Below the pieces are notes generated by a model. It was not told where the DNA came from, did not search any database, and saw nothing but the letters and a program-made list of their open reading frames with translations. From Crateriforma conspicua (GTDB lineage Bacteria > Planctomycetota > Planctomycetia > Pirellulales > Pirellulaceae): DNA of 64,000 bases. The position numbers and the translations under genes are program-made. This document shows positions 1 through 64,000 of this stretch, piece after piece. Where the stretch lies: the NCBI RefSeq assembly GCF_007752935.1, contig NZ_CP036319.1, positions 1,302,001-1,366,000 on the forward strand, in the 5' to 3' direction. How positions within the stretch are numbered: position 1 is the stretch's first letter; each line of letters starts with the position of its first letter.

Positions 1-426
1 GACGGCCAGCACACGTCCGTCGGGAGCAACATCGCGGGCCATCGGCAAGGTCCAAAAACCGTTGCCGCAACCCAGGTCGCACACCACCATGCCGGGTCGC
101 AATTGAAGTTGGTCGAATCCTTCGCGGACGCTTTCTTCTTCTTCACGTTCGGGACGGATCAGCCAAGACGCACCACGATGGGACATCGGCTGGGCGACGA
201 TGCGATCCAAATAAACCCGGCGGGCGGATTCCTTGGGCGGGGCATCGGACGTATCGGATGCGGATGGTGATTCAGACAACAGTGCGTCTTGTGCGACGCA
301 CAAATGGGTGGACGCCGGCATCAGGGATGCGGTGAACAGCCACGCGGTGACCAAGAGAATGCGCGGCCGGCTATTCTTCCGAGGATGCCAATTCGAAGAC
401 CGGCTGGAACGCTTCGTCAAAGTCAT
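1..426 (-). CDS. Exported class I SAM-dependent methyltransferase, N-terminal part (cut by window edge)
   Basis: Only the N-terminal ~142 codons lie inside the window; the gene runs off position 1. Translation shows a basic start (MTLTKR), a hydrophobic stretch (ILLVTAWLFTASL) and a likely signal-peptidase site near CVAQ. A linker with a run of acidic residues follows, then the SAM-binding motif I VCDLGCGNGFW. Motif I is the hallmark of class I methyltransferases; the substrate cannot be told. An ATG at 435 is also in frame; I prefer the ATG at 426, which gives a better signal peptide. The start overlaps the end of the Minf_1886 gene (371-781) by 56 bp, so the two are probably co-transcribed. 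A signal peptide on a SAM enzyme is odd because SAM is cytoplasmic. Confidence 0.72.
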   Translation of the reverse strand, partial: MTLTKRSSRSSNWHPRKNSRPRILLVTAWLFTASLMPASTHLCVAQDALLSESPSASDTSDAPPKESARRVYLDRIVAQPMSHRGASWLIRPEREEEESVREGFDQLQLRPGMVVCDLGCGNGFWTLPMARDVAPDGRVLAV

Positions 427-781
427 ACACGTCATCAAAATCTTCCCGCCGGTCGGTATCGCTTTTCCGCATCTGTTCGATGCGGATCAGATTGTAGACG
501 ACTTCGCCAAGATCACTGGTGGTGTAGACGCCCCAGCTGTTTAAAACGATTTTGGCCAAGTAGCCGTATTGTTCCAGCGAGTACAGTCGACAGGCTTCGC
601 AAAGCTGTTGGCCGGTCAGATGGCGGACGTCGTCGGCGTCGGTGGGCATGTCGCCGATCCGGATCTGGTCGGCGTGTTCATGGGCGTACTGCAAGGATTC
701 GCGGATGAACTGATAGGCTTCCAGTTTGAAACGTGGATCATCCTTTAACAGCTTGCGCATCGCTTGCAGTGGCGAAGTCAT
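371..781 (-). CDS. Minf_1886 family protein (Planctomycetes/Verrucomicrobia-restricted)
   Basis: A 136-residue cytoplasmic protein without signal peptide or membrane segment. The conserved core includes HLTGQQLCEACRLYSLEQYG followed by a segment around WGVYTTSDLGEVVYNLI, which I recognise as the small family restricted to planctomycetes and verrucomicrobia (Minf_1886). The C-terminal 30 residues are very acidic (DFDDVYDFDEAF). No biochemical function is known to me. It lies 102 bp downstream of the PSP1/RicT-like gene and overlaps the following exported methyltransferase, so it is probably the third gene of a four-gene minus-strand unit. Confidence 0.8.
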   Translation of the reverse strand: MTSPLQAMRKLLKDDPRFKLEAYQFIRESLQYAHEHADQIRIGDMPTDADDVRHLTGQQLCEACRLYSLEQYGYLAKIVLNSWGVYTTSDLGEVVYNLIRIEQMRKSDTDRREDFDDVYDFDEAFQPVFELASSEE

Positions 782-883
782 GATCGTGCGGGATCCGGCG
801 GGTGAATGATGGGCGACGGCGATTTACCGTCGGTGGCGACCCACGTTAGCGTTTCTGGCACCGCGGGCGGAGGGGGGAATTCC

Positions 884-1747
884 CTATTTTTGCTGAACCG
901 TCAACACGTCGCTGGCGTTGATCAGGATACGTCGGCGGTCTTCGGTGCTGACCAACAACTGCCCGCTCAGGATTTCCTGGTTCAATACCACCATGGTACC
1001 GTCGCGGGTGACCACCTGGCTGCCGACCGGCGGCAACGCATCGGCCAGGGATTGATAGGTTTCGAATTCGTAGCGCAGGCAGCACTTTAGACGGCCACAG
1101 CGGCCGGAAATTTTGTTCGGGTCCAGCGTTGCTTTTTGCAGCTTGGCCATCTTCATCGACACCGGCGGCATCTTGGTCAGATGGTTGGCACAGCAGATCG
1201 GACGTCCGCAATCGCCATAGTCGGCCAAGATCTTTGCTTCGTCTCGGACACCGATTTGCCGCATTTCGATCCGCGTCTGGAATTCTTTCGCCAGGTCGCG
1301 GACCAGCTGCCGAAAGTCGACTCGCTGTGGTGCGATGAAGTAGACCACGACACGTTCGCCGCCCAAAATTTGTTCGACGTCGACCAATTCCATCTGCAGG
1401 TCCAGTGCGTCGACGCACCGTTGGCACGTGGCCATGGCGGCATCGGTCAGCGTTTTCAGATAGGCCAGTTGTTTGCGGTCGTCGACGTCTTGCAGCCGCA
1501 AAATTCGCCCCTGCGTTGATTCCTGCATTGCCGCGATTGCGACCGGCGTCGCCTGGCACAGCACGGTACCCGATTCGGTCCCCCGATCGGTTCGCACGAT
1601 CACATCGTCGCCATATCCGAACGTGGTCTTGGCGGTCATCACCCCCAGCGTTCGCATCGTGCCGTATCGCACGACGTATTCCAGCGGCGCGGATGATTCA
1701 CCCGGCGGTGGATCGTTGGGGGGCGATGGCGGCGGGGGTGTGGGCAT
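884..1747 (-). CDS. PSP1 domain protein, RicT/YaaT-like
   Basis: 287 residues from the ATG at 1747; a longer reading with a TTG at 1792 is possible but only adds a Pro/Ala-rich leader. After a proline-rich N-terminus (PTPPPPSPP) the protein has the PSP1 C-terminal core, with two cysteine clusters, GDCGRPICC and SGRCGRLKCCLRYE, and the linking PVSMKMAKLQ segment. These match Bacillus YaaT/RicT, which in a complex with RicA and RicF binds Fe-S clusters and affects RNA processing and development. No RicA- or RicF-like gene is visible nearby. Role here is inferred from family only. It starts 109 bp after the stop of the upstream exported repeat protein. Confidence 0.85.
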   Translation of the reverse strand: MPTPPPPSPPNDPPPGESSAPLEYVVRYGTMRTLGVMTAKTTFGYGDDVIVRTDRGTESGTVLCQATPVAIAAMQESTQGRILRLQDVDDRKQLAYLKTLTDAAMATCQRCVDALDLQMELVDVEQILGGERVVVYFIAPQRVDFRQLVRDLAKEFQTRIEMRQIGVRDEAKILADYGDCGRPICCANHLTKMPPVSMKMAKLQKATLDPNKISGRCGRLKCCLRYEFETYQSLADALPPVGSQVVTRDGTMVVLNQEILSGQLLVSTEDRRRILINASDVLTVQQK

Positions 1748-1855
1748 GCGCGTGCAGTGTGGGGCAGCGGGCGAATCGGCCGGCGCGGCCAATCAGCGGC
1801 AAGACGGCATCGGTGGGCCGTCTTGCTGAGGCGGCCAGCGCGTCGGCGTTGCGTT

Positions 1856-3073
1856 TTAACGCTTGGCTTCGGCCAATGCCAGTAAAACATAGGCGGTGAC
1901 CAGTTGTCGGTCGCCCTCCATCCAGCGTTCGCTTTGGTCGTTGACCCAAGATCCGTCGGCCTGCTGGCTGGATTCCAACTGGTTGACCAATTCGGCACGC
2001 CAGTCATGGGGTTTGCCTTCGGCGTCGTCCAACACTTCCACGCCGGCCGCCGCCAGGGCTTTGGCAAAGGTGTGGTAGTAATAGTACAGACCCTGGGCCC
2101 CCATGCCGGGATTGTGATCCAGCGTATAGTTGTCACGAATGAAATTCATTGCGGCGACCACACGCGGGTCGTCACGTGTCAGCCCGGCGTAGATCATGCT
2201 TTTCAAGCCTGCGTAGGTCATCGACCCGTAACTGCGCAGCCCGCCGCCGTCGGTTTCGCCGGCCTTGCTTTGTCCGCCGGCGGCCGGTGTGTAATAGAAG
2301 CCGCCGTCACCGATCTTGTCGGCAAATTCGGTGTTGTTGCCTTGGCCGTCCAGGTTTTGCGTCCGTAAAACAAAGGTCAACGCTTTGCGAATGCTCTCGT
2401 CGTCGGGGCCGTTGTCCAGTTCCCGCAATGCTTCGATCAAGAATGCCGTGTTGGACAAGTCGGGACGCGAATGGCTGCCGTAGCCTGCACCGCCGTACGC
2501 CGTGTCGTCCGATTCGGTGCCTTCGCCCTGGTCCCACTGGATGTCTTTCAAGAAGGCTTCGGCGCGTTGCAGTTGGCTGTTGTATCGATCGCCGATGTTG
2601 GGATCTTCGGACGCCTTGACCAACGCCATCACCGCTGTGGATGTTTCGTAATTTCGGTGCAGCGAACCTTTGCGATAGATGCCGCCATCGGGCTGGACCA
2701 TGTCTTCCAAGTACTTCAGCGCTTTGCGAACGACCGGATCGTTGGTGCCCGCGGTGCCGCGATGTTCCAAGATCGCTCGGACGGCCAGCGCCGTGACCGC
2801 GGCTCCCGTTTCGCCGCTGAACGAACCGTCGTCGGCCTGGCCGCGTGCGCGCAAAAATTCGATGCCACGGTTGGCCATCTGGTCAATTCGCTGCTGCAAA
2901 TCGGCCGATCGGTCGGCAGGATCGGCACGCAGCGTCGTCGCCGGCGGAATAACCGTCACGATGGCGAAAATTGCGGCGATCCGACCCAGACGGTTGCACC
3001 AAATCGACGGCGTCTGGCGACGTGGCGGCTGGGCGATCGACGGCGTTGCGGAAACGGAATCGGCGTGGTGCAT
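1856..3073 (-). CDS. Exported prenyltransferase/squalene-cyclase-fold repeat protein
   Basis: 405 residues. The N-terminus contains a hydrophobic segment (RIAAIFAIVTVIPPA) after about 28 polar residues, consistent with a long signal peptide ending near LRA-DPAD. The rest is a set of alpha-barrel repeats typical of the prenyltransferase/squalene oxidase superfamily: DDGSFSGETGAAVTALAVRA, QPDGGIYRKGSL, YETSTAVMAL and SYGSMTYAGLKSMIYAG. No DXDD motif of squalene-hopene cyclase is present, so it is unlikely to be a terpene cyclase. Similar exported proteins are frequent in planctomycetes and have no assigned function. It heads the minus-strand unit leading into the RicT-like gene. Confidence 0.78.
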   Translation of the reverse strand: MHHADSVSATPSIAQPPRRQTPSIWCNRLGRIAAIFAIVTVIPPATTLRADPADRSADLQQRIDQMANRGIEFLRARGQADDGSFSGETGAAVTALAVRAILEHRGTAGTNDPVVRKALKYLEDMVQPDGGIYRKGSLHRNYETSTAVMALVKASEDPNIGDRYNSQLQRAEAFLKDIQWDQGEGTESDDTAYGGAGYGSHSRPDLSNTAFLIEALRELDNGPDDESIRKALTFVLRTQNLDGQGNNTEFADKIGDGGFYYTPAAGGQSKAGETDGGGLRSYGSMTYAGLKSMIYAGLTRDDPRVVAAMNFIRDNYTLDHNPGMGAQGLYYYYHTFAKALAAAGVEVLDDAEGKPHDWRAELVNQLESSQQADGSWVNDQSERWMEGDRQLVTAYVLLALAEAKR

Positions 3074-3332
3074 GAACGAAGGCTCCCGTCTTTCGACAGT
3101 GGATGGTTGAAAACGTCACAGGCGTTGAAGTTCACGACTGTTTCAAACGTCAAGACCGCTGGGCAAAGTCGCGCATTTTAGCGGTTCATCAGTCCACTGT
3201 TTAGCAACCCACGTGCCTATGGCCGATCGACCAGATGAACAGGCGTTGTCCGGTCGGCGGTGCAGCCCAACGATTCGGGGTCTGCCGGCATTTCCCAGTT
3301 TTTGTGTTCATCGATTCGGTCGGAATGCATTC

Positions 3333-4046
3333 ATGTCACGGTCTTCATCGTCCAATCGCACCAGTGATCGCCGGGGCCCGCATCGGGATTCCCAGGCGAA
3401 CGCTGGGCCAGACGAAGCGGGGCCAGACGAAGCGGGGCCAAACGACGCGGGACCGGTGAACGCGAACGATGGGCAACGCCCGGGGGCTGTCCCGGGGACA
3501 CATTGGCGGATCGATGGTCCGCATGTGGCGGATGCATTGCCAGACGGGCAGGCCCGAAAGTCTGCCGGAAGCGATCAATCGCGACCAGGCGATTTGTCCG
3601 ACATCGCGTTGTCGGATTGGGGCCTTGGGGACGCCGGCCCGGGACGGATCGAGTCGACGCAGCGGTCGATCGATGACGACGTTTCGATCGATGATGGGGC
3701 CTTCATTGATGCTGATCGGCACGTTGCCGGTGACGGGCCACGTTTGACCGCCGAGGACGCCCTGCGGTTGCACGCGACCGACTTGGTGACGCGATTGCAG
3801 GCTTGGGCCGACCGACTGGACGCCCGCGAAGCCGATCTGAACGTGCGTCAGGCGGAATTGGATCGTCGTGAGCGGCGTGTCGATTCGATGACCCGCCAGG
3901 CCGCGATGGCTGCTGCTGTGACATCACCGCAACCGACGATCGACGCGGCCTTGTCGCCAACATTTCAGACAGCGGGCGATCGCTCCTGTGCCGCCGCCGC
4001 ACGTCGGGTGGCGTTCGCGCTGGGGCACTTCGGCCGATCGCGGTGA
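3333..4046 (+). CDS. Hypothetical protein with C-terminal coiled coil
   Basis: 237 residues from the ATG at 3333 (an in-frame start at 3213 would add 40 residues that look non-conserved). The N-terminal two-thirds is polar and low-complexity, with three copies of AGP(D/N)(E/D) encoded by a 15-bp tandem repeat, then acidic stretches (IDDDVSIDDGAFIDAD). Residues around 140-190 form a charged coiled coil (LQAWADRLDAREADLNVRQ followed by an AELDRRERR stretch). No membrane segment or known domain is visible. Such disordered proteins with a DAREADLNxRQ coil recur in planctomycetes, but I cannot assign a role. It stands alone between divergent and unrelated genes. Confidence 0.55.
   Translation: MSRSSSSNRTSDRRGPHRDSQANAGPDEAGPDEAGPNDAGPVNANDGQRPGAVPGTHWRIDGPHVADALPDGQARKSAGSDQSRPGDLSDIALSDWGLGDAGPGRIESTQRSIDDDVSIDDGAFIDADRHVAGDGPRLTAEDALRLHATDLVTRLQAWADRLDAREADLNVRQAELDRRERRVDSMTRQAAMAAAVTSPQPTIDAALSPTFQTAGDRSCAAAARRVAFALGHFGRSR
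3405..3449 (+). repeat. Three 15-bp tandem repeats inside a coding region
   Basis: Unit GGGCCAGACGAAGCG occurs at 3405-3419 and identically at 3420-3434, with a third diverged copy GGGCCAAACGACGCG at 3435-3449. In frame it encodes AGPDE-AGPDE-AGPND within the disordered N-terminal region of the coiled-coil protein. The repeat number is likely to vary between strains. Confidence 0.9.
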
Positions 4047-4349
4047 CCGGTGGCGGTTTGGACCGCCCCAAGCGGTGTTGGTCTCCCGGGTGCGTTCGGC
4101 ATTCTGCTCGGGGGCAACGTCCGCTAGGACGCCCGGGCGAGTGCGGTAAGGCAAAACATCGCACCCGTTGCCACCGTCCCACCCAGCCGCGACAATCTTA
4201 GCCGCCCCGTGCCGCCATCGCGTCGGTCTGCTTTGGCCGATGATCGCGTCGGCACTCCTCGGGCCGCCAAGCACGTATCGGTGCGAGGTGATTTTTTGCA
4301 TTCATCGTTCCTGAAACGTCGACCGCCTCTTTCGGAGTTATTCGCAACC
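4047..4349. other. Intergenic region without a gene (303 bp)
   Basis: Apart from the small stem-loop just after the upstream stop, I see no convincing coding sequence. The open frame upstream of the isomerase start (from 4209) is in the isomerase frame but lacks family similarity. The last 60 bp contain a T-run at 4291-4296 and probably hold the promoter for the isomerase. Confidence 0.5.
4052..4067 (+). terminator. Possible stem-loop terminator
   Basis: GGCGGT (4052-4057), loop TTGG, ACCGCC (4062-4067): a perfect 6-bp GC stem starting six bases after the stop codon at 4046. There is no T-tract after it, so it may only stabilise the 3' end of the message. Confidence 0.35.
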
Positions 4350-5354
4350 ATGCCTCGCCCCGTCACTTTATTCACCGGACAGTGGGCCGATTTGCCCATC
4401 AGTGAAATGGCCCGCATGACCGCCGATTTCGGATACGACGGAATCGAATTGGCGTGCTGGGGAGACCACTTCGAAGTCGACAAGGCGTTGGCCGAAGACG
4501 ACTATTGCGACAACAAGCGATCGCTGTTGGACGACGCAGGATTGCAGTGTCACGCGATCAGTGCCCACTTGGTCGGCCAAGCCGTCTTGGACAACATCGA
4601 CGAGCGACACCAGGCGATTTTGCCCGACTACGTTTGGGGCGATGGCGATCCGGCCGCCGTCAACGCACGTGCGGCGGAGGAATTGGCCAACACCGCGCGG
4701 GCGGCACAAAAGTTCGGTGTCGAAGTCGTCAACGGGTTCACCGGCAGCAGCATTTGGCACTTGCTGTACAGTTTTCCGCCGGTCCCGCCGTCGATGATTG
4801 ACGCCGGGTTTGATCTGTTGGCCGAGCGGTTCAATCCGATCTTGGACGTGTTCGGCGAATGCGGTGTTCGCTTCGCTTTGGAAGTCCACCCGACCGAAAT
4901 CGCGTTTGACATCTATACCGCTCAGCGGGCTTTGGAAGCACTGGATCATCGGCCGGAATTCGGTTTCAACTTCGACCCCAGCCACCTGATCTGGCAAGGC
5001 GTCGATCCCGTGCAGTTCATCCGCACGTTCCCCGATCGCATCTATCACGTGCACATCAAAGACGCGCTGGTCACCTTGGACGGACGCAGCGGAATCCTGA
5101 CCAGCCACCTGAACTTTGGTGATTCACGTCGTGGATGGGATTTCCGCAGCCCTGGCCGAGGCGGTGTGAATTTCGAAGAAATCATTCGCGCTTTGAACGA
5201 CATCAATTACCAAGGCCCGCTGTCGATCGAATGGGAAGACAGCGGCATGGAACGGACCTTCGGCGCCCGCGAAGCCTGCGAATTCACCAAGAAGCTGGAC
5301 TTTTCGCCCAGCAATCGTGCGTTCGATTCGGCTTTCGACGAAGCCACGGCCTGA
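4350..5354 (+). CDS. Sugar phosphate isomerase/epimerase (xylose isomerase-like TIM barrel)
   Basis: 334 residues from the ATG at 4350, where family similarity begins ([17 protein letters not shown]); the frame is open upstream to 4209 but that part looks like noise. The AP-endonuclease-2/xylose-isomerase fold is shown by [11 protein letters not shown] near the N-terminus and by metal-site segments in order: [34 protein letters not shown] and SIEWEDSGM. These carry the Glu/Asp/His ligands of a divalent-metal site. It has no signal peptide, unlike the paralogue at 57894-58832, so it acts in the cytoplasm, probably isomerising or epimerising a sugar or cyclitol. The exact substrate is not evident. 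thiS follows 168 bp downstream on the same strand. Confidence 0.85.
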
Positions 5355-5372
5355 TCCGCGACGATTTAGCTC

Positions 5373-5416
5373 AGGCCGGTGGACCTGTGCGGGGAATGTT
5401 CCCTTTTCACCGGCCT
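5373..5416 (+). other. Two-level stem-loop between isomerase and thiS
   Basis: Perfect 9-bp outer arms AGGCCGGTG (5373-5381) and CACCGGCCT (5408-5416) enclose an inner perfect stem GGGAA (5392-5396)/TTCCC (5399-5403). It begins 19 bases after the isomerase stop and lies about 107 bases before the thiS start. No T-tract follows, so it could be a transcript-end structure or a leader element. It lacks the conserved TPP-riboswitch core. Confidence 0.55.
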
Positions 5417-5522
5417 CGCTACGATTGAACGGGTAACGATCACCGGTGCGATGGTGGACCGCCACGCACCGCGGATCACGTTTGTGTATGACCCAAACGA
5501 TCGGGCGACAAAGCAGCGGACC

Positions 5523-5726
5523 ATGATTCATTTGACCGTCAACGGCGAACCCACGACCGTCGAAAAGGCGATGTCGGTTCGCCAGCTGTTGAACACCGTC
5601 GACGTCCCGCCGAACTATCTGGCGGTGGAAGTCAACGAAGAAGTCGTCCCTCGCGAAGACTATGACAACCACGTCGTGAACGACGGCGACCGCGTCGAAG
5701 TCGTCACGCTGGTGGGAGGTGGATGA
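5523..5726 (+). CDS. thiS: Thiamine biosynthesis sulfur carrier protein ThiS
   Basis: 67 residues from the ATG at 5523 ([11 protein letters not shown]), the usual length of ThiS. The beta-grasp fold is recognisable: [30 protein letters not shown], and the C-terminal [14 protein letters not shown]. The terminal Gly-Gly is adenylated by ThiF and then thiocarboxylated to supply sulfur for the thiazole of thiamine. An in-frame start at 5379 would add a non-homologous leader. The stop TGA overlaps the ATG of thiG in ATGATGA-type context (shared bases 5723-5726), so the two genes are translationally coupled. No thiF, thiH/thiO or thiC is in the window. Confidence 0.93.
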
Positions 5727-6607
5727 TGGCAACTGTGACAACACCCGATGACGTCCGCAATGATCCGGATCCCGATGGCGGCGGGCCCTTGATCGTCGGC
5801 AAGCATACGCTGGCCAGTCGGTTGATCGTCGGCACCGGTCGTTATGACACCATGGACCAGATGCGGGATTCGTTGGCCGCATCCGGTGCCGATTGTGTGA
5901 CCGTCGCTGTGCGGCGTGAACGGCTGTACGACCGCGAAGGTCGCAACATTTTGGACTTCATCGACGGGGATCGTTACACGCTGTTGCCCAACACGGCGGG
6001 ATGTTTCAACGCCGCCGATGCGATCCGCGCCGCCAAGCTGGGACGCGAAATCCTTCGCACCCTGGGCAACCCGGGCGCGGACTGGGTCAAGCTGGAAGTC
6101 TTGGGCGACAGCAAGACACTGCTGCCCGATCCGATCGAAACCGTGGCTGCGTGCCGCGAACTGGTCGACGATGGTTTCAGTGTGTTGTGTTACACCAGCG
6201 ATTGTCCGGTGACCGCGTTGAAACTGAAGCAGGCCGGTGCCGCCAGCGTGATGCCCGCCGGCAGCCCGATCGGAAGCGGCCAAGGTCTGCTGAACATCAA
6301 CAACTTGCGGATCATCTTGGAATACCTGAAGGACGACGATCCCGATTACCCGGTGATCATCGACGCCGGTGTGGGGACCGCCAGCGATGTCAGTGATGCA
6401 TTTGAATTGGGCGCTGATGGGGTGTTGTTGAATACGGCGATCGCCCACGCCCGCGACCCGATCTTGATGGCCTCGGCGATGAAGCACGCCGCGATTGCGG
6501 GACGCCAAGCGTACCTGGCCGGGCGAATCCCGCGCAAGTTGTACGGGACCGCCAGCAGTCCGACCGAAGGCGTCATCAGCACACGCCCCTATGGGTCGCA
6601 GGCCTAG
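5723..6607 (+). CDS. thiG: Thiazole synthase ThiG
   Basis: 294 residues. ThiG condenses 1-deoxyxylulose-5-phosphate, dehydroglycine and the ThiS thiocarboxylate to make the thiazole phosphate of thiamine. The TIM-barrel signatures are intact: [32 protein letters not shown], the Schiff-base lysine in WVKLEVLGD (Lys123), [16 protein letters not shown] and [13 protein letters not shown], ending with [12 protein letters not shown]. It overlaps thiS by four bases. The N-terminal ~22 residues are an acidic extension ([13 protein letters not shown]) compared with typical ThiG. Two ATGs (5723, 5726) are adjacent; either could initiate. Confidence 0.95.
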
Positions 6608-6643
6608 CGGGCCGATGTCATGCAAATTGACCCCGGCGGCCAT

Positions 6644-6662
6644 CTTGTTTATTGTTAACAAG
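6644..6662. promoter_or_regulatory. Operator-like inverted repeat upstream of GH16 gene
   Basis: CTTGTT (6644-6649) and AACAAG (6657-6662) are perfect inverted arms around a 7-base AT-rich spacer; the region also contains the 10-bp palindrome TTGTTAACAA (6652-6661). It lies about 70 bp before the GH16 start, a sensible position for a repressor site. The protein that binds it is unknown. Confidence 0.4.
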
Positions 6663-6731
6663 GCGGCTGTCCCGTCGTTGTTTGGGCCAGCCCGGTGTTT
6701 CGTTGGCGATCAATGACGGCGTGGAAATCCA

Positions 6732-7640
6732 ATGCTTCGATTCGGACCGATGGTTGGCTGGGGCTGGGCCGTGGCATTGGCAATGACCGCATGCTGGGCC
6801 GACGCCGCGGACTGGGACGTCGTGCCGATTCCCGCCAATGCGGGCCCGCAGCGTGAATGGGTGTTGTTGCCCATTTCGGACGACTTTCGCTACGACGCGC
6901 CGCCCCACAACAAGCCTGTCGAATTCACGGATCGGTGGGACGACTGGTTCATCAATCACTGGACCGGACCGGGACGCAGCCACTGGAGTCGCTCTCATTC
7001 CATCGTCACCGGTGGCCGACTGGGGATCGCGGCCAGCGTCCGTAATGGCACCGACAAAATCAACACGGGGGTGATTTCGTCGCGAAAGACGTTCCGCTAT
7101 CCGTTGTTTGTCGAAGCCAGGGTGAAGCTGAATCGCTTGGTGCTGGCGTCCAATGTCTGGATGCTAAGCGGTGATTCGACGCAGGAAATCGACATCGTCG
7201 AAGCCTACGGCAGTGATCGGCCCGACCAGCAATGGACGGCCCAACGCATCCATCTGTCCCACCACGTCTTCGTGCGTAAGCCGTTTCAGGATTACCAGCC
7301 CACCGATGAAGGAAGCTGGCATGTCGGTAAGCAGCGGTGGAGCCAAGACTTTCACCGCGTCGGCGTCCACTGGATCGATCCATGGAATCTGGACTACTAC
7401 GTCGACGGCGAAAAGGTCCGATCCGTTTCTGGTCCGGACATGATCGACCCGAACGGATTCACCGGTGGCACGGGGCTGAGCAAAGCAATGCACATCATCA
7501 TCAATGTCGAAGACCAGGATTGGCGTTCTGATGAAGGGATCACACCCACCGATGATGAACTTGCTGATTGGGACAAGAGGATCTACTGGGTCGATTGGAT
7601 TCGTGTTTACCAATCGGTCGCCAAGCCCCCGCAACGCTAG
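6732..7640 (+). CDS. Exported GH16 glycoside hydrolase, agarase/porphyranase-like
   Basis: 302 residues. The first ~25 form a signal peptide (WGWAVALAMTACWADAAD). A single GH16 domain fills the rest. The catalytic signature EIDIVEAYG gives nucleophile Glu152, Asp154 and acid/base Glu157 in the beta-bulge arrangement ExDxxE. Other GH16 features are KTFRYPLFVEARVKLN, SNVWMLSG, HRVGVHWIDPWNLDYYVDG and a C-terminal WVDWIRVYQ strand. Family members cleave agar, porphyran or carrageenan; the extended loops and Q-EIDIVEAYG context look closest to the agarase/porphyranase side, but substrate is inferred. A single-gene unit preceded by a palindromic operator-like site. Confidence 0.85.
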   Translation: MLRFGPMVGWGWAVALAMTACWADAADWDVVPIPANAGPQREWVLLPISDDFRYDAPPHNKPVEFTDRWDDWFINHWTGPGRSHWSRSHSIVTGGRLGIAASVRNGTDKINTGVISSRKTFRYPLFVEARVKLNRLVLASNVWMLSGDSTQEIDIVEAYGSDRPDQQWTAQRIHLSHHVFVRKPFQDYQPTDEGSWHVGKQRWSQDFHRVGVHWIDPWNLDYYVDGEKVRSVSGPDMIDPNGFTGGTGLSKAMHIIINVEDQDWRSDEGITPTDDELADWDKRIYWVDWIRVYQSVAKPPQR

Positions 7641-7783
7641 GGCGGCCGGACATCCGGTGATCCGATGCGTCGACGATTCCGCCGACCCGTCTATTGATTT
7701 GTTGCCGTGGTTTTCTATGCTGCCCAGGTTCACATGGACTTGGTCAGCAATATTCGACAAACGAGACCGGCAAGTTGATCGTA

Positions 7784-8317
7784 ATGGGATTAACGAAGAA
7801 GCGTCGTGAGATGCTTCAAAAGAAGATCGAAGACGACTTCGGGTATCGTCGGTATCACGATCGTGACATTGAAGTGATCGATCGTGGCGGTTCGAAAGGG
7901 TGCGGTGTCTTCGCTGCCCGTCAATTTTTGCCCGGCGAACTGATCTTGGAAGTCCGCGGGCAACTGCTGAATCAGAAGGACTATGAAGGTTCCACCTACG
8001 TCATGGAGTTTGACGACAAGTGGTATTTGGAACCCGGCGTCCCGGCGTGCTATGTGAACCATTCTTGCAGCCCGAACACCGAGCTGATGAAGATCACGAA
8101 GTTCACGATGGGATTCGTGGCATTCTGCAACATCGAAGCGGGCACGGAAATCACGTTTGACTATCAGTGGGAAGCCGCCGATTGGATTCCACGATGCAAT
8201 TGTGGTGCACCCAATTGTCGCGGCTGGGTCGTCGGGGAAACCGAAGTCAAAAAGATGGAAAAGCTGACCGGCAAACGCAAACCCGGCAAGAAGAACAAGG
8301 ACGAATCCGGCAAGTGA
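7784..8317 (+). CDS. SET-domain protein (putative protein lysine methyltransferase)
   Basis: 177 residues from the ATG at 7784. The eukaryote-like SET fold is clear: GCGVFAARQFLPGELILEV, the pseudoknot NHSCSPN (residues 92-98) and EITFDYQW (122-129). A post-SET-like zinc cluster follows, CNCGAPNC (Cys138, Cys140, Cys145), followed by RGWV. The C-terminal 25 residues are lysine-rich (GKRKPGKKNKDESGK), possibly nucleic-acid binding. SET enzymes transfer methyl groups from SAM to lysine; bacterial targets are mostly unknown. An in-frame start at 7694 exists but adds a Cys-rich leader of no similarity. It converges with the Ser/Thr kinase gene, with only 22 bp between them. Confidence 0.85.
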   Translation: MGLTKKRREMLQKKIEDDFGYRRYHDRDIEVIDRGGSKGCGVFAARQFLPGELILEVRGQLLNQKDYEGSTYVMEFDDKWYLEPGVPACYVNHSCSPNTELMKITKFTMGFVAFCNIEAGTEITFDYQWEAADWIPRCNCGAPNCRGWVVGETEVKKMEKLTGKRKPGKKNKDESGK

Positions 8318-8339
8318 TCCCGCCGGATGGTCGGTGGAA

Positions 8340-10412
8340 CTACTCGGTCGATTTTTCTGGATCGGATTCGTCGATGCGGAGAACTTCCGTGTCTTGGACT
8401 TCGGTGTCGGTGCCGATTTGAATGTCCACGGCGGTGGGAACCGCATCGGTCGTTTCGATTGACTGTAGTTCTTCCCGTGCACGCTGGACCACGGGTGCGG
8501 CCCAAGGGTCGTTTTCGTGCAAACGGATCAAAGCGTTCAGCATGTCTTTGCGTTCCTGTTCGGACCGCTTGTGTCGGCTGGCGTAAATGCGTTGCATCAG
8601 TTCGTGGATCCGCGGATCGGATGATTCCACCGATTCACCGGCGTCCAGACGTGCCAATTCATGACGAACCAACCGCGTCATCTGTTGCACCTGATCCGAT
8701 TGCACGGTGTCCGCGCCGGCGAACAGGGTCAGCCACAGCGACATTTGTTCGCCCGCCTGTTCCGGTGCATCGGACCGCAACTGCATCGCGCGAAAGAACG
8801 TTTGTTCGTGAGGAGCCAACTGTTCCAGGCCGCGGTGATTGACTTTGAACACCAGCCGGTTCATGACCTGCTGCAGTTCCATTTCCAGTTGCCAAGTGGC
8901 GACTTGTTCTCGTCTGGGGTCGTCACCGTAGGTGTTCAAAAAATAGCGGATTCGAGGCTCGACCGACGTCAATCGATTTCCTGATTCGGCCCGACTGATT
9001 TCATCGAACAGCTCATCGGCCGATGGCGTCCGCATCGTACCGAACAGATAGACGCCGATGCCGATCAGAATGGCGATCATGCCGACCAGGGATAACCCGT
9101 GGATCCACGTCGGTTTGGTGGAATCCGGATGCACTTGTCCGTCATCAGATCGCTTGGATGCATCGACGGTTTGGAAGTGGGTGCGTGACGCATCGTTAAG
9201 GGCGGGATCGTCTGGGACCACCCCGTGCTGGTCCGAAACCTCGGTGGCCTGGTTCGGCGGAACGTTGACGGTCACATTGGCCGACCGGCCTGGATTGGAC
9301 GGATCCTTTGCCGGTGAAGAGCCTTTGTCGTTGGCTTTGGTGCCGACGTCGTTTCGCGAACGGCTTTCGCCGGTGCGGTCTTTGTGGCGTTCGCCCGTGT
9401 CTTCACCGCTGATCGACCCCGGTGCACCCGGAGGTTCGATGCTGCCGGTTGCCGTGCCTGCGGGGCTGGTATCGACATCGGCTTTGGCTTGATGTGCCGC
9501 CACAAAGTCTTTGGCTTCAGACTCGGTCAGCAATTGCGTCGCTGCACCGCGCTCATTCCAAGTCGAATCACGCAGCATCCCCGCGCGAAGTGCTTTCAGC
9601 CGATTGCCCACCTTCAGCGCCGTCGGCGGGCGGTCGTCCGGATCTTTGGCCAGCAATTCATCCACCAAGTCCACCAAGTCATCGGGCAGGTTGGGATCGA
9701 GCGATTGCAGCGATACCGGCGTTTCGTGCCGCAATGATTCCAGCACCTTCGTCGAACTCTTGTCGGAAAACGGCGGGCGTCCCACCAGCATCGCGTAAAT
9801 CACACTGCCCAACGCGTACAGGTCGGTGCGGATGGTGATGCTGCCGCTGTCCGCCTGTTCGGGGGCCATGTAGTCGGCGGTCCCCAGGACGGACCCGGCC
9901 ATCGTTTGTTCGCCAAAACCGAACAGCTTGGCGATCCCGAAGTCCACCATTTTGATTTTGTCGTTTCGATCCACCAGCAAGTTGGCCGGTTTCAAATCAC
10001 GGTGGATCACGCCGACGTCGTGGGCATGTTTCAGGGCGCTACAGATCTGGATGGCAAAGTCGACCGCACGGATCCAAGGCAGACGCTGTTGGCGGCGAAT
10101 GATCGTCCGCAGGGATTCGCCGTCCACCAATTCCATGGCGTAAAACAGCTGTCCCTGTTCTTCGCCGTATCCGATCAGGCGAACGATGTTTTCGTGCCGC
10201 AACTGTTTCAAAGCTTCGACTTCGGCGGCAAAGCGGCGGCGGAATCGCATTTCATCGGCGACGTGACTGGCGATCAGCTTGACCGCCACCTTTTCCTGGG
10301 TCTGTTCGTGCGTCGCCTCATAGACGGATCCCATGCCGCCGCGGCCGATCAGTTCGCCGACTCGATAAGGCCCTAAAAATTCCAATGAGCTCATGTCGCT
10401 CCGCTTAGGCAT
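8340..10412 (-). CDS. Membrane-anchored Hanks-type Ser/Thr protein kinase
   Basis: 690 residues from the ATG at 10412; ATG at 10394 is an alternative just before LEFLGPYRV. The kinase domain covers about residues 10-280, with GRGGMGSVY (P-loop), VAVKLI (Lys), the catalytic loop HRDLKPANLL around residue 137, DFGIAKLFG, and MAPEQ. A long Ser/Thr/Asp-rich linker leads to one membrane helix (GLSLVGMIAILIGIGVYLF, about residues 438-457). The C-terminal ~230 residues are therefore outside the membrane and mostly helical, without a recognised domain. All catalytic residues are present. The gene diverges from lnt, sharing a 161-bp upstream region. Confidence 0.92.
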   Translation of the reverse strand: MPKRSDMSSLEFLGPYRVGELIGRGGMGSVYEATHEQTQEKVAVKLIASHVADEMRFRRRFAAEVEALKQLRHENIVRLIGYGEEQGQLFYAMELVDGESLRTIIRRQQRLPWIRAVDFAIQICSALKHAHDVGVIHRDLKPANLLVDRNDKIKMVDFGIAKLFGFGEQTMAGSVLGTADYMAPEQADSGSITIRTDLYALGSVIYAMLVGRPPFSDKSSTKVLESLRHETPVSLQSLDPNLPDDLVDLVDELLAKDPDDRPPTALKVGNRLKALRAGMLRDSTWNERGAATQLLTESEAKDFVAAHQAKADVDTSPAGTATGSIEPPGAPGSISGEDTGERHKDRTGESRSRNDVGTKANDKGSSPAKDPSNPGRSANVTVNVPPNQATEVSDQHGVVPDDPALNDASRTHFQTVDASKRSDDGQVHPDSTKPTWIHGLSLVGMIAILIGIGVYLFGTMRTPSADELFDEISRAESGNRLTSVEPRIRYFLNTYGDDPRREQVATWQLEMELQQVMNRLVFKVNHRGLEQLAPHEQTFFRAMQLRSDAPEQAGEQMSLWLTLFAGADTVQSDQVQQMTRLVRHELARLDAGESVESSDPRIHELMQRIYASRHKRSEQERKDMLNALIRLHENDPWAAPVVQRAREELQSIETTDAVPTAVDIQIGTDTEVQDTEVLRIDESDPEKSTE

Positions 10413-10573
10413 CGTGAAAGAAGACGCGTCATTGTAAACGACGCGTGAATTTGGCGGCATCGCCGTGCCCATTGCTCCTGGGCCGACGATCGAATTGGGG
10501 GGATGAAAGTCTGAGGAAGACCCGCGTGAAACCGGCCGATCCGCGATTGGAACGGGAAAGCCGAATTCCTATC

Positions 10574-12376
10574 ATGCCGTCCATGAATGACCGGCCGAAA
10601 CCAGACGATCAACACGACGGTCACCGCGATGACCACGAATCAACCCGTCCGATGGTTTGGTGGTTCGCCATCCTGCCTTGGGGATACGCATTGATCCGAT
10701 GGCTCGGGCAGCCGCCGGTCGCCTGGGGATGGTGTGCGCCGCTGGCACTGGTGCCGCTGCTCTGGTGGATCCGTTACCGCGATGCGGATCGCCGGGGATC
10801 CCATCGCCTTGCGTGGTTGTGGTTGGCTTCGTTCGCATTTTGGGCGGTTTCTTTGCAAGGCTTGCGGCACGCACATCCACTGTTGTATTTCGCCTGGATC
10901 GCATTGGCGGGGTATCTGGGCGTTTACGTCGTGGTGTTTGCCGTGGTGGTCCGTCGGATGCGGGATTGGTCGATTCCCTGGATCATCGCCGTCCCGGTGA
11001 CCTGGGTCGGCTGTGAATGGATCCGCAACTATCTGTTGACCGGTATCTCCGCTTGCATGTTGGGGCACAGCTTTGCTCCTTATTCCCGGCTGATTCAGGT
11101 TGCCGATACGTTCGGAAGCTATGGCGTCAGTTTACTGGTCGCGATGATGGGGGCGGCCGTTTTTCAGTTGTGCCAAGCGTTCGTGCATCGTCGCGATCAC
11201 GCACGCACGGCCGCCGGTGTTGTCGTGGCCGGTGTCGTGGCCGTTGCATGTTTTGCGTACGGTGAGATGCGATTGCGATACCAACCCAGCGAAGGCGATT
11301 TGTCAGTCGCGTTATTGGGGCTGGATGAACAGACCGAATACGATCAAGACGAAGAACGCCCCAAGGAGATTTTTTACGCGTACGCGCGGAAGTGCATCGA
11401 AGTGGCAAAGCAGTTGGAATCGGATTCCCCCGAACGCACGCCCGTCGTCGTTTGGCCGGAATCGATGTATTCCGGAGGCCTGCCGTGGATGGAAGTCGCC
11501 ACCCCGTTTACCCCACCGGAAGATGACAGTGCATCGGAAGATGAGTACCGCCGCTGGGCCGACGAGTGGCAGCAGGCTTTCACCTTGCGGGCGAACGATA
11601 TGCAACGCGCTTGGATGCCAACCGCACCAGGCGGGGCTTCACCAGCGGTTGCACCGGAGTTCTCTGGCGGTCCGATCACTGGTGCCAATGCGGCGAAGTC
11701 GCGGACGCATTTGATCGGTGGTTGCGGTGTGGTCATTCAAGACGGCGTGCCCCGTGCCTACAGCGGGCTGGTTCACCTGACGCCGACCTTGGACGTGGAT
11801 TGGTATGGAAAGAATCACTTGGTGATGTTTGGTGAATACATCCCGATACTGTCCACGTGGCCGGCGCTGAAAGGATGGGTACCGCCCGGTTTGGGATTGG
11901 CGTTTGGCAATGGTCCCAAGGCTTTCACGGTCGGACAGAGTCGTTTGTTGGCAAACATCTGTATCGAAACCGCGGTTGAACGGGTGGCGGTCAACCACGT
12001 CCGCGAAATCGTGGACGGCCAAAGCGTCAAACCCGATGCGATTGTGACGGTGACCAATGACGCATGGTTCGACCACACCGCGGTCGTCCAGCATCACCTG
12101 CGTTGCGACCAGTTTGTAGCCATTGGTTGCCGCACGCCGGTCTTGTCGGCCGGCAACGGTGGCCCGACCGCATGGATCGACAGTTTCGGACGCATCGTCG
12201 ACCGCGTGCCCCATGGCCGCGCCGGGCATGTCGTCGCCCGGCCCATGGTCGATGATCGCCACAGTGCCTACCTGACGATCGGTGACCGACCGGCGGCGTT
12301 GGCCGGTTTCGGCGTGCTGGGGGTGGCGGTGTTGCCGCCATTGCTGGGACGCGTTCGCCGCCGTCGGGGAGACTGA
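10574..12376 (+). CDS. lnt: Apolipoprotein N-acyltransferase
   Basis: 600 residues from the ATG at 10574 (MPSMNDRP). Lnt adds the third acyl chain to the N-terminal cysteine of lipoproteins at the inner membrane. The N-terminal half has several membrane helices (WFAILPWGYALIRWL, AWLWLASFAFWAVSL and others) and the typical segments FAPYSRLIQVADTFGSYGVS and WEWIR-like GCEWIRNYLL. The carbon-nitrogen hydrolase domain has the complete catalytic triad: Glu296 in VVWPES, Lys413 in WYGKNHLVMFGEY and Cys463 in ANICIET. An insertion of about 80 residues between the Glu and Lys motifs (rich in Asp/Glu/Trp) makes it longer than E. coli Lnt. The gene ends 5 bp from the convergent helicase gene. Confidence 0.92.
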   Translation: MPSMNDRPKPDDQHDGHRDDHESTRPMVWWFAILPWGYALIRWLGQPPVAWGWCAPLALVPLLWWIRYRDADRRGSHRLAWLWLASFAFWAVSLQGLRHAHPLLYFAWIALAGYLGVYVVVFAVVVRRMRDWSIPWIIAVPVTWVGCEWIRNYLLTGISACMLGHSFAPYSRLIQVADTFGSYGVSLLVAMMGAAVFQLCQAFVHRRDHARTAAGVVVAGVVAVACFAYGEMRLRYQPSEGDLSVALLGLDEQTEYDQDEERPKEIFYAYARKCIEVAKQLESDSPERTPVVVWPESMYSGGLPWMEVATPFTPPEDDSASEDEYRRWADEWQQAFTLRANDMQRAWMPTAPGGASPAVAPEFSGGPITGANAAKSRTHLIGGCGVVIQDGVPRAYSGLVHLTPTLDVDWYGKNHLVMFGEYIPILSTWPALKGWVPPGLGLAFGNGPKAFTVGQSRLLANICIETAVERVAVNHVREIVDGQSVKPDAIVTVTNDAWFDHTAVVQHHLRCDQFVAIGCRTPVLSAGNGGPTAWIDSFGRIVDRVPHGRAGHVVARPMVDDRHSAYLTIGDRPAALAGFGVLGVAVLPPLLGRVRRRRGD

Positions 12377-12381
12377 TTCGT

Positions 12382-14646
12382 CTAGCGACGCTTCTTGGAA
12401 TAACCGCCCTTGCCGGCTGGCCCGCGTTTGCCGGCGCCACGCTTGGAATGGGGGCCTCGTTTTCCGGCGGGGCCGCGGTCGTCATCGCGCCCCCGTTGGA
12501 ACTTTCCACGTTTGAAGCGCGGGCGTCCGGACGAATCTTCGCCTGATCGATCGCTGCCGCCAACGCGGTTGGGACCGCCGGTGTCGACTTTCAGACCCAA
12601 TTGCTTGCCAGCCACCCAGGTTCTTTGAAGCGTTTCCATCACGTCATGCGGCATCGACTCGGGCAGGTCCAGGATGGTGAACGTATCGTGAATCAACATC
12701 GGGCCAATGAATTGGCCATCAATGCCGCCTTCGTTGGCGATCGCACCGACGATGTTTCCCGGCTTTACGCGATCGCGTCGCCCGACTTCGATTCGGTACC
12801 GCGACATGCCCTTTCGCACGGGACCCAGACGACGCGGTGGCCCCGAACGTCGTGACGAATCATCGCCGAACGAGTCGTCACGGTCATGTCGTTCCCGCGA
12901 TGGCTGGCGATTCTTCTCGGGGGCGGTCGGCAAGTCTTTCGCCAAGAACGATCGTCCACGCTGTGACTGGAATGCCAGTGCGGCGGCAATGGTCTGTGGC
13001 GTCAGGTCCGAATCACTCGCCAGTGATTCGATCAAACCGGTGAAGAATTCCAGGTCTTTGGATTCCACCGTTTCCTTCACCGAAGCCTTGAATTCTTCGA
13101 TCCGCTTCTGATTCAGTTGTTCGGCGGACGGGGGCTGAGCGATCTCGATTTTCTGGCGTGTGGTTTTTTCGATGCTCCGCAGTTTGCCACGCTGTGCCGG
13201 TGTGACAAGCAAGATCGCGTGGCCGTCACGGCCCGCACGTCCGGTCCGCCCGATCCGGTGCACGTAGGCTTCGTTGTCATGGGGCAGATCGAAATTGACC
13301 ACGTGGCTGATGCGTTTGACGTCCAAGCCGCGTGCGGCGACGTCGGTTGCCACCAGGATGTCGATCTGGCCGTCCTTGAGTTGTGCGACCGTGCGTTCGC
13401 GAACTTTTTGTGGCATGTCTCCGTTCAGTGCCATCGCACGAAAGCCGCCGTGGCCAAGACGTTCGGCCAAGGCAATCGTCGCGTCCTTGGTCTTGGTGAA
13501 CACGATCACGCCGTCGGTCGGTTCGACTTCCAGGTATCGTCGCAAGACTTCCTGTTTCAAACGAGGCGGAACGATGATGGCTTTCTGGTCGATCTGCTCG
13601 GCCGTTACCTGTTTACGGCGAACGGTGATGTGGACCGGATCCGATAGATAGTGCTTGCTGATATCGCGAATCGCCGGCGGAACCGTCGCGGAGAACAAAG
13701 CGATTTGTTGGTCTTCCGGGGAATGCTGCAGAACGAATTCCACGTCCTCCAAGAAGCCCATGTTCAGCATTTCGTCCGCTTCATCCAGCACCAGACAACG
13801 GACCGACGACAAGTTCAGCGAACCACGCTTGACGTGATCGATCACCCGACCCGGCGTGCCCACCACGACGTGAGCACCCCGACGCAGTTGTTTCAACTGT
13901 GGTTCGTAATCTTGGCCGCCATAGATCGCCGCCACGCGAAACTTCTTGGTCTTGCCCGCGTACGTCGAAAACGCGCGAGCCACTTGGATGGCCAATTCGC
14001 GGGTCGGCGTCAGCACCAACGCTTGCGGCGTGTCACCGTGCAAGTCGACGTGGCTGAGGATGGGCAATGCGAAGGCGGCTGTCTTGCCGGTCCCGGTTTG
14101 CGATTGAGCCAACACGTCGCGACCGCTGGCCAGTTCCGGAATGACCCTTGCTTGGATTTCCGTTGGGCTTTGGTAACCCGAGGCTTCGACCGCACGCAAA
14201 ACTTCTTCGGTCAATCCCAGATTGGCGAAGGACGGTTGATCCGGCTCCGGTGCAACCGATGGATCCTCTTGCGACGCCGGCGTGGCCGCTTCGGCCGTTT
14301 CGCTTGGCTGCGATTTGGATTCGGCATCAGTTGTTGTTGTCGCATCGCTCATGGCCGCTTCGCCCGAGTTCACGACCTGATCCTGCTGATCTCGGTCACC
14401 GGAAGTCGGGTTGCCGATGGCCTGGTCGCCGGAAGTCTGATTGGCGGGATTCTGGTCGCCGGAATGCTGTTCCCCGGTGGGGCTGACAGCCTGATCAGAC
14501 GCATCGCCATCAACAGGGGCACCCTCCACCACGGCGGATTCACCGACGGTCGTGGCTTCGTTCTCAAGCTTGTCCGCTGCTGGGGCGGGTTGAACTTCCG
14601 AGGTGTCGGCGTCGGACGTGGGAGAAATTTCGGAAACGAATGTCAT
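12382..14646 (-). CDS. DEAD-box ATP-dependent RNA helicase (DeaD/CsdA-like)
   Basis: 754 residues from the ATG at 14646. A ~170-residue acidic, Gln/Asn/Thr-rich N-terminal extension contains imperfect GDQ repeats. The helicase core follows, with a Q motif (FANLGLTEEVL, then SPTEIQ), AQSQTGTGKTAAF, PTRELAIQ, VLDEADEMLNMGF, SATVP, a DVAARGLDVKRI region and HRIGRTGRAGR. After the core comes a DbpA-type RNA-binding domain (YRIEVGRRDRVKPGNIVGAI, DLPESMPHDV) and a basic Gly/Lys/Arg tail (KRGAGKRGPAGKGG). This layout matches DeaD/CsdA, which unwinds RNA during ribosome assembly and at low temperature. The N-terminal extension is unusual. A 674-bp gene-free region lies upstream. Confidence 0.93.
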   Translation of the reverse strand: MTFVSEISPTSDADTSEVQPAPAADKLENEATTVGESAVVEGAPVDGDASDQAVSPTGEQHSGDQNPANQTSGDQAIGNPTSGDRDQQDQVVNSGEAAMSDATTTTDAESKSQPSETAEAATPASQEDPSVAPEPDQPSFANLGLTEEVLRAVEASGYQSPTEIQARVIPELASGRDVLAQSQTGTGKTAAFALPILSHVDLHGDTPQALVLTPTRELAIQVARAFSTYAGKTKKFRVAAIYGGQDYEPQLKQLRRGAHVVVGTPGRVIDHVKRGSLNLSSVRCLVLDEADEMLNMGFLEDVEFVLQHSPEDQQIALFSATVPPAIRDISKHYLSDPVHITVRRKQVTAEQIDQKAIIVPPRLKQEVLRRYLEVEPTDGVIVFTKTKDATIALAERLGHGGFRAMALNGDMPQKVRERTVAQLKDGQIDILVATDVAARGLDVKRISHVVNFDLPHDNEAYVHRIGRTGRAGRDGHAILLVTPAQRGKLRSIEKTTRQKIEIAQPPSAEQLNQKRIEEFKASVKETVESKDLEFFTGLIESLASDSDLTPQTIAAALAFQSQRGRSFLAKDLPTAPEKNRQPSRERHDRDDSFGDDSSRRSGPPRRLGPVRKGMSRYRIEVGRRDRVKPGNIVGAIANEGGIDGQFIGPMLIHDTFTILDLPESMPHDVMETLQRTWVAGKQLGLKVDTGGPNRVGGSDRSGEDSSGRPRFKRGKFQRGRDDDRGPAGKRGPHSKRGAGKRGPAGKGGYSKKRR

Positions 14647-15320
14647 AACGAGATGGATACTCTGATCGAAAAAATGGACAGCAACGCAGTGGGAGCACGC
14701 TTGGCCGATCGGGATTCGTCGGCATGCCATCACATCTTGGCTTGGCCGATACAATCGGCGGTGCCTATTGGACGTCACTTCAGGTGATTGCGATCCGGGT
14801 TGTCACGTGGGATTTCCCCGACGTTTTTCGTGGTGCTGGTGCCTTTTTGTGGGCATTCGCACAGCGCCGACAACCTTCGCGGCGACGTCACTTCGTGGTT
14901 TTTCTGCCGATATTGAATGCGAAACCGGTTTCGGCGTCGTTCGGCAAGTGCACAGGACCGGCGGTTGGAATACGCCGGACGATCAGAAGTCGTGTCGCTT
15001 CGCCGCGTGTTGCGGCGACCACCCGTACCAGTCTGGCCGGGTGCGTAAAATTGAATCGACGCAGACCGTATCGGACCGCCGCCGATTGCGATAGCCGCTA
15101 AATCGTGGGGGATGCCACTTTCGGGCAATTCCGGCGTGCGGTGACGGTCGCCGATTGACGATTCGCTGGGTTGTGCCAGATTGAACACCCGGCAATCGAA
15201 CCTTGGGGCACCGGCCGATATCGGCAATGCCCCCGAACGCCTGTGAATCTGGCAGAGTTCAACGATTCACCAAACGGCCAACGAACGACTCCAGAAGGCC
15301 AACGAAAAAGGACCCCCGCA
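14647..15320. other. Intergenic region without a gene (674 bp)
   Basis: Short open frames on both strands (up to 150 codons) have Arg/Ser-rich compositions typical of shadow frames and none shows a domain. The region probably contains the divergent promoters and a long leader of the helicase message. I see no tRNA, riboswitch or repeat. Confidence 0.5.
15307..15312 (+). promoter_or_regulatory. Ribosome binding site supporting a TTG start
   Basis: AAAGGA at 15307-15312 sits 8 bases before the TTG at 15321. It favours that TTG over the ATG at 15171, whose added 50 residues have no family similarity. Confidence 0.55.
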
Positions 15321-16415
15321 TTGAATGCCGTGCCGCCATGCCCAACGTCGTCTTGCCAAGTCGTGGTCGTCGGCGGGGGACCGATTGGAATTGAAACCGC
15401 GGTGGCGTGCCGTTACGCGGGTCTGGACGCCCAAGTGATCGAAGCAGGGGTGATCGGGCAAACGATGTCCTGGTGGGCACCGGGGACCCGTTGGTTCAGC
15501 AGCAACGAACGAATCGCGATCGCGGGCGTTCCACTGCTGACCCCGGATCAAACCAAGGCCACCCGGGAACAGTACCTGACCTACTTGCGGGCGGTGGTTC
15601 AGCAATTCGGATTGGATGTGCGTTGCCGCCAACGCGTCGCATCGGTCCAGCGAGACGGCGACGGGCTGACGGTGCTGGTTCAAACTCCCGCCGGAGGCCG
15701 TCAGATCCGATGTGGTCAAGTCGTCCTAGCGGTCGGCGGTACCGACCATCCGCGACGCATGGGGATCGACGGCGAAGACCTGCCGCATGTTGATGGCTAC
15801 CTGCGCGAAGTCCATCAATATTTCGGACGTCGTGTCTTGATCGTTGGCGGACGAAACAGCGCTATCGAGGCAGCGTTGCGGCTGTACCACGTCGGTGCCG
15901 ATGTGACGCTTTCGTATCGTGCTCCTTCTTTGCCCAGCACCAGCATCAAGTATTGGCTTCGTCCAGAAATCGAAGGCCTGATCCGTGCCGGCCGCATCAC
16001 CGCCCATTACTCGACGGTCCCACTCCGGATCACCTCAAGCCAAGTGGAACTGGCCGCGGTCGACCCCGAAAGCGGCGATATCGATCGGGCTTCGCCGACA
16101 ATCGTCCCGGCCGATGATGTCTTGACGCTGATCGGCTACGAGCAAGACAAAACGCTGTTCCGCGAAATCGGCATCGAATTGGTCCATCCGGGCGACCATC
16201 CGGCCTACGATGCCGAAACGATGATGACCTCGGTCCCGGGCGTGTATGTGGCCGGGACGGCGGTCGCCGGCACGCAATCCAGTCGCTACAAGGTCTTTTT
16301 GGAAAACTGTCACGAACACGTCGACAAGATCGTCCGCCACATCACCGGAAGATCCGTGGCGGTGTCACAGGATTCCTCAATCGATTCGATCATCCGTGCA
16401 CAGCCGGAAAGCTGA
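15321..16415 (+). CDS. YpdA-like FAD/NAD(P)-dependent oxidoreductase (putative bacillithiol disulfide reductase family)
   Basis: 364 residues from a TTG start at 15321; an ATG at 15171 would add 50 polar residues. Two dinucleotide-binding sites are visible: VVVVGGGPIGIETAV for FAD near the N-terminus, and VLIVGGRNSAIEAALRLYH for NAD(P)H. Further YpdA-family features are WWAPGTRWFSSNERIAIAG, AVGGTDHPR, LTLIGYEQDKTLFREIGIE and the C-terminal VYVAGTAVAGTQSSRYKVFLEN. YpdA reduces bacillithiol disulfide or protein mixed disulfides in Firmicutes. The cysteine of the GGGPC motif described in the Staphylococcus enzyme is isoleucine here (GGGPI), so the exact redox partner is uncertain. Likely cytoplasmic, monocistronic. 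Confidence 0.82.
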   Translation: MNAVPPCPTSSCQVVVVGGGPIGIETAVACRYAGLDAQVIEAGVIGQTMSWWAPGTRWFSSNERIAIAGVPLLTPDQTKATREQYLTYLRAVVQQFGLDVRCRQRVASVQRDGDGLTVLVQTPAGGRQIRCGQVVLAVGGTDHPRRMGIDGEDLPHVDGYLREVHQYFGRRVLIVGGRNSAIEAALRLYHVGADVTLSYRAPSLPSTSIKYWLRPEIEGLIRAGRITAHYSTVPLRITSSQVELAAVDPESGDIDRASPTIVPADDVLTLIGYEQDKTLFREIGIELVHPGDHPAYDAETMMTSVPGVYVAGTAVAGTQSSRYKVFLENCHEHVDKIVRHITGRSVAVSQDSSIDSIIRAQPES

Positions 16416-16443
16416 CGCATCGCTATCGGTTGGGATCATCGAT

Positions 16444-16467
16444 GCAGCGTGGCTGTCGCCACGTTGC
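16444..16467. terminator. Stem-loop between convergent genes, probable terminator
   Basis: GCAGCGTGGC (16444-16453), loop TGTC, GCCACGTTGC (16458-16467): a 10-bp stem with one G-T mismatch, placed between the YpdA-like gene (ends 16415) and the convergent sulfatase (ends 16514). There is no clear T-tract, but the position suits a shared terminator. Confidence 0.55.
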
Positions 16468-16513
16468 AAACGCCGTTGCTCAAGCGAAACGGGCAGTCGG
16501 CCGCACGCTTGTC

Positions 16514-18130
16514 TCACTTCGACGAATGCCCCGGGGCCTTGTTCAACTTGTTCAAGTATTCGTACATGTTGAAACGCTCGGGATAAGCGACGCCGGTTCG
16601 ATCGGCCCATGATTCCCAAGCCGCGATCAATCGGTCACGAACCTCGGGGCGGGTGTCGGCCAGATCGTTCAGCTCCGTTCGGTCGTTCGCCATGTCGTAC
16701 AGTTCCCACGGCTTGCCGTATTCACGAACCAGTTTCCAGTCACCGTCGCGGGCCGCGGCGTTGCCCTCGTGTTCCCAAAAGATCGTTTCGGTGTGAATCG
16801 GATCTTTTGAACCCTTCAACAGCGGCAGCATCGAACGCCCTTCGATCGGCGTGACATCGGACGGATAGGATCCGCCGGCCAATTCCATCAGCGTGGGCAT
16901 GAAGTCTTGTAGGTAAGCCACTTCATCGACCAATGAACCCTTCAGCTTGTTGGGGATTCCCGCGGGCCAATGGGCGATCATGGGCGTGCAAGCGCCACCT
17001 TCGTGAACGAAGTGTTTGTACTTGCGATAAGGCGTGTTACAGGCACCGGCCCAGTGCAAACCCAATCGAACGCCGTTGGTCGTGCGAAGCGGCGGATTCT
17101 TGACCATCGCTTCATCGCCCTTGCCGAAATCGCCGCCTTCCTGGCAGGCACCGTTGTCGGACAAGAAAAAGATGATCGTGTTGTCGGTCAGCTTTTGTTC
17201 GTCCAGGAATCCGACCAGTTTGCCGATATTTTGGTCGACCGAATCCACACACGCCGCGTAGGCCGCCATGACGGCGTCCAGGCGATCGCGTTGTTTCGGT
17301 TTCAATGAATCCCAGTCAGGACCCGGATAAGCGGCCGGTTCGGTGTCCGCGTCAAGGATGCCAAGTTCTCGCTGACGTTCATTGCGACGACGGATCAGTT
17401 CGTTCCAGCCGTCACGATACTTGCCGCGATACTTTTGATAGTCTTCCCACTTGGCGTTCAGCGGCCAGTGGGGGGCGTTGTAGGCCAAGTACAAAAAGAA
17501 CGGACGGTCATCTTTGGTGGTGACATCGCGAATCATCTGCATCGCTTCGTCGGTGAACGCATCGGTGGCATAGAAATCCTCCGGTGCATCGATTGGTTGG
17601 TCGCCGCGTGTCAATCCGCGATCGCCCGCCGGATCAAAGTAATTGATCGCGCCGCTGAGGCATCCGTAAAACTGATCAAAGCCACGGCGTGTCGGCTGAC
17701 ACTGTTCTTGGTCGCCCGAAAGGTGCCACTTGCCCGTCATCAACGTGTGATAGCCCGCATCACGCAACACGGATGCCAGGGTCGTGCACTGGTCGTTCAG
17801 ATATCCCTGGTACGGTCCGGTGATGCCCAGCGGTTTGCCGGGAGGCGCCGTCATGTGGCCGATGCCCGTCTGGTGTGGCTGCAGCCCGGTCATCAGGCTG
17901 GCCCGTGTCGGGCAACACCGCCCCTGGTTGTAAAACTGGGTGAACCGCAGGCCTTGCCCGGCCAGTGCGTCGATGTTGGGCGTGTCGATTTCGCCGCCGT
18001 AGCAGCCGAGGTCCGAATAGCCCATGTCGTCGACCAGCACAACGATCACGTTGGGGCGATCCTGGGCCTGCAGGTGGGAACAAACGCACAGGCTCAAGAC
18101 GGCCAGTAGGTGGAGGGTTTTGAATCTCAT
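16514..18130 (-). CDS. Exported sulfatase (S1 family, arylsulfatase A-like)
   Basis: 538 residues from the ATG at 18130, which opens a signal peptide (MRFKTLHLLAVLSLCVCSHL) ending near AQA/LQAQ. Catalytic features are RPNVIVVLVDDMGYSDLGCYG (metal Asp pair), the formylglycine motif C-C-P-T-R at Cys72 within GRCCPTRASLMTG, TGKWHLSG, and IIFFLSDNGAC. Cys72 would be oxidised to formylglycine by a sulfatase maturase, which is not in this window. S1 sulfatases remove sulfate esters from glycans; with agarase-like and fucosidase genes around, algal sulfated polysaccharide is a likely substrate. The C-terminal region (TIFWEHEGNAAARDGDWKLV) is typical of the family. Confidence 0.92.
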   Translation of the reverse strand: MRFKTLHLLAVLSLCVCSHLQAQDRPNVIVVLVDDMGYSDLGCYGGEIDTPNIDALAGQGLRFTQFYNQGRCCPTRASLMTGLQPHQTGIGHMTAPPGKPLGITGPYQGYLNDQCTTLASVLRDAGYHTLMTGKWHLSGDQEQCQPTRRGFDQFYGCLSGAINYFDPAGDRGLTRGDQPIDAPEDFYATDAFTDEAMQMIRDVTTKDDRPFFLYLAYNAPHWPLNAKWEDYQKYRGKYRDGWNELIRRRNERQRELGILDADTEPAAYPGPDWDSLKPKQRDRLDAVMAAYAACVDSVDQNIGKLVGFLDEQKLTDNTIIFFLSDNGACQEGGDFGKGDEAMVKNPPLRTTNGVRLGLHWAGACNTPYRKYKHFVHEGGACTPMIAHWPAGIPNKLKGSLVDEVAYLQDFMPTLMELAGGSYPSDVTPIEGRSMLPLLKGSKDPIHTETIFWEHEGNAAARDGDWKLVREYGKPWELYDMANDRTELNDLADTRPEVRDRLIAAWESWADRTGVAYPERFNMYEYLNKLNKAPGHSSK

Positions 18131-18239
18131 TGGTGAGGCAATGGTGAAGGCGAGGTGAGAGTTCGGCAAAGGTGGGCGGCCGTTTCCGGTGCGACGCCGG
18201 AAAGGTGGCGGGATTTCGGGGGATGGGCTTGGGAGTTTA

Positions 18240-18275
18240 ACAGGCACAAAATATCCCGTGTATTTTGTGTCCTGT
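18240..18275. promoter_or_regulatory. Long imperfect inverted repeat, candidate operator
   Basis: Left arm ACAGGCACAAAATA (18240-18253), 7-base spacer TCCCGTG, right arm TATTTTGTGTCCTGT (18261-18275). The arms are complementary except for one inserted base. The site is AT-rich in a GC-rich genome and lies between a minus-strand sulfatase (start 18130) and a plus-strand secreted protein (start 18408), so a bound regulator could control either. Confidence 0.6.
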
Positions 18276-18300
18276 TCTGGGCACGCCTGTTCCGGGCACA
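18271..18300 (+). repeat. 15-bp tandem direct repeat
   Basis: CCTGTTCTGGGCACG (18271-18285) is followed directly by CCTGTTCCGGGCACA (18286-18300), 13 of 15 bases identical, and a decayed third copy begins CTTGTCCC. It abuts the inverted repeat, sharing the CCTGT half. Confidence 0.75.
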
Positions 18301-18407
18301 CTTGTCCCTTTGCCAGGCAGACCGGCGGACGTGCCGACCGGCGGCTATGCTGTCGATACACCGTCTTTTCCGCAGCCCATTATCCCTCTGCATCCGAGCT
18401 AGCAAAC

Positions 18408-23128
<4,721 letters not shown>

Positions 23129-23279
23129 TCACATTTTAGCGCCGATGAGTTGCTCCGGGAGTCGTCGATGCTGCGACATTCCCGAAGACGGACAGCGAAA
23201 ACAACGATACGATGGTCGGCGACAATCCGAAGGGATGATGCGATATGTTGACAATAGACTTTGGTTGACTGACTGATTG

Positions 23280-23663
23280 ATGACACGATTGTTTGCCGGA
23301 ACCCAGTTCGACATTCCGCCCACCTGTGATCTGTGTGGCAAGGTGGAAGCCCATTGTCAGTGCAGTGCTGCGCAGAAAGCTGAACACGAGCGGAAACTGG
23401 CAGTCGAACGTCAACGTTTGCCGCCCGAACAACAGACGGCAAAGATCCAGCGTCAAAAGCGTAAAGGCGGGCGTGTCGCGACGGTCATCGAAGGCTTGAC
23501 CGCCGCCGCGAACGATCTGCCGCAGTTGTTGAAGCAGTTACAGGCGGTCTGTGGATCCGGCGGAACGGTCAAAGCGAAACAGGATTTGATCGAATTACAG
23601 GGTGACCATCTGGACACGGTTCGGCGTCAGCTGAAACAGATCGGTTATCGCGTCAAAGGTTGA
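23280..23663 (+). CDS. SUI1/eIF1-family translation factor (YciH-like)
   Basis: 127 residues from the ATG at 23280. The C-terminal ~70 residues are a SUI1 domain: RKGGRVATVIEGL, a helix LPQLLKQLQAVCGSGGTVK, IELQGDHLDTVRRQLKQIGY. The N-terminal part has CDLCGKVEAHCQC, a CxxC...CxC cluster that could bind zinc, then a charged helix. Bacterial YciH/SUI1 proteins resemble eIF1 and can influence start-site choice on the ribosome; the role in planctomycetes is not known to me. Probably monocistronic, divergent from the LacZ-like gene. Confidence 0.88.
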   Translation: MTRLFAGTQFDIPPTCDLCGKVEAHCQCSAAQKAEHERKLAVERQRLPPEQQTAKIQRQKRKGGRVATVIEGLTAAANDLPQLLKQLQAVCGSGGTVKAKQDLIELQGDHLDTVRRQLKQIGYRVKG

Positions 23664-23764
23664 CGAACCCACGCGATGGTCACGCACATTCAAAGACGCC
23701 GGGTCCTGAGCTCTGGTCGTCTTCGGTGGTTGGCTTCGACTTCTTCAATACTTGAATCAGGCTC

Positions 23765-25459
23765 ATGTCAAAAGCGAAACGATCAATCGCGTTGTCGCGG
23801 CGGGTACGGCGATGGTTGGTGGAATACTGGCGATCGTTTTCGTTTGTCGGATTGGTTTTTGCCACGCTGTTTTTCGCCGCATCAGTGACGCCGTCGTTGT
23901 TACCCCGGCACTACGTCACCCAGGGCTTGCTGTCGGGGTTTTCGATCGCCGCCGGATACGCATTGGGCGTTTTGCTGGTTTGGATCTATCGCTTCTTCGA
24001 ACTTCCCCACGCGCCCCAGAAGCTTCAGCGGATCGCCAAGGTTGCGACCGTGATCGTGGTGGCGTTGTGTTTCGTCGGGGGCATTCGCCAGATGACTTTC
24101 TGGCAGAATTCGATTCGCGAATTGATGGAGATGCCAAGTCTGCAAACGGCGGATCCCTATCGCACCAGCGCGATTGCGATCGTCTTTGCCGCCGTGCTTG
24201 TCGCGTTGACACGCATGTTCATCGATTCGTCGGTGTTCGCCGCGAATCAGCTGAATCGATTTTTGCCGCGACGGATTGCGGTGACGTTGGGAACGATCTT
24301 GGTGACTGTGATCGTTTGGGTGGTCGCCAATGGTGTCGTCATTCGCGGGTTGGTGAACTTTGCCGATGGTGTGTTTTTGAAAGCGGATGCGTTGATCGAA
24401 GAAGACATCGATCATCCCAGCGACGCGATGGCATGTGGCAGCGAAGAATCGCTGGTCGATTGGGATTCGATCGGGCGTCAGGGCAAGGCTTTCCTGGTGC
24501 AAGGTCCCAGTGCCGACGAAATCGGTGAATTTCTTGACCGTGATGTTCCGCAACCGATTCGCGTCTATGTGGGCATGCGTTCGGCGGAAACGCCGCAGCA
24601 GCGGGCGGAATTGGCCCTGCAGGAATTGATCCGGGTCGGCGGTTTCGACCGCAGCGTGCTGGTCGTTGCGACGCCCACGGGAACCGGTTGGTTGGACCCG
24701 TCGGCGGTCGACACTTTGGAGTTCATTCACGGCGGCGATTGCGCGATTGTCAGCACGCAATATTCCTACTTGCCCAGTTGGATCACGATTCTGGTGGATC
24801 CCAAGCGTTCGATCGTTTCGGCGGACGCGTTGTTCGATGTGATCTATCGTTACTGGACCGACTTGCCGGCCGACGACCGACCGCGGCTATATTTGCAAGG
24901 GCTAAGTCTGGGGGCGCTCGGGTCGGAAGTATGTGCCGACATGTACACGATTTTCGAAGACCCGATTCAGGGGGCGGTTTGGAGCGGCCCGCCTTTTCCA
25001 AGCCAGCGTTGGAACGAAATCGTTCGCGACCGCCAGCCGGATTCGCCGGCCTGGTTGCCCGTGTATCGGGACAGCCGTTTGGTCCGTTTCACCGCAGCTA
25101 AAAATGCGTTGAACCCGTCACGGCCTTGGGGAGCGATGCGAAACGTCTACATCCAACATGCCAGTGATCCGATGATCTGGTTTTCACCGAACCTTGCCTG
25201 GCACCGACCGGATTGGTTGACCGAGCCGCGGGGCCCGGACGTGTCGCCGTTTTTGCGATGGTTTCCGGTAGTGACGTTCTTGCAGGTGGCTTTTGACATG
25301 CCGATGGCGACCAGCGTTCCGATCGGCTACGGACACAACTATGCCCCATCGGCTTACATCGATGCGTGGACCTCGGTGACCGAACCGGCGCAGTGGAATG
25401 ACGATCTGAGCCGACAGTTAAAAGAAAAGTTCAAAGCCAAGGGCACCCCCAAGCCATAG
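23765..25459 (+). CDS. Membrane-anchored alpha/beta-hydrolase (Abhydrolase_9 family)
   Basis: 564 residues. The N-terminal half has about four membrane helices: FVGLVFATLFFAASV, GLLSGFSIAAGYALGVLLVWIY, VATVIVVALCFVGGI and ILVTVIVWVVANGVVI. The C-terminal half is an alpha/beta hydrolase with the nucleophile elbow GLSLGALGSE and the segments RVYVGMRSAETPQQRAELAL, FDRSVLVVATPTGTGW and HASDPMIWF. This combination (N-terminal membrane domain plus hydrolase) is the Abhydrolase_9 family, of unknown substrate. The C-terminal His of the triad is probably in YGHNYAPSAY. An overlapping frame from 23752 is a shadow. Convergent with bioC, 29 bp apart. Confidence 0.85.
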   Translation: MSKAKRSIALSRRVRRWLVEYWRSFSFVGLVFATLFFAASVTPSLLPRHYVTQGLLSGFSIAAGYALGVLLVWIYRFFELPHAPQKLQRIAKVATVIVVALCFVGGIRQMTFWQNSIRELMEMPSLQTADPYRTSAIAIVFAAVLVALTRMFIDSSVFAANQLNRFLPRRIAVTLGTILVTVIVWVVANGVVIRGLVNFADGVFLKADALIEEDIDHPSDAMACGSEESLVDWDSIGRQGKAFLVQGPSADEIGEFLDRDVPQPIRVYVGMRSAETPQQRAELALQELIRVGGFDRSVLVVATPTGTGWLDPSAVDTLEFIHGGDCAIVSTQYSYLPSWITILVDPKRSIVSADALFDVIYRYWTDLPADDRPRLYLQGLSLGALGSEVCADMYTIFEDPIQGAVWSGPPFPSQRWNEIVRDRQPDSPAWLPVYRDSRLVRFTAAKNALNPSRPWGAMRNVYIQHASDPMIWFSPNLAWHRPDWLTEPRGPDVSPFLRWFPVVTFLQVAFDMPMATSVPIGYGHNYAPSAYIDAWTSVTEPAQWNDDLSRQLKEKFKAKGTPKP

Positions 25460-25488
25460 TGCACCCGCCGGCGAATTCACAACCTCGC

Positions 25489-26304
25489 TCAAGCGGGCTT
25501 GGTCGCGTCGACGAATCCCACGACGTAACTGGCCGACACGGTATCGTCGTCCTGACCATGTCGTTGTTGATAGTCACGCATGACGGCGGCCAGTTCACCA
25601 CGGCTGAGCGGTGTTTGTGCCCGTGAAAACGGGCCGCCGGTCAACCCTTGGTCATGGATGGCCCGCAACAAATGCATCGCCGACCGGTGACGCGTCGGAT
25701 AAGTCCGTTGGTCGGTACGATGAACGGTCCAACCGGTTCGTTCGATCGCGTCCAGGCATTGCGGCCAAGCCGGAAGGGCGGACTGGGGCGGTTTGTCGGG
25801 AACCATGCGAAGACGCGCGTTGTGCAGTTCGCCCAACGTGCCTTCGATCATCCAGGCCATGACGACGCGCCCACCCGGAATGGTCAAACGGTCGACGGCG
25901 GCAAAGGCGTTGTCGATCGGCAAAATCCAGTGGATCGCCGATGCACTGGTGACCAAATCGAACGGCGGTGCGTCGAAATCACGCAAGTCACCGGGGATCA
26001 GCGTGGCAGAGTGATCGTCTGGCAGTTTTTGCCGCGCCACGTTGACCATTGCGGCGCTCAAATCGATCGCCGTCAATTGGGACGTGGCAAAGCGACCGGC
26101 CAGGCGAACGGTCAAGCGTCCGGTCCCACAGCCGATTTCCAGAATGCGGTCGGGCGATGTTTTTGGGCCCGGCGGAGTGCGGCCGATCCAGCGCATTAAA
26201 TCCGCCGCCACGCGATCTTGAACGTCGGCGTGGCGATCGTAGGTCGTCGCCGCTGACGAAAAACGCTGTCCGACGTCGTCAGTCTGTATTGCCGTCAGCC
26301 TCAT
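25489..26304 (-). CDS. bioC: Malonyl-ACP O-methyltransferase BioC
   Basis: 271 residues from the ATG at 26304. BioC methylates the free carboxylate of malonyl-ACP to start pimelate synthesis for biotin. Features are VGQRFSSAATTYDRHADVQ at the N-terminus, the SAM motif ILEIGCGTGRLTVRLA, AIDLSAAMVNVA, the post-I segment DLVTSASAIHWI and the C-terminal YPTRHRSAMHLLRAI, matching BioC rather than generic methyltransferases. It overlaps the 3' end of the bioH-like gene by 26 bp, so the pair is translationally coupled. No bioA, B, D or F is in the window. Confidence 0.85.
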   Translation of the reverse strand: MRLTAIQTDDVGQRFSSAATTYDRHADVQDRVAADLMRWIGRTPPGPKTSPDRILEIGCGTGRLTVRLAGRFATSQLTAIDLSAAMVNVARQKLPDDHSATLIPGDLRDFDAPPFDLVTSASAIHWILPIDNAFAAVDRLTIPGGRVVMAWMIEGTLGELHNARLRMVPDKPPQSALPAWPQCLDAIERTGWTVHRTDQRTYPTRHRSAMHLLRAIHDQGLTGGPFSRAQTPLSRGELAAVMRDYQQRHGQDDDTVSASYVVGFVDATKPA

Positions 26305-27019
26305 CACTGGTCCAAAACTGCTCGATCCGCTCGGCGACCCAAGTGGGATCGCGTACAGGTAGATCGTGGCCGATTTGGGCTCGAAATTCCAGGTGCGAAT
26401 CTTTGATTCGGTGTGCCATTTCCGTCGCAGCCCGCGCGGGGATCACTTCATCGTCTTCGCCGTGCAGAATCAACGTGGGCACGGTGACGGTGGCCAGAAG
26501 CGGACGAAAGTCGCTGGATGACAGAAATCTCAACCCAGCCGCCAGCGATTCGTCACGCTGTTTGGCGTCCAGGTCCGTCGATGGTTCGTTCGCTTGTCGC
26601 CATTCGGTCACACTCGGGTGCACCGGATGTGGTTCGGCCGCCAGACGGTCGAATCGTGCAAGGACGTTGGTCGGGTCCCGCTGCAGCCCCAACGACATTG
26701 CCCGCAGCCGTGATTTCGGCACGCCGTCGTGATGACCGTCGCCGCTGCTGAACTTCGCGGTGCTGCCGACCAACACCATCGCCTTAAAAAGATTCGGCTG
26801 GCGGGCCAGCCAGTGCAGCGCCAACATGCCGCCCATCGACCATCCGACCAACATGTATTGGCGGTCGTCACGCAGGAAACGATCCATCCGGTCCGACGTC
26901 AGCACTTCTTCGGCCGACAACGAAATCGAATCCATGTGTCCCGGCAGCCGCTGGGCCAGTGGGGCCAGGGCGCCAGCGCCGTAGGACCAACCGCTGATCA
27001 TTAGGACAGTGGATTGCAT
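26279..27019 (-). CDS. bioH: BioH-like alpha/beta hydrolase (pimeloyl-ACP methyl ester carboxylesterase)
   Basis: 246 residues from the ATG at 27019; an in-frame start at 27067 is possible. The fold is a compact alpha/beta hydrolase: oxyanion GWSYGAGAL, nucleophile Ser61 in GWSMGGMLAL, Asp in LILHGEDDEVIP and His in AQIGHDLPVRDP. BioH removes the methyl group from pimeloyl-ACP methyl ester after two elongation rounds. Identity rests on catalytic residues, length and the overlap with bioC directly downstream; BioG or BioV would lack this arrangement. The upstream 525 bp contain the promoter of this operon and of the divergent RND genes. Confidence 0.75.
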   Translation of the reverse strand: MQSTVLMISGWSYGAGALAPLAQRLPGHMDSISLSAEEVLTSDRMDRFLRDDRQYMLVGWSMGGMLALHWLARQPNLFKAMVLVGSTAKFSSGDGHHDGVPKSRLRAMSLGLQRDPTNVLARFDRLAAEPHPVHPSVTEWRQANEPSTDLDAKQRDESLAAGLRFLSSSDFRPLLATVTVPTLILHGEDDEVIPARAATEMAHRIKDSHLEFRAQIGHDLPVRDPTWVAERIEQFWTSDEADGNTD

Positions 27020-27544
27020 GGGAAGGTGGATGGATTTGAAGCGGATCGCCGGGGCAGAAGTGGGCATTGCGGCAAACCGTTGGCGTCGCCGCTCGTCTGT
27101 CTAGCATAGCCCGTTCCGGTGGGTGTCTGGGAATACGGGTGTTTCGTTCACCTGTGGAAACGGACATGGCGGCGCGCCGGCCGAGTTGGGAAATGGCGGT
27201 GCCGGCCGCCGACATGGGATCGATTTGATGCCATGGGTTTGCACATTGGTCGGCGGATGCCGGGACGGCCGTCAGGCGACCGACCATGGAACCGGCGGAC
27301 CTGGACGGTGGCCGACTTAGCCGTCAGACGATCCCCCCGTCGGATTCTCCGGTGCATGTTTTTGTTCCATGCGGATTGCGCTGGTTCGGTCGGCATTCGT
27401 CGGTCTGGCATCGAAGGAATGCCAACGATCGGAAACGCTCAGATTCGTATTCTTGTCTGGTCTTCGGGCCGCCGGATTTCCAGTATGCTTGGCTCCGCAG
27501 GAATGATCACACCGTCATGCCGGGGTAATGTGGATGTTGGGCCG
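27020..27544. other. Intergenic region between bioH-bioC and RND genes (525 bp)
   Basis: Contains the divergent promoters. An open frame continues upstream of the membrane-fusion gene to 27119 in the same frame but the added 142 residues are Trp/Arg/Gly-rich and not protein-like. No repeat or regulatory palindrome stood out. Confidence 0.5.
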
Positions 27545-28906
27545 ATGAAGATGACACGCCTTCGAGACTGGGGACTGCCGGCCGCGGTGCTGCTGTTCCT
27601 TTCACCCTGCGGTTGCAACCGCAAGGAAGCCAACAAATACGAAGCACCGCCGCCGCAACCGGTCGGTGTGTCGACCGCGGTGATTACAAGTTACACGCCT
27701 TTCTTGGAAAAAGAGGGCACGACCGAGCCGGTCAATGCAGCCGATGTTCGCGCCCAGGTCAGTGGCGTTTTGCAATCGCAGAAATTCACCGCGTTGCAAG
27801 ACATCGCCAAAGGCACCGATCTGTATCTGATCGAACCGGATCAGTACGAAGCGGAACAAAAGGCCGCTCAGGCCGACGTTGAAAATGCCAATGCCGCAAT
27901 CGCCGTTGCCGAAGCGGCGGTTGGGGTGGCCAAGGCAGAAGCCGAACGAGCCAAGCTGGATTTCGATCGCCAGCAACGATTGTTGCAACGTGATGCCGCG
28001 TCCAAAGCCGAATTTGACGCCGCCAAAGCCGCCAATGATGCCGCGCAAGCCAACCTAAAATCGGCGGAATCTCAAGTCGCCGCCGCCCGTGCCCAACTGC
28101 AAACCGCCCAGGCCGCGTTGGGGATCGCGGACCTGAACGTCCAGTACACCAAAGTGAAGGCGCCGATCAACGGACGGATTTCGAAGACGTCCGTGAAGGA
28201 AGGCAATCTGGTCGAAGTCGGATCTTTGTTGGCCACGATCGTTGACGAAAGCAAAATGTTTGCCAACTTCACCATCAGCGATCGCGAATTGTTGCGATTC
28301 ATGCGGTCGGATCGCAGTCGCGGGGAAGCCGAATTTGATCTGGTGAAGTTTCAAGCACGTGACGCTTACTTGAAACGTGAAGGCGACGAAGGCTTCGCTT
28401 TCAAAGGCAAATTGGAATACGCCGATGCCAAGGGGATCGATGTCGCCACCGGGACACTGGCGGTGCGAGCCGTTTTCGACAATGAAGATGAACGGCTTTT
28501 GCCGGGGTTGTTTGTCACCGTTCGAATCCCCGAATCCCAGGCGGTGGAGGCAACGTTTGTTCCCGAGTTGTCGGTCCAGCGTGACCAGCGTGGTGAATAC
28601 TTGTTGTTGGTCGACGATCAAAACATCGTGCAGCGGGAAAGCGTCAGCGTGATCAAGCGAATGAACGGTTGGGCTCGGCTGACCGAATCGCTTTCGCCGC
28701 AGCAAAAGATCGTCGTCAGTGGTTTGCAAAAGGCCCAGGTCGGACGCCCCGTTACACCCGTCGACGTCACGTTGGACTTGGATGCCGACGCGCTGACCCG
28801 AGGCATGAACGAAAATCCGACTGATGAGGCTGAAGAACAGCTGGCGGAAAAAATGTCTGAAGCAGCCGAGTCAAATGACGACGGCGTTGCGGACGGACAG
28901 GAATAG
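27545..28906 (+). CDS. RND efflux periplasmic adaptor (membrane fusion protein)
   Basis: 453 residues from the ATG at 27545 (a second ATG at 27551). The N-terminus RDWGLPAAVLLFLSPCGCNR is a signal peptide with a probable lipoprotein cysteine. The AcrA/MexA layout follows: VRAQVSGVLQSQKFTALQDI (lipoyl half), an Ala-rich coiled-coil hairpin (about residues 105-200, VAEAAVGVAKAEAERAKLD), VKAPINGRISKTSVKEGNLV (second lipoyl half) and beta-barrel strands with VVSGLQKAQVGRPVTPVDV. It links the inner-membrane pump to an outer-membrane channel. The pump gene follows after 32 bp; no TolC-type channel gene is in the window. Substrates unknown. Confidence 0.9.
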   Translation: MKMTRLRDWGLPAAVLLFLSPCGCNRKEANKYEAPPPQPVGVSTAVITSYTPFLEKEGTTEPVNAADVRAQVSGVLQSQKFTALQDIAKGTDLYLIEPDQYEAEQKAAQADVENANAAIAVAEAAVGVAKAEAERAKLDFDRQQRLLQRDAASKAEFDAAKAANDAAQANLKSAESQVAAARAQLQTAQAALGIADLNVQYTKVKAPINGRISKTSVKEGNLVEVGSLLATIVDESKMFANFTISDRELLRFMRSDRSRGEAEFDLVKFQARDAYLKREGDEGFAFKGKLEYADAKGIDVATGTLAVRAVFDNEDERLLPGLFVTVRIPESQAVEATFVPELSVQRDQRGEYLLLVDDQNIVQRESVSVIKRMNGWARLTESLSPQQKIVVSGLQKAQVGRPVTPVDVTLDLDADALTRGMNENPTDEAEEQLAEKMSEAAESNDDGVADGQE

Positions 28907-28938
28907 TTTTGGGCCTTTCATCACGCAGCGACTGATTC

Positions 28939-31900
28939 ATGTCCAAGTTCTTTATCTTCCGTCCGATCTTCGCCGCGGTCATCTCCATCGTGATCGTGAT
29001 CGCCGGCGTCGTTTCGTTCTTTGCCCTGCCCGTGGCAAAGTTCCCGCCGATTTCGCCGCCCACAGTGTCGGTCACCGCGATGTATCCCGGTGCCGATGCC
29101 AAGACAATTGCTGAAACGGTGGCCACGCCCATTGAACAACAGGTCAACGGTGTCGAAGGCATGTTGTACATGTCATCGGCCAGCGCGAATGACGGCAGCT
29201 ACAGCTTGACGGTGACGTTCGAACTGGGCACCGACATGGACATCGCATCGGTGCTGGTTCAAAACCGGGTCGCCATCGCGGAGCCGCGTTTGCCGTTCGA
29301 AGTCCGCCAGCAGGGGATCACCACGCGAAAGCGTTCGACACAGATCTTGCAGTTCTTGTCGCTGACCAGCCCGGACGAATCTTACAACGCGTTGTTCCTT
29401 AGCAATTACGCGCTGTCGGTGCGTGACGAACTTAGCCGGATCAAGGGGGTCGGAGACGTCCAAGTGTTTGGCGTTGGCGATTACAGCATGCGTGTTTGGC
29501 TGGAGCCGGAAAAACTTCGGCAACGGGGACTGACGACCCAAGATGTGGTCGATGCGATCAGCGAGCAAAACATTCAGGTGGCCGCGGGACAAGTCGGGGC
29601 CGAACCGGCGCCACCGGGGACCGCCTATCAATTGACGGTCAACGCCCGCGGTCGATTGGTCCAACCGGAAGAGTTCGCCAACATCATCATTCGCGCCGAA
29701 CAGGGCGGACGCGTTCTACGGGTCGGCGACATCGCGCGTGTGGAATTGGGTGGACAAAACTATGTCTATAACTCCCAGTACAACGGCGTGCCGTCGGCGT
29801 CGATCGGGATCTATCAATTGCCCGGTGCCAATGCGATCGAAACGGCCGCTCTGATCCGCGATCGGATGGACGAATTGGCCGCCAGCAATAACTGGCCCGA
29901 TGGTGTGCAGTTCGACATCCCCTTTGATTCGACTCTGTTCGTTGAAGCATCCGTCGTGGAGGTTTACAAGACGCTGGTGTCGGCTGTCGTGCTGGTCGTC
30001 CTGGTGATCTTTATCTTTTTGCAAGATTGGCGAGCCACAATCGTTCCGGTGGTGGCCATCCCGGTTTCCCTGATCGGGACGTTCATGATCATGAATGTCG
30101 CCGGTTTTTCGATCAACATGCTGTCGTTGTTCGGGATCGTTCTGGCGATCGGGATCGTGGTCGATGACGCGATTGTGGTGGTTGAAAATACCACCCGACA
30201 CTTGGAGGACGGTTTGTCGTCCAAGGATGCCGCCGTCAAAGCGATGGACGAAATCACCGGTCCGGTGATCGCGACCACGCTGGTGCTGTTGGCCGTCTTC
30301 GTTCCCTGTGCCTTCATGCCGGGAATCACCGGGGAACTGTTTCGCCAGTTCGCGTTGACGATTTCTGCGGCGGTGTTGATCAGTACGCTGAACGCATTGA
30401 CGCTAAGCCCCGCCCTGTGTGGGATCCTGTTGCGACCACCGAAGGAAAGCACCTTTGTCGGATTCCGATGGTTCAACCGTGGCTTTGATTCGGCCACCAA
30501 TGGATACACCGCCATCGTTCGCCGAATCGTCCGGTTCGTCTTCGGCGTGGGACTGGTTTACGCGGGGCTGTTGTTGCTGATCGGTTGGGGGTTTGGATCG
30601 TTGCCGACCGGATTCGTTCCGGAGGAAGATCAGGGCTATTTGATGGTCAACGTCCAGCTACCCGATGCCGCATCGCGGCAACGAACCGATCGTGTGATCG
30701 ATCAACTGGACAAGATCTACAACAACACGCCGGGGGTCGCCAACACACTTTCGGTTTCCGGATATTCGTTGCTTAGCGGCTATGCCGACAGCAACGTCGC
30801 GTTCAGTGTCGTCGTGCTGAAGCCCTGGGAGGAACGCGAAACGCCCGAGGAACAATTGCCCGGTATTCTGAAACACTTAAGAGAGCAGTTTGCCCAGTTG
30901 CAGGATGCTGTCGTGTTTCCGTTCACCCCACCACCGATCGACGGTTTGGGCAATGCCGGCGGTTTCCAAATGGAACTGTTGGACCAAGGGGCCAGCGGGT
31001 ACGAACAGCTGCAGAACGCGGCCACCGACGTGGTCGAAACGGCATCGGGCCAATCTCGCTTGGCCGCACTGAACAGTTCGTTTCGTGCCAACGTGCCCCA
31101 GTTGTTTGCCGACGTCGATCGCTTGAAGGCTAAAACGCAAGATGTCCCGCTGGGGACCGTGTTTGGAACGCTGCAAGCCTACCTTGGGTCGGCCTATGTC
31201 AACGATTTCACCTACAACAACCGGACCTACCAAGTTCGGTTGCAAGCCGATGCATCGGAGCGGGCCAACGCCAGCGATATCTTACGCTTGGACGTTCGGA
31301 ACATTCATGGCGAGATGATCCCGATGTCATCGATCGTCAATGTTCGCGATGAATTCGGTCCGTCGGTGGTGAAACGATACAACTTGTATCCCAGTGCTTC
31401 GATCAACGGGTCACCTGCGCCGGGGACCAGTTCGGGAGAGGCTCTGAATTTGATGGAACAGATCACGCAGTCACGCTTGGCACCCGGCTTCGGGTTTGCT
31501 TGGACGGGGATGTCGTACCAAGAAAAATTGGCCGGCGGCGGGCAATTGGCAATCTTCGGGCTGGCCATCTTGGCCGTGTTCCTGGTTTTGGCCGCCCAGT
31601 ACGAAAGTTGGACCAGCCCTGCGGCGGTGATTTTGGTGGTGCCTTTGGCCGTTTTGGGGGTGATCTTGGCGCTGGTCGTCCGCGGGGCCGACAACAACGT
31701 GTACACCCAGATCGGAATCGTCCTGTTGGTCGCTCTGGCCAGTAAGAATGCGATTCTGATTGTCGAATTCGCCAGCCAGCAGCGACGCGAAGGCATGGAC
31801 ATTGGACAGGCCGCCGTCAGTGCAGCGTCGCTGCGTTTTCGCGCGATCTTGATGACCGCATTTTCGTCCATCTTGGGCTTTTTGCCGTTGATCGTTTCCA

Positions 31901-32091
31901 GTGGTGCGGGGGCCGCCAGCCGCCGTGCGGTCGGCAACGCCGTGGTCGGCGGAATGATTGCCGCCACGTTTTTCTCGTTGCTGTTGGTGCCGACGTTCTT
32001 CTTTGTGATGCAGACGGTCGCCGAATGGGGCAGCCGCCGCGGTTCGTCCGGCGACGATCCGCCGCAGCCGGGGGCGACGGAATCCGCGTGA
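28939..32091 (+). CDS. RND multidrug efflux transporter, HAE1 family (AcrB/MexB-like)
   Basis: 1050 residues, the normal length for HAE1 pumps. The N-terminus FFIFRPIFAAVISIVIVIAG is the first membrane helix. Features include PISPPTVSVTAMYPGADAKT, SMRVWLEPEKLRQRGLT, the TM2-TM3 region ILVVLVIFIFLQDWRATIVP, TM4 with GIVLAIGIVVDDAIVVVEN (proton-relay Asp-Asp), the FTPPPIDGLGNAGGFQMEL porter segment, LAPGFGFAWTGMSYQE and KNAILIVEFASQQRREGMD in TM10-TM11. All proton-relay residues look intact. It forms a trimeric H+-driven exporter with the adaptor encoded upstream. Drugs exported cannot be deduced. Confidence 0.95.
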   Translation: MSKFFIFRPIFAAVISIVIVIAGVVSFFALPVAKFPPISPPTVSVTAMYPGADAKTIAETVATPIEQQVNGVEGMLYMSSASANDGSYSLTVTFELGTDMDIASVLVQNRVAIAEPRLPFEVRQQGITTRKRSTQILQFLSLTSPDESYNALFLSNYALSVRDELSRIKGVGDVQVFGVGDYSMRVWLEPEKLRQRGLTTQDVVDAISEQNIQVAAGQVGAEPAPPGTAYQLTVNARGRLVQPEEFANIIIRAEQGGRVLRVGDIARVELGGQNYVYNSQYNGVPSASIGIYQLPGANAIETAALIRDRMDELAASNNWPDGVQFDIPFDSTLFVEASVVEVYKTLVSAVVLVVLVIFIFLQDWRATIVPVVAIPVSLIGTFMIMNVAGFSINMLSLFGIVLAIGIVVDDAIVVVENTTRHLEDGLSSKDAAVKAMDEITGPVIATTLVLLAVFVPCAFMPGITGELFRQFALTISAAVLISTLNALTLSPALCGILLRPPKESTFVGFRWFNRGFDSATNGYTAIVRRIVRFVFGVGLVYAGLLLLIGWGFGSLPTGFVPEEDQGYLMVNVQLPDAASRQRTDRVIDQLDKIYNNTPGVANTLSVSGYSLLSGYADSNVAFSVVVLKPWEERETPEEQLPGILKHLREQFAQLQDAVVFPFTPPPIDGLGNAGGFQMELLDQGASGYEQLQNAATDVVETASGQSRLAALNSSFRANVPQLFADVDRLKAKTQDVPLGTVFGTLQAYLGSAYVNDFTYNNRTYQVRLQADASERANASDILRLDVRNIHGEMIPMSSIVNVRDEFGPSVVKRYNLYPSASINGSPAPGTSSGEALNLMEQITQSRLAPGFGFAWTGMSYQEKLAGGGQLAIFGLAILAVFLVLAAQYESWTSPAAVILVVPLAVLGVILALVVRGADNNVYTQIGIVLLVALASKNAILIVEFASQQRREGMDIGQAAVSAASLRFRAILMTAFSSILGFLPLIVSSGAGAASRRAVGNAVVGGMIAATFFSLLLVPTFFFVMQTVAEWGSRRGSSGDDPPQPGATESA

Positions 32092-32283
32092 CTTTGCTCG
32101 CGTCAGACGTTTAAAACGAATGCTGGGAAAAATTTTTCGGCGTCGCGGCGGACGCCCGACCGATTGAAGCATTGATATATCGTAAGGTGGCGAGGTGTTG
32201 TGCCGCGTCGAACCTGTCGATGAAGTGATGCACGACGATGGTCAGAAATATCGTCGACTATCGAGATAACGATTGGACGTGTG

Positions 32284-32289
32284 AAGGAG
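32284..32289 (+). promoter_or_regulatory. Strong ribosome binding site for the rhodanese gene
   Basis: AAGGAG at 32284-32289 is 8 bases upstream of ATG 32298 and decides this start over the in-frame codon at 32238. Confidence 0.7.
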
Positions 32290-32297
32290 AATCCCTG

Positions 32298-32852
32298 ATG
32301 CAAACGATTTCCGTGGACCGGATGGCCCAGTTGTCGAACGAATCCGATGTCGAACTGATCGACGTCCGTACGCCCGTGGAGTTTCGTGAGGTTCACGCCC
32401 AGGGTGCCAAAAACGTGCCGTTGGAATCACTGGATGCGGCCGCATTCTTGCGGTCACGCAACGGGTCGGCCGGGCAACCGTTGTATGTGATCTGTCGCAG
32501 CGGAAATCGGGCCGCCCAGGCGTGTAAGAAGTTTGCCGATGCCGGCTTGGAAGACGTCGTTAACGTCGAAGGCGGCACGTCGGCGTGGGACGCCGCAGGC
32601 TTGCCGGTGGTGCGTGGAAAGAAAGCAATTTCGCTGGAACGCCAGGTCCGCATTGTCGCCGGGTTCCTGGCACTGCTTGGTGCCGTGCTGGGGTACTTTG
32701 TCCATCCCGCCTTCATTGGCCTGTCAGGTTTCATTGGCGCCGGATTGATGTTCGCCGGTATCACGGACACCTGTGGCATGGGGATGGTCTTGGCCCGAAT
32801 GCCATGGAATCAAGTCGGTGACAGTTGCAGCAGCGGCAAGTGTTCGGCGTGA
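32298..32852 (+). CDS. Membrane rhodanese with DUF2892 (YgaP-like sulfurtransferase)
   Basis: 184 residues from the ATG at 32298 with a strong Shine-Dalgarno site. Residues 1-105 are a rhodanese domain (VELIDVRTPVEFREVHAQGA) with active Cys66 in the loop CRSGNR. The C-terminal half is the DUF2892 membrane pair: VRIVAGFLALLGAVLGYFV and FIGLSGFIGAGLMFAGITD, followed by CGMGMVLARMPWN. This matches E. coli YgaP, a membrane-bound thiosulfate/sulfane-sulfur transferase that can also be S-nitrosylated. The gene stands downstream of the RND pump (207 bp) and upstream of a DsrE-like exported protein, suggesting a sulfane-sulfur role. Confidence 0.9.
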   Translation: MQTISVDRMAQLSNESDVELIDVRTPVEFREVHAQGAKNVPLESLDAAAFLRSRNGSAGQPLYVICRSGNRAAQACKKFADAGLEDVVNVEGGTSAWDAAGLPVVRGKKAISLERQVRIVAGFLALLGAVLGYFVHPAFIGLSGFIGAGLMFAGITDTCGMGMVLARMPWNQVGDSCSSGKCSA

Positions 32853-32940
32853 CATGATTGGGGATGATTGGCCCCGGCATCGATCCGTGACGGTTTCGAC
32901 CGCCTGAAACTCGTTCTCTGACCTATTAGGAATCACCACG

Positions 32941-34074
32941 ATGCGCCCGATGAATTTCCCGACCACCGCCGGTCGACTAGTTTTGGGGCTGTTGGTCATG
33001 GCATTGTTTTGCGTGGATGTTGCCGCGCAAACCGGTCGCGGCCCAGGATTCGGACGCGGCGGTGGCCGTGGACCAGGATTCGGGATGGGACGTGGATTTC
33101 GCGGGGGCGCGGGCGGTGGTGAACAAGCCGGCGGACCCCACGCCCATGACGATCGTCACGATGCCGATCACGAAGTGTTTCAGTTCTTGCTGAGTCACCA
33201 CGACAAGATTCGTCGCACGGTGACCGAAACCGATGACGGCGTGATCACGGTCACCGAATCGGACGATCCCGACATCGCGGCAAAGATTCAGGAGCACGTT
33301 CATTGGATGAAGATTCGCGTCGATGAGATTCAACCCATTCGGATGCGAGATCCTTTGTTTGCGGAACTGTTTCGGCACGCCGACAAAATCAAAATGCAGC
33401 ACGAAGATACCGAAAAAGGTGTCCGTGTGATCGAAACTTCGGACGATCCGGCCGTCGCGTCTTTGATCAAAGCGCACGCTGAAGTGGTTTCGGGCTTTGT
33501 CGCAAACGGGTTTGCCGAAGCGATGAAGAACCATGCGGTCCCCGCCGACGTGGAAGCGCCGAAAGCGACGCAGCAGCCGACGTCCGATTCATCCGTCGGC
33601 ACGCCGCTGGGCCAGCCACGGATTCCAGCCGGAAAACCAGTGTTCCACTTGCCTGATGCGACGCAGCAGCCTCGCAGCGATAGCAAGCTGTTGATCGACG
33701 TGACGCAAAGTAGCCCCGCTGACCAGACCCACGATGCATTGGAGACGATTGCCAAGTACGTCAACTTGTACCATGCCGGTGGCAAAGATCAGCAGAGCCC
33801 CGAAATCGCGGTCGTGCTGCACGGCGGCGCCACCTTCATCGCACTGAACGATGATGCGTATGCGTCGCGTTTCGGCACCAAGGGCAATCCGAATGCGTTG
33901 CGTTTGCGACAGTTGCACCAAGCCGGCGTGGAGTTCTATGTGTGTGGTCAATCACTGTTGCATGGCAACGCACGTCCCGACGATCTGGTCGTCTTCGCGC
34001 AGACTGCGGTTTCTGCGTTGACCAGCCTCGTCAATCTGCAAAGCGATGGCTTTGTTTGCATTGATTTGAAATAG
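32941..34074 (+). CDS. Exported DsrE-like protein with duplicated N-terminal module
   Basis: 377 residues. A signal peptide (RLVLGLLVMALFCVDVAAQ) is followed by an RGG-type low-complexity segment (residues 32-60). Two homologous 45-residue modules come next, 81-125 and 141-185: each has a HxDKI, a DxGV...TESDDP / ETSDDP and a xIxxHxxxx element, offset by exactly 60 residues. A Gln/Pro linker leads to a C-terminal DsrE/DsrF-like domain (about 245-377) with ALETIAKYVNLYHAGG, IAVVLHGGATFIALND and the conserved cysteine Cys335 in FYVCGQSL. DsrE-type proteins carry sulfane sulfur on this cysteine. An exported version with this front module is unusual. Next to rhodanese and flavohemoglobin genes. 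Confidence 0.78.
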   Translation: MRPMNFPTTAGRLVLGLLVMALFCVDVAAQTGRGPGFGRGGGRGPGFGMGRGFRGGAGGGEQAGGPHAHDDRHDADHEVFQFLLSHHDKIRRTVTETDDGVITVTESDDPDIAAKIQEHVHWMKIRVDEIQPIRMRDPLFAELFRHADKIKMQHEDTEKGVRVIETSDDPAVASLIKAHAEVVSGFVANGFAEAMKNHAVPADVEAPKATQQPTSDSSVGTPLGQPRIPAGKPVFHLPDATQQPRSDSKLLIDVTQSSPADQTHDALETIAKYVNLYHAGGKDQQSPEIAVVLHGGATFIALNDDAYASRFGTKGNPNALRLRQLHQAGVEFYVCGQSLLHGNARPDDLVVFAQTAVSALTSLVNLQSDGFVCIDLK

Positions 34075-34107
34075 CACGCCGTCAACGTCGCGATATCGAT
34101 TCCTCTG

Positions 34108-34317
34108 CTAGGGCCTTTCGTCCGGCGGCGCGTGTTCGTCGCACTTCTTGCAATCCAGCAGATAGCCCAACATCGCGTCGCGGCCACGACGTGATGTGAC
34201 CCACGTCCGGATCATCCATGGCGGATCGTGGCGGACGTGTTGATTGTGCCCACACGCCAATTGAGCCACCCAGTGGCCTTCTTCGTCGCGGTGGTATCCA
34301 CAAATGGGATGCTTCAT
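34108..34317 (-). CDS. DUF3565 small zinc-ribbon-like protein
   Basis: 69 residues from the ATG at 34317. The conserved pattern is CGYHRDEEGHWVAQLACGHN, then QHVRHDPPW, RTWV and LDCKKCD, which I recognise as DUF3565. The paired cysteines and histidines suggest metal binding; the function is not established. It converges with the DsrE-like gene and diverges from the flavohemoglobin gene. A longer start at 34350 adds 11 residues without family similarity. Confidence 0.85.
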   Translation of the reverse strand: MKHPICGYHRDEEGHWVAQLACGHNQHVRHDPPWMIRTWVTSRRGRDAMLGYLLDCKKCDEHAPPDERP

Positions 34318-34377
34318 GGAACGGCGGTCCGGGGTCGGTTGTTGCAGCACCGCCGACTAATCACTGTTCGAACGGGC

Positions 34378-34405
34378 TTGTTGAGGTCGGTGAATAAAGT
34401 ATACC
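34378..34405 (+). promoter_or_regulatory. Possible sigma-70-type promoter of the flavohemoglobin operon
   Basis: TTGTTG (34378-34383), 16-base spacer, TATACC (34400-34405), about 130 bp before the hmp start. The match to consensus is moderate. No palindrome resembling an NsrR or FNR site was found near it. Confidence 0.3.
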
Positions 34406-34535
34406 TTGACGTAAAGATTTGGCAGGGTAGTTTTTGGGTGAAGCCCGGTGATGGCGATCGGAAGCCCTGGTTTCCAATCGTCGCGTCGTGGTCCCACCTA
34501 TCCCGCCTTTGAAATCCAACCCAACGCACGCCGTA

Positions 34536-35765
34536 ATGCTAAGCGAACAAACTGTCGCGATTGTCAAGGAAATCACTCCGCTGGTTGCCGCCAACGCGGA
34601 AACCATCACGCGTCGTTTTTACGAGCGGATGTTCGAAGCGAATCCGGAAGTCCGGGCATTCTTCAACCAAGCTCACCAACACACCGGGGGCCAGCAAAAG
34701 GCGCTGGCCGGCGCGATATGTGCCTATTTCACACACATCGATAATCCGGGCGTGCTGATGCCGGCGGTCGAATTGATCGCGCAAAAGCACTGCTCGCTGA
34801 ACATCAAAGCGGAACACTATCCGATCGTTGGCGAAAACTTGTTGGCCGCGATCAAGGATGTCATGGGCGATGCCGCCACGCCGGAGATCGTCAATGCAGT
34901 GGCCGAGGCCTATCAGTTCTTGGCCGGCATCCTGATCTCACGCGAAGCGGACATTTACCAGCATCAGCAATCCCAACCCGGTGGTTGGACAGGAAAGCGG
35001 TCCTTTGTCGTCCAAAGAAAAGTCTGCGAGAGTTCGGAGGTGACATCGTTCTACCTTCGGCCGGCTGATGACGAACCGCTGCCCACGTTTCAGGCCGGTC
35101 AGTACATCACGGTCCACATTGATCATCCCGAAACGCCGACGTCGCCAAGGAATTACAGTCTTTCGGATTGCCCGGACCAACCGCATTACCGCATCAGTGT
35201 CAAACGCGAAAAGGGGCCACAGGAAAGTGCACCCGGTGGCCTGATATCGAATCATTTGCACGATTCAATCGACGCAGGTCAAACCGTGGATTTGGGGCCA
35301 CCGTGTGGCGAGTTCACATTGGATCTTGTTCGATCGGCCGAACGTCCGGTGGTTCTTTTGGCCGGTGGGATCGGGGTGACGCCTTTGTTATCGATGGCGA
35401 AAACGCTGGTCAATCGGGCCATCGATACACCGATCTGCTTTGTCCAAGCGGCACGCAACAGCGACGTGCATGCGTTTGCGAATGAGATCGAAGAACTAGC
35501 GGGCCGGCACGACGACTTCACCTACAAGGTCTTGTACGACACGCCGCCGGATGCCGGCCAGGGTCGAAGGTGTGATCATGTGGGATTCCTTTCCGCGGAC
35601 CTCATTGGTCAGTGGACGCCCTATGGGGACGCGGATTTTTATTTCTGTGGTCCCAAGCCGTTCATGGCATCCGTTGAGAACGCCCTGGAACAGTTGGGGG
35701 TCGATCCATCGTGCATGCGATATGAGTTTTTTGGCCCTAAACAGGAACTGAGCCAGGTGACATGA
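34536..35765 (+). CDS. hmp: Flavohemoglobin (nitric oxide dioxygenase)
   Basis: 409 residues from the ATG at 34536; the in-frame codon at 34488 adds 16 residues lacking similarity. It converts NO and O2 to nitrate using NAD(P)H. The globin domain (1-140) contains [18 protein letters not shown] and proximal His85 in AQKHCSLNI, the same number as E. coli Hmp. The FAD domain has [11 protein letters not shown] and the RNYSLSD motif. The NAD domain has [15 protein letters not shown] and [13 protein letters not shown], ending in MRYEFFGP. Every catalytic motif is intact. The stop overlaps the start of the YwiC-like gene by four bases (ATGA), so the two are co-translated. Confidence 0.95.
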
Positions 35766-36586
35766 ATGATGCGATGGTCGTGGGGGCACCACCACTGCCG
35801 ACCTCCGCTGTGGCGGTCGTCAGTTTGAAGCCCAAGGAACACGGTGCTTATGCCATCGTGATGATTCCATTGTTTTCGGCGTTGTTGTCGGTCGGCCCCA
35901 GTTGGGTCGGCGCTGCGATCGTGGTTGCATCGCTGGCCGGATTCTTTGCACACGAACCGATACTGGTCGCGATGGGGCATCGTGGCGGACGTGCCCAACG
36001 CGGCGCCCCTGGGGCAAGGGCGCTGGCGTCGGGTTTGTTGGGGCTGGCCGTTGCGGTCGGTGCGTTCGCGTTGTGGTCTGCGGATCCGCCGACGCGGATC
36101 GCGCTGATCGCGTGTCTTGCACTTTCGACCATTTGCTTTGCGATTGCGATTGTTCGCCTGCACCGAACCTTGGGCGGTCAATTGTTGGGCGTTGCGGGCC
36201 TGTCATTGCCATGCATGCCGATTTTGTTGGACGGTGGCCTGGATCGTTCGAACAGTCTGTTGGTGTGGTTGGTTTGGCTGTTGGGTTTTGCATCGACCAC
36301 GTTGGCGGTTCGCGGCGTGATCGCGATGCAAAAACGTCAAACCGCCGTCACGAGTTGGATTGGTTTGGGAATCACCACAGCAGCGACGGTCGGACTTGTG
36401 GTCAACCAAGTTTGGTTGCCTTTGGCAGCGGTTCCCATGATCGTCGGCGGATGGGGGTTGATGTTTTGGCCGCCGCCGGCCAAGCATCTGCGCCGCGTGG
36501 GTTGGACGTTGGTGGCGGCCACAATGTTGACGGCACTTGGAATCATCAGTGCCGTCGTTCTTGGTCTTCCGGGCCCCGTCGCGTGA
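35762..36586 (+). CDS. YwiC-like integral membrane protein
   Basis: 274 residues with about eight membrane helices and no signal peptide cleavage site. The family signature [20 protein letters not shown] near residue 22 and [19 protein letters not shown] identify the YwiC-like family. Its Bacillus namesake lies beside anaerobic nitrate-respiration genes. Function is unknown; a role in nitrogen-oxide metabolism is an inference from that context and from the four-base overlap with hmp here. Histidines and lysine in the first loop are conserved-looking. Confidence 0.8.
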
Positions 36587-36673
36587 GAAAGTCAAAGTCC
36601 GGCATCGAGCAAGGACGATCCGTGACCGTGGGGTGATTCAGTGGTAAATGTGATTGGAGGGATAAGGTAAGCG

Positions 36674-37009
36674 ATGAGTGATTTGCATACAGCATTTTCT
36701 GATTTGGCGAATGAGATCCAAATCCAAGACGATGGCACGATCAGCAAGACGTTGTGCCAGGATTCGCATCTGAAGGTTGTCCTGTTCGGCTTCGATACGG
36801 GACAGGAATTGTCGGAACACACCGCATCGGTTCCCGCCATCATGCATTTCATCGATGGGGAAGCGGAAGTCACCGTTGGCGATGAACGATCGGTGGCGTC
36901 GGCGAACAGTTTCTACCGAATGGATGCAAACGTGCCACACAGCATCACGGCAACGAAACCGACCAAGATGCTGTTGTTGCTGCTGAAAGCCGCCAAACCG
37001 ACAGATTGA
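36674..37009 (+). CDS. Small cupin-domain protein
   Basis: 111 residues, preceded by GGAGG at 36656-36660 and AAGG at 36664-36667. A single cupin barrel is visible: ELSEHTASVPAIMHFIDGEA, EVTVGDERSVASANSFYRM and NVPHSI. Metal ligands would be the His of EHTA and the His of VPHSI. Binding partner unknown. It follows the YwiC-like gene by 87 bp on the same strand and may be the last gene of the hmp unit; a sensing or thiol-related role is only inferred from position. It converges with the cardiolipin synthase gene. Confidence 0.8.
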   Translation: MSDLHTAFSDLANEIQIQDDGTISKTLCQDSHLKVVLFGFDTGQELSEHTASVPAIMHFIDGEAEVTVGDERSVASANSFYRMDANVPHSITATKPTKMLLLLLKAAKPTD

Positions 37010-37060
37010 TCGGCGGTCGACCGTTTGCCCGCGGGATCACCGGTCGGCACCTGATCCGAA

Positions 37061-38590
37061 TCACAAGATGGGGCTGAATAAACGGGCGATGGCGGTACCC
37101 AGACGCGACGTCCAAGGGCGCGTGATTTGCGCGCGATCTTCCGGACCGTGGCATTGTTTCAGATCGTTGACCAACATCCGGTGCACGTCTCGGACAAAGT
37201 CGGCTTGTTCAATCGCAACCATCAGTTCGAAGTTCAGGTGCAGCGATCGATTGTCCAGGTTGGTCGATCCGATCAAAACCAAGTCGTCGTCGATCAAGAC
37301 GCATTTTTGATGCAGCAATCCGTCCTTGTATCGATAGACCGGAATCTTCATCTCGGCCAATTCGTGTTCGTAATAGAAACCGGCCAGATACACCGCCCAG
37401 TGATCGGCAACCGCGGGAATCAGAATCTTGACGTCGACGCCGCGAGCCTTGGCGGACGCAAGGGCAACCATCACGGCTTCATCGGGAACCAGGTACGGTG
37501 TGCTGATCCATAATCGTGACTTGGCGATTGACGCGGCCGCAGCGAACATCATCGACGCACGCGGTAGGTGATCAGCGGGGCCGGTTGCACATACCGCGGC
37601 CAGACCACGTTTGCCCTGCTGGCCATTGTCCCTGCGATTCGGTGGGGCATCGTCGTTGGATGTGGGCCCCCAGTTGGCTTCCGCCAAATCAAGTCCTGCC
37701 GCCCAGTAGTAGTCGCCCGCAAACACGGCCTGGACTTTCCTGGCCAGTGGTCCGACAACGGCGACGGCGGTGTCCCGCCAGCCATCGATCCAATTGGCCA
37801 CCCCACGGTATTCATCGCCGATGTTCAGGCCGCCGATAATCGCCGATGTTCCGTCCACGACGACCAATTTTCGATGATTGCGAAAGTTGATTTGAAATCG
37901 GTTCGCGGGCCCCTGACGTGTGTTGAACGATCGAACGTCAACCCCGCCGTCTTTCAATCGATTCAGGTAACGTCGACGCAGTCCCGCACACCCGACTTCG
38001 TCGTACAGCAACCGAACCTTGCGTCCCGCTTTGGCTTGCCGAATCAAGGCTTCGGCAAAGCGTCCCCCGCATTCGTCGTCGCGGATGATATAGAAGCAGC
38101 AATAGACGTAATCGGTGGCGGAATCAATCTGCTGTTCGACCGCGTCGAAGAAAGCATCACCGTCGATCAATAGTTCGAAGCGATTGTCGGCACTGATCGG
38201 CGTGTCCAGCACATCGGCGACATGGTCCAGCGGTGTTTGCAGCGCCGTGCTTCGTGTGTTTGATTCGGTCGCCAGTTCGTGTCGAACGGCATCGACGGAT
38301 TCACGATGACGTTGGCCGACGCGACGAATGGCTTCTCGATAACCTGAAAATCGATTGCGAGCGAATACCCAGTACAGCGGGATCGTCAGCACCGGCACAG
38401 TCAACAGGCCGACAACCCAGGCCACCGTGGCTTGCGACGTCCGAACGTACCGCAGCGCATGGCAGGCTGTTGCGATCCCCACCGCTTCGATCACCAGCAA
38501 CAGAACCGGTGCGGCAACCAACCACCACTGCGGCCCTTCGGTTGTGATCCAGTTGTTCGGAAATAGACCGCCGCCATCGGCCAATATCAT
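37061..38590 (-). CDS. cls: Cardiolipin synthase (phospholipase D family)
   Basis: 509 residues from the ATG at 38590; a GTG at 38632 is in frame. Two N-terminal membrane helices (WWLVAAPVLLLVIEAVGIA and VAWVVGLLTVPVLTIPLYWVF) precede two PLD domains with intact HKD motifs: NHRKLVVVDG and LHQKCVLIDD, the second followed by GSTNLDNRSLHLNFE. This is the architecture of bacterial ClsA, which joins two phosphatidylglycerols into cardiolipin at the membrane. A ~30-residue hydrophilic insertion (DDAPPNRRDNGQQGK) lies between the PLD halves. It lies 169 bp downstream of the response regulator gene. Confidence 0.93.
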   Translation of the reverse strand: MILADGGGLFPNNWITTEGPQWWLVAAPVLLLVIEAVGIATACHALRYVRTSQATVAWVVGLLTVPVLTIPLYWVFARNRFSGYREAIRRVGQRHRESVDAVRHELATESNTRSTALQTPLDHVADVLDTPISADNRFELLIDGDAFFDAVEQQIDSATDYVYCCFYIIRDDECGGRFAEALIRQAKAGRKVRLLYDEVGCAGLRRRYLNRLKDGGVDVRSFNTRQGPANRFQINFRNHRKLVVVDGTSAIIGGLNIGDEYRGVANWIDGWRDTAVAVVGPLARKVQAVFAGDYYWAAGLDLAEANWGPTSNDDAPPNRRDNGQQGKRGLAAVCATGPADHLPRASMMFAAAASIAKSRLWISTPYLVPDEAVMVALASAKARGVDVKILIPAVADHWAVYLAGFYYEHELAEMKIPVYRYKDGLLHQKCVLIDDDLVLIGSTNLDNRSLHLNFELMVAIEQADFVRDVHRMLVNDLKQCHGPEDRAQITRPWTSRLGTAIARLFSPIL

Positions 38591-38759
38591 CGGCACTAAC
38601 CCCGCATCGAACGGAACGTCGCCAACGCCCACTGGGGCGATGACTTGGATGCGTCAACGATACTGGCTCGGGTCGTTCAGCGGCAACATGACGCCGATGT
38701 GGACCGGCGTGGCAACTTCGCGTTCCATTGTTTCGGGCGACGAGGCTTGGATGCCGGAA

Positions 38760-39407
38760 TCAGCCGTTTTCCAACACCCACTGGGTTGCTTCGCGAGTCA
38801 ATGATGCCATGTCTCGCAAGTCGACTTTTTCTTTGATGCGTGCCCGATAGGTTTCCACCGTCTTGGGACTCAGGTTCATCGTCTTGGCGATGTCCTTGGT
38901 CGTCAAACCTTGGCCGATCAATCGGAATGTTTCCAATTCGCGATCCGAAAGGTTTTCCACCGGCGACTGTGCCACGGCGTCTTTGCCCATCACGGCACGC
39001 TGCAACATTTTGGCCGACAGTTCACGACTGATGTACAGTTCACCGCTGATCACGGTTCGAATCGCTTCGATGATCTTGTCGGTGACCTGTTGCTTGTTGA
39101 TATAGCCCTTGGCACCGGCGCGTAGGGCGCGTTCGGCGTACAGCGATTCGTCGAACATCGACCAAACCAGCGTTTTCAGTTCCGGTGTCTTGGTTTTTAG
39201 GATCTTGATCAGGTCGATGCCGCTGCCTGATTTCAGCGAGATATCGACGACCGCCAAATCCGGATGCGTTCGGTCGATCACTTCCAATGCCTCATCCTGG
39301 TCGGCGGCTTCGCCACAGACGGCCAAGTCGGGTTCCACGTCGACACGGGTGATCAATCCGTCACGTGTGCTGGGGTGGTCATCAACGATAACGATGCGGT
39401 GCAACAT
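38760..39407 (-). CDS. NarL/FixJ-type response regulator (LuxR DNA-binding domain)
   Basis: 215 residues from the ATG at 39407. The receiver domain shows IVIVDDHPSTRDGL, phosphoacceptor Asp55 in DLAVVDISLKSG, and GAKGYINKQQ. The LuxR helix-turn-helix is LSDRELETFRLIGQGLTTKD, followed by MNLSPKTVETYRARIKEK. It is the obvious partner of the LOV histidine kinase ending 4 bp upstream, whose HisKA_3 type domain normally pairs with NarL-type regulators. Output genes are unknown. Longer readings to 39653 overlap the kinase and have no similarity. Confidence 0.93.
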   Translation of the reverse strand: MLHRIVIVDDHPSTRDGLITRVDVEPDLAVCGEAADQDEALEVIDRTHPDLAVVDISLKSGSGIDLIKILKTKTPELKTLVWSMFDESLYAERALRAGAKGYINKQQVTDKIIEAIRTVISGELYISRELSAKMLQRAVMGKDAVAQSPVENLSDRELETFRLIGQGLTTKDIAKTMNLSPKTVETYRARIKEKVDLRDMASLTREATQWVLENG

Positions 39408-39411
39408 AAGA

Positions 39412-42201
39412 TCACTCGGTTGGTAAATCGGAAAGAAGTGCGATGAATTCCTCGTCGTCCTGTGCGACGGCGTCGCCGGGGAAGATACAGGCGACTTCCG
39501 TGCCGCCGTCGGGGCGTGGTCCGATCTGGATTTGGCCGCCGATTTGTCCGGCGCGGTAGTCCATGGTCCGCAGCCCCATGCCGCGATCCGCGTTGGGTTT
39601 CTTTGAAATTCCGACGCCATCGTCTTGGATTCGCAGTGACCATTGGTCGTCACGGAAGCCTAGTCGAACGCGTATGTTGGCCGCTTCGCCGTGGCGGACG
39701 GCATTGGTCACCGCTTCCTGAGCGATGCGGTACAGTTGGGTGGCCGTTTGATTCTCGCGAAACGGAACGGGACGATCGCATTCGAACCGGCAATTCACAC
39801 CGTGAAGTTCACGGATGCGATCGCACATTTCGGTCAACGCCGACGTCAATCCGTGACGGTCAACGTCCACCGGATTCATGCCTCGCGCCAGAGTACGGAC
39901 TTGCCGCAGTGTGCGATGGACCGATTCCCGCAACTTGCCAGCGATCCGCCGCAGTGACGCCAAGTCAACCGACGTCACGTCCCGGTCGATCGATGCACCC
40001 AGTGCGTCGGCCAGCATGCCCATGCCGGTCAGTTCTTGTCCCACGCCGTCGTGCAGGTCGTTTCCGATCCGCCAACTTTGTGCGGCTGCGATTTCCAAGA
40101 CTTCTTTTTCCAACGCCCGCCGCTGGGTCAGGTCCGTCAGTGCACCCAGCAGCCGAGCCGGCTGGCCCTCGGCATCACGGCTCAGCAGCGTGCGCTCTTT
40201 CACCACGGCATAGGTACCGTCACGACGCATCAAGCGGTATTCGATCAGCCCCTTCGAATCGTCCGCGCGTCCTTCGACGGCACGTGACGGTGATGAAATC
40301 ACACGCCGTAAATCATCGGGATGAATGTGTTGGTGCCACCACGTATCGACATCGACATCGCCGGATGGGCCGCCAAACTGTTCGTCAAAGACTTCATTCC
40401 ACCACATGCGTTGTCGTAGCAGATCGATGTCCCAGATCGCATCATTCGTGGCTCGCAACGCCAACCGCAAACGCTCTTCGCTTTTGGCCAGACGTCTGGC
40501 CGCCTGGGATCGTTGGATCACCACGCCCGCCAGTTGGGCAAAGTGTGAAAGCAACGAAAGCTCGGTTTCGGTCGGCCGAGCCGCGTGGGTGGAAAACATC
40601 GACAGCACACCCAACACGTCACGCTGGGTCGACAGAATGGGTTCGGCCCAACAAGAGCGAATTCCAGCCGCTTTGGCCAGCGGATGAATCAATTCGCTGC
40701 GTTCATGCAGATGGATATCGGGGATGATTTGCCGTTGACGCTGCGACGCGGCAAACGTACAGCAGCAGACGCCCGGTTCGATCGGCACCCGTTCCATGCG
40801 GCAACGCAGTTCCGGCGACAAGCGTGGCGCGCAAGCGCACCGTAGGGATTGACCGTCGTCGTCGATCAAGAAGATCGCCGCACTCATTCGCGCACACGAC
40901 GATTCCGCTTGCGTCACGATCAAACGCAGCAGTTCGTCGAACGGGGTGCCATCGCTTAGGGCGTCCAACAGCAGACGTTCTCGCTTTAGATCCGTCAGCG
41001 ATTGTTGCCGTTCGGTCACATCGCGTTCGATGCTGACGTAATGGGTCAGTTCACCGCGATCATTGTGGATCGGTGAAAGTGAAATTTCGTTCCAAAACAT
41101 CGACCCGTCTTTGCGATAGTTGCGCAACGTCACGGTGCACGCACTGCCTTGACGCAAGGCTTGACGCATGACGTGGATTTCAAACTGATCGCGATCATCG
41201 GCTTGCAGGAATCGGCAATTGCGGCCGACGATTTCTTCGCTGCGATATCCCGTCATCTTCTCGAAACTGGAATTGCAATAGACGACGGGAAAATCCGGGG
41301 CTCTGGCATCGGCGATCAGCACGCCCACTTGGGTCGCCTGCATGGCCAAGTTCTGGATTCGCATCAGCAAGGCGATGTCGTCATTGGTGCCGCTGGCGGC
41401 ATCTTGCTTGCCATTGCGAAACGTTCGCCACCGCGTCAGCTCGTGTTCCATTTCGCCGAAGAAACCACCCATGGCATCGCCGGGGGCCGTGACGCCTTGG
41501 TGCCACTCGTTCTTCAGCCGAACCGCATCGCCGGGACGCCACCGATCCATCCATTTTGCCAAAGCGGGTTGGGCAGAAAGCAGCGCGGTGATTTCTGGTT
41601 CCAGTTTCAATTCACGATGCGATTCGGTCCAATCGTGGGCTCGCCGAACAAATGCCAGGAACAGTTCCAAACGCTGGGACCAAACCGGCGCCAATGCACT
41701 GCGGATCGCCGCCGAGCAAAGATCGGCTTCGCCAATGCGCAGAAACGTCGCCACACTGCAGACGAACAGCGAATGTTCCAGCGCGGGGTGATCGCTGGGC
41801 CATTGTTCCAGTGGCGGATCGACGTCGTTCAGCCGGTCCATCTGGCTGAGAAGTTCCTGGCGACTCGGGGCGGGCGCGTCCAGCAGTGCGGCGATGTCGG
41901 TCGCGCTGTGGGCACCGGGGCCTTCGTTGGGGCCGACGGTCGCCGGATTCGGTGTCAGCAACATTGCGACGTGCCTGCCCAGGCAGTACGGGTTGTTGCA
42001 AAACCGCGAAAGATAGACGAACAGCCGTTCCTTGAATCGAAACGGCAGCGGATTATCCAAGTAGGCGACTTGAGCCTGACGCCATAGGTCCCAAGCCAAC
42101 TCGGGCGTGGGGAATGACAACTCAAAGAAACTTGGAATCGTCCCAAATCGATCAAAGATTTCCTGACGAATCGAATCGGCCTGAATCGCTACACCGTTCA
42201 T
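39412..42201 (-). CDS. Sensor histidine kinase with AhpD-like, LOV, GAF and PAS domains
   Basis: 929 residues from the ATG at 42201. In order: an AhpD/CMD-like helical domain (about 12-180, Cys68, Cys73, His77 in CNNPYCLGRH); a LOV domain (284-400) with GRNCRFLQ (Cys329 is the flavin-adduct cysteine) and NYRKDGSMFWNEISLSPI; GAF (about 410-560); PAS (about 570-700, WDIDLLRQRMWWNEVFD); HisKA_3 with His717 in NDLHDGVGQELTGM; and HATPase (VTNAVRHGEA, DDGVGI, DRGMGLRTM). No membrane segment, so cytoplasmic. The LOV set predicts FMN binding and blue-light control of autophosphorylation. The flavin-contacting Gln near the C-terminus of LOV is Glu392. Together with the regulator 4 bp downstream it forms a light-responsive two-component system. 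Confidence 0.9.
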   Translation of the reverse strand: MNGVAIQADSIRQEIFDRFGTIPSFFELSFPTPELAWDLWRQAQVAYLDNPLPFRFKERLFVYLSRFCNNPYCLGRHVAMLLTPNPATVGPNEGPGAHSATDIAALLDAPAPSRQELLSQMDRLNDVDPPLEQWPSDHPALEHSLFVCSVATFLRIGEADLCSAAIRSALAPVWSQRLELFLAFVRRAHDWTESHRELKLEPEITALLSAQPALAKWMDRWRPGDAVRLKNEWHQGVTAPGDAMGGFFGEMEHELTRWRTFRNGKQDAASGTNDDIALLMRIQNLAMQATQVGVLIADARAPDFPVVYCNSSFEKMTGYRSEEIVGRNCRFLQADDRDQFEIHVMRQALRQGSACTVTLRNYRKDGSMFWNEISLSPIHNDRGELTHYVSIERDVTERQQSLTDLKRERLLLDALSDGTPFDELLRLIVTQAESSCARMSAAIFLIDDDGQSLRCACAPRLSPELRCRMERVPIEPGVCCCTFAASQRQRQIIPDIHLHERSELIHPLAKAAGIRSCWAEPILSTQRDVLGVLSMFSTHAARPTETELSLLSHFAQLAGVVIQRSQAARRLAKSEERLRLALRATNDAIWDIDLLRQRMWWNEVFDEQFGGPSGDVDVDTWWHQHIHPDDLRRVISSPSRAVEGRADDSKGLIEYRLMRRDGTYAVVKERTLLSRDAEGQPARLLGALTDLTQRRALEKEVLEIAAAQSWRIGNDLHDGVGQELTGMGMLADALGASIDRDVTSVDLASLRRIAGKLRESVHRTLRQVRTLARGMNPVDVDRHGLTSALTEMCDRIRELHGVNCRFECDRPVPFRENQTATQLYRIAQEAVTNAVRHGEAANIRVRLGFRDDQWSLRIQDDGVGISKKPNADRGMGLRTMDYRAGQIGGQIQIGPRPDGGTEVACIFPGDAVAQDDEEFIALLSDLPTE

Positions 42202-42306
42202 GATCCATTTAACATACGACAAAGCGGTGGTCCTTCCATCACCGAAACCGACCATGGGGCAACGCGTCTTATCGACGCAGTGTCGAGTTGTGGTCCCACG
42301 GTTCGT

Positions 42307-44841
42307 ATGTGTCGTGTGATGACGCGATCCGCCGTTGATCGGCCGGATGGCTCGTCCATCGCACCGCCCCACCCCCAAATTCCCGCCTTGGTATACGGAT
42401 TTTTCGTCGTGAGTTTTCTTCGAATCAGTGGCCTGTTTTGTGCCACATCACAGGTGCGACCCGTCGTCGCACTCCTTTGTGTCGGCCTGTTTTTCTTGGT
42501 GCACCATCCTTGGTCCGCGGCGCAGCCGACGCGAGTTTCCAATCCCGTGGACCGAGCGGCCGAACCGGACCAGTTTGATCTGATGACCCGGTGGGGGCGG
42601 AATGTCACCGCGGACAACGCGTGGCGTGAATACCCGCGGCCGGGAATGAAGCGGGACCGTTGGCAATCGCTGAACGGTTTGTGGGATTTTCACCTTAGCG
42701 GCGATTCACAGCGTTGGACCGGGGGCCGAATTGAAAACGCCAGGCAAGATCCGCTGGCTGATGGACTTCCCGATCTGCCCAGTGCGTTTGATAAAAAGAT
42801 CTTGGTTCCTTTCAGCCCTGAAACTCAGCTGTCGGGAATCAATCGCAGCGTGCGTCCGCAACAGGTGATGTTCTATCGTCGGTCCATTCGCATTCCCGAC
42901 GATTGGCGAAACGATCGAATCCTGGTCCACTTCGAAGCGGTCGACTGGCACGCAATCGTGCTGTGCAACGGGACCAAAGTTGCCGATCACCGTGGCGGCT
43001 ACGTTCCGTTTTCCTGTGACATCACCGATGCATTGGATGACAGGGACCAACAGCAGATCGTCGTCATCGCGTGGGACCCGACCAACATGGGTGACCAGAC
43101 GATCGGCAAGCAAGCCCTGCCGGAATCCAGAAAAGGCTTTCGGTACAACCCCAACAGCGGCATCTGGCAAAGTGTTTGGATGGAACCGGTGCCCAAGGCG
43201 GCTTCCATCGCTCAATTGAAAATCACGCCGGTCGCACATCAGAAAGCCATTGATGTCCGCGTGGATACGGATCACGCCGCTAACGACATGACGGTTCGTC
43301 TGAATGCCGGTGATGCAGCGCATGTGGTCGACGGACGACCGGGACAGACGATTCGAATCGATTTGGATGACCAGTTTCAGTGGTGGTCACCGGATGATCC
43401 GAATCTGCATGACCTGTCGATCCAATTGCGACGCGACGATCGGGTGATCGATACCGTCGAAAGCTATTTCGCGTTGCGAACGGTCGATACCCAAGTCGAC
43501 GGCGATGGGAACCAACGTATTCATCTCAATGGCCAGCCGATCTTTCAGTTCGGTCCGCTTGACCAAGGCTATTGGCCCGAAAGCGCGATGACGCCACCAT
43601 CAGAGGACGCGGTGCGTTATGACCTGCAATATCTGAAAGACATCGGATGCAACATGGTCCGAGTGCACATCAAGGTGCATCCGCGTGCTTGGTACTACGA
43701 AGCCGATCGCAAAGGCCTGTTGGTCTGGCAGGACTTCGTTTGCACACGCAAGTTTGATTCCAAGATCACAGCCGAAAGCGGACAACAGTGGGAACAAGAA
43801 CAGGTGGAAATGGTCCGCCATCTGTACAACCACCCGTCGATCATTCAGTGGGTGGTGTTCAACGAAGGCTGGGGCCAATATGACACCGAAAGGCTGACAC
43901 GGTGGGCCGAGGACCTGGATCCCAGTCGTTTGGTGACCTGTGCCAGTGGCTGGACCGATCATCCGGTCGGTGATCTTTATGACAACCACGACTATTCCTT
44001 CAACATCTCGCCGGCCCATGGATGGAATTTCGACGACCGCGCGACTTTGTGTGGTGAATGTGGCGGTTTCAACGTGTTGGTCGATGACCACCGCTGGCAT
44101 GCCGATCAAACGCTTCGCCCCGTCGTGAATCCGGCTGGCGAAAAGGGACGCGAAGGTTACGCCAATCCAGAATCCTGGAAACAACGCTATCAGACTTGGT
44201 TGACCAATTTGCGTTTGATGAAGCCGCACGGATTGAACGCAGCGGTCTATACCCAAATCTCCGACGTCGAACATGAGTGCAATGGATGGCTGACCTATGA
44301 CCGAGAAATCAGCAAGATCGCGGCTGATGATTTACGACGCATGCATCGGCAACTGTACCAACCGATCCACAGTGATTCTTTGATCGACCTGTCATCCAAG
44401 ACGTGGACGGATTGGTCGGGCAAGCTGACGCCTGGTTGGCGGACAGCCGACGTGGACGTGACGCAGGGGAAATCGGTTTCTATGCGCCGCGCCGAAAGCC
44501 TCAAGCCACAACGTACCGCCGATGATGGCCCGGTGCGAATTCGCGGAGAGTTTGATTTGTCGACGCAACCCGAACGGCTGGCCATCCACACTGTGGGAAC
44601 CGGTCGTTGGGAACTATCGATCAACGGCAAAACAATGATGAACATCACCAACAGCGACCGCGCCCGTTATGTCCCCTACAGCACGGTGTTGTTGCCGCCG
44701 GAGGCACTCGATGCACTGATCGACGGCACGAACGTCATCGCGTTGAAGGTGTCCCGGTTCAAAGAAGACGAAGGCAACTTGGTCGACTTTGCCCTGTTGT
44801 CGGTGTCCCGCGAAGAGCCCTCGGTGAACGACCCCAAGTAG
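42307..44841 (+). CDS. Exported GH2 glycoside hydrolase (galactosidase/glucuronidase-type)
   Basis: 844 residues from the ATG at 42307; a GTG at 42409 would place a signal peptide (VALLCVGLFFLVHHPWSAA) nearer the N-terminus and is a serious alternative. Domains: sugar-binding (SLNGLWDFHLSG ... VMFYRRSIRIP), Ig-like, then TIM barrel with acid/base Glu520 in VVFNEGWGQ and nucleophile Glu584 in LCGECGG. After the barrel, a jelly-roll-like domain (LSIDGKTMMN-like ELSINGKTMMN) follows. This layout fits the GH2 group of beta-galactosidase/beta-glucuronidase-like enzymes common in Bacteroidetes and planctomycetes; substrate unknown. It diverges from the LOV kinase gene. Confidence 0.85.
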   Translation: MCRVMTRSAVDRPDGSSIAPPHPQIPALVYGFFVVSFLRISGLFCATSQVRPVVALLCVGLFFLVHHPWSAAQPTRVSNPVDRAAEPDQFDLMTRWGRNVTADNAWREYPRPGMKRDRWQSLNGLWDFHLSGDSQRWTGGRIENARQDPLADGLPDLPSAFDKKILVPFSPETQLSGINRSVRPQQVMFYRRSIRIPDDWRNDRILVHFEAVDWHAIVLCNGTKVADHRGGYVPFSCDITDALDDRDQQQIVVIAWDPTNMGDQTIGKQALPESRKGFRYNPNSGIWQSVWMEPVPKAASIAQLKITPVAHQKAIDVRVDTDHAANDMTVRLNAGDAAHVVDGRPGQTIRIDLDDQFQWWSPDDPNLHDLSIQLRRDDRVIDTVESYFALRTVDTQVDGDGNQRIHLNGQPIFQFGPLDQGYWPESAMTPPSEDAVRYDLQYLKDIGCNMVRVHIKVHPRAWYYEADRKGLLVWQDFVCTRKFDSKITAESGQQWEQEQVEMVRHLYNHPSIIQWVVFNEGWGQYDTERLTRWAEDLDPSRLVTCASGWTDHPVGDLYDNHDYSFNISPAHGWNFDDRATLCGECGGFNVLVDDHRWHADQTLRPVVNPAGEKGREGYANPESWKQRYQTWLTNLRLMKPHGLNAAVYTQISDVEHECNGWLTYDREISKIAADDLRRMHRQLYQPIHSDSLIDLSSKTWTDWSGKLTPGWRTADVDVTQGKSVSMRRAESLKPQRTADDGPVRIRGEFDLSTQPERLAIHTVGTGRWELSINGKTMMNITNSDRARYVPYSTVLLPPEALDALIDGTNVIALKVSRFKEDEGNLVDFALLSVSREEPSVNDPK

Positions 44842-44891
44842 ACGTGTCGCACCTGACAGGGATGTCGAAAAGGGACCGAATCGTGCGTCGC

Positions 44892-46001
44892 CTAGCGTGG
44901 CGGAGAACCGCCAGCATTTCGCTGCGGTTTTTCCGCCACCGTGTCGATGCGGACTGCTTTTTTGCCTTTGAAAGCCCCGGCACGCACGTTGAACTTGTGC
45001 ACGTCCTGGATGGACAGTTCCAGGGAATCCGTGACTTCCTTTTCGGTGGCAATCACATCACCCACGTTCAACGCCAGCAAATCACTGGTGTTGATCTTGG
45101 ATCGTGCCAGCGTGACGACCACGTTGACGGGCGCTTCATCCAGGTTGTATTCGATTTGGCGTCGCGATTCTTCGGTCGGAGCTTCGCGTCCGTAGCCGAC
45201 CCAACCGTTGCGTGACAGTTGCGAGTTGTATTTTTCGACGGTGTTGAAAGGAATACAAAGATTCAACATCCCGCGATTTTTGCCGATCACGATCTCAAAG
45301 CTAACCAGGATTACGACTTCATTGGGCGGAACGATCTGGACCAGTTGTGGGTTGCTTTCGGTGCTTTCGACCGACAGGTCCAATTCGATGATGTTTTGCC
45401 AAGCATCTTTCAAGTGACTTAAGAACAACTTGACGACGCGATTCATCAAGCGTGTTTCGATCTCGGTCAACGGTCGCCGAATGACGTCGCCGGGGACCGG
45501 GTCGCCGCCCAGCATTCGGTCGATGATCGTGTACGACAGTGCCGGATTGATGTCCAGAATCCAGTGGCCGTCCAGCGGTTCGGTGCTGATGACGTTGAAG
45601 CAACTGGGGTTGTCCAGGCTGAAGACGAACTCGCTGTAGGTCAGTTGATCGACGCTAAGCAGTTTGACTTCGATCATCGTCCGCAGCATGCCGCTGACCG
45701 ACGCGCCGAAGTTCCGCGCGATGACTTCATGCAGCGATTGCATCGCCCGCATCTGTTCTTTGCCGACCCGTTCGGGACGTTTGAAGTCATACGCCATGAC
45801 TCTGGCATCACCGACGCCGTGGTGATACGGAGCGCCGCTGGGTTGCCGGGCCGACGCGGTACGAACCCCGGCGGATACCGGTTCGGGCGGACCTTCGTCG
45901 GTGAACTTGGGGGCTTCGGGTGGACCGTCGTCGTCACCCATGCCCTCCATGGCGCGGAGCAGACTTTCGACCTGATTCTGGCTAAGTGATTCGTCCGACA
46001 T
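44892..46001 (-). CDS. fliM: Flagellar motor switch protein FliM
   Basis: 369 residues from the ATG at 46001 (MSDESLSQNQVESLLRAMEG), the FliM N-terminal CheY-binding segment. A Pro/Glu/Gly-rich linker follows, then the middle domain (YDFKRPERVGKEQMRAMQSL, DPVPGDVIRRPLTEIE, LMNRVVKLFLSHLKDAW) and a C-terminal SpoA domain (VNVVVTLARSKINTSDLLAL ... GDVI). It forms the C-ring and reverses rotation when CheY-P binds. No other flagellar gene is nearby, an isolated location. A longer reading to 46067 lacks similarity. Confidence 0.95.
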   Translation of the reverse strand: MSDESLSQNQVESLLRAMEGMGDDDGPPEAPKFTDEGPPEPVSAGVRTASARQPSGAPYHHGVGDARVMAYDFKRPERVGKEQMRAMQSLHEVIARNFGASVSGMLRTMIEVKLLSVDQLTYSEFVFSLDNPSCFNVISTEPLDGHWILDINPALSYTIIDRMLGGDPVPGDVIRRPLTEIETRLMNRVVKLFLSHLKDAWQNIIELDLSVESTESNPQLVQIVPPNEVVILVSFEIVIGKNRGMLNLCIPFNTVEKYNSQLSRNGWVGYGREAPTEESRRQIEYNLDEAPVNVVVTLARSKINTSDLLALNVGDVIATEKEVTDSLELSIQDVHKFNVRAGAFKGKKAVRIDTVAEKPQRNAGGSPPR

Positions 46002-46237
46002 GGCAGCGAAATACCGTCCTGGTTTGCGGGACCGCGGATTCGACAGGCGTGTCCACAGCACCCGCAAAGAATACGCGATGTCGGTCCGGCGATGCGAGTC
46101 CAGAATTGCCCGTCATCGCGATCGGCAAACGAGCCGTCGGCAAGCTCGGGAACGCCGTGAAACACGCCATCTAGCACCGTCCGGCGTGCAGAGAATCCCT
46201 TCAGGTTGAGATCGTCGATGCGGCCCGTCGGTACCAA

Positions 46238-47512
46238 TCAGGTGCGGATATTACCGTCGCCCTGGACGATGTACTTGTACGTCGTCAATTCACGCAGCCC
46301 GCACGGTCCACGAGCGTGAAACTTGTCGGTCGAAATACCGATTTCGGCACCCAGTCCGAACATTCCACCGTCGTTGAATCGCGTACTGGCGTTCACCATG
46401 ACCGCTGAACTGTCGACGCCGCTGGTGAATTGTTCGGCGGCCCGCACATTGTCGGTCACGATGGCGTCGGTGTGATGGGACCCATATCGATTGATCAGCC
46501 CGACTGCTTCGTCCAGCGAATCGACAACGCGGACGCTGATGATCGGCCCCAGGTATTCCGCCGACCAGTCGGATTCTTGGGCTTCCAACGAACCAGGGAC
46601 CAATTTCGCCGCGCGATCGTCGCACCGCATTTCAATCGGGTATGACGACAATCGTTCGGCGATCGCCGGCAGAACCGTCGTCGCGATGTCCGCGTGGATC
46701 AACAAGGATTCGCAGGCGTTGCAAACACCCATTCGCTGGCATTTGGCGTTTTCGATGATGTTCACCGCCATCGGAACGTCGGCATTGCGGTCGACATAGA
46801 CGTGGCAATTGCCGTCAAAGTGTTTGATCACCGGCATCGTCGCTTCGCTGGTGACACGGCGGATCAAGCCTTCGCCGCCGCGGGGAATCGCCACATCGAT
46901 GCAATCGGACATCGAAAGAAACTGGCCCACGGCTTGCCGATCCGTCGTTTGGACCAGCTGGACAGCATCCCCGGGCAATCCGATTTCCCGTGCCGACTGT
47001 TGCAGCAATTCGACGATGGCACGGCTGCTGTGGATGGCTTCTTTACCGCCGCGAAGGATGACGGCGTTTCCGCTTTTGACACAAATCGCTGCGGCATCGG
47101 CGGTCACATTCGGCCGGCTTTCGTAGATGAAAAAGACCACGCCCAGCGGGACGCGTCGTTTAACGATCCGTAATCCGCCGGGACGCGTGAACCCGTCGAT
47201 GACTTCGCCGATCGGGTCCGACAACGCAGCGATTTCGCGAAGGGCTTGTGCGATGCCATCGACGCGATTCTTGTCCAGACGCAGCCGATCCACCGCAGCG
47301 TCGCTCAAGTTGTAATCGGGGGCCGCGGCCACATCTTTGGCGTTGGCCTGCAGAATCGTGTCCAAATCCGCGACCAGGCGATCGGCCGAATCGAAGAGCC
47401 AACGGTTCTTCAATTCCGTATCGATGTTGGCAAGTTCGTACGACGCAGCTTTGGCTTTCTGGGCGGTTTCGGCACAGTATCCGGCAAGATCAATTTCAGT
47501 GGTGGTCGACAT
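46238..47512 (-). CDS. proA: Gamma-glutamyl phosphate reductase ProA
   Basis: 424 residues from the ATG at 47512; an upstream frame adds 16 residues without similarity. ProA reduces gamma-glutamyl phosphate with NADPH to glutamate semialdehyde, the second step of proline synthesis. The aldehyde-dehydrogenase-fold motifs are present: RRVPLGVVFFIYESRPNVT, KSGNAVILRGGKEAIHS, GVCNACES around the active cysteine, GLGAEIGISTDKFHARGPCG and ELTTYKY. Full length and colinear with E. coli ProA. No proB or proC in the window; monocistronic. Confidence 0.96.
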   Translation of the reverse strand: MSTTTEIDLAGYCAETAQKAKAASYELANIDTELKNRWLFDSADRLVADLDTILQANAKDVAAAPDYNLSDAAVDRLRLDKNRVDGIAQALREIAALSDPIGEVIDGFTRPGGLRIVKRRVPLGVVFFIYESRPNVTADAAAICVKSGNAVILRGGKEAIHSSRAIVELLQQSAREIGLPGDAVQLVQTTDRQAVGQFLSMSDCIDVAIPRGGEGLIRRVTSEATMPVIKHFDGNCHVYVDRNADVPMAVNIIENAKCQRMGVCNACESLLIHADIATTVLPAIAERLSSYPIEMRCDDRAAKLVPGSLEAQESDWSAEYLGPIISVRVVDSLDEAVGLINRYGSHHTDAIVTDNVRAAEQFTSGVDSSAVMVNASTRFNDGGMFGLGAEIGISTDKFHARGPCGLRELTTYKYIVQGDGNIRT

Positions 47513-47656
47513 GGACGGTCGTTCGAATGTGGGGCGGTCGGCGGTTGAACGTCGTGACAATTGTCAGTGTGAACCGCGAAAGGGTCAACGCAAGGCGGCG
47601 GGATCGGATTGATTCACGGAAAAAGCGTCTGAGTCTGACGGGCCCAATTGAGCGGA

Positions 47657-47956
47657 TCAGGCGTCAATGACGTCCCGCAGACGGTCCCGAAGTTCTGTTT
47701 CGGTCATCGATCGCACGGCGATTCGTTTGCACCGACTGGCCTGACCGCTGCAGATGGAAATGTTCGATTTGGCGATTTTGAAAAATTTGGCCAATCCCTG
47801 AATGACCGCCGCGTTGGCTTTCCCGTCTTCCGGCGGCGATGTGACGGCCACCCGAAGTGCGTCGGCGTGGCGGCCCCCGATTTTGGCCCGCTTGGCTTTG
47901 GGTGTGACGCGAACGTCGAATCGCAGTTCATCGTCGCGGTGTTCGATCGGGATCAT
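47657..47956 (-). CDS. DUF167 family protein (YggU-like)
   Basis: 99 residues. The conserved core is LRFDVRVTPKAKRAKIGG, ALRVAVTSPPEDGKANAAVI and KFFKIAKSNISICSGQASRCKR. It is a small cytoplasmic alpha/beta protein found across bacteria and archaea, with no established role. It lies 144 bp after the proA start on the same strand and diverges from the LysR gene with a 97-bp spacer. Confidence 0.9.
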   Translation of the reverse strand: MIPIEHRDDELRFDVRVTPKAKRAKIGGRHADALRVAVTSPPEDGKANAAVIQGLAKFFKIAKSNISICSGQASRCKRIAVRSMTETELRDRLRDVIDA

Positions 47957-48053
47957 GACGGTGGACGCAATGCGGATCGTGACGTCGGTCGGCTTCGGTT
48001 ATGATTGCCGACGGTCTGATCGCTCTATCCTATCGGTCTGTGGCAAAGTGTAA

Positions 48054-48938
48054 ATGGAACTGCGACACCTGCGTTACTTTCTGGCGATTTCCAACCACAC
48101 CAGTTTTCGCATCGCTGCCGAAGAACTGCTGGTGTCTCAGCCGACACTGTCACAGCAGATGAAGGATCTGGAAAAAGAACTGGGGTGTTCGCTGTTCGAA
48201 CGCGCCGGACGGGGCATTCGGCTGACTCAAGCCGGCGTGCTGTTCGGTGAATACGCCCAGCGTGCGATCAACGTGTTGGACGAAGGCCAGGCTGCGATCG
48301 ATGAGTTCGATCAAATGTTGCGTGGGCGGATCCGAGTGGGAGTGGTTCAAACCGTGGGTGCGTACTTGATTCCGCCGGTTGTTGCGGAGTTCAAAAGCCA
48401 AAACCCCGGTGTCCAGTTAGTCGTCCACGAATTGTCCGCGGACGACGTGGAAAACGGACTGGTCGATGGCAGCCTGGATCTGGGGATTTCGTTCGAACCG
48501 ACGCGACGGCAATTGCACTGCCGATGGTTGTTCGGCGAGCGGTTCGTCCTGATCGTTCCGGCCGAGCACCTGTGGGCCAATCGCCGACGAATCCGTTTGG
48601 ACCAGATGGCGGGAGAACCGCTGTGCTTGATGACCAAAGACTTCTGCACGCGTCGCATGATCGACGCGGCCTTTGCACAGAATGATGTCGAATTACAAGT
48701 GGCCGTGGAAATGACATCGGTAGCCGGGTGTCTGGCAGTGACCAACGCCGGAGGACCACCGACGATCTTGCCTGAACTGGCGATGACCGGAACCGACCTG
48801 TCGGGAATTCGAATCGAAAGTCCGATGATCCGACGCAGCGTTTGCCTGTTGCAAGCTAGTGAGGAGGCGTCGATTCGTGCGACCAGCGAATTCGCCGACG
48901 CCGTGATCCATCACGTCGGCGCGGTGGCGGGTGGATGA
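48054..48938 (+). CDS. LysR-family transcriptional regulator (CynR-like)
   Basis: 294 residues. The N-terminal winged helix-turn-helix is MELRHLRYFLAISNHTSFR, AEELLVSQPTLSQQMKDLE, LFERAGRGIRLTQAG. The C-terminal ligand-binding domain has RIRVGVVQTVGAYLIPPVVA and PGVQLVVHELSADDVENGLV. Closest by eye to the CynR/CysB-type branch; the inducer is unknown. It diverges from the DUF167 gene and converges with the fucosidase gene (41 bp apart). Sites in the 97-bp divergent gap are its likely autoregulatory target. Confidence 0.92.
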   Translation: MELRHLRYFLAISNHTSFRIAAEELLVSQPTLSQQMKDLEKELGCSLFERAGRGIRLTQAGVLFGEYAQRAINVLDEGQAAIDEFDQMLRGRIRVGVVQTVGAYLIPPVVAEFKSQNPGVQLVVHELSADDVENGLVDGSLDLGISFEPTRRQLHCRWLFGERFVLIVPAEHLWANRRRIRLDQMAGEPLCLMTKDFCTRRMIDAAFAQNDVELQVAVEMTSVAGCLAVTNAGGPPTILPELAMTGTDLSGIRIESPMIRRSVCLLQASEEASIRATSEFADAVIHHVGAVAGG

Positions 48939-48979
48939 TTCACCACCGCCACCGCAGTAAGACGCCGGGAAGAAGGACC

Positions 48980-50461
48980 CTATTTCGCGGCGTCCAATTC
49001 AAAGCCGGTCAGCTTGAAACTGTACGCGCAATCACAGGGCAGATCGTCAGCGGCGATTGCCGGCATCTGGATGGTCAGCTGACCTTGGTCGTCCACTTCG
49101 TAAGCCAGCGTGCCGTCATGGCCCAGCAGTTGTACCGTGGCTTGGTCATCCGCCGATTGGACACGGACCGATTGCAGCTGGATCGCGGATTTGGGCCACC
49201 CCAGCGTGATCGCATAAACGGTGGTGCCGTCTTTGCTTTGTGTATACCGGACGTCGGCGGCGGAATATTCAAGCTTCAAAAATTCGCCGTGTTTCTTGAA
49301 TCCGCCTTCGGGTTCCACCGTCGGCCCTTCGCCGTAAGCCTTCCAAGGGCGCGTCGCATAGATGGCTTCGCCGTTGACGTTCATCCATTCGCCCAGTTCG
49401 GCCAACACCTGGCGTTGGTCGTCGGGGATCCGGCCGTTGGCCATCGGTGAAATGTTCAACAGGACGATTCCATTTTTGGCCACCGTGTCGACCAGAGCAT
49501 GAACCACCTTGTGCGTGGGTTTGATTTTCAGTGAATCGGTATAACACCAACTGCCCGTGCTGATCGTGTCGTCGGTCATCCAAACCTTTTCCGCCGCGCG
49601 TGGTTCACGAGACTTTTCGTGGTCCAGCACGCTCATGTCCAACGGCAAATCCTCCTGTTTGCGAACGATCACCACGTCGCGATCCCACTTCTTTGCCGCG
49701 TTCAAATAATAGGCGGCGAACTCCTGGCGATAGGACTCGGGGATCCGGTCCAGCCAACTGTCAAACCAAATGATGTCGGGTTGATATTGGTCGATCACTT
49801 CGGCCAATTTGTCCAACCACATTTGATGGAACTGCTCCGCCGGCATTTGGGCGTACAAGATCGCGGTTTCCTCGTTCTCATTGGCCGATGGATAGTCTTT
49901 GACCATTCCCTCAAAGTGGCCATAGAAATTCCGAGCGTGATGGAACGTGGCGATGGTTTTCATGCCTTCGGCACGGATCGCTTCGGTCAATTCACCCAAT
50001 AGATCGCGTTTGGGGCCTTTGTCCACCGAGTTCCAGGGCGTCGCCTGGCTGTCCCACAGCGAAAACCCATCGTGGTGTTCGGCCACCGGTCCGGCAAAAC
50101 GGGCCCCCGTGGCTTTGAACAGCTTGGCCCATTCGGTGGCATCAAATTCAGGCGTTTGCCACTGGTCGACAAAGCGGTGATAGCCGTATTTTCCCGGATC
50201 GCCGTAAACATCCACGTGATGTTTGTTGACTTGGTGTCCTTTCAAAAACATGTTCCGCGGATACCACTCACTGCCATAGGCCGGAACCGCGTACACGCCC
50301 CAGTGGAAATAGATTCCTAGCTTGGAATCCTTGAACCACTCCGGGGCCTCATCGTGCGCGGCCAACGATTGCCAGTCGGGCTTGAAATCTTGGCCTGACA
50401 GTCGGTTGGAAATGCTTGCCGCAGCGGCAAACGCCATCAAAGCGATTGCAAAGTGTCTCAT
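48980..50461 (-). CDS. Exported GH29 alpha-L-fucosidase
   Basis: 493 residues. The signal peptide is FAIALMAFAAAASISNRLSG. The GH29 TIM barrel follows: WFKDSKLGIYFHWGVYAVPA, EWYPRNMF, FDATEWAKLFKATGARFAG, AEHHDGFSLW and nucleophile Asp234 in IIWFDSWLDR. Later LLNISPMANGRIP and ITLGWPKSAI mark the C-terminal beta domain. It releases alpha-L-fucose from glycans, for example fucoidan or algal glycoproteins, in the periplasm or outside. The upstream 95 bp contain an AT-rich stretch with CGTTAACG. Confidence 0.93.
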   Translation of the reverse strand: MRHFAIALMAFAAAASISNRLSGQDFKPDWQSLAAHDEAPEWFKDSKLGIYFHWGVYAVPAYGSEWYPRNMFLKGHQVNKHHVDVYGDPGKYGYHRFVDQWQTPEFDATEWAKLFKATGARFAGPVAEHHDGFSLWDSQATPWNSVDKGPKRDLLGELTEAIRAEGMKTIATFHHARNFYGHFEGMVKDYPSANENEETAILYAQMPAEQFHQMWLDKLAEVIDQYQPDIIWFDSWLDRIPESYRQEFAAYYLNAAKKWDRDVVIVRKQEDLPLDMSVLDHEKSREPRAAEKVWMTDDTISTGSWCYTDSLKIKPTHKVVHALVDTVAKNGIVLLNISPMANGRIPDDQRQVLAELGEWMNVNGEAIYATRPWKAYGEGPTVEPEGGFKKHGEFLKLEYSAADVRYTQSKDGTTVYAITLGWPKSAIQLQSVRVQSADDQATVQLLGHDGTLAYEVDDQGQLTIQMPAIAADDLPCDCAYSFKLTGFELDAAK

Positions 50462-50500
50462 GGGTTATTTCGCTGAATAGAAGGTTAAAAAATAGTATAC

Positions 50501-50508
50501 CGTTAACG
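50501..50508. promoter_or_regulatory. Palindromic GTTAAC site upstream of fucosidase
   Basis: CGTTAACG at 50501-50508 lies 40 bp upstream of the fucosidase start and next to GTATAC (50495-50500). A GTTAAC palindrome also occurs upstream of the GH16 gene at 6652-6661. A shared regulator is only a guess. Confidence 0.3.
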
Positions 50509-50556
50509 TTCCCGCGGTGACGCCAAGTTAAACGATGGGATCGCCGCGCCACTTGA

Positions 50557-51417
50557 TCATGGTTGGATGGGTTCCAATCGGAATCCATGAACCCAGTCGT
50601 AATAGGTCGCGTTCTTCGTGTCGTCGCTTAGTTCTTCAGGTGTCGGTGGTGTTTCCCAGTTGTACGTCTCGGTGACCATGTTCAACTGCATCGGGTCGGT
50701 GAACGGTTCGCTGACGATCGACGTGTCCGGGTGAAGTGTGAATTGAAATTCATTATTGTGATAAAAGTGTGCCGTGTTGGCATCGACCCACCAGACGCCG
50801 TAGGTATGGAATTCGTCGGCGGCTGATACCTTGAATTCGCTTTGTCCGGGCTGAGACTTCGAATACTTTTTGCCGTTCTCGCGAATCCAAACGTGCGTGT
50901 TTGAAAACATGCCGAACGGTCGATTCGGATGCTTCTTAGGACCACCGATGGTTTCTTGGACATCCAATTCTTGCGCGATCCAGCGATCTTCGACTTTGCG
51001 TCCACGATTGGAAAACCAAAACGTGGATGACATCGACACTTTCGAAGCTTTCATGCGTACTTCGTAGTATCCGAAGTGTGCTTGATTGCTTTTGGAGCAA
51101 ACGGCGCCGCCGGCGATGGTGTATGGCCCATCTGGCTGGTCCAGCACACTGTTTCGAATCCGCAATTTGCCGTCGACGATCGATACCGCCGAAGGCATGA
51201 ATTTTGCCGGGGATCGTCCTTTCCACGTCGGATGGTGGTCGTACCACTTGTCAGCGTCCAAATGGTCCCCGTCGAATTCGTCGGTGAACCTTGGATCGGG
51301 AACCCATCGATAGCCTTCCGGTGGTGTTGGTGGTTCCGCATTAGCGATTGTTTGGAAAGCAAAAAGAAACGTCAGAGCGAAAAACAGGAATCGTTTTGGA
51401 ATGGTAAGCAGTGTCAT
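50557..51417 (-). CDS. Exported GH16 glycoside hydrolase (carrageenase/agarase-like)
   Basis: 286 residues from the ATG at 51417; the frame is open to 51600 but without similarity. Signal peptide PKRFLFFALTFLFAFQTIANA. A single GH16 domain carries the catalytic signature ELDVQETIGG with Glu150, Asp152 and Glu155. Other strands are GYYEVRMKASKVSMSSTFWF, FHTYGVWWVDANTAHFYHN and YYDWVHGFRL. With a TFWFSNRG approach loop it looks closer to kappa-carrageenase or agarase than to laminarinase. Paralogous to 6732-7640 (similar length, different catalytic context). It lies 95 bp upstream of, and on the same strand as, the fucosidase gene. Confidence 0.85.
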   Translation of the reverse strand: MTLLTIPKRFLFFALTFLFAFQTIANAEPPTPPEGYRWVPDPRFTDEFDGDHLDADKWYDHHPTWKGRSPAKFMPSAVSIVDGKLRIRNSVLDQPDGPYTIAGGAVCSKSNQAHFGYYEVRMKASKVSMSSTFWFSNRGRKVEDRWIAQELDVQETIGGPKKHPNRPFGMFSNTHVWIRENGKKYSKSQPGQSEFKVSAADEFHTYGVWWVDANTAHFYHNNEFQFTLHPDTSIVSEPFTDPMQLNMVTETYNWETPPTPEELSDDTKNATYYDWVHGFRLEPIQP

Positions 51418-51596
51418 TGCAGACTGGGGTGGGAATGGGACATGCGGGAAAGGTAGATGCGTTGAATGAAACGCCCTCAGATGGGGGCGGAAACCTTTGT
51501 TTGGCTTCCGCAGAAAAGCGGGCATGGATGCCGGTGGATCCGATGCACGCCCGCAAGGGAAGCGAAGCAAAATCAAAGTCGCTTGAAAACGTTCGA

Positions 51597-54125
51597 TCAA
51601 TCGTTGTCGGTTGAATGCAAACTCAAGGTCGATGCATCAAGCCCTTCCGAGGTGGCAGTGATCTTGATGTCGCCGGCGACGTCGGCTTTGGATCGCACGA
51701 TCAGCATGCACAGACCGTTGAACGCGTACCGCTGATCCGCTTGGAACGGTTCGGTTGACGCAGGATTTCCGTTGCCGACCGCTGCGATTTCCGCAGGTCC
51801 GTCAATGCTGAACTTCACCAAGTTGTCGGCCCGCGGACAGAAATTGCCTTCGCCGTCTTGGATCTGCACCGTGACAAAAGACAGGTCCATTCCATCGGCG
51901 GCGATTTCGGAGCGATCGGCCGAAAGCTGGATCTGTTTCGGGGCGGACGCGGTGACGAACCTTTTGCGACTGACAGGTTTTTCGTCGACATACCCGACGA
52001 CCTCGATGGACCCTGGTTGATAGGGAACCACCCACTGCAGCCGATACTTCGAATCATAAGTCTGTTCGGGGACCACCTTTGCCGACATCGGCAACGTGAC
52101 GGGGGCACTGAAGCGAGCTTTGCGTCCCTGTGATTCGCCGTTGACGATCAACTCGACTTCGTCGCAATTGGTATAGCAGACCACGGGCGTGTCTTCGCCG
52201 ATCCGTTCGGGCCAGGTCCAGTGCGGCAGGACATGAACCATCGGGGTGTCGGTCCATTGGCTTTGGTACAGATAGAATCGGTCCTTGGGAAATCCGCAAA
52301 GGTCAACGATTCCGAAAAACGAGCTGCGTACTGGCCAATCGCCGTTCCAATAGCCGTTGGTTGAATTGTCACGACCACCGTACGGGGTCGGTTCACCCAA
52401 GTAATCAAAGCCGGTCCAAACGAATTCGCCCAGAATGTTCGGGTTCTCTTCCAGCGACTGGAACTCAAAGTCCGGCGGGTACGCCCAGACCGGACCGATG
52501 AAGTCATAACTGGTGACTTGTTTGGACGGGTGAGTGTCGTATTTCACTAGGGGGAAATGGTACTCGCCACGTGTGCTGACACAGCTGCTGGTTTCCGATC
52601 CACACATGATCCAATCGGGATGGTTCTCGGTGACTTCCTGGTATCGCATGGGCTTGTAATTCCAGCCCACGATATCGACTTCGGCGGCCAAACCGTTCAC
52701 CTCCGCGCCGGGATAGTAGTTGAAGCCGGCTGCGACCGGTCGCGTCGCGTCTTGGTCATGGCAAATTTCAGTCAGGCGTCGGGCTTGTTTCCAGCCGTCT
52801 TTTCGCCCTTGCTCCAGGATCTCGTTACCGATGCTCCACATGATCACGCTGGGATGGTTGCGGTCACGAAGGATCATGTCGCGCAAGTCACGCTCGGACC
52901 ACTCGTCGAAGAATTTGTTGTAACCATTTTCAACTTTGGCGATTTGCCACACGTCAAACGATTCGTCCATCACGACCAAACCCAACTCGTCACAGCATTC
53001 CAGTTGCTCGGGCGACGGCGGGTTGTGGCTGGTTCGGATCGCGTTGACGCCCATCGATTTCATGATTTCTAACTGACGCATCGTGGCGCGTCGGTTAACG
53101 GCCGCACCGAGTGGTCCAAGGTCGTGGTGCAGACAGACGCCTTTGAATTTGACCGGTTGACCGTTCAGGACGAATCCGTTTTCAACGCTGAAATCGATGG
53201 TGCGGATCCCGAATCGCGTCACATAGCGGTCCAGGACTTCCCCGTCGGCCGAAACGATCTTGCTGACCGCGTGATAAAGGTTCGGTTGACTGATGTCCCA
53301 CAGCTTGGGCTGATCCACGTTCAATTCGGTTGAAACAGTGACCGCCTTTTCTGGTTTCCCCTCGATCGGCTGCGTGGACTGGGCGATGGATTGGCCGGAC
53401 GCATCCAGGACGGTCGTTTGCAATTCTCCGGTGCAATTGTTCGCGTCGGCGCAGCGTATGCTTGTTTCGATCGCAATAACCGCCTGTTCCGCGGTGACCG
53501 TCGGTGTCGTGATCGACGTGCCCCAGTGATCGACATGCATCGGTGACTTGCGATCCAACCAAACGTTCCGATAGATGCCCGCACCGGGATACCAGCGTGA
53601 CGACAGGTCTTCCGGGGCAAGGCGAACGGCGATGACGTTGGCTTCGTCACCAAAATTCAGATGTTCGGTCAGGTCACAGACAAAACCCATGTAGCCGAAC
53701 GGTCGTTGACCGACCTTGTGGCCGTTCAGCCAGACTTCCGCGTTGTACATCGCACCGTCGAATTCGACGCTGACTTGTTTACCGCGGTCGGTTGCCGGCA
53801 ACGTGAACGACTTGCGATACCACCCGATGCCGTGGAACGGCAGGCCGCCACAGCGGGCGTTGTATTGAATGTCAAACGGGCCTTCGATCGCCCAATCGTG
53901 TGGCAGACGCAACGGACGCCAGGACGCATCATCGTATTGGGCGTTCTGTGCGTGTTCGGCGGCGCCGCGGTGGAAACGCCAATCGTTGTTGAAGCTTTCG
54001 CGTCCCATGCGTTGAAGGTTTTCGGCCGAAGCGACCGACCCCATCAAAATCACACATGCGCACACCAGCAGTGGCAGTCGCGATCGTGGGCAAACACGAA
54101 ATTGAAATCCGGTCGATCGTCGCAT
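51597..54125 (-). CDS. Exported GH2 beta-galactosidase with C-terminal Ig-like domains
   Basis: 842 residues from the ATG at 54125. Signal peptide RLPLLVCACVILMGSVASA. Sugar-binding jelly roll (FNNDWRFHRGAAEH, LPHDWAIEGPF, GWYRKSFTLPA), Ig-like domain and TIM barrel with acid/base Glu435 in WSIGNEILEQG and nucleophile Glu511 in CGSETSSC. Beyond it come DUF4982-like and Ig-like domains (VELIVNGESQGRK, YQPGSIEVVGYVDEKPVS, IAADGMDLSFVTVQIQDGEG). This long form is typical of polysaccharide-utilisation loci. It ends 179 bp upstream of the GH16 gene and may be co-expressed with it and the fucosidase. Confidence 0.9.
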   Translation of the reverse strand: MRRSTGFQFRVCPRSRLPLLVCACVILMGSVASAENLQRMGRESFNNDWRFHRGAAEHAQNAQYDDASWRPLRLPHDWAIEGPFDIQYNARCGGLPFHGIGWYRKSFTLPATDRGKQVSVEFDGAMYNAEVWLNGHKVGQRPFGYMGFVCDLTEHLNFGDEANVIAVRLAPEDLSSRWYPGAGIYRNVWLDRKSPMHVDHWGTSITTPTVTAEQAVIAIETSIRCADANNCTGELQTTVLDASGQSIAQSTQPIEGKPEKAVTVSTELNVDQPKLWDISQPNLYHAVSKIVSADGEVLDRYVTRFGIRTIDFSVENGFVLNGQPVKFKGVCLHHDLGPLGAAVNRRATMRQLEIMKSMGVNAIRTSHNPPSPEQLECCDELGLVVMDESFDVWQIAKVENGYNKFFDEWSERDLRDMILRDRNHPSVIMWSIGNEILEQGRKDGWKQARRLTEICHDQDATRPVAAGFNYYPGAEVNGLAAEVDIVGWNYKPMRYQEVTENHPDWIMCGSETSSCVSTRGEYHFPLVKYDTHPSKQVTSYDFIGPVWAYPPDFEFQSLEENPNILGEFVWTGFDYLGEPTPYGGRDNSTNGYWNGDWPVRSSFFGIVDLCGFPKDRFYLYQSQWTDTPMVHVLPHWTWPERIGEDTPVVCYTNCDEVELIVNGESQGRKARFSAPVTLPMSAKVVPEQTYDSKYRLQWVVPYQPGSIEVVGYVDEKPVSRKRFVTASAPKQIQLSADRSEIAADGMDLSFVTVQIQDGEGNFCPRADNLVKFSIDGPAEIAAVGNGNPASTEPFQADQRYAFNGLCMLIVRSKADVAGDIKITATSEGLDASTLSLHSTDND

Positions 54126-54290
54126 CGTCGGCGAATCCTTCGGGTGGGCAAAAGATTGGGGGGAAGGCCAGACGATGCGAATCTTCAAGACGTTCGACAA
54201 CGACGGCGGCGGGGCAGACCCGTATCATCGTCGAAGTGTTAACAATTTGGAAGCGTCGGAACAGACTGTCGCAGGTCCCCGGACGGAGAC

Positions 54291-55274
54291 TTATTGATTC
54301 GACGGAACGTCACGGAATCGCTGGTGACAGACACGGCAATCGTGTGAGATTTTTTCGATTCTGCGGAGACTCATTTTGGCGGCGGACCGATTCTGTGACG
54401 CCCGCGCCACCGATTGCCGGAGCGCTTTCGAATTCGCGATTGATCGTTGTAATTGTTCGACAAAGTCATCGCCGAGCGATTCTTGCCGGGCAATGCGATC
54501 GGCTTCGACAAAGGCTTCCATCAACAGCAATGCTTGGTGATCTTTGTCGAGGTCAGGATGGTTGGCGGGCGGTTCCCAGGCATTCGCGGCGATTCGACGC
54601 AGGTGCGACAAGCGTGTTTCCAGGTCCACCATCAGTTGGGCCATCGCGGGCACATCAGCAATGCTGGGAAAGGCGACACCGCTTTGATTCAACGCGGCGT
54701 CGGACAGAGGTTGGGCGTCGGCGACGGAGGCAAACAGCCCGCGATACTGTGGGCCCGTTCCGGCGATGCGAAGTGTCTGGTCGGCTTGGTTTTCATTGAT
54801 CAAACCGGCGCCCAAGCAGGCCACCGCGGCGGCGGCGGGGCTGCGATGCTTGCCGTGATGGCAATGAATAAAGATGGGGCCCGGCAATTGGTTGACCGCT
54901 TGGGCCAATTCCAGTGAACGTTCCGCAGGAATACCGTCATAGCCGTGAGGCAGATGGACGTAGCGCAATCCTTGTCGTTCGGCGGCATCGACATCGGGCA
55001 ACGCGGCATCCACGCTGATCACTGTGCGAATGCCCAATGCGGCCAATTCCGCGAACGCGTCGTCGTTATCGGGCAACCCACCAGAAAACACCCGGTCGTG
55101 CAATTGCACCAAGTTGGGAACATGACGGGTGGGCATCTTTTGTGGATGCGGGACCGACGCGTTTTTCTCAGGCTGGTCGGCAACACTGTGTGTTGTCAGG
55201 ATGTCGCCAAAGAAGATGGACAGCATCACAGCAGCGATTGCCGCCTTGATTGTTTGCCCCCAAAACATGCCCAT
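54291..55274 (-). CDS. Exported dual-specificity-phosphatase-like protein with C-terminal cytochrome c motif
   Basis: 327 residues. Signal peptide IKAAIAAVMLSIFFGDIL. The first half is a protein tyrosine/dual-specificity phosphatase fold: VFSGGLPDNDDAFAELAALG, IRTVISVDAALP, LRYVHLPHGYDGIP and the P-loop HCHHGKHRS with Cys138 and Arg144 (CX5R). The second half is a helical region (LETRLSHLRRIAANAW, KALRQSVARASQNRSAAKMS) ending in a heme-binding motif CRVCH (Cys313, Cys316, His317) 10 residues from the C-terminus, the arrangement of a cytochrome c'. Such a fusion is rare. Both active sites look intact. Function unknown: perhaps a redox-linked periplasmic phosphatase. Confidence 0.75.
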   Translation of the reverse strand: MGMFWGQTIKAAIAAVMLSIFFGDILTTHSVADQPEKNASVPHPQKMPTRHVPNLVQLHDRVFSGGLPDNDDAFAELAALGIRTVISVDAALPDVDAAERQGLRYVHLPHGYDGIPAERSLELAQAVNQLPGPIFIHCHHGKHRSPAAAAVACLGAGLINENQADQTLRIAGTGPQYRGLFASVADAQPLSDAALNQSGVAFPSIADVPAMAQLMVDLETRLSHLRRIAANAWEPPANHPDLDKDHQALLLMEAFVEADRIARQESLGDDFVEQLQRSIANSKALRQSVARASQNRSAAKMSLRRIEKISHDCRVCHQRFRDVPSNQ

Positions 55275-55379
55275 CCAAGTGTCCCATTGAACCAGTGCTT
55301 TACCTAGGTCGCTGGGACTAGCTTAGTCGATTTCAGATCGGCGTTCGTCTTTGCGCGATCGTGAGTGGACCTGTAATGC

Positions 55380-56264
55380 TTAGAAGGTTTCAGGATAGAC
55401 GACCAATTCAATCCGACGATTGGCCGCACGACCGGCGGGGGTGTCATTGGATTGCCGTGGATTGTTGGCACCTTGAGCCACGGTGAACAATTGGTGGATC
55501 GGCATTCCTGCACGGCGGACCATGAAGTCCAGTACGGCACCCGACTGTGCGGCACTCAATTGATGGCTGGTCGCGACATCGCCGCCATAGACTGGCGAAT
55601 TGTCGGTGTAACCTTCCACGGCGATGCGTTGTCGGGGAAACACGGTGCGCAGCTGTGCGGCAACGGGATCCAAGATTCCGGCCGCTTGCGGGATCATCTG
55701 GTTGGTTCCCGCGCGAAATAACTGATCTGCGGGCAAGATGATGCGAACCACATCGCCGTCGGGCTGGACGGCCAAGTTGGGAAGGTTCAGCCGCGATGCT
55801 TGCGCGGACAAATTGGTGTTCGGCCGAATGGTCGCGCCGCCACGCATTTGAGTGGACGCTTGAAAACTGCGGACCTGGTTTTCCGCCTGGTTCGCAGCCA
55901 TTCGTGCGGATTCAAACTGGTTGGTGACCTCGGCAAGCTGTGTGCGTACCAATCGCAGTTCGTCCTTATAGACCTGAGCCTGCTGTTCGCTTTGGGCCAA
56001 CTGCGTGGTCAGCTGGCGATTGTTATCGTCCAGCAACTGAACGCGTCGGCTGAGTTCGGCGATCTGGGCCTGCGTGGGATTGTTGGCCACCGCGACGGGT
56101 TGCCCCTGCCATGCGGCACCGCCGGGGGTGGCCAAATATGGATTTTGTGTACAGCCGGACACGACCGCCGCAATCAGCCAGACGGACAACAGCAGCGCAG
56201 CACGCACGCGACCAGGCGAATCCTGGGTGCGGCGTCGGGCGTTCATGGCAATGGGCGTTGGCAT
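55380..56264 (-). CDS. OmpA-family lipoprotein with coiled coil
   Basis: 294 residues; the ATG at 56246 (MNARRRTQ) is an equally good start. Lipoprotein signal LLLSVWLIAAVVSGC with Cys as acylation site. A central coiled coil (about residues 65-125, AQIAELSRRVQLLDDNNRQL) precedes the OmpA C-terminal peptidoglycan-binding domain: VEGYTDNSPV, SAAQSGAVLDFMVRRAGM and GRAANRRIELVV, with the Asp and Arg residues that contact diaminopimelate. It probably anchors the outer membrane to peptidoglycan. Adjacent genes suggest no specific partner. Confidence 0.85.
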   Translation of the reverse strand: MPTPIAMNARRRTQDSPGRVRAALLLSVWLIAAVVSGCTQNPYLATPGGAAWQGQPVAVANNPTQAQIAELSRRVQLLDDNNRQLTTQLAQSEQQAQVYKDELRLVRTQLAEVTNQFESARMAANQAENQVRSFQASTQMRGGATIRPNTNLSAQASRLNLPNLAVQPDGDVVRIILPADQLFRAGTNQMIPQAAGILDPVAAQLRTVFPRQRIAVEGYTDNSPVYGGDVATSHQLSAAQSGAVLDFMVRRAGMPIHQLFTVAQGANNPRQSNDTPAGRAANRRIELVVYPETF

Positions 56265-56389
56265 CGTAAAGGGTCCGTTCGACCGTCAATGCGGTCTGTC
56301 GACGGGGCTGATAGCATGGGACTTTAGAAAATCTTTGAAAAACGTCGCAAGAGCATTCGTTTCCCACAATTCGCAGGTGGATACGCACG

Positions 56390-57880
56390 ATGGCAACGAA
56401 TCGGTATCGCTGGTCAACCGCAACGGCGCTGGTTTCAAGGCGACTGCTTTGCGCCGGGGGCCTCTGCCTGGCGTTTGCTGCGGCGGTTTGCCCGGCGACT
56501 GGGGCGGAAGAATCGCGAGCCGATCAACGGGGGATCGAGCCTTGGGCCGAAAACCGTTGGTACTGGTCATACCGTGGGGAACCCGTGTTGCTGTTGGGCG
56601 GAAGCGATGATGACAACCTGTTTCAGTGGCCCGCCGATGAATTGAAAGCCCAGCTGGACCGCATTCAAGCCGCCGGCGGAAACGTCGTTCGCAACACGAT
56701 GTCCGATCGGCCCGATCGTGGTACCGAGGTCTATCCGTTCTTGCGGTTGGACAATGGCAAGTACGACCTGTCGCGGTGGAACCCAAAGTACTGGGAACGC
56801 TTTGAACGATTTCTACGTTGGACCGCCCAGCGTGACATCTTTGTGCAAATCGAAATCTGGGATCGGTTCGACTATGCGGACTTGGCCGGTCGCGGACCAC
56901 GACGCTGGATCGACCATCCGTACAACCCGGCAAATAACGTGAACTACACGTTTGACGAATCCGGATTCGCAAAAACCTATCCCGACCATCCCGGTCAAAA
57001 CAAACAGCCCTTTTTCTTCACAACGCCGCGGCAACGTGACAACCAAGTCGTGCTGAAATACCAGCAGCGACAAGTCGCCAAGTTGTTACAGCATTCGTTG
57101 CAATACGACCACGTGTTGTATTGCATCGATAACGAAACGCGGGCGCAACCACAGTGGGGACAGTACTGGGCGGATTTCATCAAGCAACGCGCCCAGGATG
57201 CCGGACGTACGGTCATGGTGACCGAAATGTGGGACGACTGGAATTTATCGGCCACGTCACACCGGGAAACCTTCGACCATCCGGAGATTTACGACTACGT
57301 CGACGTGTCGCAGAACAATCACAACAGCGGTGAGAAACACTGGCAAAACTTTTTGTTCGTGCGTGACTATCTGAAAAGTCAGCCGCGTCCGATGAACACC
57401 ACCAAAACCTATGGGGCCGATGGGAACAAGTTTGGCCATCGTGACCAAGACGCGATCGAACGGTTTTGGCGTCATCTGTTGGCCGGGGCCGCTTCGATTC
57501 GGTTCCATCGTCCCGATTCGGGAATCGGGATCAACGACAAGGCGGTGGCATGCTTGCGGGCGGCTCGTGACGTGGAGCAATTGGTGCCACTGTGGAATGT
57601 GAATCCCAAGAATGATCTGTTGATCGGGCGGCAAGCCAACGAAGCCTATGCTGCCGCGGGTAAGGACGACCAAACGTTGGTGATTTTCTTTCCCGCCAAT
57701 GCCACCACCGCCGAAGTTGCGGTGCGCGACACGGGCCAGCGAACGGCGGATTGGATTTCTATCGACACCGATCAGCGGATGCAAACCCGCATGGGGAACA
57801 AGGAACTGATGCGTCTGCGACCACCGAACGGCGGAAACTGGGCTTTGGTGCTACGCGGTGAGGTGCACGCCGAACGCTGA
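56390..57880 (+). CDS. Exported TIM-barrel glycoside-hydrolase-like protein (DUF4038-like)
   Basis: 496 residues. Signal peptide LLCAGGLCLAFAAAVCPATG. The mature part has a TIM-barrel beginning YRGEPVLLLGGSDDDNLFQW, AAGGNVVRNTMSDRP, RFERFLRWTAQRDIFVQIEI, with IDNETRAQPQWGQYWADFI (candidate acid/base Glu) and a later VMVTEMWDD (candidate nucleophile Glu). A small beta-sandwich tail follows. This resembles DUF4038/GH140-type and cellulase-like enzymes; I cannot name a substrate. It faces the Tat-exported isomerase gene, whose stop is 13 bp away. Confidence 0.68.
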   Translation: MATNRYRWSTATALVSRRLLCAGGLCLAFAAAVCPATGAEESRADQRGIEPWAENRWYWSYRGEPVLLLGGSDDDNLFQWPADELKAQLDRIQAAGGNVVRNTMSDRPDRGTEVYPFLRLDNGKYDLSRWNPKYWERFERFLRWTAQRDIFVQIEIWDRFDYADLAGRGPRRWIDHPYNPANNVNYTFDESGFAKTYPDHPGQNKQPFFFTTPRQRDNQVVLKYQQRQVAKLLQHSLQYDHVLYCIDNETRAQPQWGQYWADFIKQRAQDAGRTVMVTEMWDDWNLSATSHRETFDHPEIYDYVDVSQNNHNSGEKHWQNFLFVRDYLKSQPRPMNTTKTYGADGNKFGHRDQDAIERFWRHLLAGAASIRFHRPDSGIGINDKAVACLRAARDVEQLVPLWNVNPKNDLLIGRQANEAYAAAGKDDQTLVIFFPANATTAEVAVRDTGQRTADWISIDTDQRMQTRMGNKELMRLRPPNGGNWALVLRGEVHAER

Positions 57881-57893
57881 TACGATGCCTGGG

Positions 57894-58832
57894 TTATGAA
57901 AAGTGTTGCCGAAGCATGGCCAGACTTTTCGGGATGGCCGTCGCATGGTCTTCACTGCCTTCGAATTCCAGGCTGATGTAACCACGGTAATCCACTTGCC
58001 GCAGAATCGATGCGACACGTTCGTAATCAATGTCCAATGTGTACCACGTCCCACCGCCAAAGTACGTCTTGGCCTGGACGAAGACGGCTTCGGGGGCCAA
58101 TTGTTCGTACTGGCGGTACTGGTCTTCCAAAAAGTTACCCGTGTCCAACGTGGCTCTTAACCACGGCGAATCGACTTCACCGATGACACGTAGAACACCG
58201 TCGGCGGTTCGGCCAAGCCCCCAGTGGTTTTCCAACCCCATCACGACGCCACATTTCTCAGCGGTCGGCAAACACCTTTCAAAGGCATCGCGAACCCATG
58301 CGAATCCTTGGTCATCGGTGTAGCCATTCAGCGTGGGCTCGATTCCACGGTTGGCCATCAGTTCATCAAAGCTACCTGATGTTCCCCAGCGACCGGTGTT
58401 CACGCGGATCGTGGGAATGCCCATCGCATAGGCCAATTCGATGCACTCGATCGTGTGATCGATTTGCTGCTTCCGTTTGTCGGCATCGGGAGTCACAAAA
58501 GACTGGTGCGTGGACAACCCGCACAAATCCAGTCCCAAGCGAAACGCACGCTGTTTGATCGTTTGCAACATTGCATTGGATTGATCTTCCATTTGCACAT
58601 GCAAGATCTCCACGGCATCAAAACCGGCGTCGGCCGCCAGTTCGATACACCGCGTGATGGGTAACTTGGTATCGTCGCGGTACCGCCAATATGAATAGGT
58701 GGATACCGCAATCGGGTTTCCACGTTTGACGCTGCCGGGATCAGCGGCGATTGCTGGGTCGGTCTGCCCAGCAACGGTGGACGCCGCGGCCAGTGCCGCG
58801 GTGGACTGAAGCAATTGTCGACGATGGATCAT
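57894..58832 (-). CDS. Tat-exported sugar phosphate isomerase/epimerase-like protein
   Basis: 312 residues from the ATG at 58832 (MIHRRQLLQSTAALAAAS), a Tat-type leader with HRRQLLQ. An upstream in-frame start at 58892 adds a second RRTF. The TIM barrel has GFDAVEILHVQMED, CGVVMGLENHWGLG (Glu ligand), ATLDTGNF (Asp), VQAKTYF and ISLEFEGSEDH (Glu), a complete metal site of the xylose isomerase-like superfamily. Tat export implies it folds with its metal in the cytoplasm and acts in the periplasm. Compare the unexported paralogue at 4350-5354. It lies downstream of the DUF1501 gene on the same strand. Confidence 0.83.
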   Translation of the reverse strand: MIHRRQLLQSTAALAAASTVAGQTDPAIAADPGSVKRGNPIAVSTYSYWRYRDDTKLPITRCIELAADAGFDAVEILHVQMEDQSNAMLQTIKQRAFRLGLDLCGLSTHQSFVTPDADKRKQQIDHTIECIELAYAMGIPTIRVNTGRWGTSGSFDELMANRGIEPTLNGYTDDQGFAWVRDAFERCLPTAEKCGVVMGLENHWGLGRTADGVLRVIGEVDSPWLRATLDTGNFLEDQYRQYEQLAPEAVFVQAKTYFGGGTWYTLDIDYERVASILRQVDYRGYISLEFEGSEDHATAIPKSLAMLRQHFS

Positions 58833-58949
58833 GGCGTTGTCGGTTTGCGATGAACGGGTATTCCGGAAAGTACGACGGGTGAGACGCGACATTCGAACGT
58901 CGTCGTTATACCTGTCATCGTCAAACCATGGGCGATGATCCGTGGCGAA

Positions 58950-60446
58950 TCAGGCCAGAATGTCTTTCACCACATGACCGTGGACATTGGTCAGGCGTCG
59001 TTCCAGCCCATTGTGGTAATACGTCAAACGCTCGTGATTCAGTCCCATCAGGTGAAGCAGTGTGGCGTTGAAATCGTATACGGTCGTTTCATTGCTGGCG
59101 GTCTTGAATCCGAATTCATCGCTTTCGCCATAGCTGAATCCCTTTTTCACACCGGCCCCGGCCAAGAAGCAGGTGAAGGCGTCGGGGTTGTGGTCACGCC
59201 CCGTCCCGTTGGCTTGCAAGAACGGCATCCGTCCGAACTCCGTGCACCAGACCACCAGCGTGTGTTCCAACATGCCCCGTTGTTTCAAGTCGGCGATCAA
59301 AGCAGCGGTCGGCTGGTCCATGATTTCCGCTTGCATCGCATGCGTTTTCAAGATGTCCGAATGCGAATCCCAGTTGGTGATCCCATTGCCGCCGGCCGGG
59401 TCGCTGCCATTGAACAACTGGACCACACGAACGCCACGTTCCAACAGACGGCGTGCCAGGATGCAGTTGTTGGCGTAAGCACGTTTCAGTTCGGTGCCGG
59501 TTTCGGTTCCATAAGCATCGTGGACGTGTTTGGGTTCGCCGGCGATATCCATCACTTCGGGGACGGATGTCTGCATACGGCCGGCCAATTCATAGCTGGC
59601 AATTCGCGCGGCCAAGTCTGCATCGCCCGGAAAGCTCTCCAGGTGATCGGCGTTCAGTTTGCGTAGCAGATCCACGCCCGCTTGATCGGCCCCCGGTGTA
59701 AACCGGTCGGGACGGTGCAAGTTGGCCGGCGGGTTGGATGCGGTGAAATCGGTGCCCTGGAAAGCCGCCGGCAGAAATCCACTGCCGAAATTGTTCTTGC
59801 CACTTCGCGCAAGCCCACGCGGGTCGTTGATGGCCACGAACGCGGGCAGTTCTTCCGTTTCACAGCCCAACGCATAAGTCACCCAAGCGCCGAACGACGG
59901 AAAACCTTCCATCGTAAAACCGGTGTTGAAAAAGTTTTCGCCTTGTGGGTGCGCGCTGGTTTGGGTCGTCAGCGAATGGACGAAACAAAAGTCGTCCACC
60001 ATTTCGGCCAAGTTGGGCAATAGATCCGAAACCATCTTTCCGGTTTCACCGCGAGGACGAAAGTCCCAAAACGGCTTGGCGATATTGCCCGTTGGGCCTT
60101 CGAAGGTGACCGCGGGGATCCCTGGTGGTTTTTGACCGTCCAGGTCGTACAAGGCTGACTTGTAATCGAAGGTGTCGACATGGCTGACCGCACCCGGCAA
60201 ATAAATCACCAGGACTTGTTTGGCCGGCATTTCAAAGTGCGGTGGCCGTGACGCGTACGGATTCTTATCGTCGATCTGGGGACGAATCGGCCCCAAGCCA
60301 TCGGCGGCATCGCTGGCCAAAAGGTTGTCACGGGCCAGCAACTGTGAAAGTGCCAAACCACCCAGGGACATGCCGGTCTGGCCCAAAAACGATCGACGGT
60401 TCAAAAGCGAACGTCCGATTGGACTGATGCGTTCAGGCAAGTTCAT
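58950..60446 (-). CDS. DUF1501 family Tat-exported protein
   Basis: 498 residues from the ATG at 60446. Tat leader LLNRRSFLGQTGMSLGGLA. The DUF1501 core is KQVLVIYLPGAVSHVDTFDY, LADLAEMVDDFCFVHSLTTQ-like segment (VHSLTTQTSAHPQGENFF), GFPSFGAWVTYALG and the sulfatase-like end LVVWCTEFGRMPFLQANGTG, GRDHNPDAF. The family is abundant in planctomycetes and always paired with a DUF1549/DUF1553 protein, as here (upstream gene ends 82 bp away). Function is unknown; alkaline-phosphatase-like fold with metal-binding Asp/His residues. Confidence 0.93.
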   Translation of the reverse strand: MNLPERISPIGRSLLNRRSFLGQTGMSLGGLALSQLLARDNLLASDAADGLGPIRPQIDDKNPYASRPPHFEMPAKQVLVIYLPGAVSHVDTFDYKSALYDLDGQKPPGIPAVTFEGPTGNIAKPFWDFRPRGETGKMVSDLLPNLAEMVDDFCFVHSLTTQTSAHPQGENFFNTGFTMEGFPSFGAWVTYALGCETEELPAFVAINDPRGLARSGKNNFGSGFLPAAFQGTDFTASNPPANLHRPDRFTPGADQAGVDLLRKLNADHLESFPGDADLAARIASYELAGRMQTSVPEVMDIAGEPKHVHDAYGTETGTELKRAYANNCILARRLLERGVRVVQLFNGSDPAGGNGITNWDSHSDILKTHAMQAEIMDQPTAALIADLKQRGMLEHTLVVWCTEFGRMPFLQANGTGRDHNPDAFTCFLAGAGVKKGFSYGESDEFGFKTASNETTVYDFNATLLHLMGLNHERLTYYHNGLERRLTNVHGHVVKDILA

Positions 60447-60527
60447 CGATTGCAATCTTCGGTTAAAAATTCAAGGTCATCACGGCCAACCCCATCGGTT
60501 ACCCGCCGTTGCGCGACCCGCGGGCGG

Positions 60528-63275
60528 TTAAGGCAGGAACGCGAATTCATTGGTGTTGAACAAGACACGGCAAAGCAGCGCCAAATCATGTTGCCGGACC
60601 AGTTCGATCGATGATTGCAATTCGCTTTCATCGGCGTCCCGGCAAAACAGCAGTTGATAGCAGCGTTGGACTTGCGATTCGGTATCGTTGCCCGCTTCGC
60701 GGCGCACCCGTTCGGCCATCGCTTCGGATTGCGTGACCACGAACTGGCTGTTCATCAAATTCAACGCCTGCAGCGGTGTGGTGCTGACCGGGCGTTTGGC
60801 ACGAATCTGACCACAGTCGGGAAAGTCAAATGCCGTAAAGATGCGATCGTCGACACGACGCATCCGTTCTTGATACAGCATTCGCCGCCAAGTCGGATCG
60901 CTGTAATTGTCAACGACTTCCCACTGGGCATAGCGTGCTTTGATGTTGTGAATGCGATAGCTGGGACCGCCAACGGTGTCGTTCAGGTTACCGGCGGCCA
61001 ACAAGATTGAATCACGAATCACTTCCGCCTCCACGCGACGTGGCGGAAAACGCCACAGCAGTTGCGCCGACGCATCGACACGCATTCCGTCGTCGTTGGG
61101 CAAGGATGATTGACGAAAGGCATCCGACATCACGATCGAGCGGATCGTCGACTTCATCGACCAACCCGATTCGATGAACTGTTCCGCCATCCAGTCCAGC
61201 ATTTCCGGATGCGTCGGCGGTGCACCGGCTTTGCCAAAATCGCTGGGCGTGGGAACGATTCCGTTGCCGTACAGATGATGCCACAAACGGTTCACCATCA
61301 CTCGCGCGGTCAACGGGTTTTCTGGTCGCGTCAGCCAGCGTGCAAATGCAAGGCGGCGCTCGGGGCCCGATGCGTCCGGCGCGATGTCCAATTGACCGTT
61401 CAGCTTTTCGGGCGCGGCCGGTTCAACTTTTTCACGAGGGTTTTCCGGGCTACCACGCGAAAACACGAAGGTGTCGACCGGTTCGATCATCTTGCCCAAG
61501 AACGCCATTTGGGGCCCCTGGGTGGATAACTGTTCGATGGCCTGCTGGATGGTGTCGACCAATGCACTGCGATTGGAATCGTCTTCGGTGCGTTTGCGCA
61601 TCATCGACGTCTTGGCAAACGTTTTCCAATTCCCGTTGGCGTCGCGAAACTGAATCGCAAAGTCGCCGTGCATGTTCTTGTTCTGCTTGTCCAGGTAATC
61701 CGTTTCAAAGAAGTCTTCGCGGTTGGTACTAATTCGAATCTGATCGATCGTCGTGTCTTGGGCGAAGGTGTAGTGCAGCCATGGGCGTTCCTTTTGTCCG
61801 CTGGGACTCTTCCCGCGCCAGACTTGCGTACCAAAAACGCCATCGGCCAAGGCTTCGGGATCTTTGCCTTCGATATGAGTGGCCGGATTGTCCGTCACGA
61901 CGGTGCCATAGTGCGCTTTGGCGACGTTTCGTGACGAATCACCCGCTTCGAAAATTTCTAGTTCGTCGGCTTGGACCCAACCCTTTTCGAATTGGATCCG
62001 CATTTCACGAACCGTTTGTGGTGGGAAATGAATTTCTTCGAAGCCCGACCAATCTTCCACCCACGCCCAACCTTGACGCCGCATTTGTGATCGAATCGCC
62101 TCGATGTCGGCGGTCAATTCGTCGTGGCGGATGACGCGTGGGTGTTCGGGGGAAAGTTCGGGAAAGCGGCTGCCGAATTCGATGTCTTGAAAGACCGCTG
62201 ACAAGCGGTAGTAGTCCTGGATCGAAATCGGATCGAACTTGTGATTGTGGCATCGGGCACATCCGACGGTCACCCCCATCACCGAAGCCCCAACGGTTTG
62301 CAGGATTTCGTCCATTCGGTCGGCTCGAGCTTGACGAATCGCCGTCGGTTCCTGGCCAACGGTTGCCGCCGGAACGTGGGGGCCGGCGACCAGATAGCCG
62401 GTCGCGTCACCGTGTCCCAATACATCACCGGCGATTTGTTCGGTGATGAATTGGTCATAGGGTTTGTCTTGGTTGAACGCGTCGACGACATAGTCGCGGT
62501 ACATCCACGCGTTCTTGCGATACAGGTTGCTTTCGCTGCCGTTGGTTTCCGCCCAGCGAATCACGTCCAGCCAGTGTTGTGCCCACCGTTCGCCGAAGTG
62601 GGGCGAATCCAACAATTGTTCGACCAAGTTTTCATAGGCCGCGTCGGCATCTTTGGCGTAAGCATCGACGAAGGCTTGTGATTGCTGGGGCGTCGGCGGC
62701 AAACCCGTCAACGCGATGCTGACGCGACGGATCAATTGTCGCGGCGGAGCTTCGGCGCTGAATGCCAGTCCGGCTTCATCCAGTTTGGCCTTCAGGAATC
62801 CGTCGATCGTGTCGTGGTCGAATTCCTTTTTCAAAGGCATGAATGCCCAGTGATCGATCGTTTCATCGACCACGTCGTCCATCTGGCCGGGCCACTGCGC
62901 ACCTTGTTGAATCCAACGCCGCAGCAAGTCGATCTTTTCGTCCGACAGTTTGTCATCGTCGGGCGGCATCTCCATGCCAGGTTCCGCATGCGTGACCACC
63001 GTCATCAGATAACTGCCATCCGGATCACCGGGAACGACCGCGGGTTGCCCATAGTCGCCGCCACGCAACATCATCGCCCGACGATCCAGACGCAGCCCGG
63101 ATTCCTGTTCGTCTTCGCCGTGACAGTACTGGCAATGGTCTTCTAGGATCGGCAGGATGTCGCGTTCAAAGTCGACAGGGTCGTCGCTGTGGGCCAACGG
63201 ACCGCCGGCCCATGCGGCAATCGCAAGACCTGCGGTGACCATCATGAGCCGCATTGTCGGGAATCGGAAAATCAT
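60528..63275 (-). CDS. DUF1549/DUF1553 protein with planctomycete cytochrome c motif (PSCyt1)
   Basis: 915 residues from the ATG at 63275. Signal peptide RLMMVTAGLAIAAWAGG. Near the mature N-terminus is the PSCyt1 heme motif CQYCHGEDE. DUF1549 follows (WAFMPLKKEFDHD, DGFLKAKLDEAGLAFS, PPRQLIRRVSIALTGLPPTP, FGERWAQHWLDVIRW), a carbohydrate-binding-like middle part (WLHYTFAQDTTIDQIRISTN) and DUF1553 at the end (RLAFARWLTRPENPLTARVM, NRLWHHLYGNGIVPTPSDFG). It sits upstream of its DUF1501 partner. The pair may handle sulfated polysaccharide or redox reactions, not proven. Confidence 0.93.
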   Translation of the reverse strand: MIFRFPTMRLMMVTAGLAIAAWAGGPLAHSDDPVDFERDILPILEDHCQYCHGEDEQESGLRLDRRAMMLRGGDYGQPAVVPGDPDGSYLMTVVTHAEPGMEMPPDDDKLSDEKIDLLRRWIQQGAQWPGQMDDVVDETIDHWAFMPLKKEFDHDTIDGFLKAKLDEAGLAFSAEAPPRQLIRRVSIALTGLPPTPQQSQAFVDAYAKDADAAYENLVEQLLDSPHFGERWAQHWLDVIRWAETNGSESNLYRKNAWMYRDYVVDAFNQDKPYDQFITEQIAGDVLGHGDATGYLVAGPHVPAATVGQEPTAIRQARADRMDEILQTVGASVMGVTVGCARCHNHKFDPISIQDYYRLSAVFQDIEFGSRFPELSPEHPRVIRHDELTADIEAIRSQMRRQGWAWVEDWSGFEEIHFPPQTVREMRIQFEKGWVQADELEIFEAGDSSRNVAKAHYGTVVTDNPATHIEGKDPEALADGVFGTQVWRGKSPSGQKERPWLHYTFAQDTTIDQIRISTNREDFFETDYLDKQNKNMHGDFAIQFRDANGNWKTFAKTSMMRKRTEDDSNRSALVDTIQQAIEQLSTQGPQMAFLGKMIEPVDTFVFSRGSPENPREKVEPAAPEKLNGQLDIAPDASGPERRLAFARWLTRPENPLTARVMVNRLWHHLYGNGIVPTPSDFGKAGAPPTHPEMLDWMAEQFIESGWSMKSTIRSIVMSDAFRQSSLPNDDGMRVDASAQLLWRFPPRRVEAEVIRDSILLAAGNLNDTVGGPSYRIHNIKARYAQWEVVDNYSDPTWRRMLYQERMRRVDDRIFTAFDFPDCGQIRAKRPVSTTPLQALNLMNSQFVVTQSEAMAERVRREAGNDTESQVQRCYQLLFCRDADESELQSSIELVRQHDLALLCRVLFNTNEFAFLP

Positions 63276-63336
63276 TCGTCGATCGATCAGGCGTGGGGGA
63301 ATTGGCAACGGGATTCAATTTTAGACGGCCGCAATG

Positions 63337-64000
63337 CTACAGCGCGGCTTTCCAACCGGCGTCCAGTTGCTTCAGCAACTGATTGACCAATTGGGGGTTC
63401 TGCGGCGCGATGTTGATGGTTTCGTTGGGATCGTCTTGGTGGTCATAAAGCTCGACGAAAATCGGCGCTGCTTCCGCATCCTTTCGGTCCTTCCAGGCCA
63501 CCAATCGATATCGGTCGGTACGCATCGCGTATCCCATCAGGTTGTTTTCAAACAGGTCGCGATCCCAACGATCCCCCTGTTGTTCTTGAATCCGTTGTTC
63601 GACTTCTTCGATCAGCGGTCCGAAAAATGTCTCACGCATTTCCGGTGACAGCGGATTGGCGGCCCATTCGCGCAGTGCCGGATTGGGGTACTGGCTGAAC
63701 GCGGCCTTTTTCCAAGGCTGGTTTGGCGAATCCATCAACGGGGCGAAACTGTGGCCCTCCAGGTGATCGGGCTTGTCCAGGCCGGCCAGATCGCACAGCG
63801 TCGGGTAGATGTCGACCAGTTCGACCAACGCATCGGTTTTCACGCCGCGTGCCTTCATCGACGGTGACCAGATCATCAACGGCACACGGGTCGCGATTTC
63901 GTAGTTGGTCGCTTTGCCCCAGACGCCCATGTCACCCAGGTGCCAGCCGTGATCGCCCCATACGACGATGACCGTGTTATCGCGAACACCAGCGTCATCC
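63337..64000 (-). CDS. Sulfatase, C-terminal part (cut by window edge)
   Basis: Only about 220 C-terminal codons are inside the window; the start and catalytic cysteine lie beyond 64000. The visible part contains TVIVVWGDHGWHLGDMGVWG, KATNYEIATRVPLMIWSP, VELVDIYPTLCDLAGL and HLEGHSFAPLMDSP, all typical of S1 sulfatases of the iduronate-2-sulfatase/choline-sulfatase type. The end of the gene lies 62 bp upstream of the DUF1553 gene on the same strand, so they may form one unit with the DUF1501 gene. Specificity cannot be told from this part. Confidence 0.9.
   Translation of the reverse strand, partial: DDAGVRDNTVIVVWGDHGWHLGDMGVWGKATNYEIATRVPLMIWSPSMKARGVKTDALVELVDIYPTLCDLAGLDKPDHLEGHSFAPLMDSPNQPWKKAAFSQYPNPALREWAANPLSPEMRETFFGPLIEEVEQRIQEQQGDRWDRDLFENNLMGYAMRTDRYRLVAWKDRKDAEAAPIFVELYDHQDDPNETINIAPQNPQLVNQLLKQLDAGWKAAL

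Follow-up and report, generated by a model that had tools for sequence, protein, structure and literature searches.

A Crateriforma conspicua histidine kinase with a predicted AhpD-fold N-terminal domain and a LOV domain carrying glutamate in place of the active-site glutamine

Analysis of a 64,000-nucleotide stretch of the Crateriforma conspicua genome (here named the window; the genome around it is a single contig of 7.18 Mb) revealed a gene for a histidine kinase in which a LOV domain is preceded by an N-terminal domain with a predicted AhpD/CMD fold. A LOV histidine kinase as such is a known kind of protein; what sets the Crateriforma kinase apart is the combination of a LOV domain with a glutamate, Glu392, and an AhpD-fold input. 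From the sequence we infer, with a probability of roughly 0.55, that this kinase and the adjacent response regulator form a two-component system of the cytosol in which two inputs are stacked, light and hydroperoxide or redox state, both of which would control the output. The AhpD-fold domain reaches far beyond the Crateriforma locus and is more interesting than the LOV domain, since an unlabeled domain of many bacterial sensor kinases gains a fold, a hypothesis for its active site, and a direct test. In the openly accessible literature, we found no description of histidine kinases that contain an AhpD-like domain or of planctomycete LOV kinases with the same layout.

The kinase gene and its partner regulator

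The kinase is encoded on the minus strand of the window by a stop-free reading frame with an ATG start, followed by the gene for a response regulator. The corresponding features are:

39412..42201, minus strand: kinase open reading frame, 929 amino acids, with AhpD-like, LOV, GAF, PAS, HisKA_3, and HATPase_c domains (translation, Pfam, PDB sequence search, dN/dS)
40513..40944, minus strand: GAF domain, residues 420 to 563 (Pfam GAF_2, 1.1e-15)
40102..40479, minus strand: second PAS domain, about residues 575 to 700, with approximate bounds (second PAS_3 stretch in Pfam)
39478..40071, minus strand: kinase core, HisKA_3 at residues 711 to 778 and HATPase_c at residues 820 to 908 (Pfam, residue positions)
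38760..39407, minus strand: NarL/FixJ-type response regulator, 215 amino acids, Response_reg and GerE helix-turn-helix, phospho-acceptor Asp55 (Pfam, orthologues)

In Pfam searches, PAS_9 and PAS_3 cover residues 293 to 397 of the kinase, and the second PAS domain is the counterpart of the PAS_3 match at residues 576 to 658 in the orthologue from genome G028. The phospho-acceptor of the kinase is His717, located in HisKA_3 within the motif NDLHDGVGQ. A LOV domain, a DHp domain with a phospho-accepting histidine, and HATPase_c, which together define a LOV histidine kinase, hence occur in one chain. A previous interpretation made from the sequence alone (the sequence-only reading) had assigned LOV, GAF, PAS, HisKA_3, and HATPase modules to one soluble protein; Pfam and the PDB sequence search find all of them, and the kinase is predicted to be soluble, as all its family-matched parts are soluble domains. 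In the two species of the genus, the gene differs at 58 synonymous and 7 nonsynonymous codons, and a dN of 0.0038 against a dS of 0.091 indicates purifying selection.

The start of the NarL-type regulator gene lies 4 bp past the kinase stop, as the sequence-only reading had stated, and the same pairing of kinase and regulator genes occurs in four other genomes. A promoter scan of the kinase/regulator operon did not find a sigma-70-like site. Within the stretches compared, the regulator was the only neighboring gene of the window that was also found beside the orthologous kinases, and therefore no output gene can be named. Elsewhere in the window, a flavohemoglobin-like gene and, directly after it, a YwiC-like gene are located at 34488-36586 on the plus strand, with a gene for a DsrE-domain protein upstream (32941-34074).

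An N-terminal domain with a predicted AhpD/CMD fold

No Pfam or NCBIfam family matched residues 1 to 280 of the kinase. The Pfam CMD profile gave a best E value of 0.0021 and responded to 2 of the 51 aligned members of the domain family, with nothing above the cut-off and no match for the Crateriforma kinase. The assignment of the domain is based on structure prediction and profile comparison:

41539..42180, minus strand: N-terminal domain with AhpD/CMD fold, residues 8 to 221 (AlphaFold2, VIA-align, hhalign; no Pfam or NCBIfam family)

An AlphaFold2 model computed from the alignment of 51 sequences (alignment A3) reached a pLDDT of 90.3 and a pTM of 0.87. The top 21 rows of a Foldseek search were all AhpD/CMD-type structures, at weak E values of 0.03 and up. 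VIA-align yielded a Z score of 13.8 to Streptococcus pneumoniae AhpD (6e8l; 169 residues, rmsd 3.8) and scores of 12.5 to 13.6 to the next eight AhpD- and peroxidase-related structures, compared to 7.4 for Sestrin2 and 3.0 for unrelated chains. Since a Z score of about 13 can by itself be common for all-helical models, independent sequence evidence matters here. Using hhalign, the domain was compared with a CMD alignment built from AhpD-like proteins of relatives, which gave 96.8% at an E value of 2.9e-10 with the Glu, Cys, and His positions in register; all controls (15 column shuffles and a reversal) remained at E > 0.2. An hmmsearch of PDB sequences ranked 2PRR (0.006) and 6K40 (0.017) first. 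According to the model and these comparisons, residues 8 to 221 are predicted to have the AhpD/CMD fold.

The domain is present in 8 of 392 sampled planctomycete genomes, Crateriforma included. A scan of GTDB genomes, for which the pattern was derived from the narrower alignment A2 (the wider alignment A1 gave no usable pattern), identified 58 loci in at least ten phyla. These comprise Planctomycetota, Pseudomonadota, Nitrospirota, Acidobacteriota, Myxococcota, Cyanobacteriota, Verrucomicrobiota, Bacteroidota, Rokubacteria, relatives of Halobacteriovorax, and Tectomicrobia, with taxa read from the record titles and some of the loci coming from metagenome-assembled genomes. Among 49 full-length proteins with the domain (including the Crateriforma kinase), 37 carry HATPase_c, 30 PAS_4, 19 a receiver domain, 2 GGDEF, and 2 EAL. 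Judged by sequence, the AhpD-like domain serves as a portable module of signaling proteins, in which it is mostly N-terminal. A pairing of AhpD and LOV domains is not widespread, as the LOV cysteine motif was found in the same open reading frame in none of the 58 relatives. The domain was also observed alone in proteins of 240 to 294 amino acids without any other Pfam domain (L032:4025-4744 and L116:4941-5822) and together with a single receiver domain in proteins of 363 to 369 amino acids (L086 and L095).

Conserved residues of an AhpD-type active site

Conservation across the 51 sequences delimits the putative active site:

41971..42030, minus strand: AhpD-type active-site hairpin with Glu58, Asn70, Tyr72, Cys73, and His77, and with Cys68 nearby

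The spacing of these five residues is identical to that of the relay in the AhpD protein PA0269, i.e., Glu36, Cys48, Tyr50, Cys51, and His55 (PMC3141380), with Asn70 replacing the first cysteine of the CxxC motif. All elements of the proton relay of the AhpD/CMD superfamily (Glu, Tyr or His, Cys, and His) are present. Glu58, Tyr72, and His77 are found in 51/51 members, Cys73 in 46/51 (it is absent in the other 5), and Cys68 in 45/51; a CxxC redox pair is missing, as position 70 is a cysteine in 0/51. Compared to AhpD/CMD proteins (PF02627; PA0269, 2PRR, and 6E8L), the domain family thus shares the all-helical fold, the Glu-x14-Cys-x3-His arrangement, the tyrosine before the cysteine, and identical spacing, but it lacks the first CxxC cysteine, occurs in signaling proteins, and is missed by the CMD profile. 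A comparable regulatory protein is Sestrin2, whose N-terminal Sesn-A domain (PMC4674687) has the AhpD fold and likewise one relay cysteine. In contrast to the Crateriforma kinase, Sestrin2 is eukaryotic, has no kinase, and retains the first rather than the second cysteine, and the Z score to the Crateriforma domain is only 7.4. This first cysteine alone is enough for Sestrin2 to reduce alkyl hydroperoxide and to form a stable sulfenic acid (PMC4674687). Conservation of the relay and the Sestrin2 precedent therefore suggest, by analogy, that Cys73 is reactive and serves sensing rather than turnover.

An alternative, which we consider possible but rather unlikely, is that the LOV domain is the working light input, while the AhpD-like domain is a nonredox module for ligand binding or oligomerization that has kept the fold and a partial active site. 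Loss of the first CxxC cysteine in 51/51 members would fit this, as would Sestrin2, whose C-terminal AhpD-fold domain has lost catalysis (PMC4674687). TTHA0727 was interpreted as lacking peroxidase activity since it has lost the Cys130 counterpart (PMC3141380), and the AhpD-like domain may therefore bind a ligand instead of reacting with peroxide. Moreover, a second set of residues is conserved outside the AhpD relay, namely, His189 (49/51), Trp191 (50/51), and position 203 (Asp in 48/51 and Glu in the Crateriforma kinase). Together with His195, which is nearly invariant in the domain family, these residues (window 41593-41637) possibly form a ligand or metal site. However, the invariance of Glu58, Tyr72, and His77 and the presence of Cys73 in most members across many phyla constitute a pattern of relay residues that is hard to explain without cysteine chemistry. 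A subgroup of the AhpD-like domains (L077, L100, L103, L105, L108, L118, and others) has CxxCHSC (Cys73, Cys76, and Cys79) in place of CxxRHxG and with it a different possible cysteine pair.

The LOV domain carries a glutamate at the active-site glutamine position

The features of the LOV domain are as follows:

41002..41346, minus strand: LOV domain, residues 286 to 400 (PDB LOV domains at 2e-35, NCBIfam, tree)
41215..41217, minus strand: Cys329, the flavin-adduct cysteine, in GRNCRFLQ
41026..41028, minus strand: Glu392 (GAA) at the active-site glutamine position (alignment with PDB LOV domains and 12 planctomycete Cys-LOV domains, pattern scans)

The two LOV signatures named in the sequence-only reading, GRNCRFLQ with Cys329 and NYRKDGSMFWNEISLSPI, are both present. 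In a PDB sequence search, residues 282 to 407 matched solved LOV domains with an E value of 2e-35, with "sensory box" LOV constructs of Pseudomonas putida as the top match. The best NCBIfam domain matches are YtvA_fam and BluLightHisKinLov; as only the LOV part matched, the whole-protein cut-offs were missed (141 of 250 bits and 140 of 450 bits, respectively). The PDB E values and the purifying selection on the gene rule out a chance motif as the source of the LOV call, and on sequence grounds the LOV identity is safe. Since Cys329 and the flavin contacts Arg330, Gln333, Asn361, and Asn371 are all retained, flavin binding and light chemistry are very likely. The LOV domains of the two species of the genus do not differ in a single amino acid. 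A search for LOV relatives in viral contigs found none.

In canonical LOV domains, the flavin is read by a glutamine in strand Iβ (Q123 in YtvA and Q513 in AsLOV2). The sequence-only reading had taken the Crateriforma LOV domain as canonical, which does not hold: this residue is Glu392, and alignment with PDB LOV domains shows that also the glycine two positions before it is replaced, by Ser390 (HYVSIERDVTER vs YYIGIQRDVTEH). In 12 other planctomycete Cys-LOV domains, two of which come from one gene that both species of the genus share, the position is occupied by Gln in 11 cases and by Leu in 1 (G028), leaving Glu392 unique among the 13. Scans of 392 planctomycete genomes, in which strict patterns make the genome counts lower bounds, found the Gln-type pattern in 7 genomes; a Glu-type match that reads as LOV was obtained only in the Crateriforma kinase gene. 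The pattern spans 203 bases there and in all seven Gln-type matches. Further Glu-type matches in G335, G482, and G358 span 211 and 201 bases, and their translated starts are not LOV-like. The codon for Glu392 is GAA in both species of the genus and differs by one base from the glutamine codon CAA. Other departures from the canonical site were observed in a LOV domain of G028 (L141, G028:C1:3114811-3115203), which has Leu at the Gln position and an intact cysteine, and in Cys-less LOV-like domains of other planctomycetes (L145 and L142) with NMRLLQ and His at the Gln position (G024) or NARFLA and Gln (G068).

The glutamine is typical of LOV domains rather than strictly defining, since LOV signaling without it has been published (PMC9098866). 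The engineered kinase YF1 retains light-dependent signaling with the Q123E exchange, and about 350 natural LOV domains lack the glutamine and can be photoreceptors; most have Leu or Ile, and charged residues are largely absent (Dietler et al. 2022, PMC9098866). Therefore, Glu392 is not a strong argument against light sensing. Like these natural Gln-deficient receptors, the Crateriforma LOV domain retains the conserved LOV residues including the cysteine; they mainly carry Leu and Ile, and also Ser, Thr, His, or Cys, whereas Crateriforma has Glu (PMC9098866). By its sequence, it is an unusual natural case of a class reported as largely absent and bears on Gln-free LOV signaling.

Given the scarcity of charged residues at this position in natural LOV domains, the domain might, by analogy, be attenuated or partly inactive. 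A stronger form of this idea, that Glu392 and Ser390 abolished useful light signaling and left a redox or structural flavin domain, with the AhpD-like and GAF domains driving the system, appears improbable. It would be in line with that scarcity (PMC9098866), with the ability of LOV flavins to also sense redox potential (PMC6798134), and with orthologues that function without LOV. However, Cys329 and all other checked flavin contacts are intact, the LOV domain shows 0 amino acid differences against 58 synonymous changes over the gene between the two species, and YF1 Q123E still responds to light (PMC9098866).

Orthologous kinase-regulator pairs and the origin of the LOV domain

An AhpD-kinase with a NarL regulator directly downstream was also found in G028, G082, G086/CA13, and Roseimaritima sediminicola, with regulators that share 65%, 53%, 62%, and 64% identity, respectively, with that of Crateriforma. 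The kinases of G028 (L029) and Roseimaritima (L096) have the order AhpD-PAS-GAF-PAS-PAS-HisKA_3-HATPase. Their first PAS domain occupies the LOV slot, and 23 residues separate it from the GAF domain, as in Crateriforma (Pfam bounds 370/393 in G028, 424/447 in Roseimaritima, and 397/420 in Crateriforma). Hence, these kinases share the N-terminal domain order, the linker length, and regulators of about 64 to 65% identity with Crateriforma but differ in the ordinary, Cys-less PAS domain in the LOV slot and in one extra PAS domain before the kinase core. In a tree with weakly supported inner branches and long branches for some PAS rows, the Crateriforma LOV domain groups with LOV domains and apart from the PAS domains of the orthologues (92/98). 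The AhpD-LOV kinase is present in both genomes compared for the genus.

Since an ordinary PAS domain fills the same slot with the same 23-residue linker, a LOV domain appears to have replaced PAS in an existing, light-blind AhpD-kinase/regulator system of Pirellulaceae, in the Crateriforma genus. Such a replacement is the simplest account of these sequences and would make the pair older in Pirellulaceae than its LOV input. This also bears on the designation as a light-sensing system in the sequence-only reading: the LOV input is supported by sequence, but because orthologous pairs exist without LOV, the designation covers one lineage-specific input only. Similarly, the pair of LOV kinase and NarL/LuxR-type regulator described in that reading is borne out by sequence, but the description was incomplete, as it assumed a canonical LOV domain and missed the N-terminal domain. 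Where LOV and PAS are exchanged between otherwise parallel kinase-regulator pairs, evolution provides a natural experiment on how an existing pathway acquires light control; engineered chimeras such as YF1 are made by the same operation.

A proposed two-input mechanism

In the proposed system with two stacked inputs, the AhpD-fold domain (residues 8 to 221) would most likely sense an organic hydroperoxide or the thiol redox state via oxidation of Cys73, which would become a sulfenic acid or be disulfide-bonded to the conserved Cys68. The LOV domain (residues 286 to 400), which would have displaced the PAS domain after the AhpD domain in the Crateriforma genus, would bind flavin and, under blue light, form the adduct at Cys329; Glu392 or water would take the place of the usual glutamine in relaying the signal of N5 protonation. 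Both inputs would act via helical linkers, GAF, and PAS on the HisKA_3 dimer and tune autophosphorylation of His717, which would set phosphorylation of Asp55 in the adjacent regulator and thereby its action on DNA. The LOV step draws on established knowledge of LOV domains, and the AhpD step is a proposal. A more far-reaching interpretation, which we put forward tentatively and at somewhat less than even odds, is that the AhpD-like domain is an undescribed single-relay-cysteine hydroperoxide or redox input at the head of sensor kinases and further signaling proteins of many phyla, coupled in the Crateriforma genus to a natural Glu-type LOV domain, and that the kinase integrates blue light and light-caused peroxide stress.

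Histidine kinases are the commonest effectors of prokaryotic LOV receptors (PMC6798134), in line with an ordinary LOV histidine kinase like many catalogued that merely has an uninformative N-terminal extension; this is very improbable, as it is contradicted by the confident fold and conservation of the AhpD domain heading kinases in many phyla and by the replacement of the active-site glutamine with Glu392. The Crateriforma kinase shares with LOV-HK of Brucella, LovK of Caulobacter, and the engineered YF1 the soluble LOV kinase layout, the Cys adduct motif, and the histidine kinase output. Unlike these, it has a HisKA_3 core, is paired with a NarL regulator, contains additional GAF and PAS domains, starts with the AhpD-fold domain, and carries Glu for the active-site Gln. 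LovK is reported to integrate light and redox.

Further light-related genes in the genome

Two kinds of flavin-based blue-light sensors, LOV and BLUF, are encoded in the Crateriforma genome. Since it contains a second LOV domain of the canonical Gln type, a BLUF protein (C1:1997327-1997602, E value of 1.1e-30), and two photolyase-family proteins, a light response of Crateriforma is plausible from its gene content. The second LOV domain (C1:3430351-3430719; L143 and L002) has NCRFLQ together with the glutamine and is part of a large multi-PAS protein (open frame of 1750 amino acids) about 8.5 kb from a photolyase-family gene at 3438902.

Follow-up and report, generated by a model that had tools for sequence, protein, structure and literature searches.

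The gene and its product

The window analyzed here is a 64,000-nucleotide stretch of Crateriforma conspicua DNA (contig NZ_CP036319.1). It contains a minus-strand gene whose product joins a phosphatase fold of the dual-specificity (DSP) type to a putative class II c-type cytochrome. The features assigned at this locus, with the evidence for each in parentheses, are as follows.

54291..55274, minus strand: whole gene for an exported DSP-phosphatase-fold/class II cytochrome c fusion, 327 aa (open reading frame and homologs)
55179..55274, minus strand: N-terminal export signal, residues 1-32 (hydrophobic helix 7-22 and SVA/D site)
54675..55136, minus strand: DSP/TpbA-like phosphatase-fold domain, residues 47-200 (TpbA profile E 5.5e-9; model Z 16.1 to TpbA and 16.3 to DUSP23)
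54936..54938, minus strand: Asp113, candidate general acid (aligned with TpbA Asp105; Asp in 95/134 frames)
54843..54866, minus strand: P-loop HCHHGKHR, residues 137-144, with nucleophile Cys138 and Arg144 (conservation in 134 frames)
54309..54668, minus strand: four-helix class II c-type cytochrome domain, residues 203-322 (PDB profile, AF2, and cb562 matches)
54630..54632, minus strand: Met215, candidate distal heme ligand at the b562 Met7 position (conservation and structural register)
54324..54338, minus strand: heme c attachment site CRVCH, residues 313-317 (conservation in 134 frames)
54312..54314, minus strand: Arg321, at His+4 as in class II cytochromes (133/134; HMMER alignments to cytochromes c' and b562)
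55380..56264, minus strand: OmpA-family gene upstream of the fusion gene (PF00691, E 1.2e-14)

The fusion gene is a single open reading frame that runs from an ATG at 55274 to 54291 with 0 internal stops, and frame 1 of the plus strand over 54291-55274 is interrupted by stops. The original prediction, which named no strand, had placed HCHHGKHRS (Cys138, Arg144) and CRVCH (Cys313, Cys316, His317) in one exported protein of 327 residues, and both motifs fall at exactly those residues of this uninterrupted frame. A hydrophobic helix at residues 7-22 is followed by SVA/D, which by eye reads as a putative signal peptidase cleavage site, and the product is probably a single, soluble protein. A promoter and terminator scan at the gene gave no information.

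Searched as a single sequence, the window protein matched no curated family at its cut-off; the Pfam search gave 14.2 bits against PF01322 (cytochrome c'; cut-off 26.5), and phosphatase families reached at most 18.6 bits, below their curated cut-offs. Because these single-sequence scores are all subthreshold, the case for both domains is carried by conservation and profile searches. Such scores are also what could be cited for a chance motif or an assembly or frameshift artifact, an explanation to which we attach next to no credence. The sister species carries the same open reading frame at 90% identity, and dN/dS values for the sister-species pair are 0.029/0.350 in the phosphatase half and 0.044/0.139 in the heme half (ratios of about 0.08 over residues 46-200 and 0.32 over residues 201-322). 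With dN well below dS in each half, both halves are constrained by purifying selection, which together with the shared frame argues against a sequencing frameshift. The same single frame moreover recurs in many sampled Planctomycetota genomes (see below), and homologs, site conservation, and purifying selection together rule the artifact out. We regard the anatomy alone, an exported two-domain fusion and putative hemoprotein, as close to certain. The computations show the fusion, both folds, the conservation of both active sites, and a single clade with a split-gene sister lineage.

Distribution of the fusion

Among 60 related genomes, 28 contained a match to the fusion protein, and in 25 the match extended across both halves. 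A near-exact-peptide scan of one genome from each of 84,980 species returned 20 fusion protein loci, all from planctomycetes (including Phycisphaerales), Verrucomicrobia, or a Lentisphaeraceae bacterium, although a scan that needs near-exact peptides leaves room for other phyla. A profile search of 294 sampled Planctomycetota genomes found some match in 203, phosphatase-only paralogs included, and both halves in one frame in 115, by a hand count of the listed profile rows reaching profile position 303 or beyond. Frames in two further genomes (G346 and G173) were verified to reach the heme motif. The fusion family is thus common but patchy, and the pairing of domains first read from one genome extends to other planctomycetes. 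Plasmid records held two planctomycete matches, annotated "hypothetical protein" and "dual specificity protein phosphatase," so the cytochrome half goes unnamed there; a search of phage records for the fusion protein gave no matches.

Residue conservation was scored over 134 distinct sequences out of 174 full-length frames, two copies of L001 (L055 and L121) having been excluded beforehand. This set was selected by C-terminal coverage, and the 25 frames left out were examined separately. At E<=1e-20, 45 of 50 loci were kept; the other five (L002 and L027-L030) are phosphatase only. Alignment A2 comprises 43 of the 45 loci, with P0001 representing L001 and with L047 (a duplicate) and L050 (truncated) omitted; A3 comprises 37 of the 45, and A1 and A4 (20 and 16 sequences) draw on the window and related loci only.

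The phosphatase-fold half

A profile of 43 members matched TpbA (E 5.5e-9) and a DUF442 structure (1.1e-6), as well as VHR, PRL, and PFA-DSP1. The AF2 model of the fusion protein (pLDDT 90.0, pTM 0.81) is tied between DUSP23 (Z 16.3, rmsd 2.7 over 140 residues) and TpbA (Z 16.1, rmsd 3.1 over 155 residues). The fold and the H-C-X5-R P-loop of this half are those of the PTP/DSP superfamily. The Pfam families "polymorphic toxin DSP" and "Swiss Army Knife" were matched with a best E of about 1e-6 among the 43 members, the window protein falling below cut-off; we rejected both identities, as the matches reflect the shared fold and a toxin context was not seen.

Several known phosphatases share the fold but differ in architecture. 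The inositol-pyrophosphate phosphatases PFA-DSP1 and Siw14 (Z 14-15), which presumably also have the GKHR P-loop in common with the fusion protein, are eukaryotic and without a heme domain. TpbA, described in the excerpts of PMC4409338 as a periplasmic phosphatase, is a DSP of Pseudomonas aeruginosa that shares with the fusion protein its export, the DSP fold, an HC-x-H-G P-loop, and the Asp-to-Cys distance; however, it is without a heme domain, is about 23% identical, and has the P-loop HCKHGNNR (PMC4409338, in part) in place of HCHHGKHR.

Across the 134 frames, the P-loop residues His137, Cys138, His140, Gly141, His143, and Arg144 are invariant, as are His107, Pro109, and Tyr112, and Asp89 is kept in 133. 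Lys142 occurs in 101 frames, with Arg in 17, and His139 in 117. At position 139, directly following the catalytic Cys, His is replaced by Phe in 15 frames and by Tyr in 2, always together with Gly145. The general-acid Asp at position 113, aligned with TpbA Asp105 (whose role is discussed in the portion of PMC4409338 consulted), is present in 95 frames and missing from 39; the window protein has it. Position 145, which follows the P-loop Arg, is Gly in 87 frames, Ser in 45, and Ala in 2, so that about two thirds of members (89/134) have no Ser or Thr there, whereas the window protein retains Ser145. PRL phosphatases (PTP4A), which share the PTP fold, likewise have no Ser/Thr after the Arg and form a long-lived phosphocysteine (excerpts of PMC10040874), but they carry Ala at that position, are eukaryotic, and have no heme, whereas the fusion family mostly carries Gly. 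The Gly/Ser distribution suggests that phosphatase activity may be slow in many members, or that they may perform other thiolate chemistry. With the general acid also gone from 39 frames, turnover may be poor, and judging by these residues phosphatase activity cannot be assumed for the family.

Sulfur chemistry as an alternative

These substitutions would also suit a redox enzyme that is not a phosphatase, in which Cys138 attacks or binds sulfur or another oxyanion (for example, thiosulfate or persulfide) and the fused heme receives the electrons. A DUF442 domain of PTP fold has proven sulfur transferase (rhodanese) activity (PMC5823870, in part), and the Blh sulfur transferase model is weakly matched by 41 of the 43 members, so the alternative is a real one. 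TIGR01244 is matched by 22 of the 43, the DUF442 structure 3gxg matches the phosphatase half, and an electron-accepting domain is attached. What the fusion has in common with the DUF442/TIGR01244/Blh sulfur transferases is nevertheless the PTP fold together with weak profile similarity. The rhodanese-type signature is a CX4R loop, and the DUF442 paralog in the same genome has this spacing (HCKSGKRAG), whereas the fusion loop is CX5R, as in phosphatases, in 134/134 frames. The window protein scores 18.9 bits against the TIGR01244 cut-off of 85.85, and on score and loop spacing we rejected TIGR01244/DUF442 membership. There is also no recurrent sulfur gene nearby, and on balance we think this chemistry unlikely for the family.

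That paralog (L002:1492-1974, contig C1 of the same genome, at about 1.866 Mb; PF04273, 57.6 bits) adjoins an open reading frame in which we read persulfide dioxygenase and rhodanese-like sequence, and the two genes are likely a sulfide oxidation pair.

The heme half

A profile of 37 C-terminal halves matched cytochrome c' (E 3.1e-5), cytochrome b562 (6.8e-5), and c-556 (0.0047) in the PDB. Modeled alone with AF2, the domain folds into four helices (pLDDT 94.2). Foldseek returned no match with E below 0.001 for the domain alone, and the class II assignment thus depends on the sequence profiles and on VIA-align rows, in which residues 7..119 align with 1..106 of engineered cytochrome cb562 at a Z of about 12-13, a range that is ambiguous or weak for helical bundles. 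The four-helix bundle, shared with cytochromes c', c-556, and b562, the C-terminal CXXCH, and the Arg at His+4 are those of class II cytochromes, and a Met stands at the b562 ligand position. The matched class II cytochromes and b562 are single-domain proteins, whereas here the domain forms the second half of a protein with a phosphatase fold. The Kusta0087/0088 complex of the anammox planctomycete Kuenenia also has a class II-type fold (Z 12.8 to the heme half), but it is a stand-alone heterodimer without a phosphatase domain. Although 26 of the 43 members match PF01322 at E<=0.01 (best, 3.6e-8), the window protein misses its gathering score; the C-terminal domain is class II-like and not a PF01322 member.

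The heme site is nearly as well kept as the P-loop cysteine and arginine: Cys313 and Cys316 are present in 134/134 frames and His317, hence the full CXXCH, in 133/134, and Met215 (the remaining frame having a gap) and Arg321 are each present in 133/134. The one heme motif exception is L050, where much of the protein is missing and the motif reads CLACR. Covalent attachment of heme to CRVCH is feasible, since ResB/CcsA-type genes for cytochrome c assembly are present in the genome (PF05140 and PF01578, above cut-off).

Assuming a gap-free helix 1, the ends of the VIA-align range place His317 on His102 and Met215 on Met7, the two heme ligands of b562. The HMMER alignment to b562 starts three residues after this register, so that the placement of Met215 is likely rather than proven. 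That the Met at this position is nearly invariant points to a six-coordinate His/Met redox heme and away from a gas-binding cytochrome c'. The original prediction is supported as to a DSP-type domain and a class II cytochrome domain in one exported protein, and less so as to gas sensing of the cytochrome c' type. Its suggestion of gas sensing would have a five-coordinate heme, as in true cytochrome c', through which NO or CO switches the phosphatase; the class II fold, the Arg at His+4, and the rank of cytochrome c' as the best profile match agree with such a sensor, and six-coordinate hemes can also bind NO upon Met dissociation. Met215, in 133 of the 134 frames and in the b562 Met7 register, predicts a six-coordinate heme instead, and we judge a gas switch improbable.

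Elsewhere in the same genome (L122:1498-2451, contig C1, at about 5.05 Mb), an exported-looking protein with a long N-terminal part ends in a class II cytochrome-like domain (CANCH); by eye, its gene adjoins a GspF-like secretion gene.

Split genes and phosphatase-only paralogs

CXXCH is absent from 22 of the 25 incomplete frames, which are phosphatase-only paralogs; their loops are CX5R ending in DR[TC]G (17 frames), CX5R reading HCHGGNHRAG (one), or CX4R reading HCKSGKRAG (four). Another, L139, is cut at a contig end with CKSCH still present. Of four further short matches, L205 and L206 carry CTACH, and L204 and L207 reach a contig end, as computed from coordinates. The remaining two of the 25 frames, extended as L208 and L209 in genomes G154 and G142, have the two halves encoded by adjacent genes.

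L208:1458-2554: split phosphatase and class II-like cytochrome genes (adjacent genes)
L209 (whole): split phosphatase and class II-like cytochrome genes (adjacent genes)

In both, directly after the phosphatase gene comes a second gene, whose small product looks by eye like a lipoprotein at its start and has CVECH or CVDCH at its C terminus. Profile A3 matched these second genes with E 8.3e-8 and 5.1e-5 in a small search set. PF01322 detected the first, below cut-off, and the second was left unnamed by NCBIfam and Pfam searches. The L209 phosphatase frame apparently also contains a second, degenerate phosphatase-like stretch.

As a control, a class II cytochrome was found by profile and motif within about 3 kb of 0/20 phosphatase-only paralogs. 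The C-x-x-G-x-H-R loop appears to go with the heme domain, and we counted this as evidence of coupling. The exception is L217, whose HCHGGNHRAG loop resembles the heme-linked type with no cytochrome neighbor, so that such a loop does not by itself require heme. In a FastTree phylogeny of 157 phosphatase halves, all 133 fused tips grouped together (support, 0.773), and the split-gene phosphatases L208 and L209 were sister to the fused forms in a clade of 135 tips (support, 0.952). The tree omitted L050, L139, and L140/L141, the latter two being represented by L208/L209. The simplest history consistent with this topology would be two neighboring genes that were fused once.

These patterns bear on whether the halves work together at all. 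The heme domain could be a partner-docking or structural appendage with the halves independent, or the phosphatase half could be a pseudophosphatase that serves as a binding protein; the absence, as in PRLs, of a Ser/Thr next to the Arg in 89/134 members would fit, since PRLs act as pseudophosphatases (excerpts of PMC10040874). However, almost all members retain the heme attachment site, the axial ligands, and the P-loop Cys and Arg jointly, and the two partners remain adjacent where they are separate genes, which leaves us doubtful of this account.

Gene neighborhood

The OmpA-family gene lies on the same strand, upstream of the fusion gene across a 105-nt gap, and is possibly cotranscribed with it; the arrangement is conserved in the sister species only. 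No neighbor recurred across the 51 of 60 loci that could be anchored, where gene calls were crude (longest open reading frames); the largest nonanchor clusters spanned 7 of the 60 loci and were scattered. A Pfam scan of 33 of the 43 operon-like neighbors found no family in more than two, and neither the 51 anchored loci nor these 33 neighbors yielded a recurring sulfur gene. As no neighbor recurs, none points to a phospholipid, a sugar phosphate, or another substrate, and we dropped the neighborhood as a guide to substrate; the fusion protein apparently works on its own.

A likely polysaccharide use locus, retained in the sister species, lies directly downstream (window 48980-54200, minus strand), where alpha-L-fucosidase, GH16, and GH2 genes overlap or are closely spaced. 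The window also carries a DUF1501 gene and a PSCyt1/DUF1549/DUF1553 gene (58950-63308, minus strand), a pair typical of planctomycetes; the latter has a CXXCH heme motif of its own.

A proposed heme-gated envelope enzyme

Our tentative reading, which we hold with less than even confidence, is that the fusion protein is an envelope phosphatase-like thiol enzyme gated by the redox state of its heme. The TpbA-like DSP fold would bind a phosphate-like oxyanion in the His-rich CX5R loop, with Cys138 as nucleophile. Heme would be attached at Cys313 and Cys316 and ligated by His317 and, most likely, Met215, and would serve as the redox element, its ferric or ferrous state being set by an envelope electron transfer chain or an oxidant. 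Either the Cys138 thiolate or the packing of the domains could relay that state to the phosphatase half and so switch a slow phosphatase, whose substrate would be a phosphorylated component of the envelope. In this scheme, the loading of heme, its ligation by Met, catalysis, and redox gating are all predicted steps. Evolutionary coupling of the two halves is supported by the retention of both sites together, the adjacency of the split pairs, and the 0/20 control. Of the two kinds of signaling originally proposed, redox linkage is reasonable, given that the pairing of an exported DSP with a class II cytochrome recurs in planctomycetes; gas sensing is less likely on account of Met215.

The PTP/DSP fold might instead work as an oxidoreductase and not as a phosphatase, its CX5R pocket binding an oxyanion or thiol, Cys138 forming an adduct, and electrons flowing to the His/Met heme c. 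We rate this specific scheme as rather unlikely; were it true, the family would represent a nonphosphatase envelope enzyme of planctomycetes and their relatives.

Each domain is known, and as far as the open-access literature searched reaches, the union of a phosphatase fold with a covalent heme appears to be undescribed: the search did not find it, and the fusion is not described in the portions consulted of PMC10040874, PMC5823870, PMC4409338, and PMC8567305. The fusion nonetheless occurs across many Planctomycetota, as a single clade that keeps its heme and thiolate residues nearly throughout. Envelope signaling in planctomycetes is poorly known, and the fusion may bear on how redox state relates to phosphate chemistry outside the cytoplasm. 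If its halves communicate, it would directly connect electron transfer in the envelope with phosphate (or sulfur) chemistry at the molecular level.
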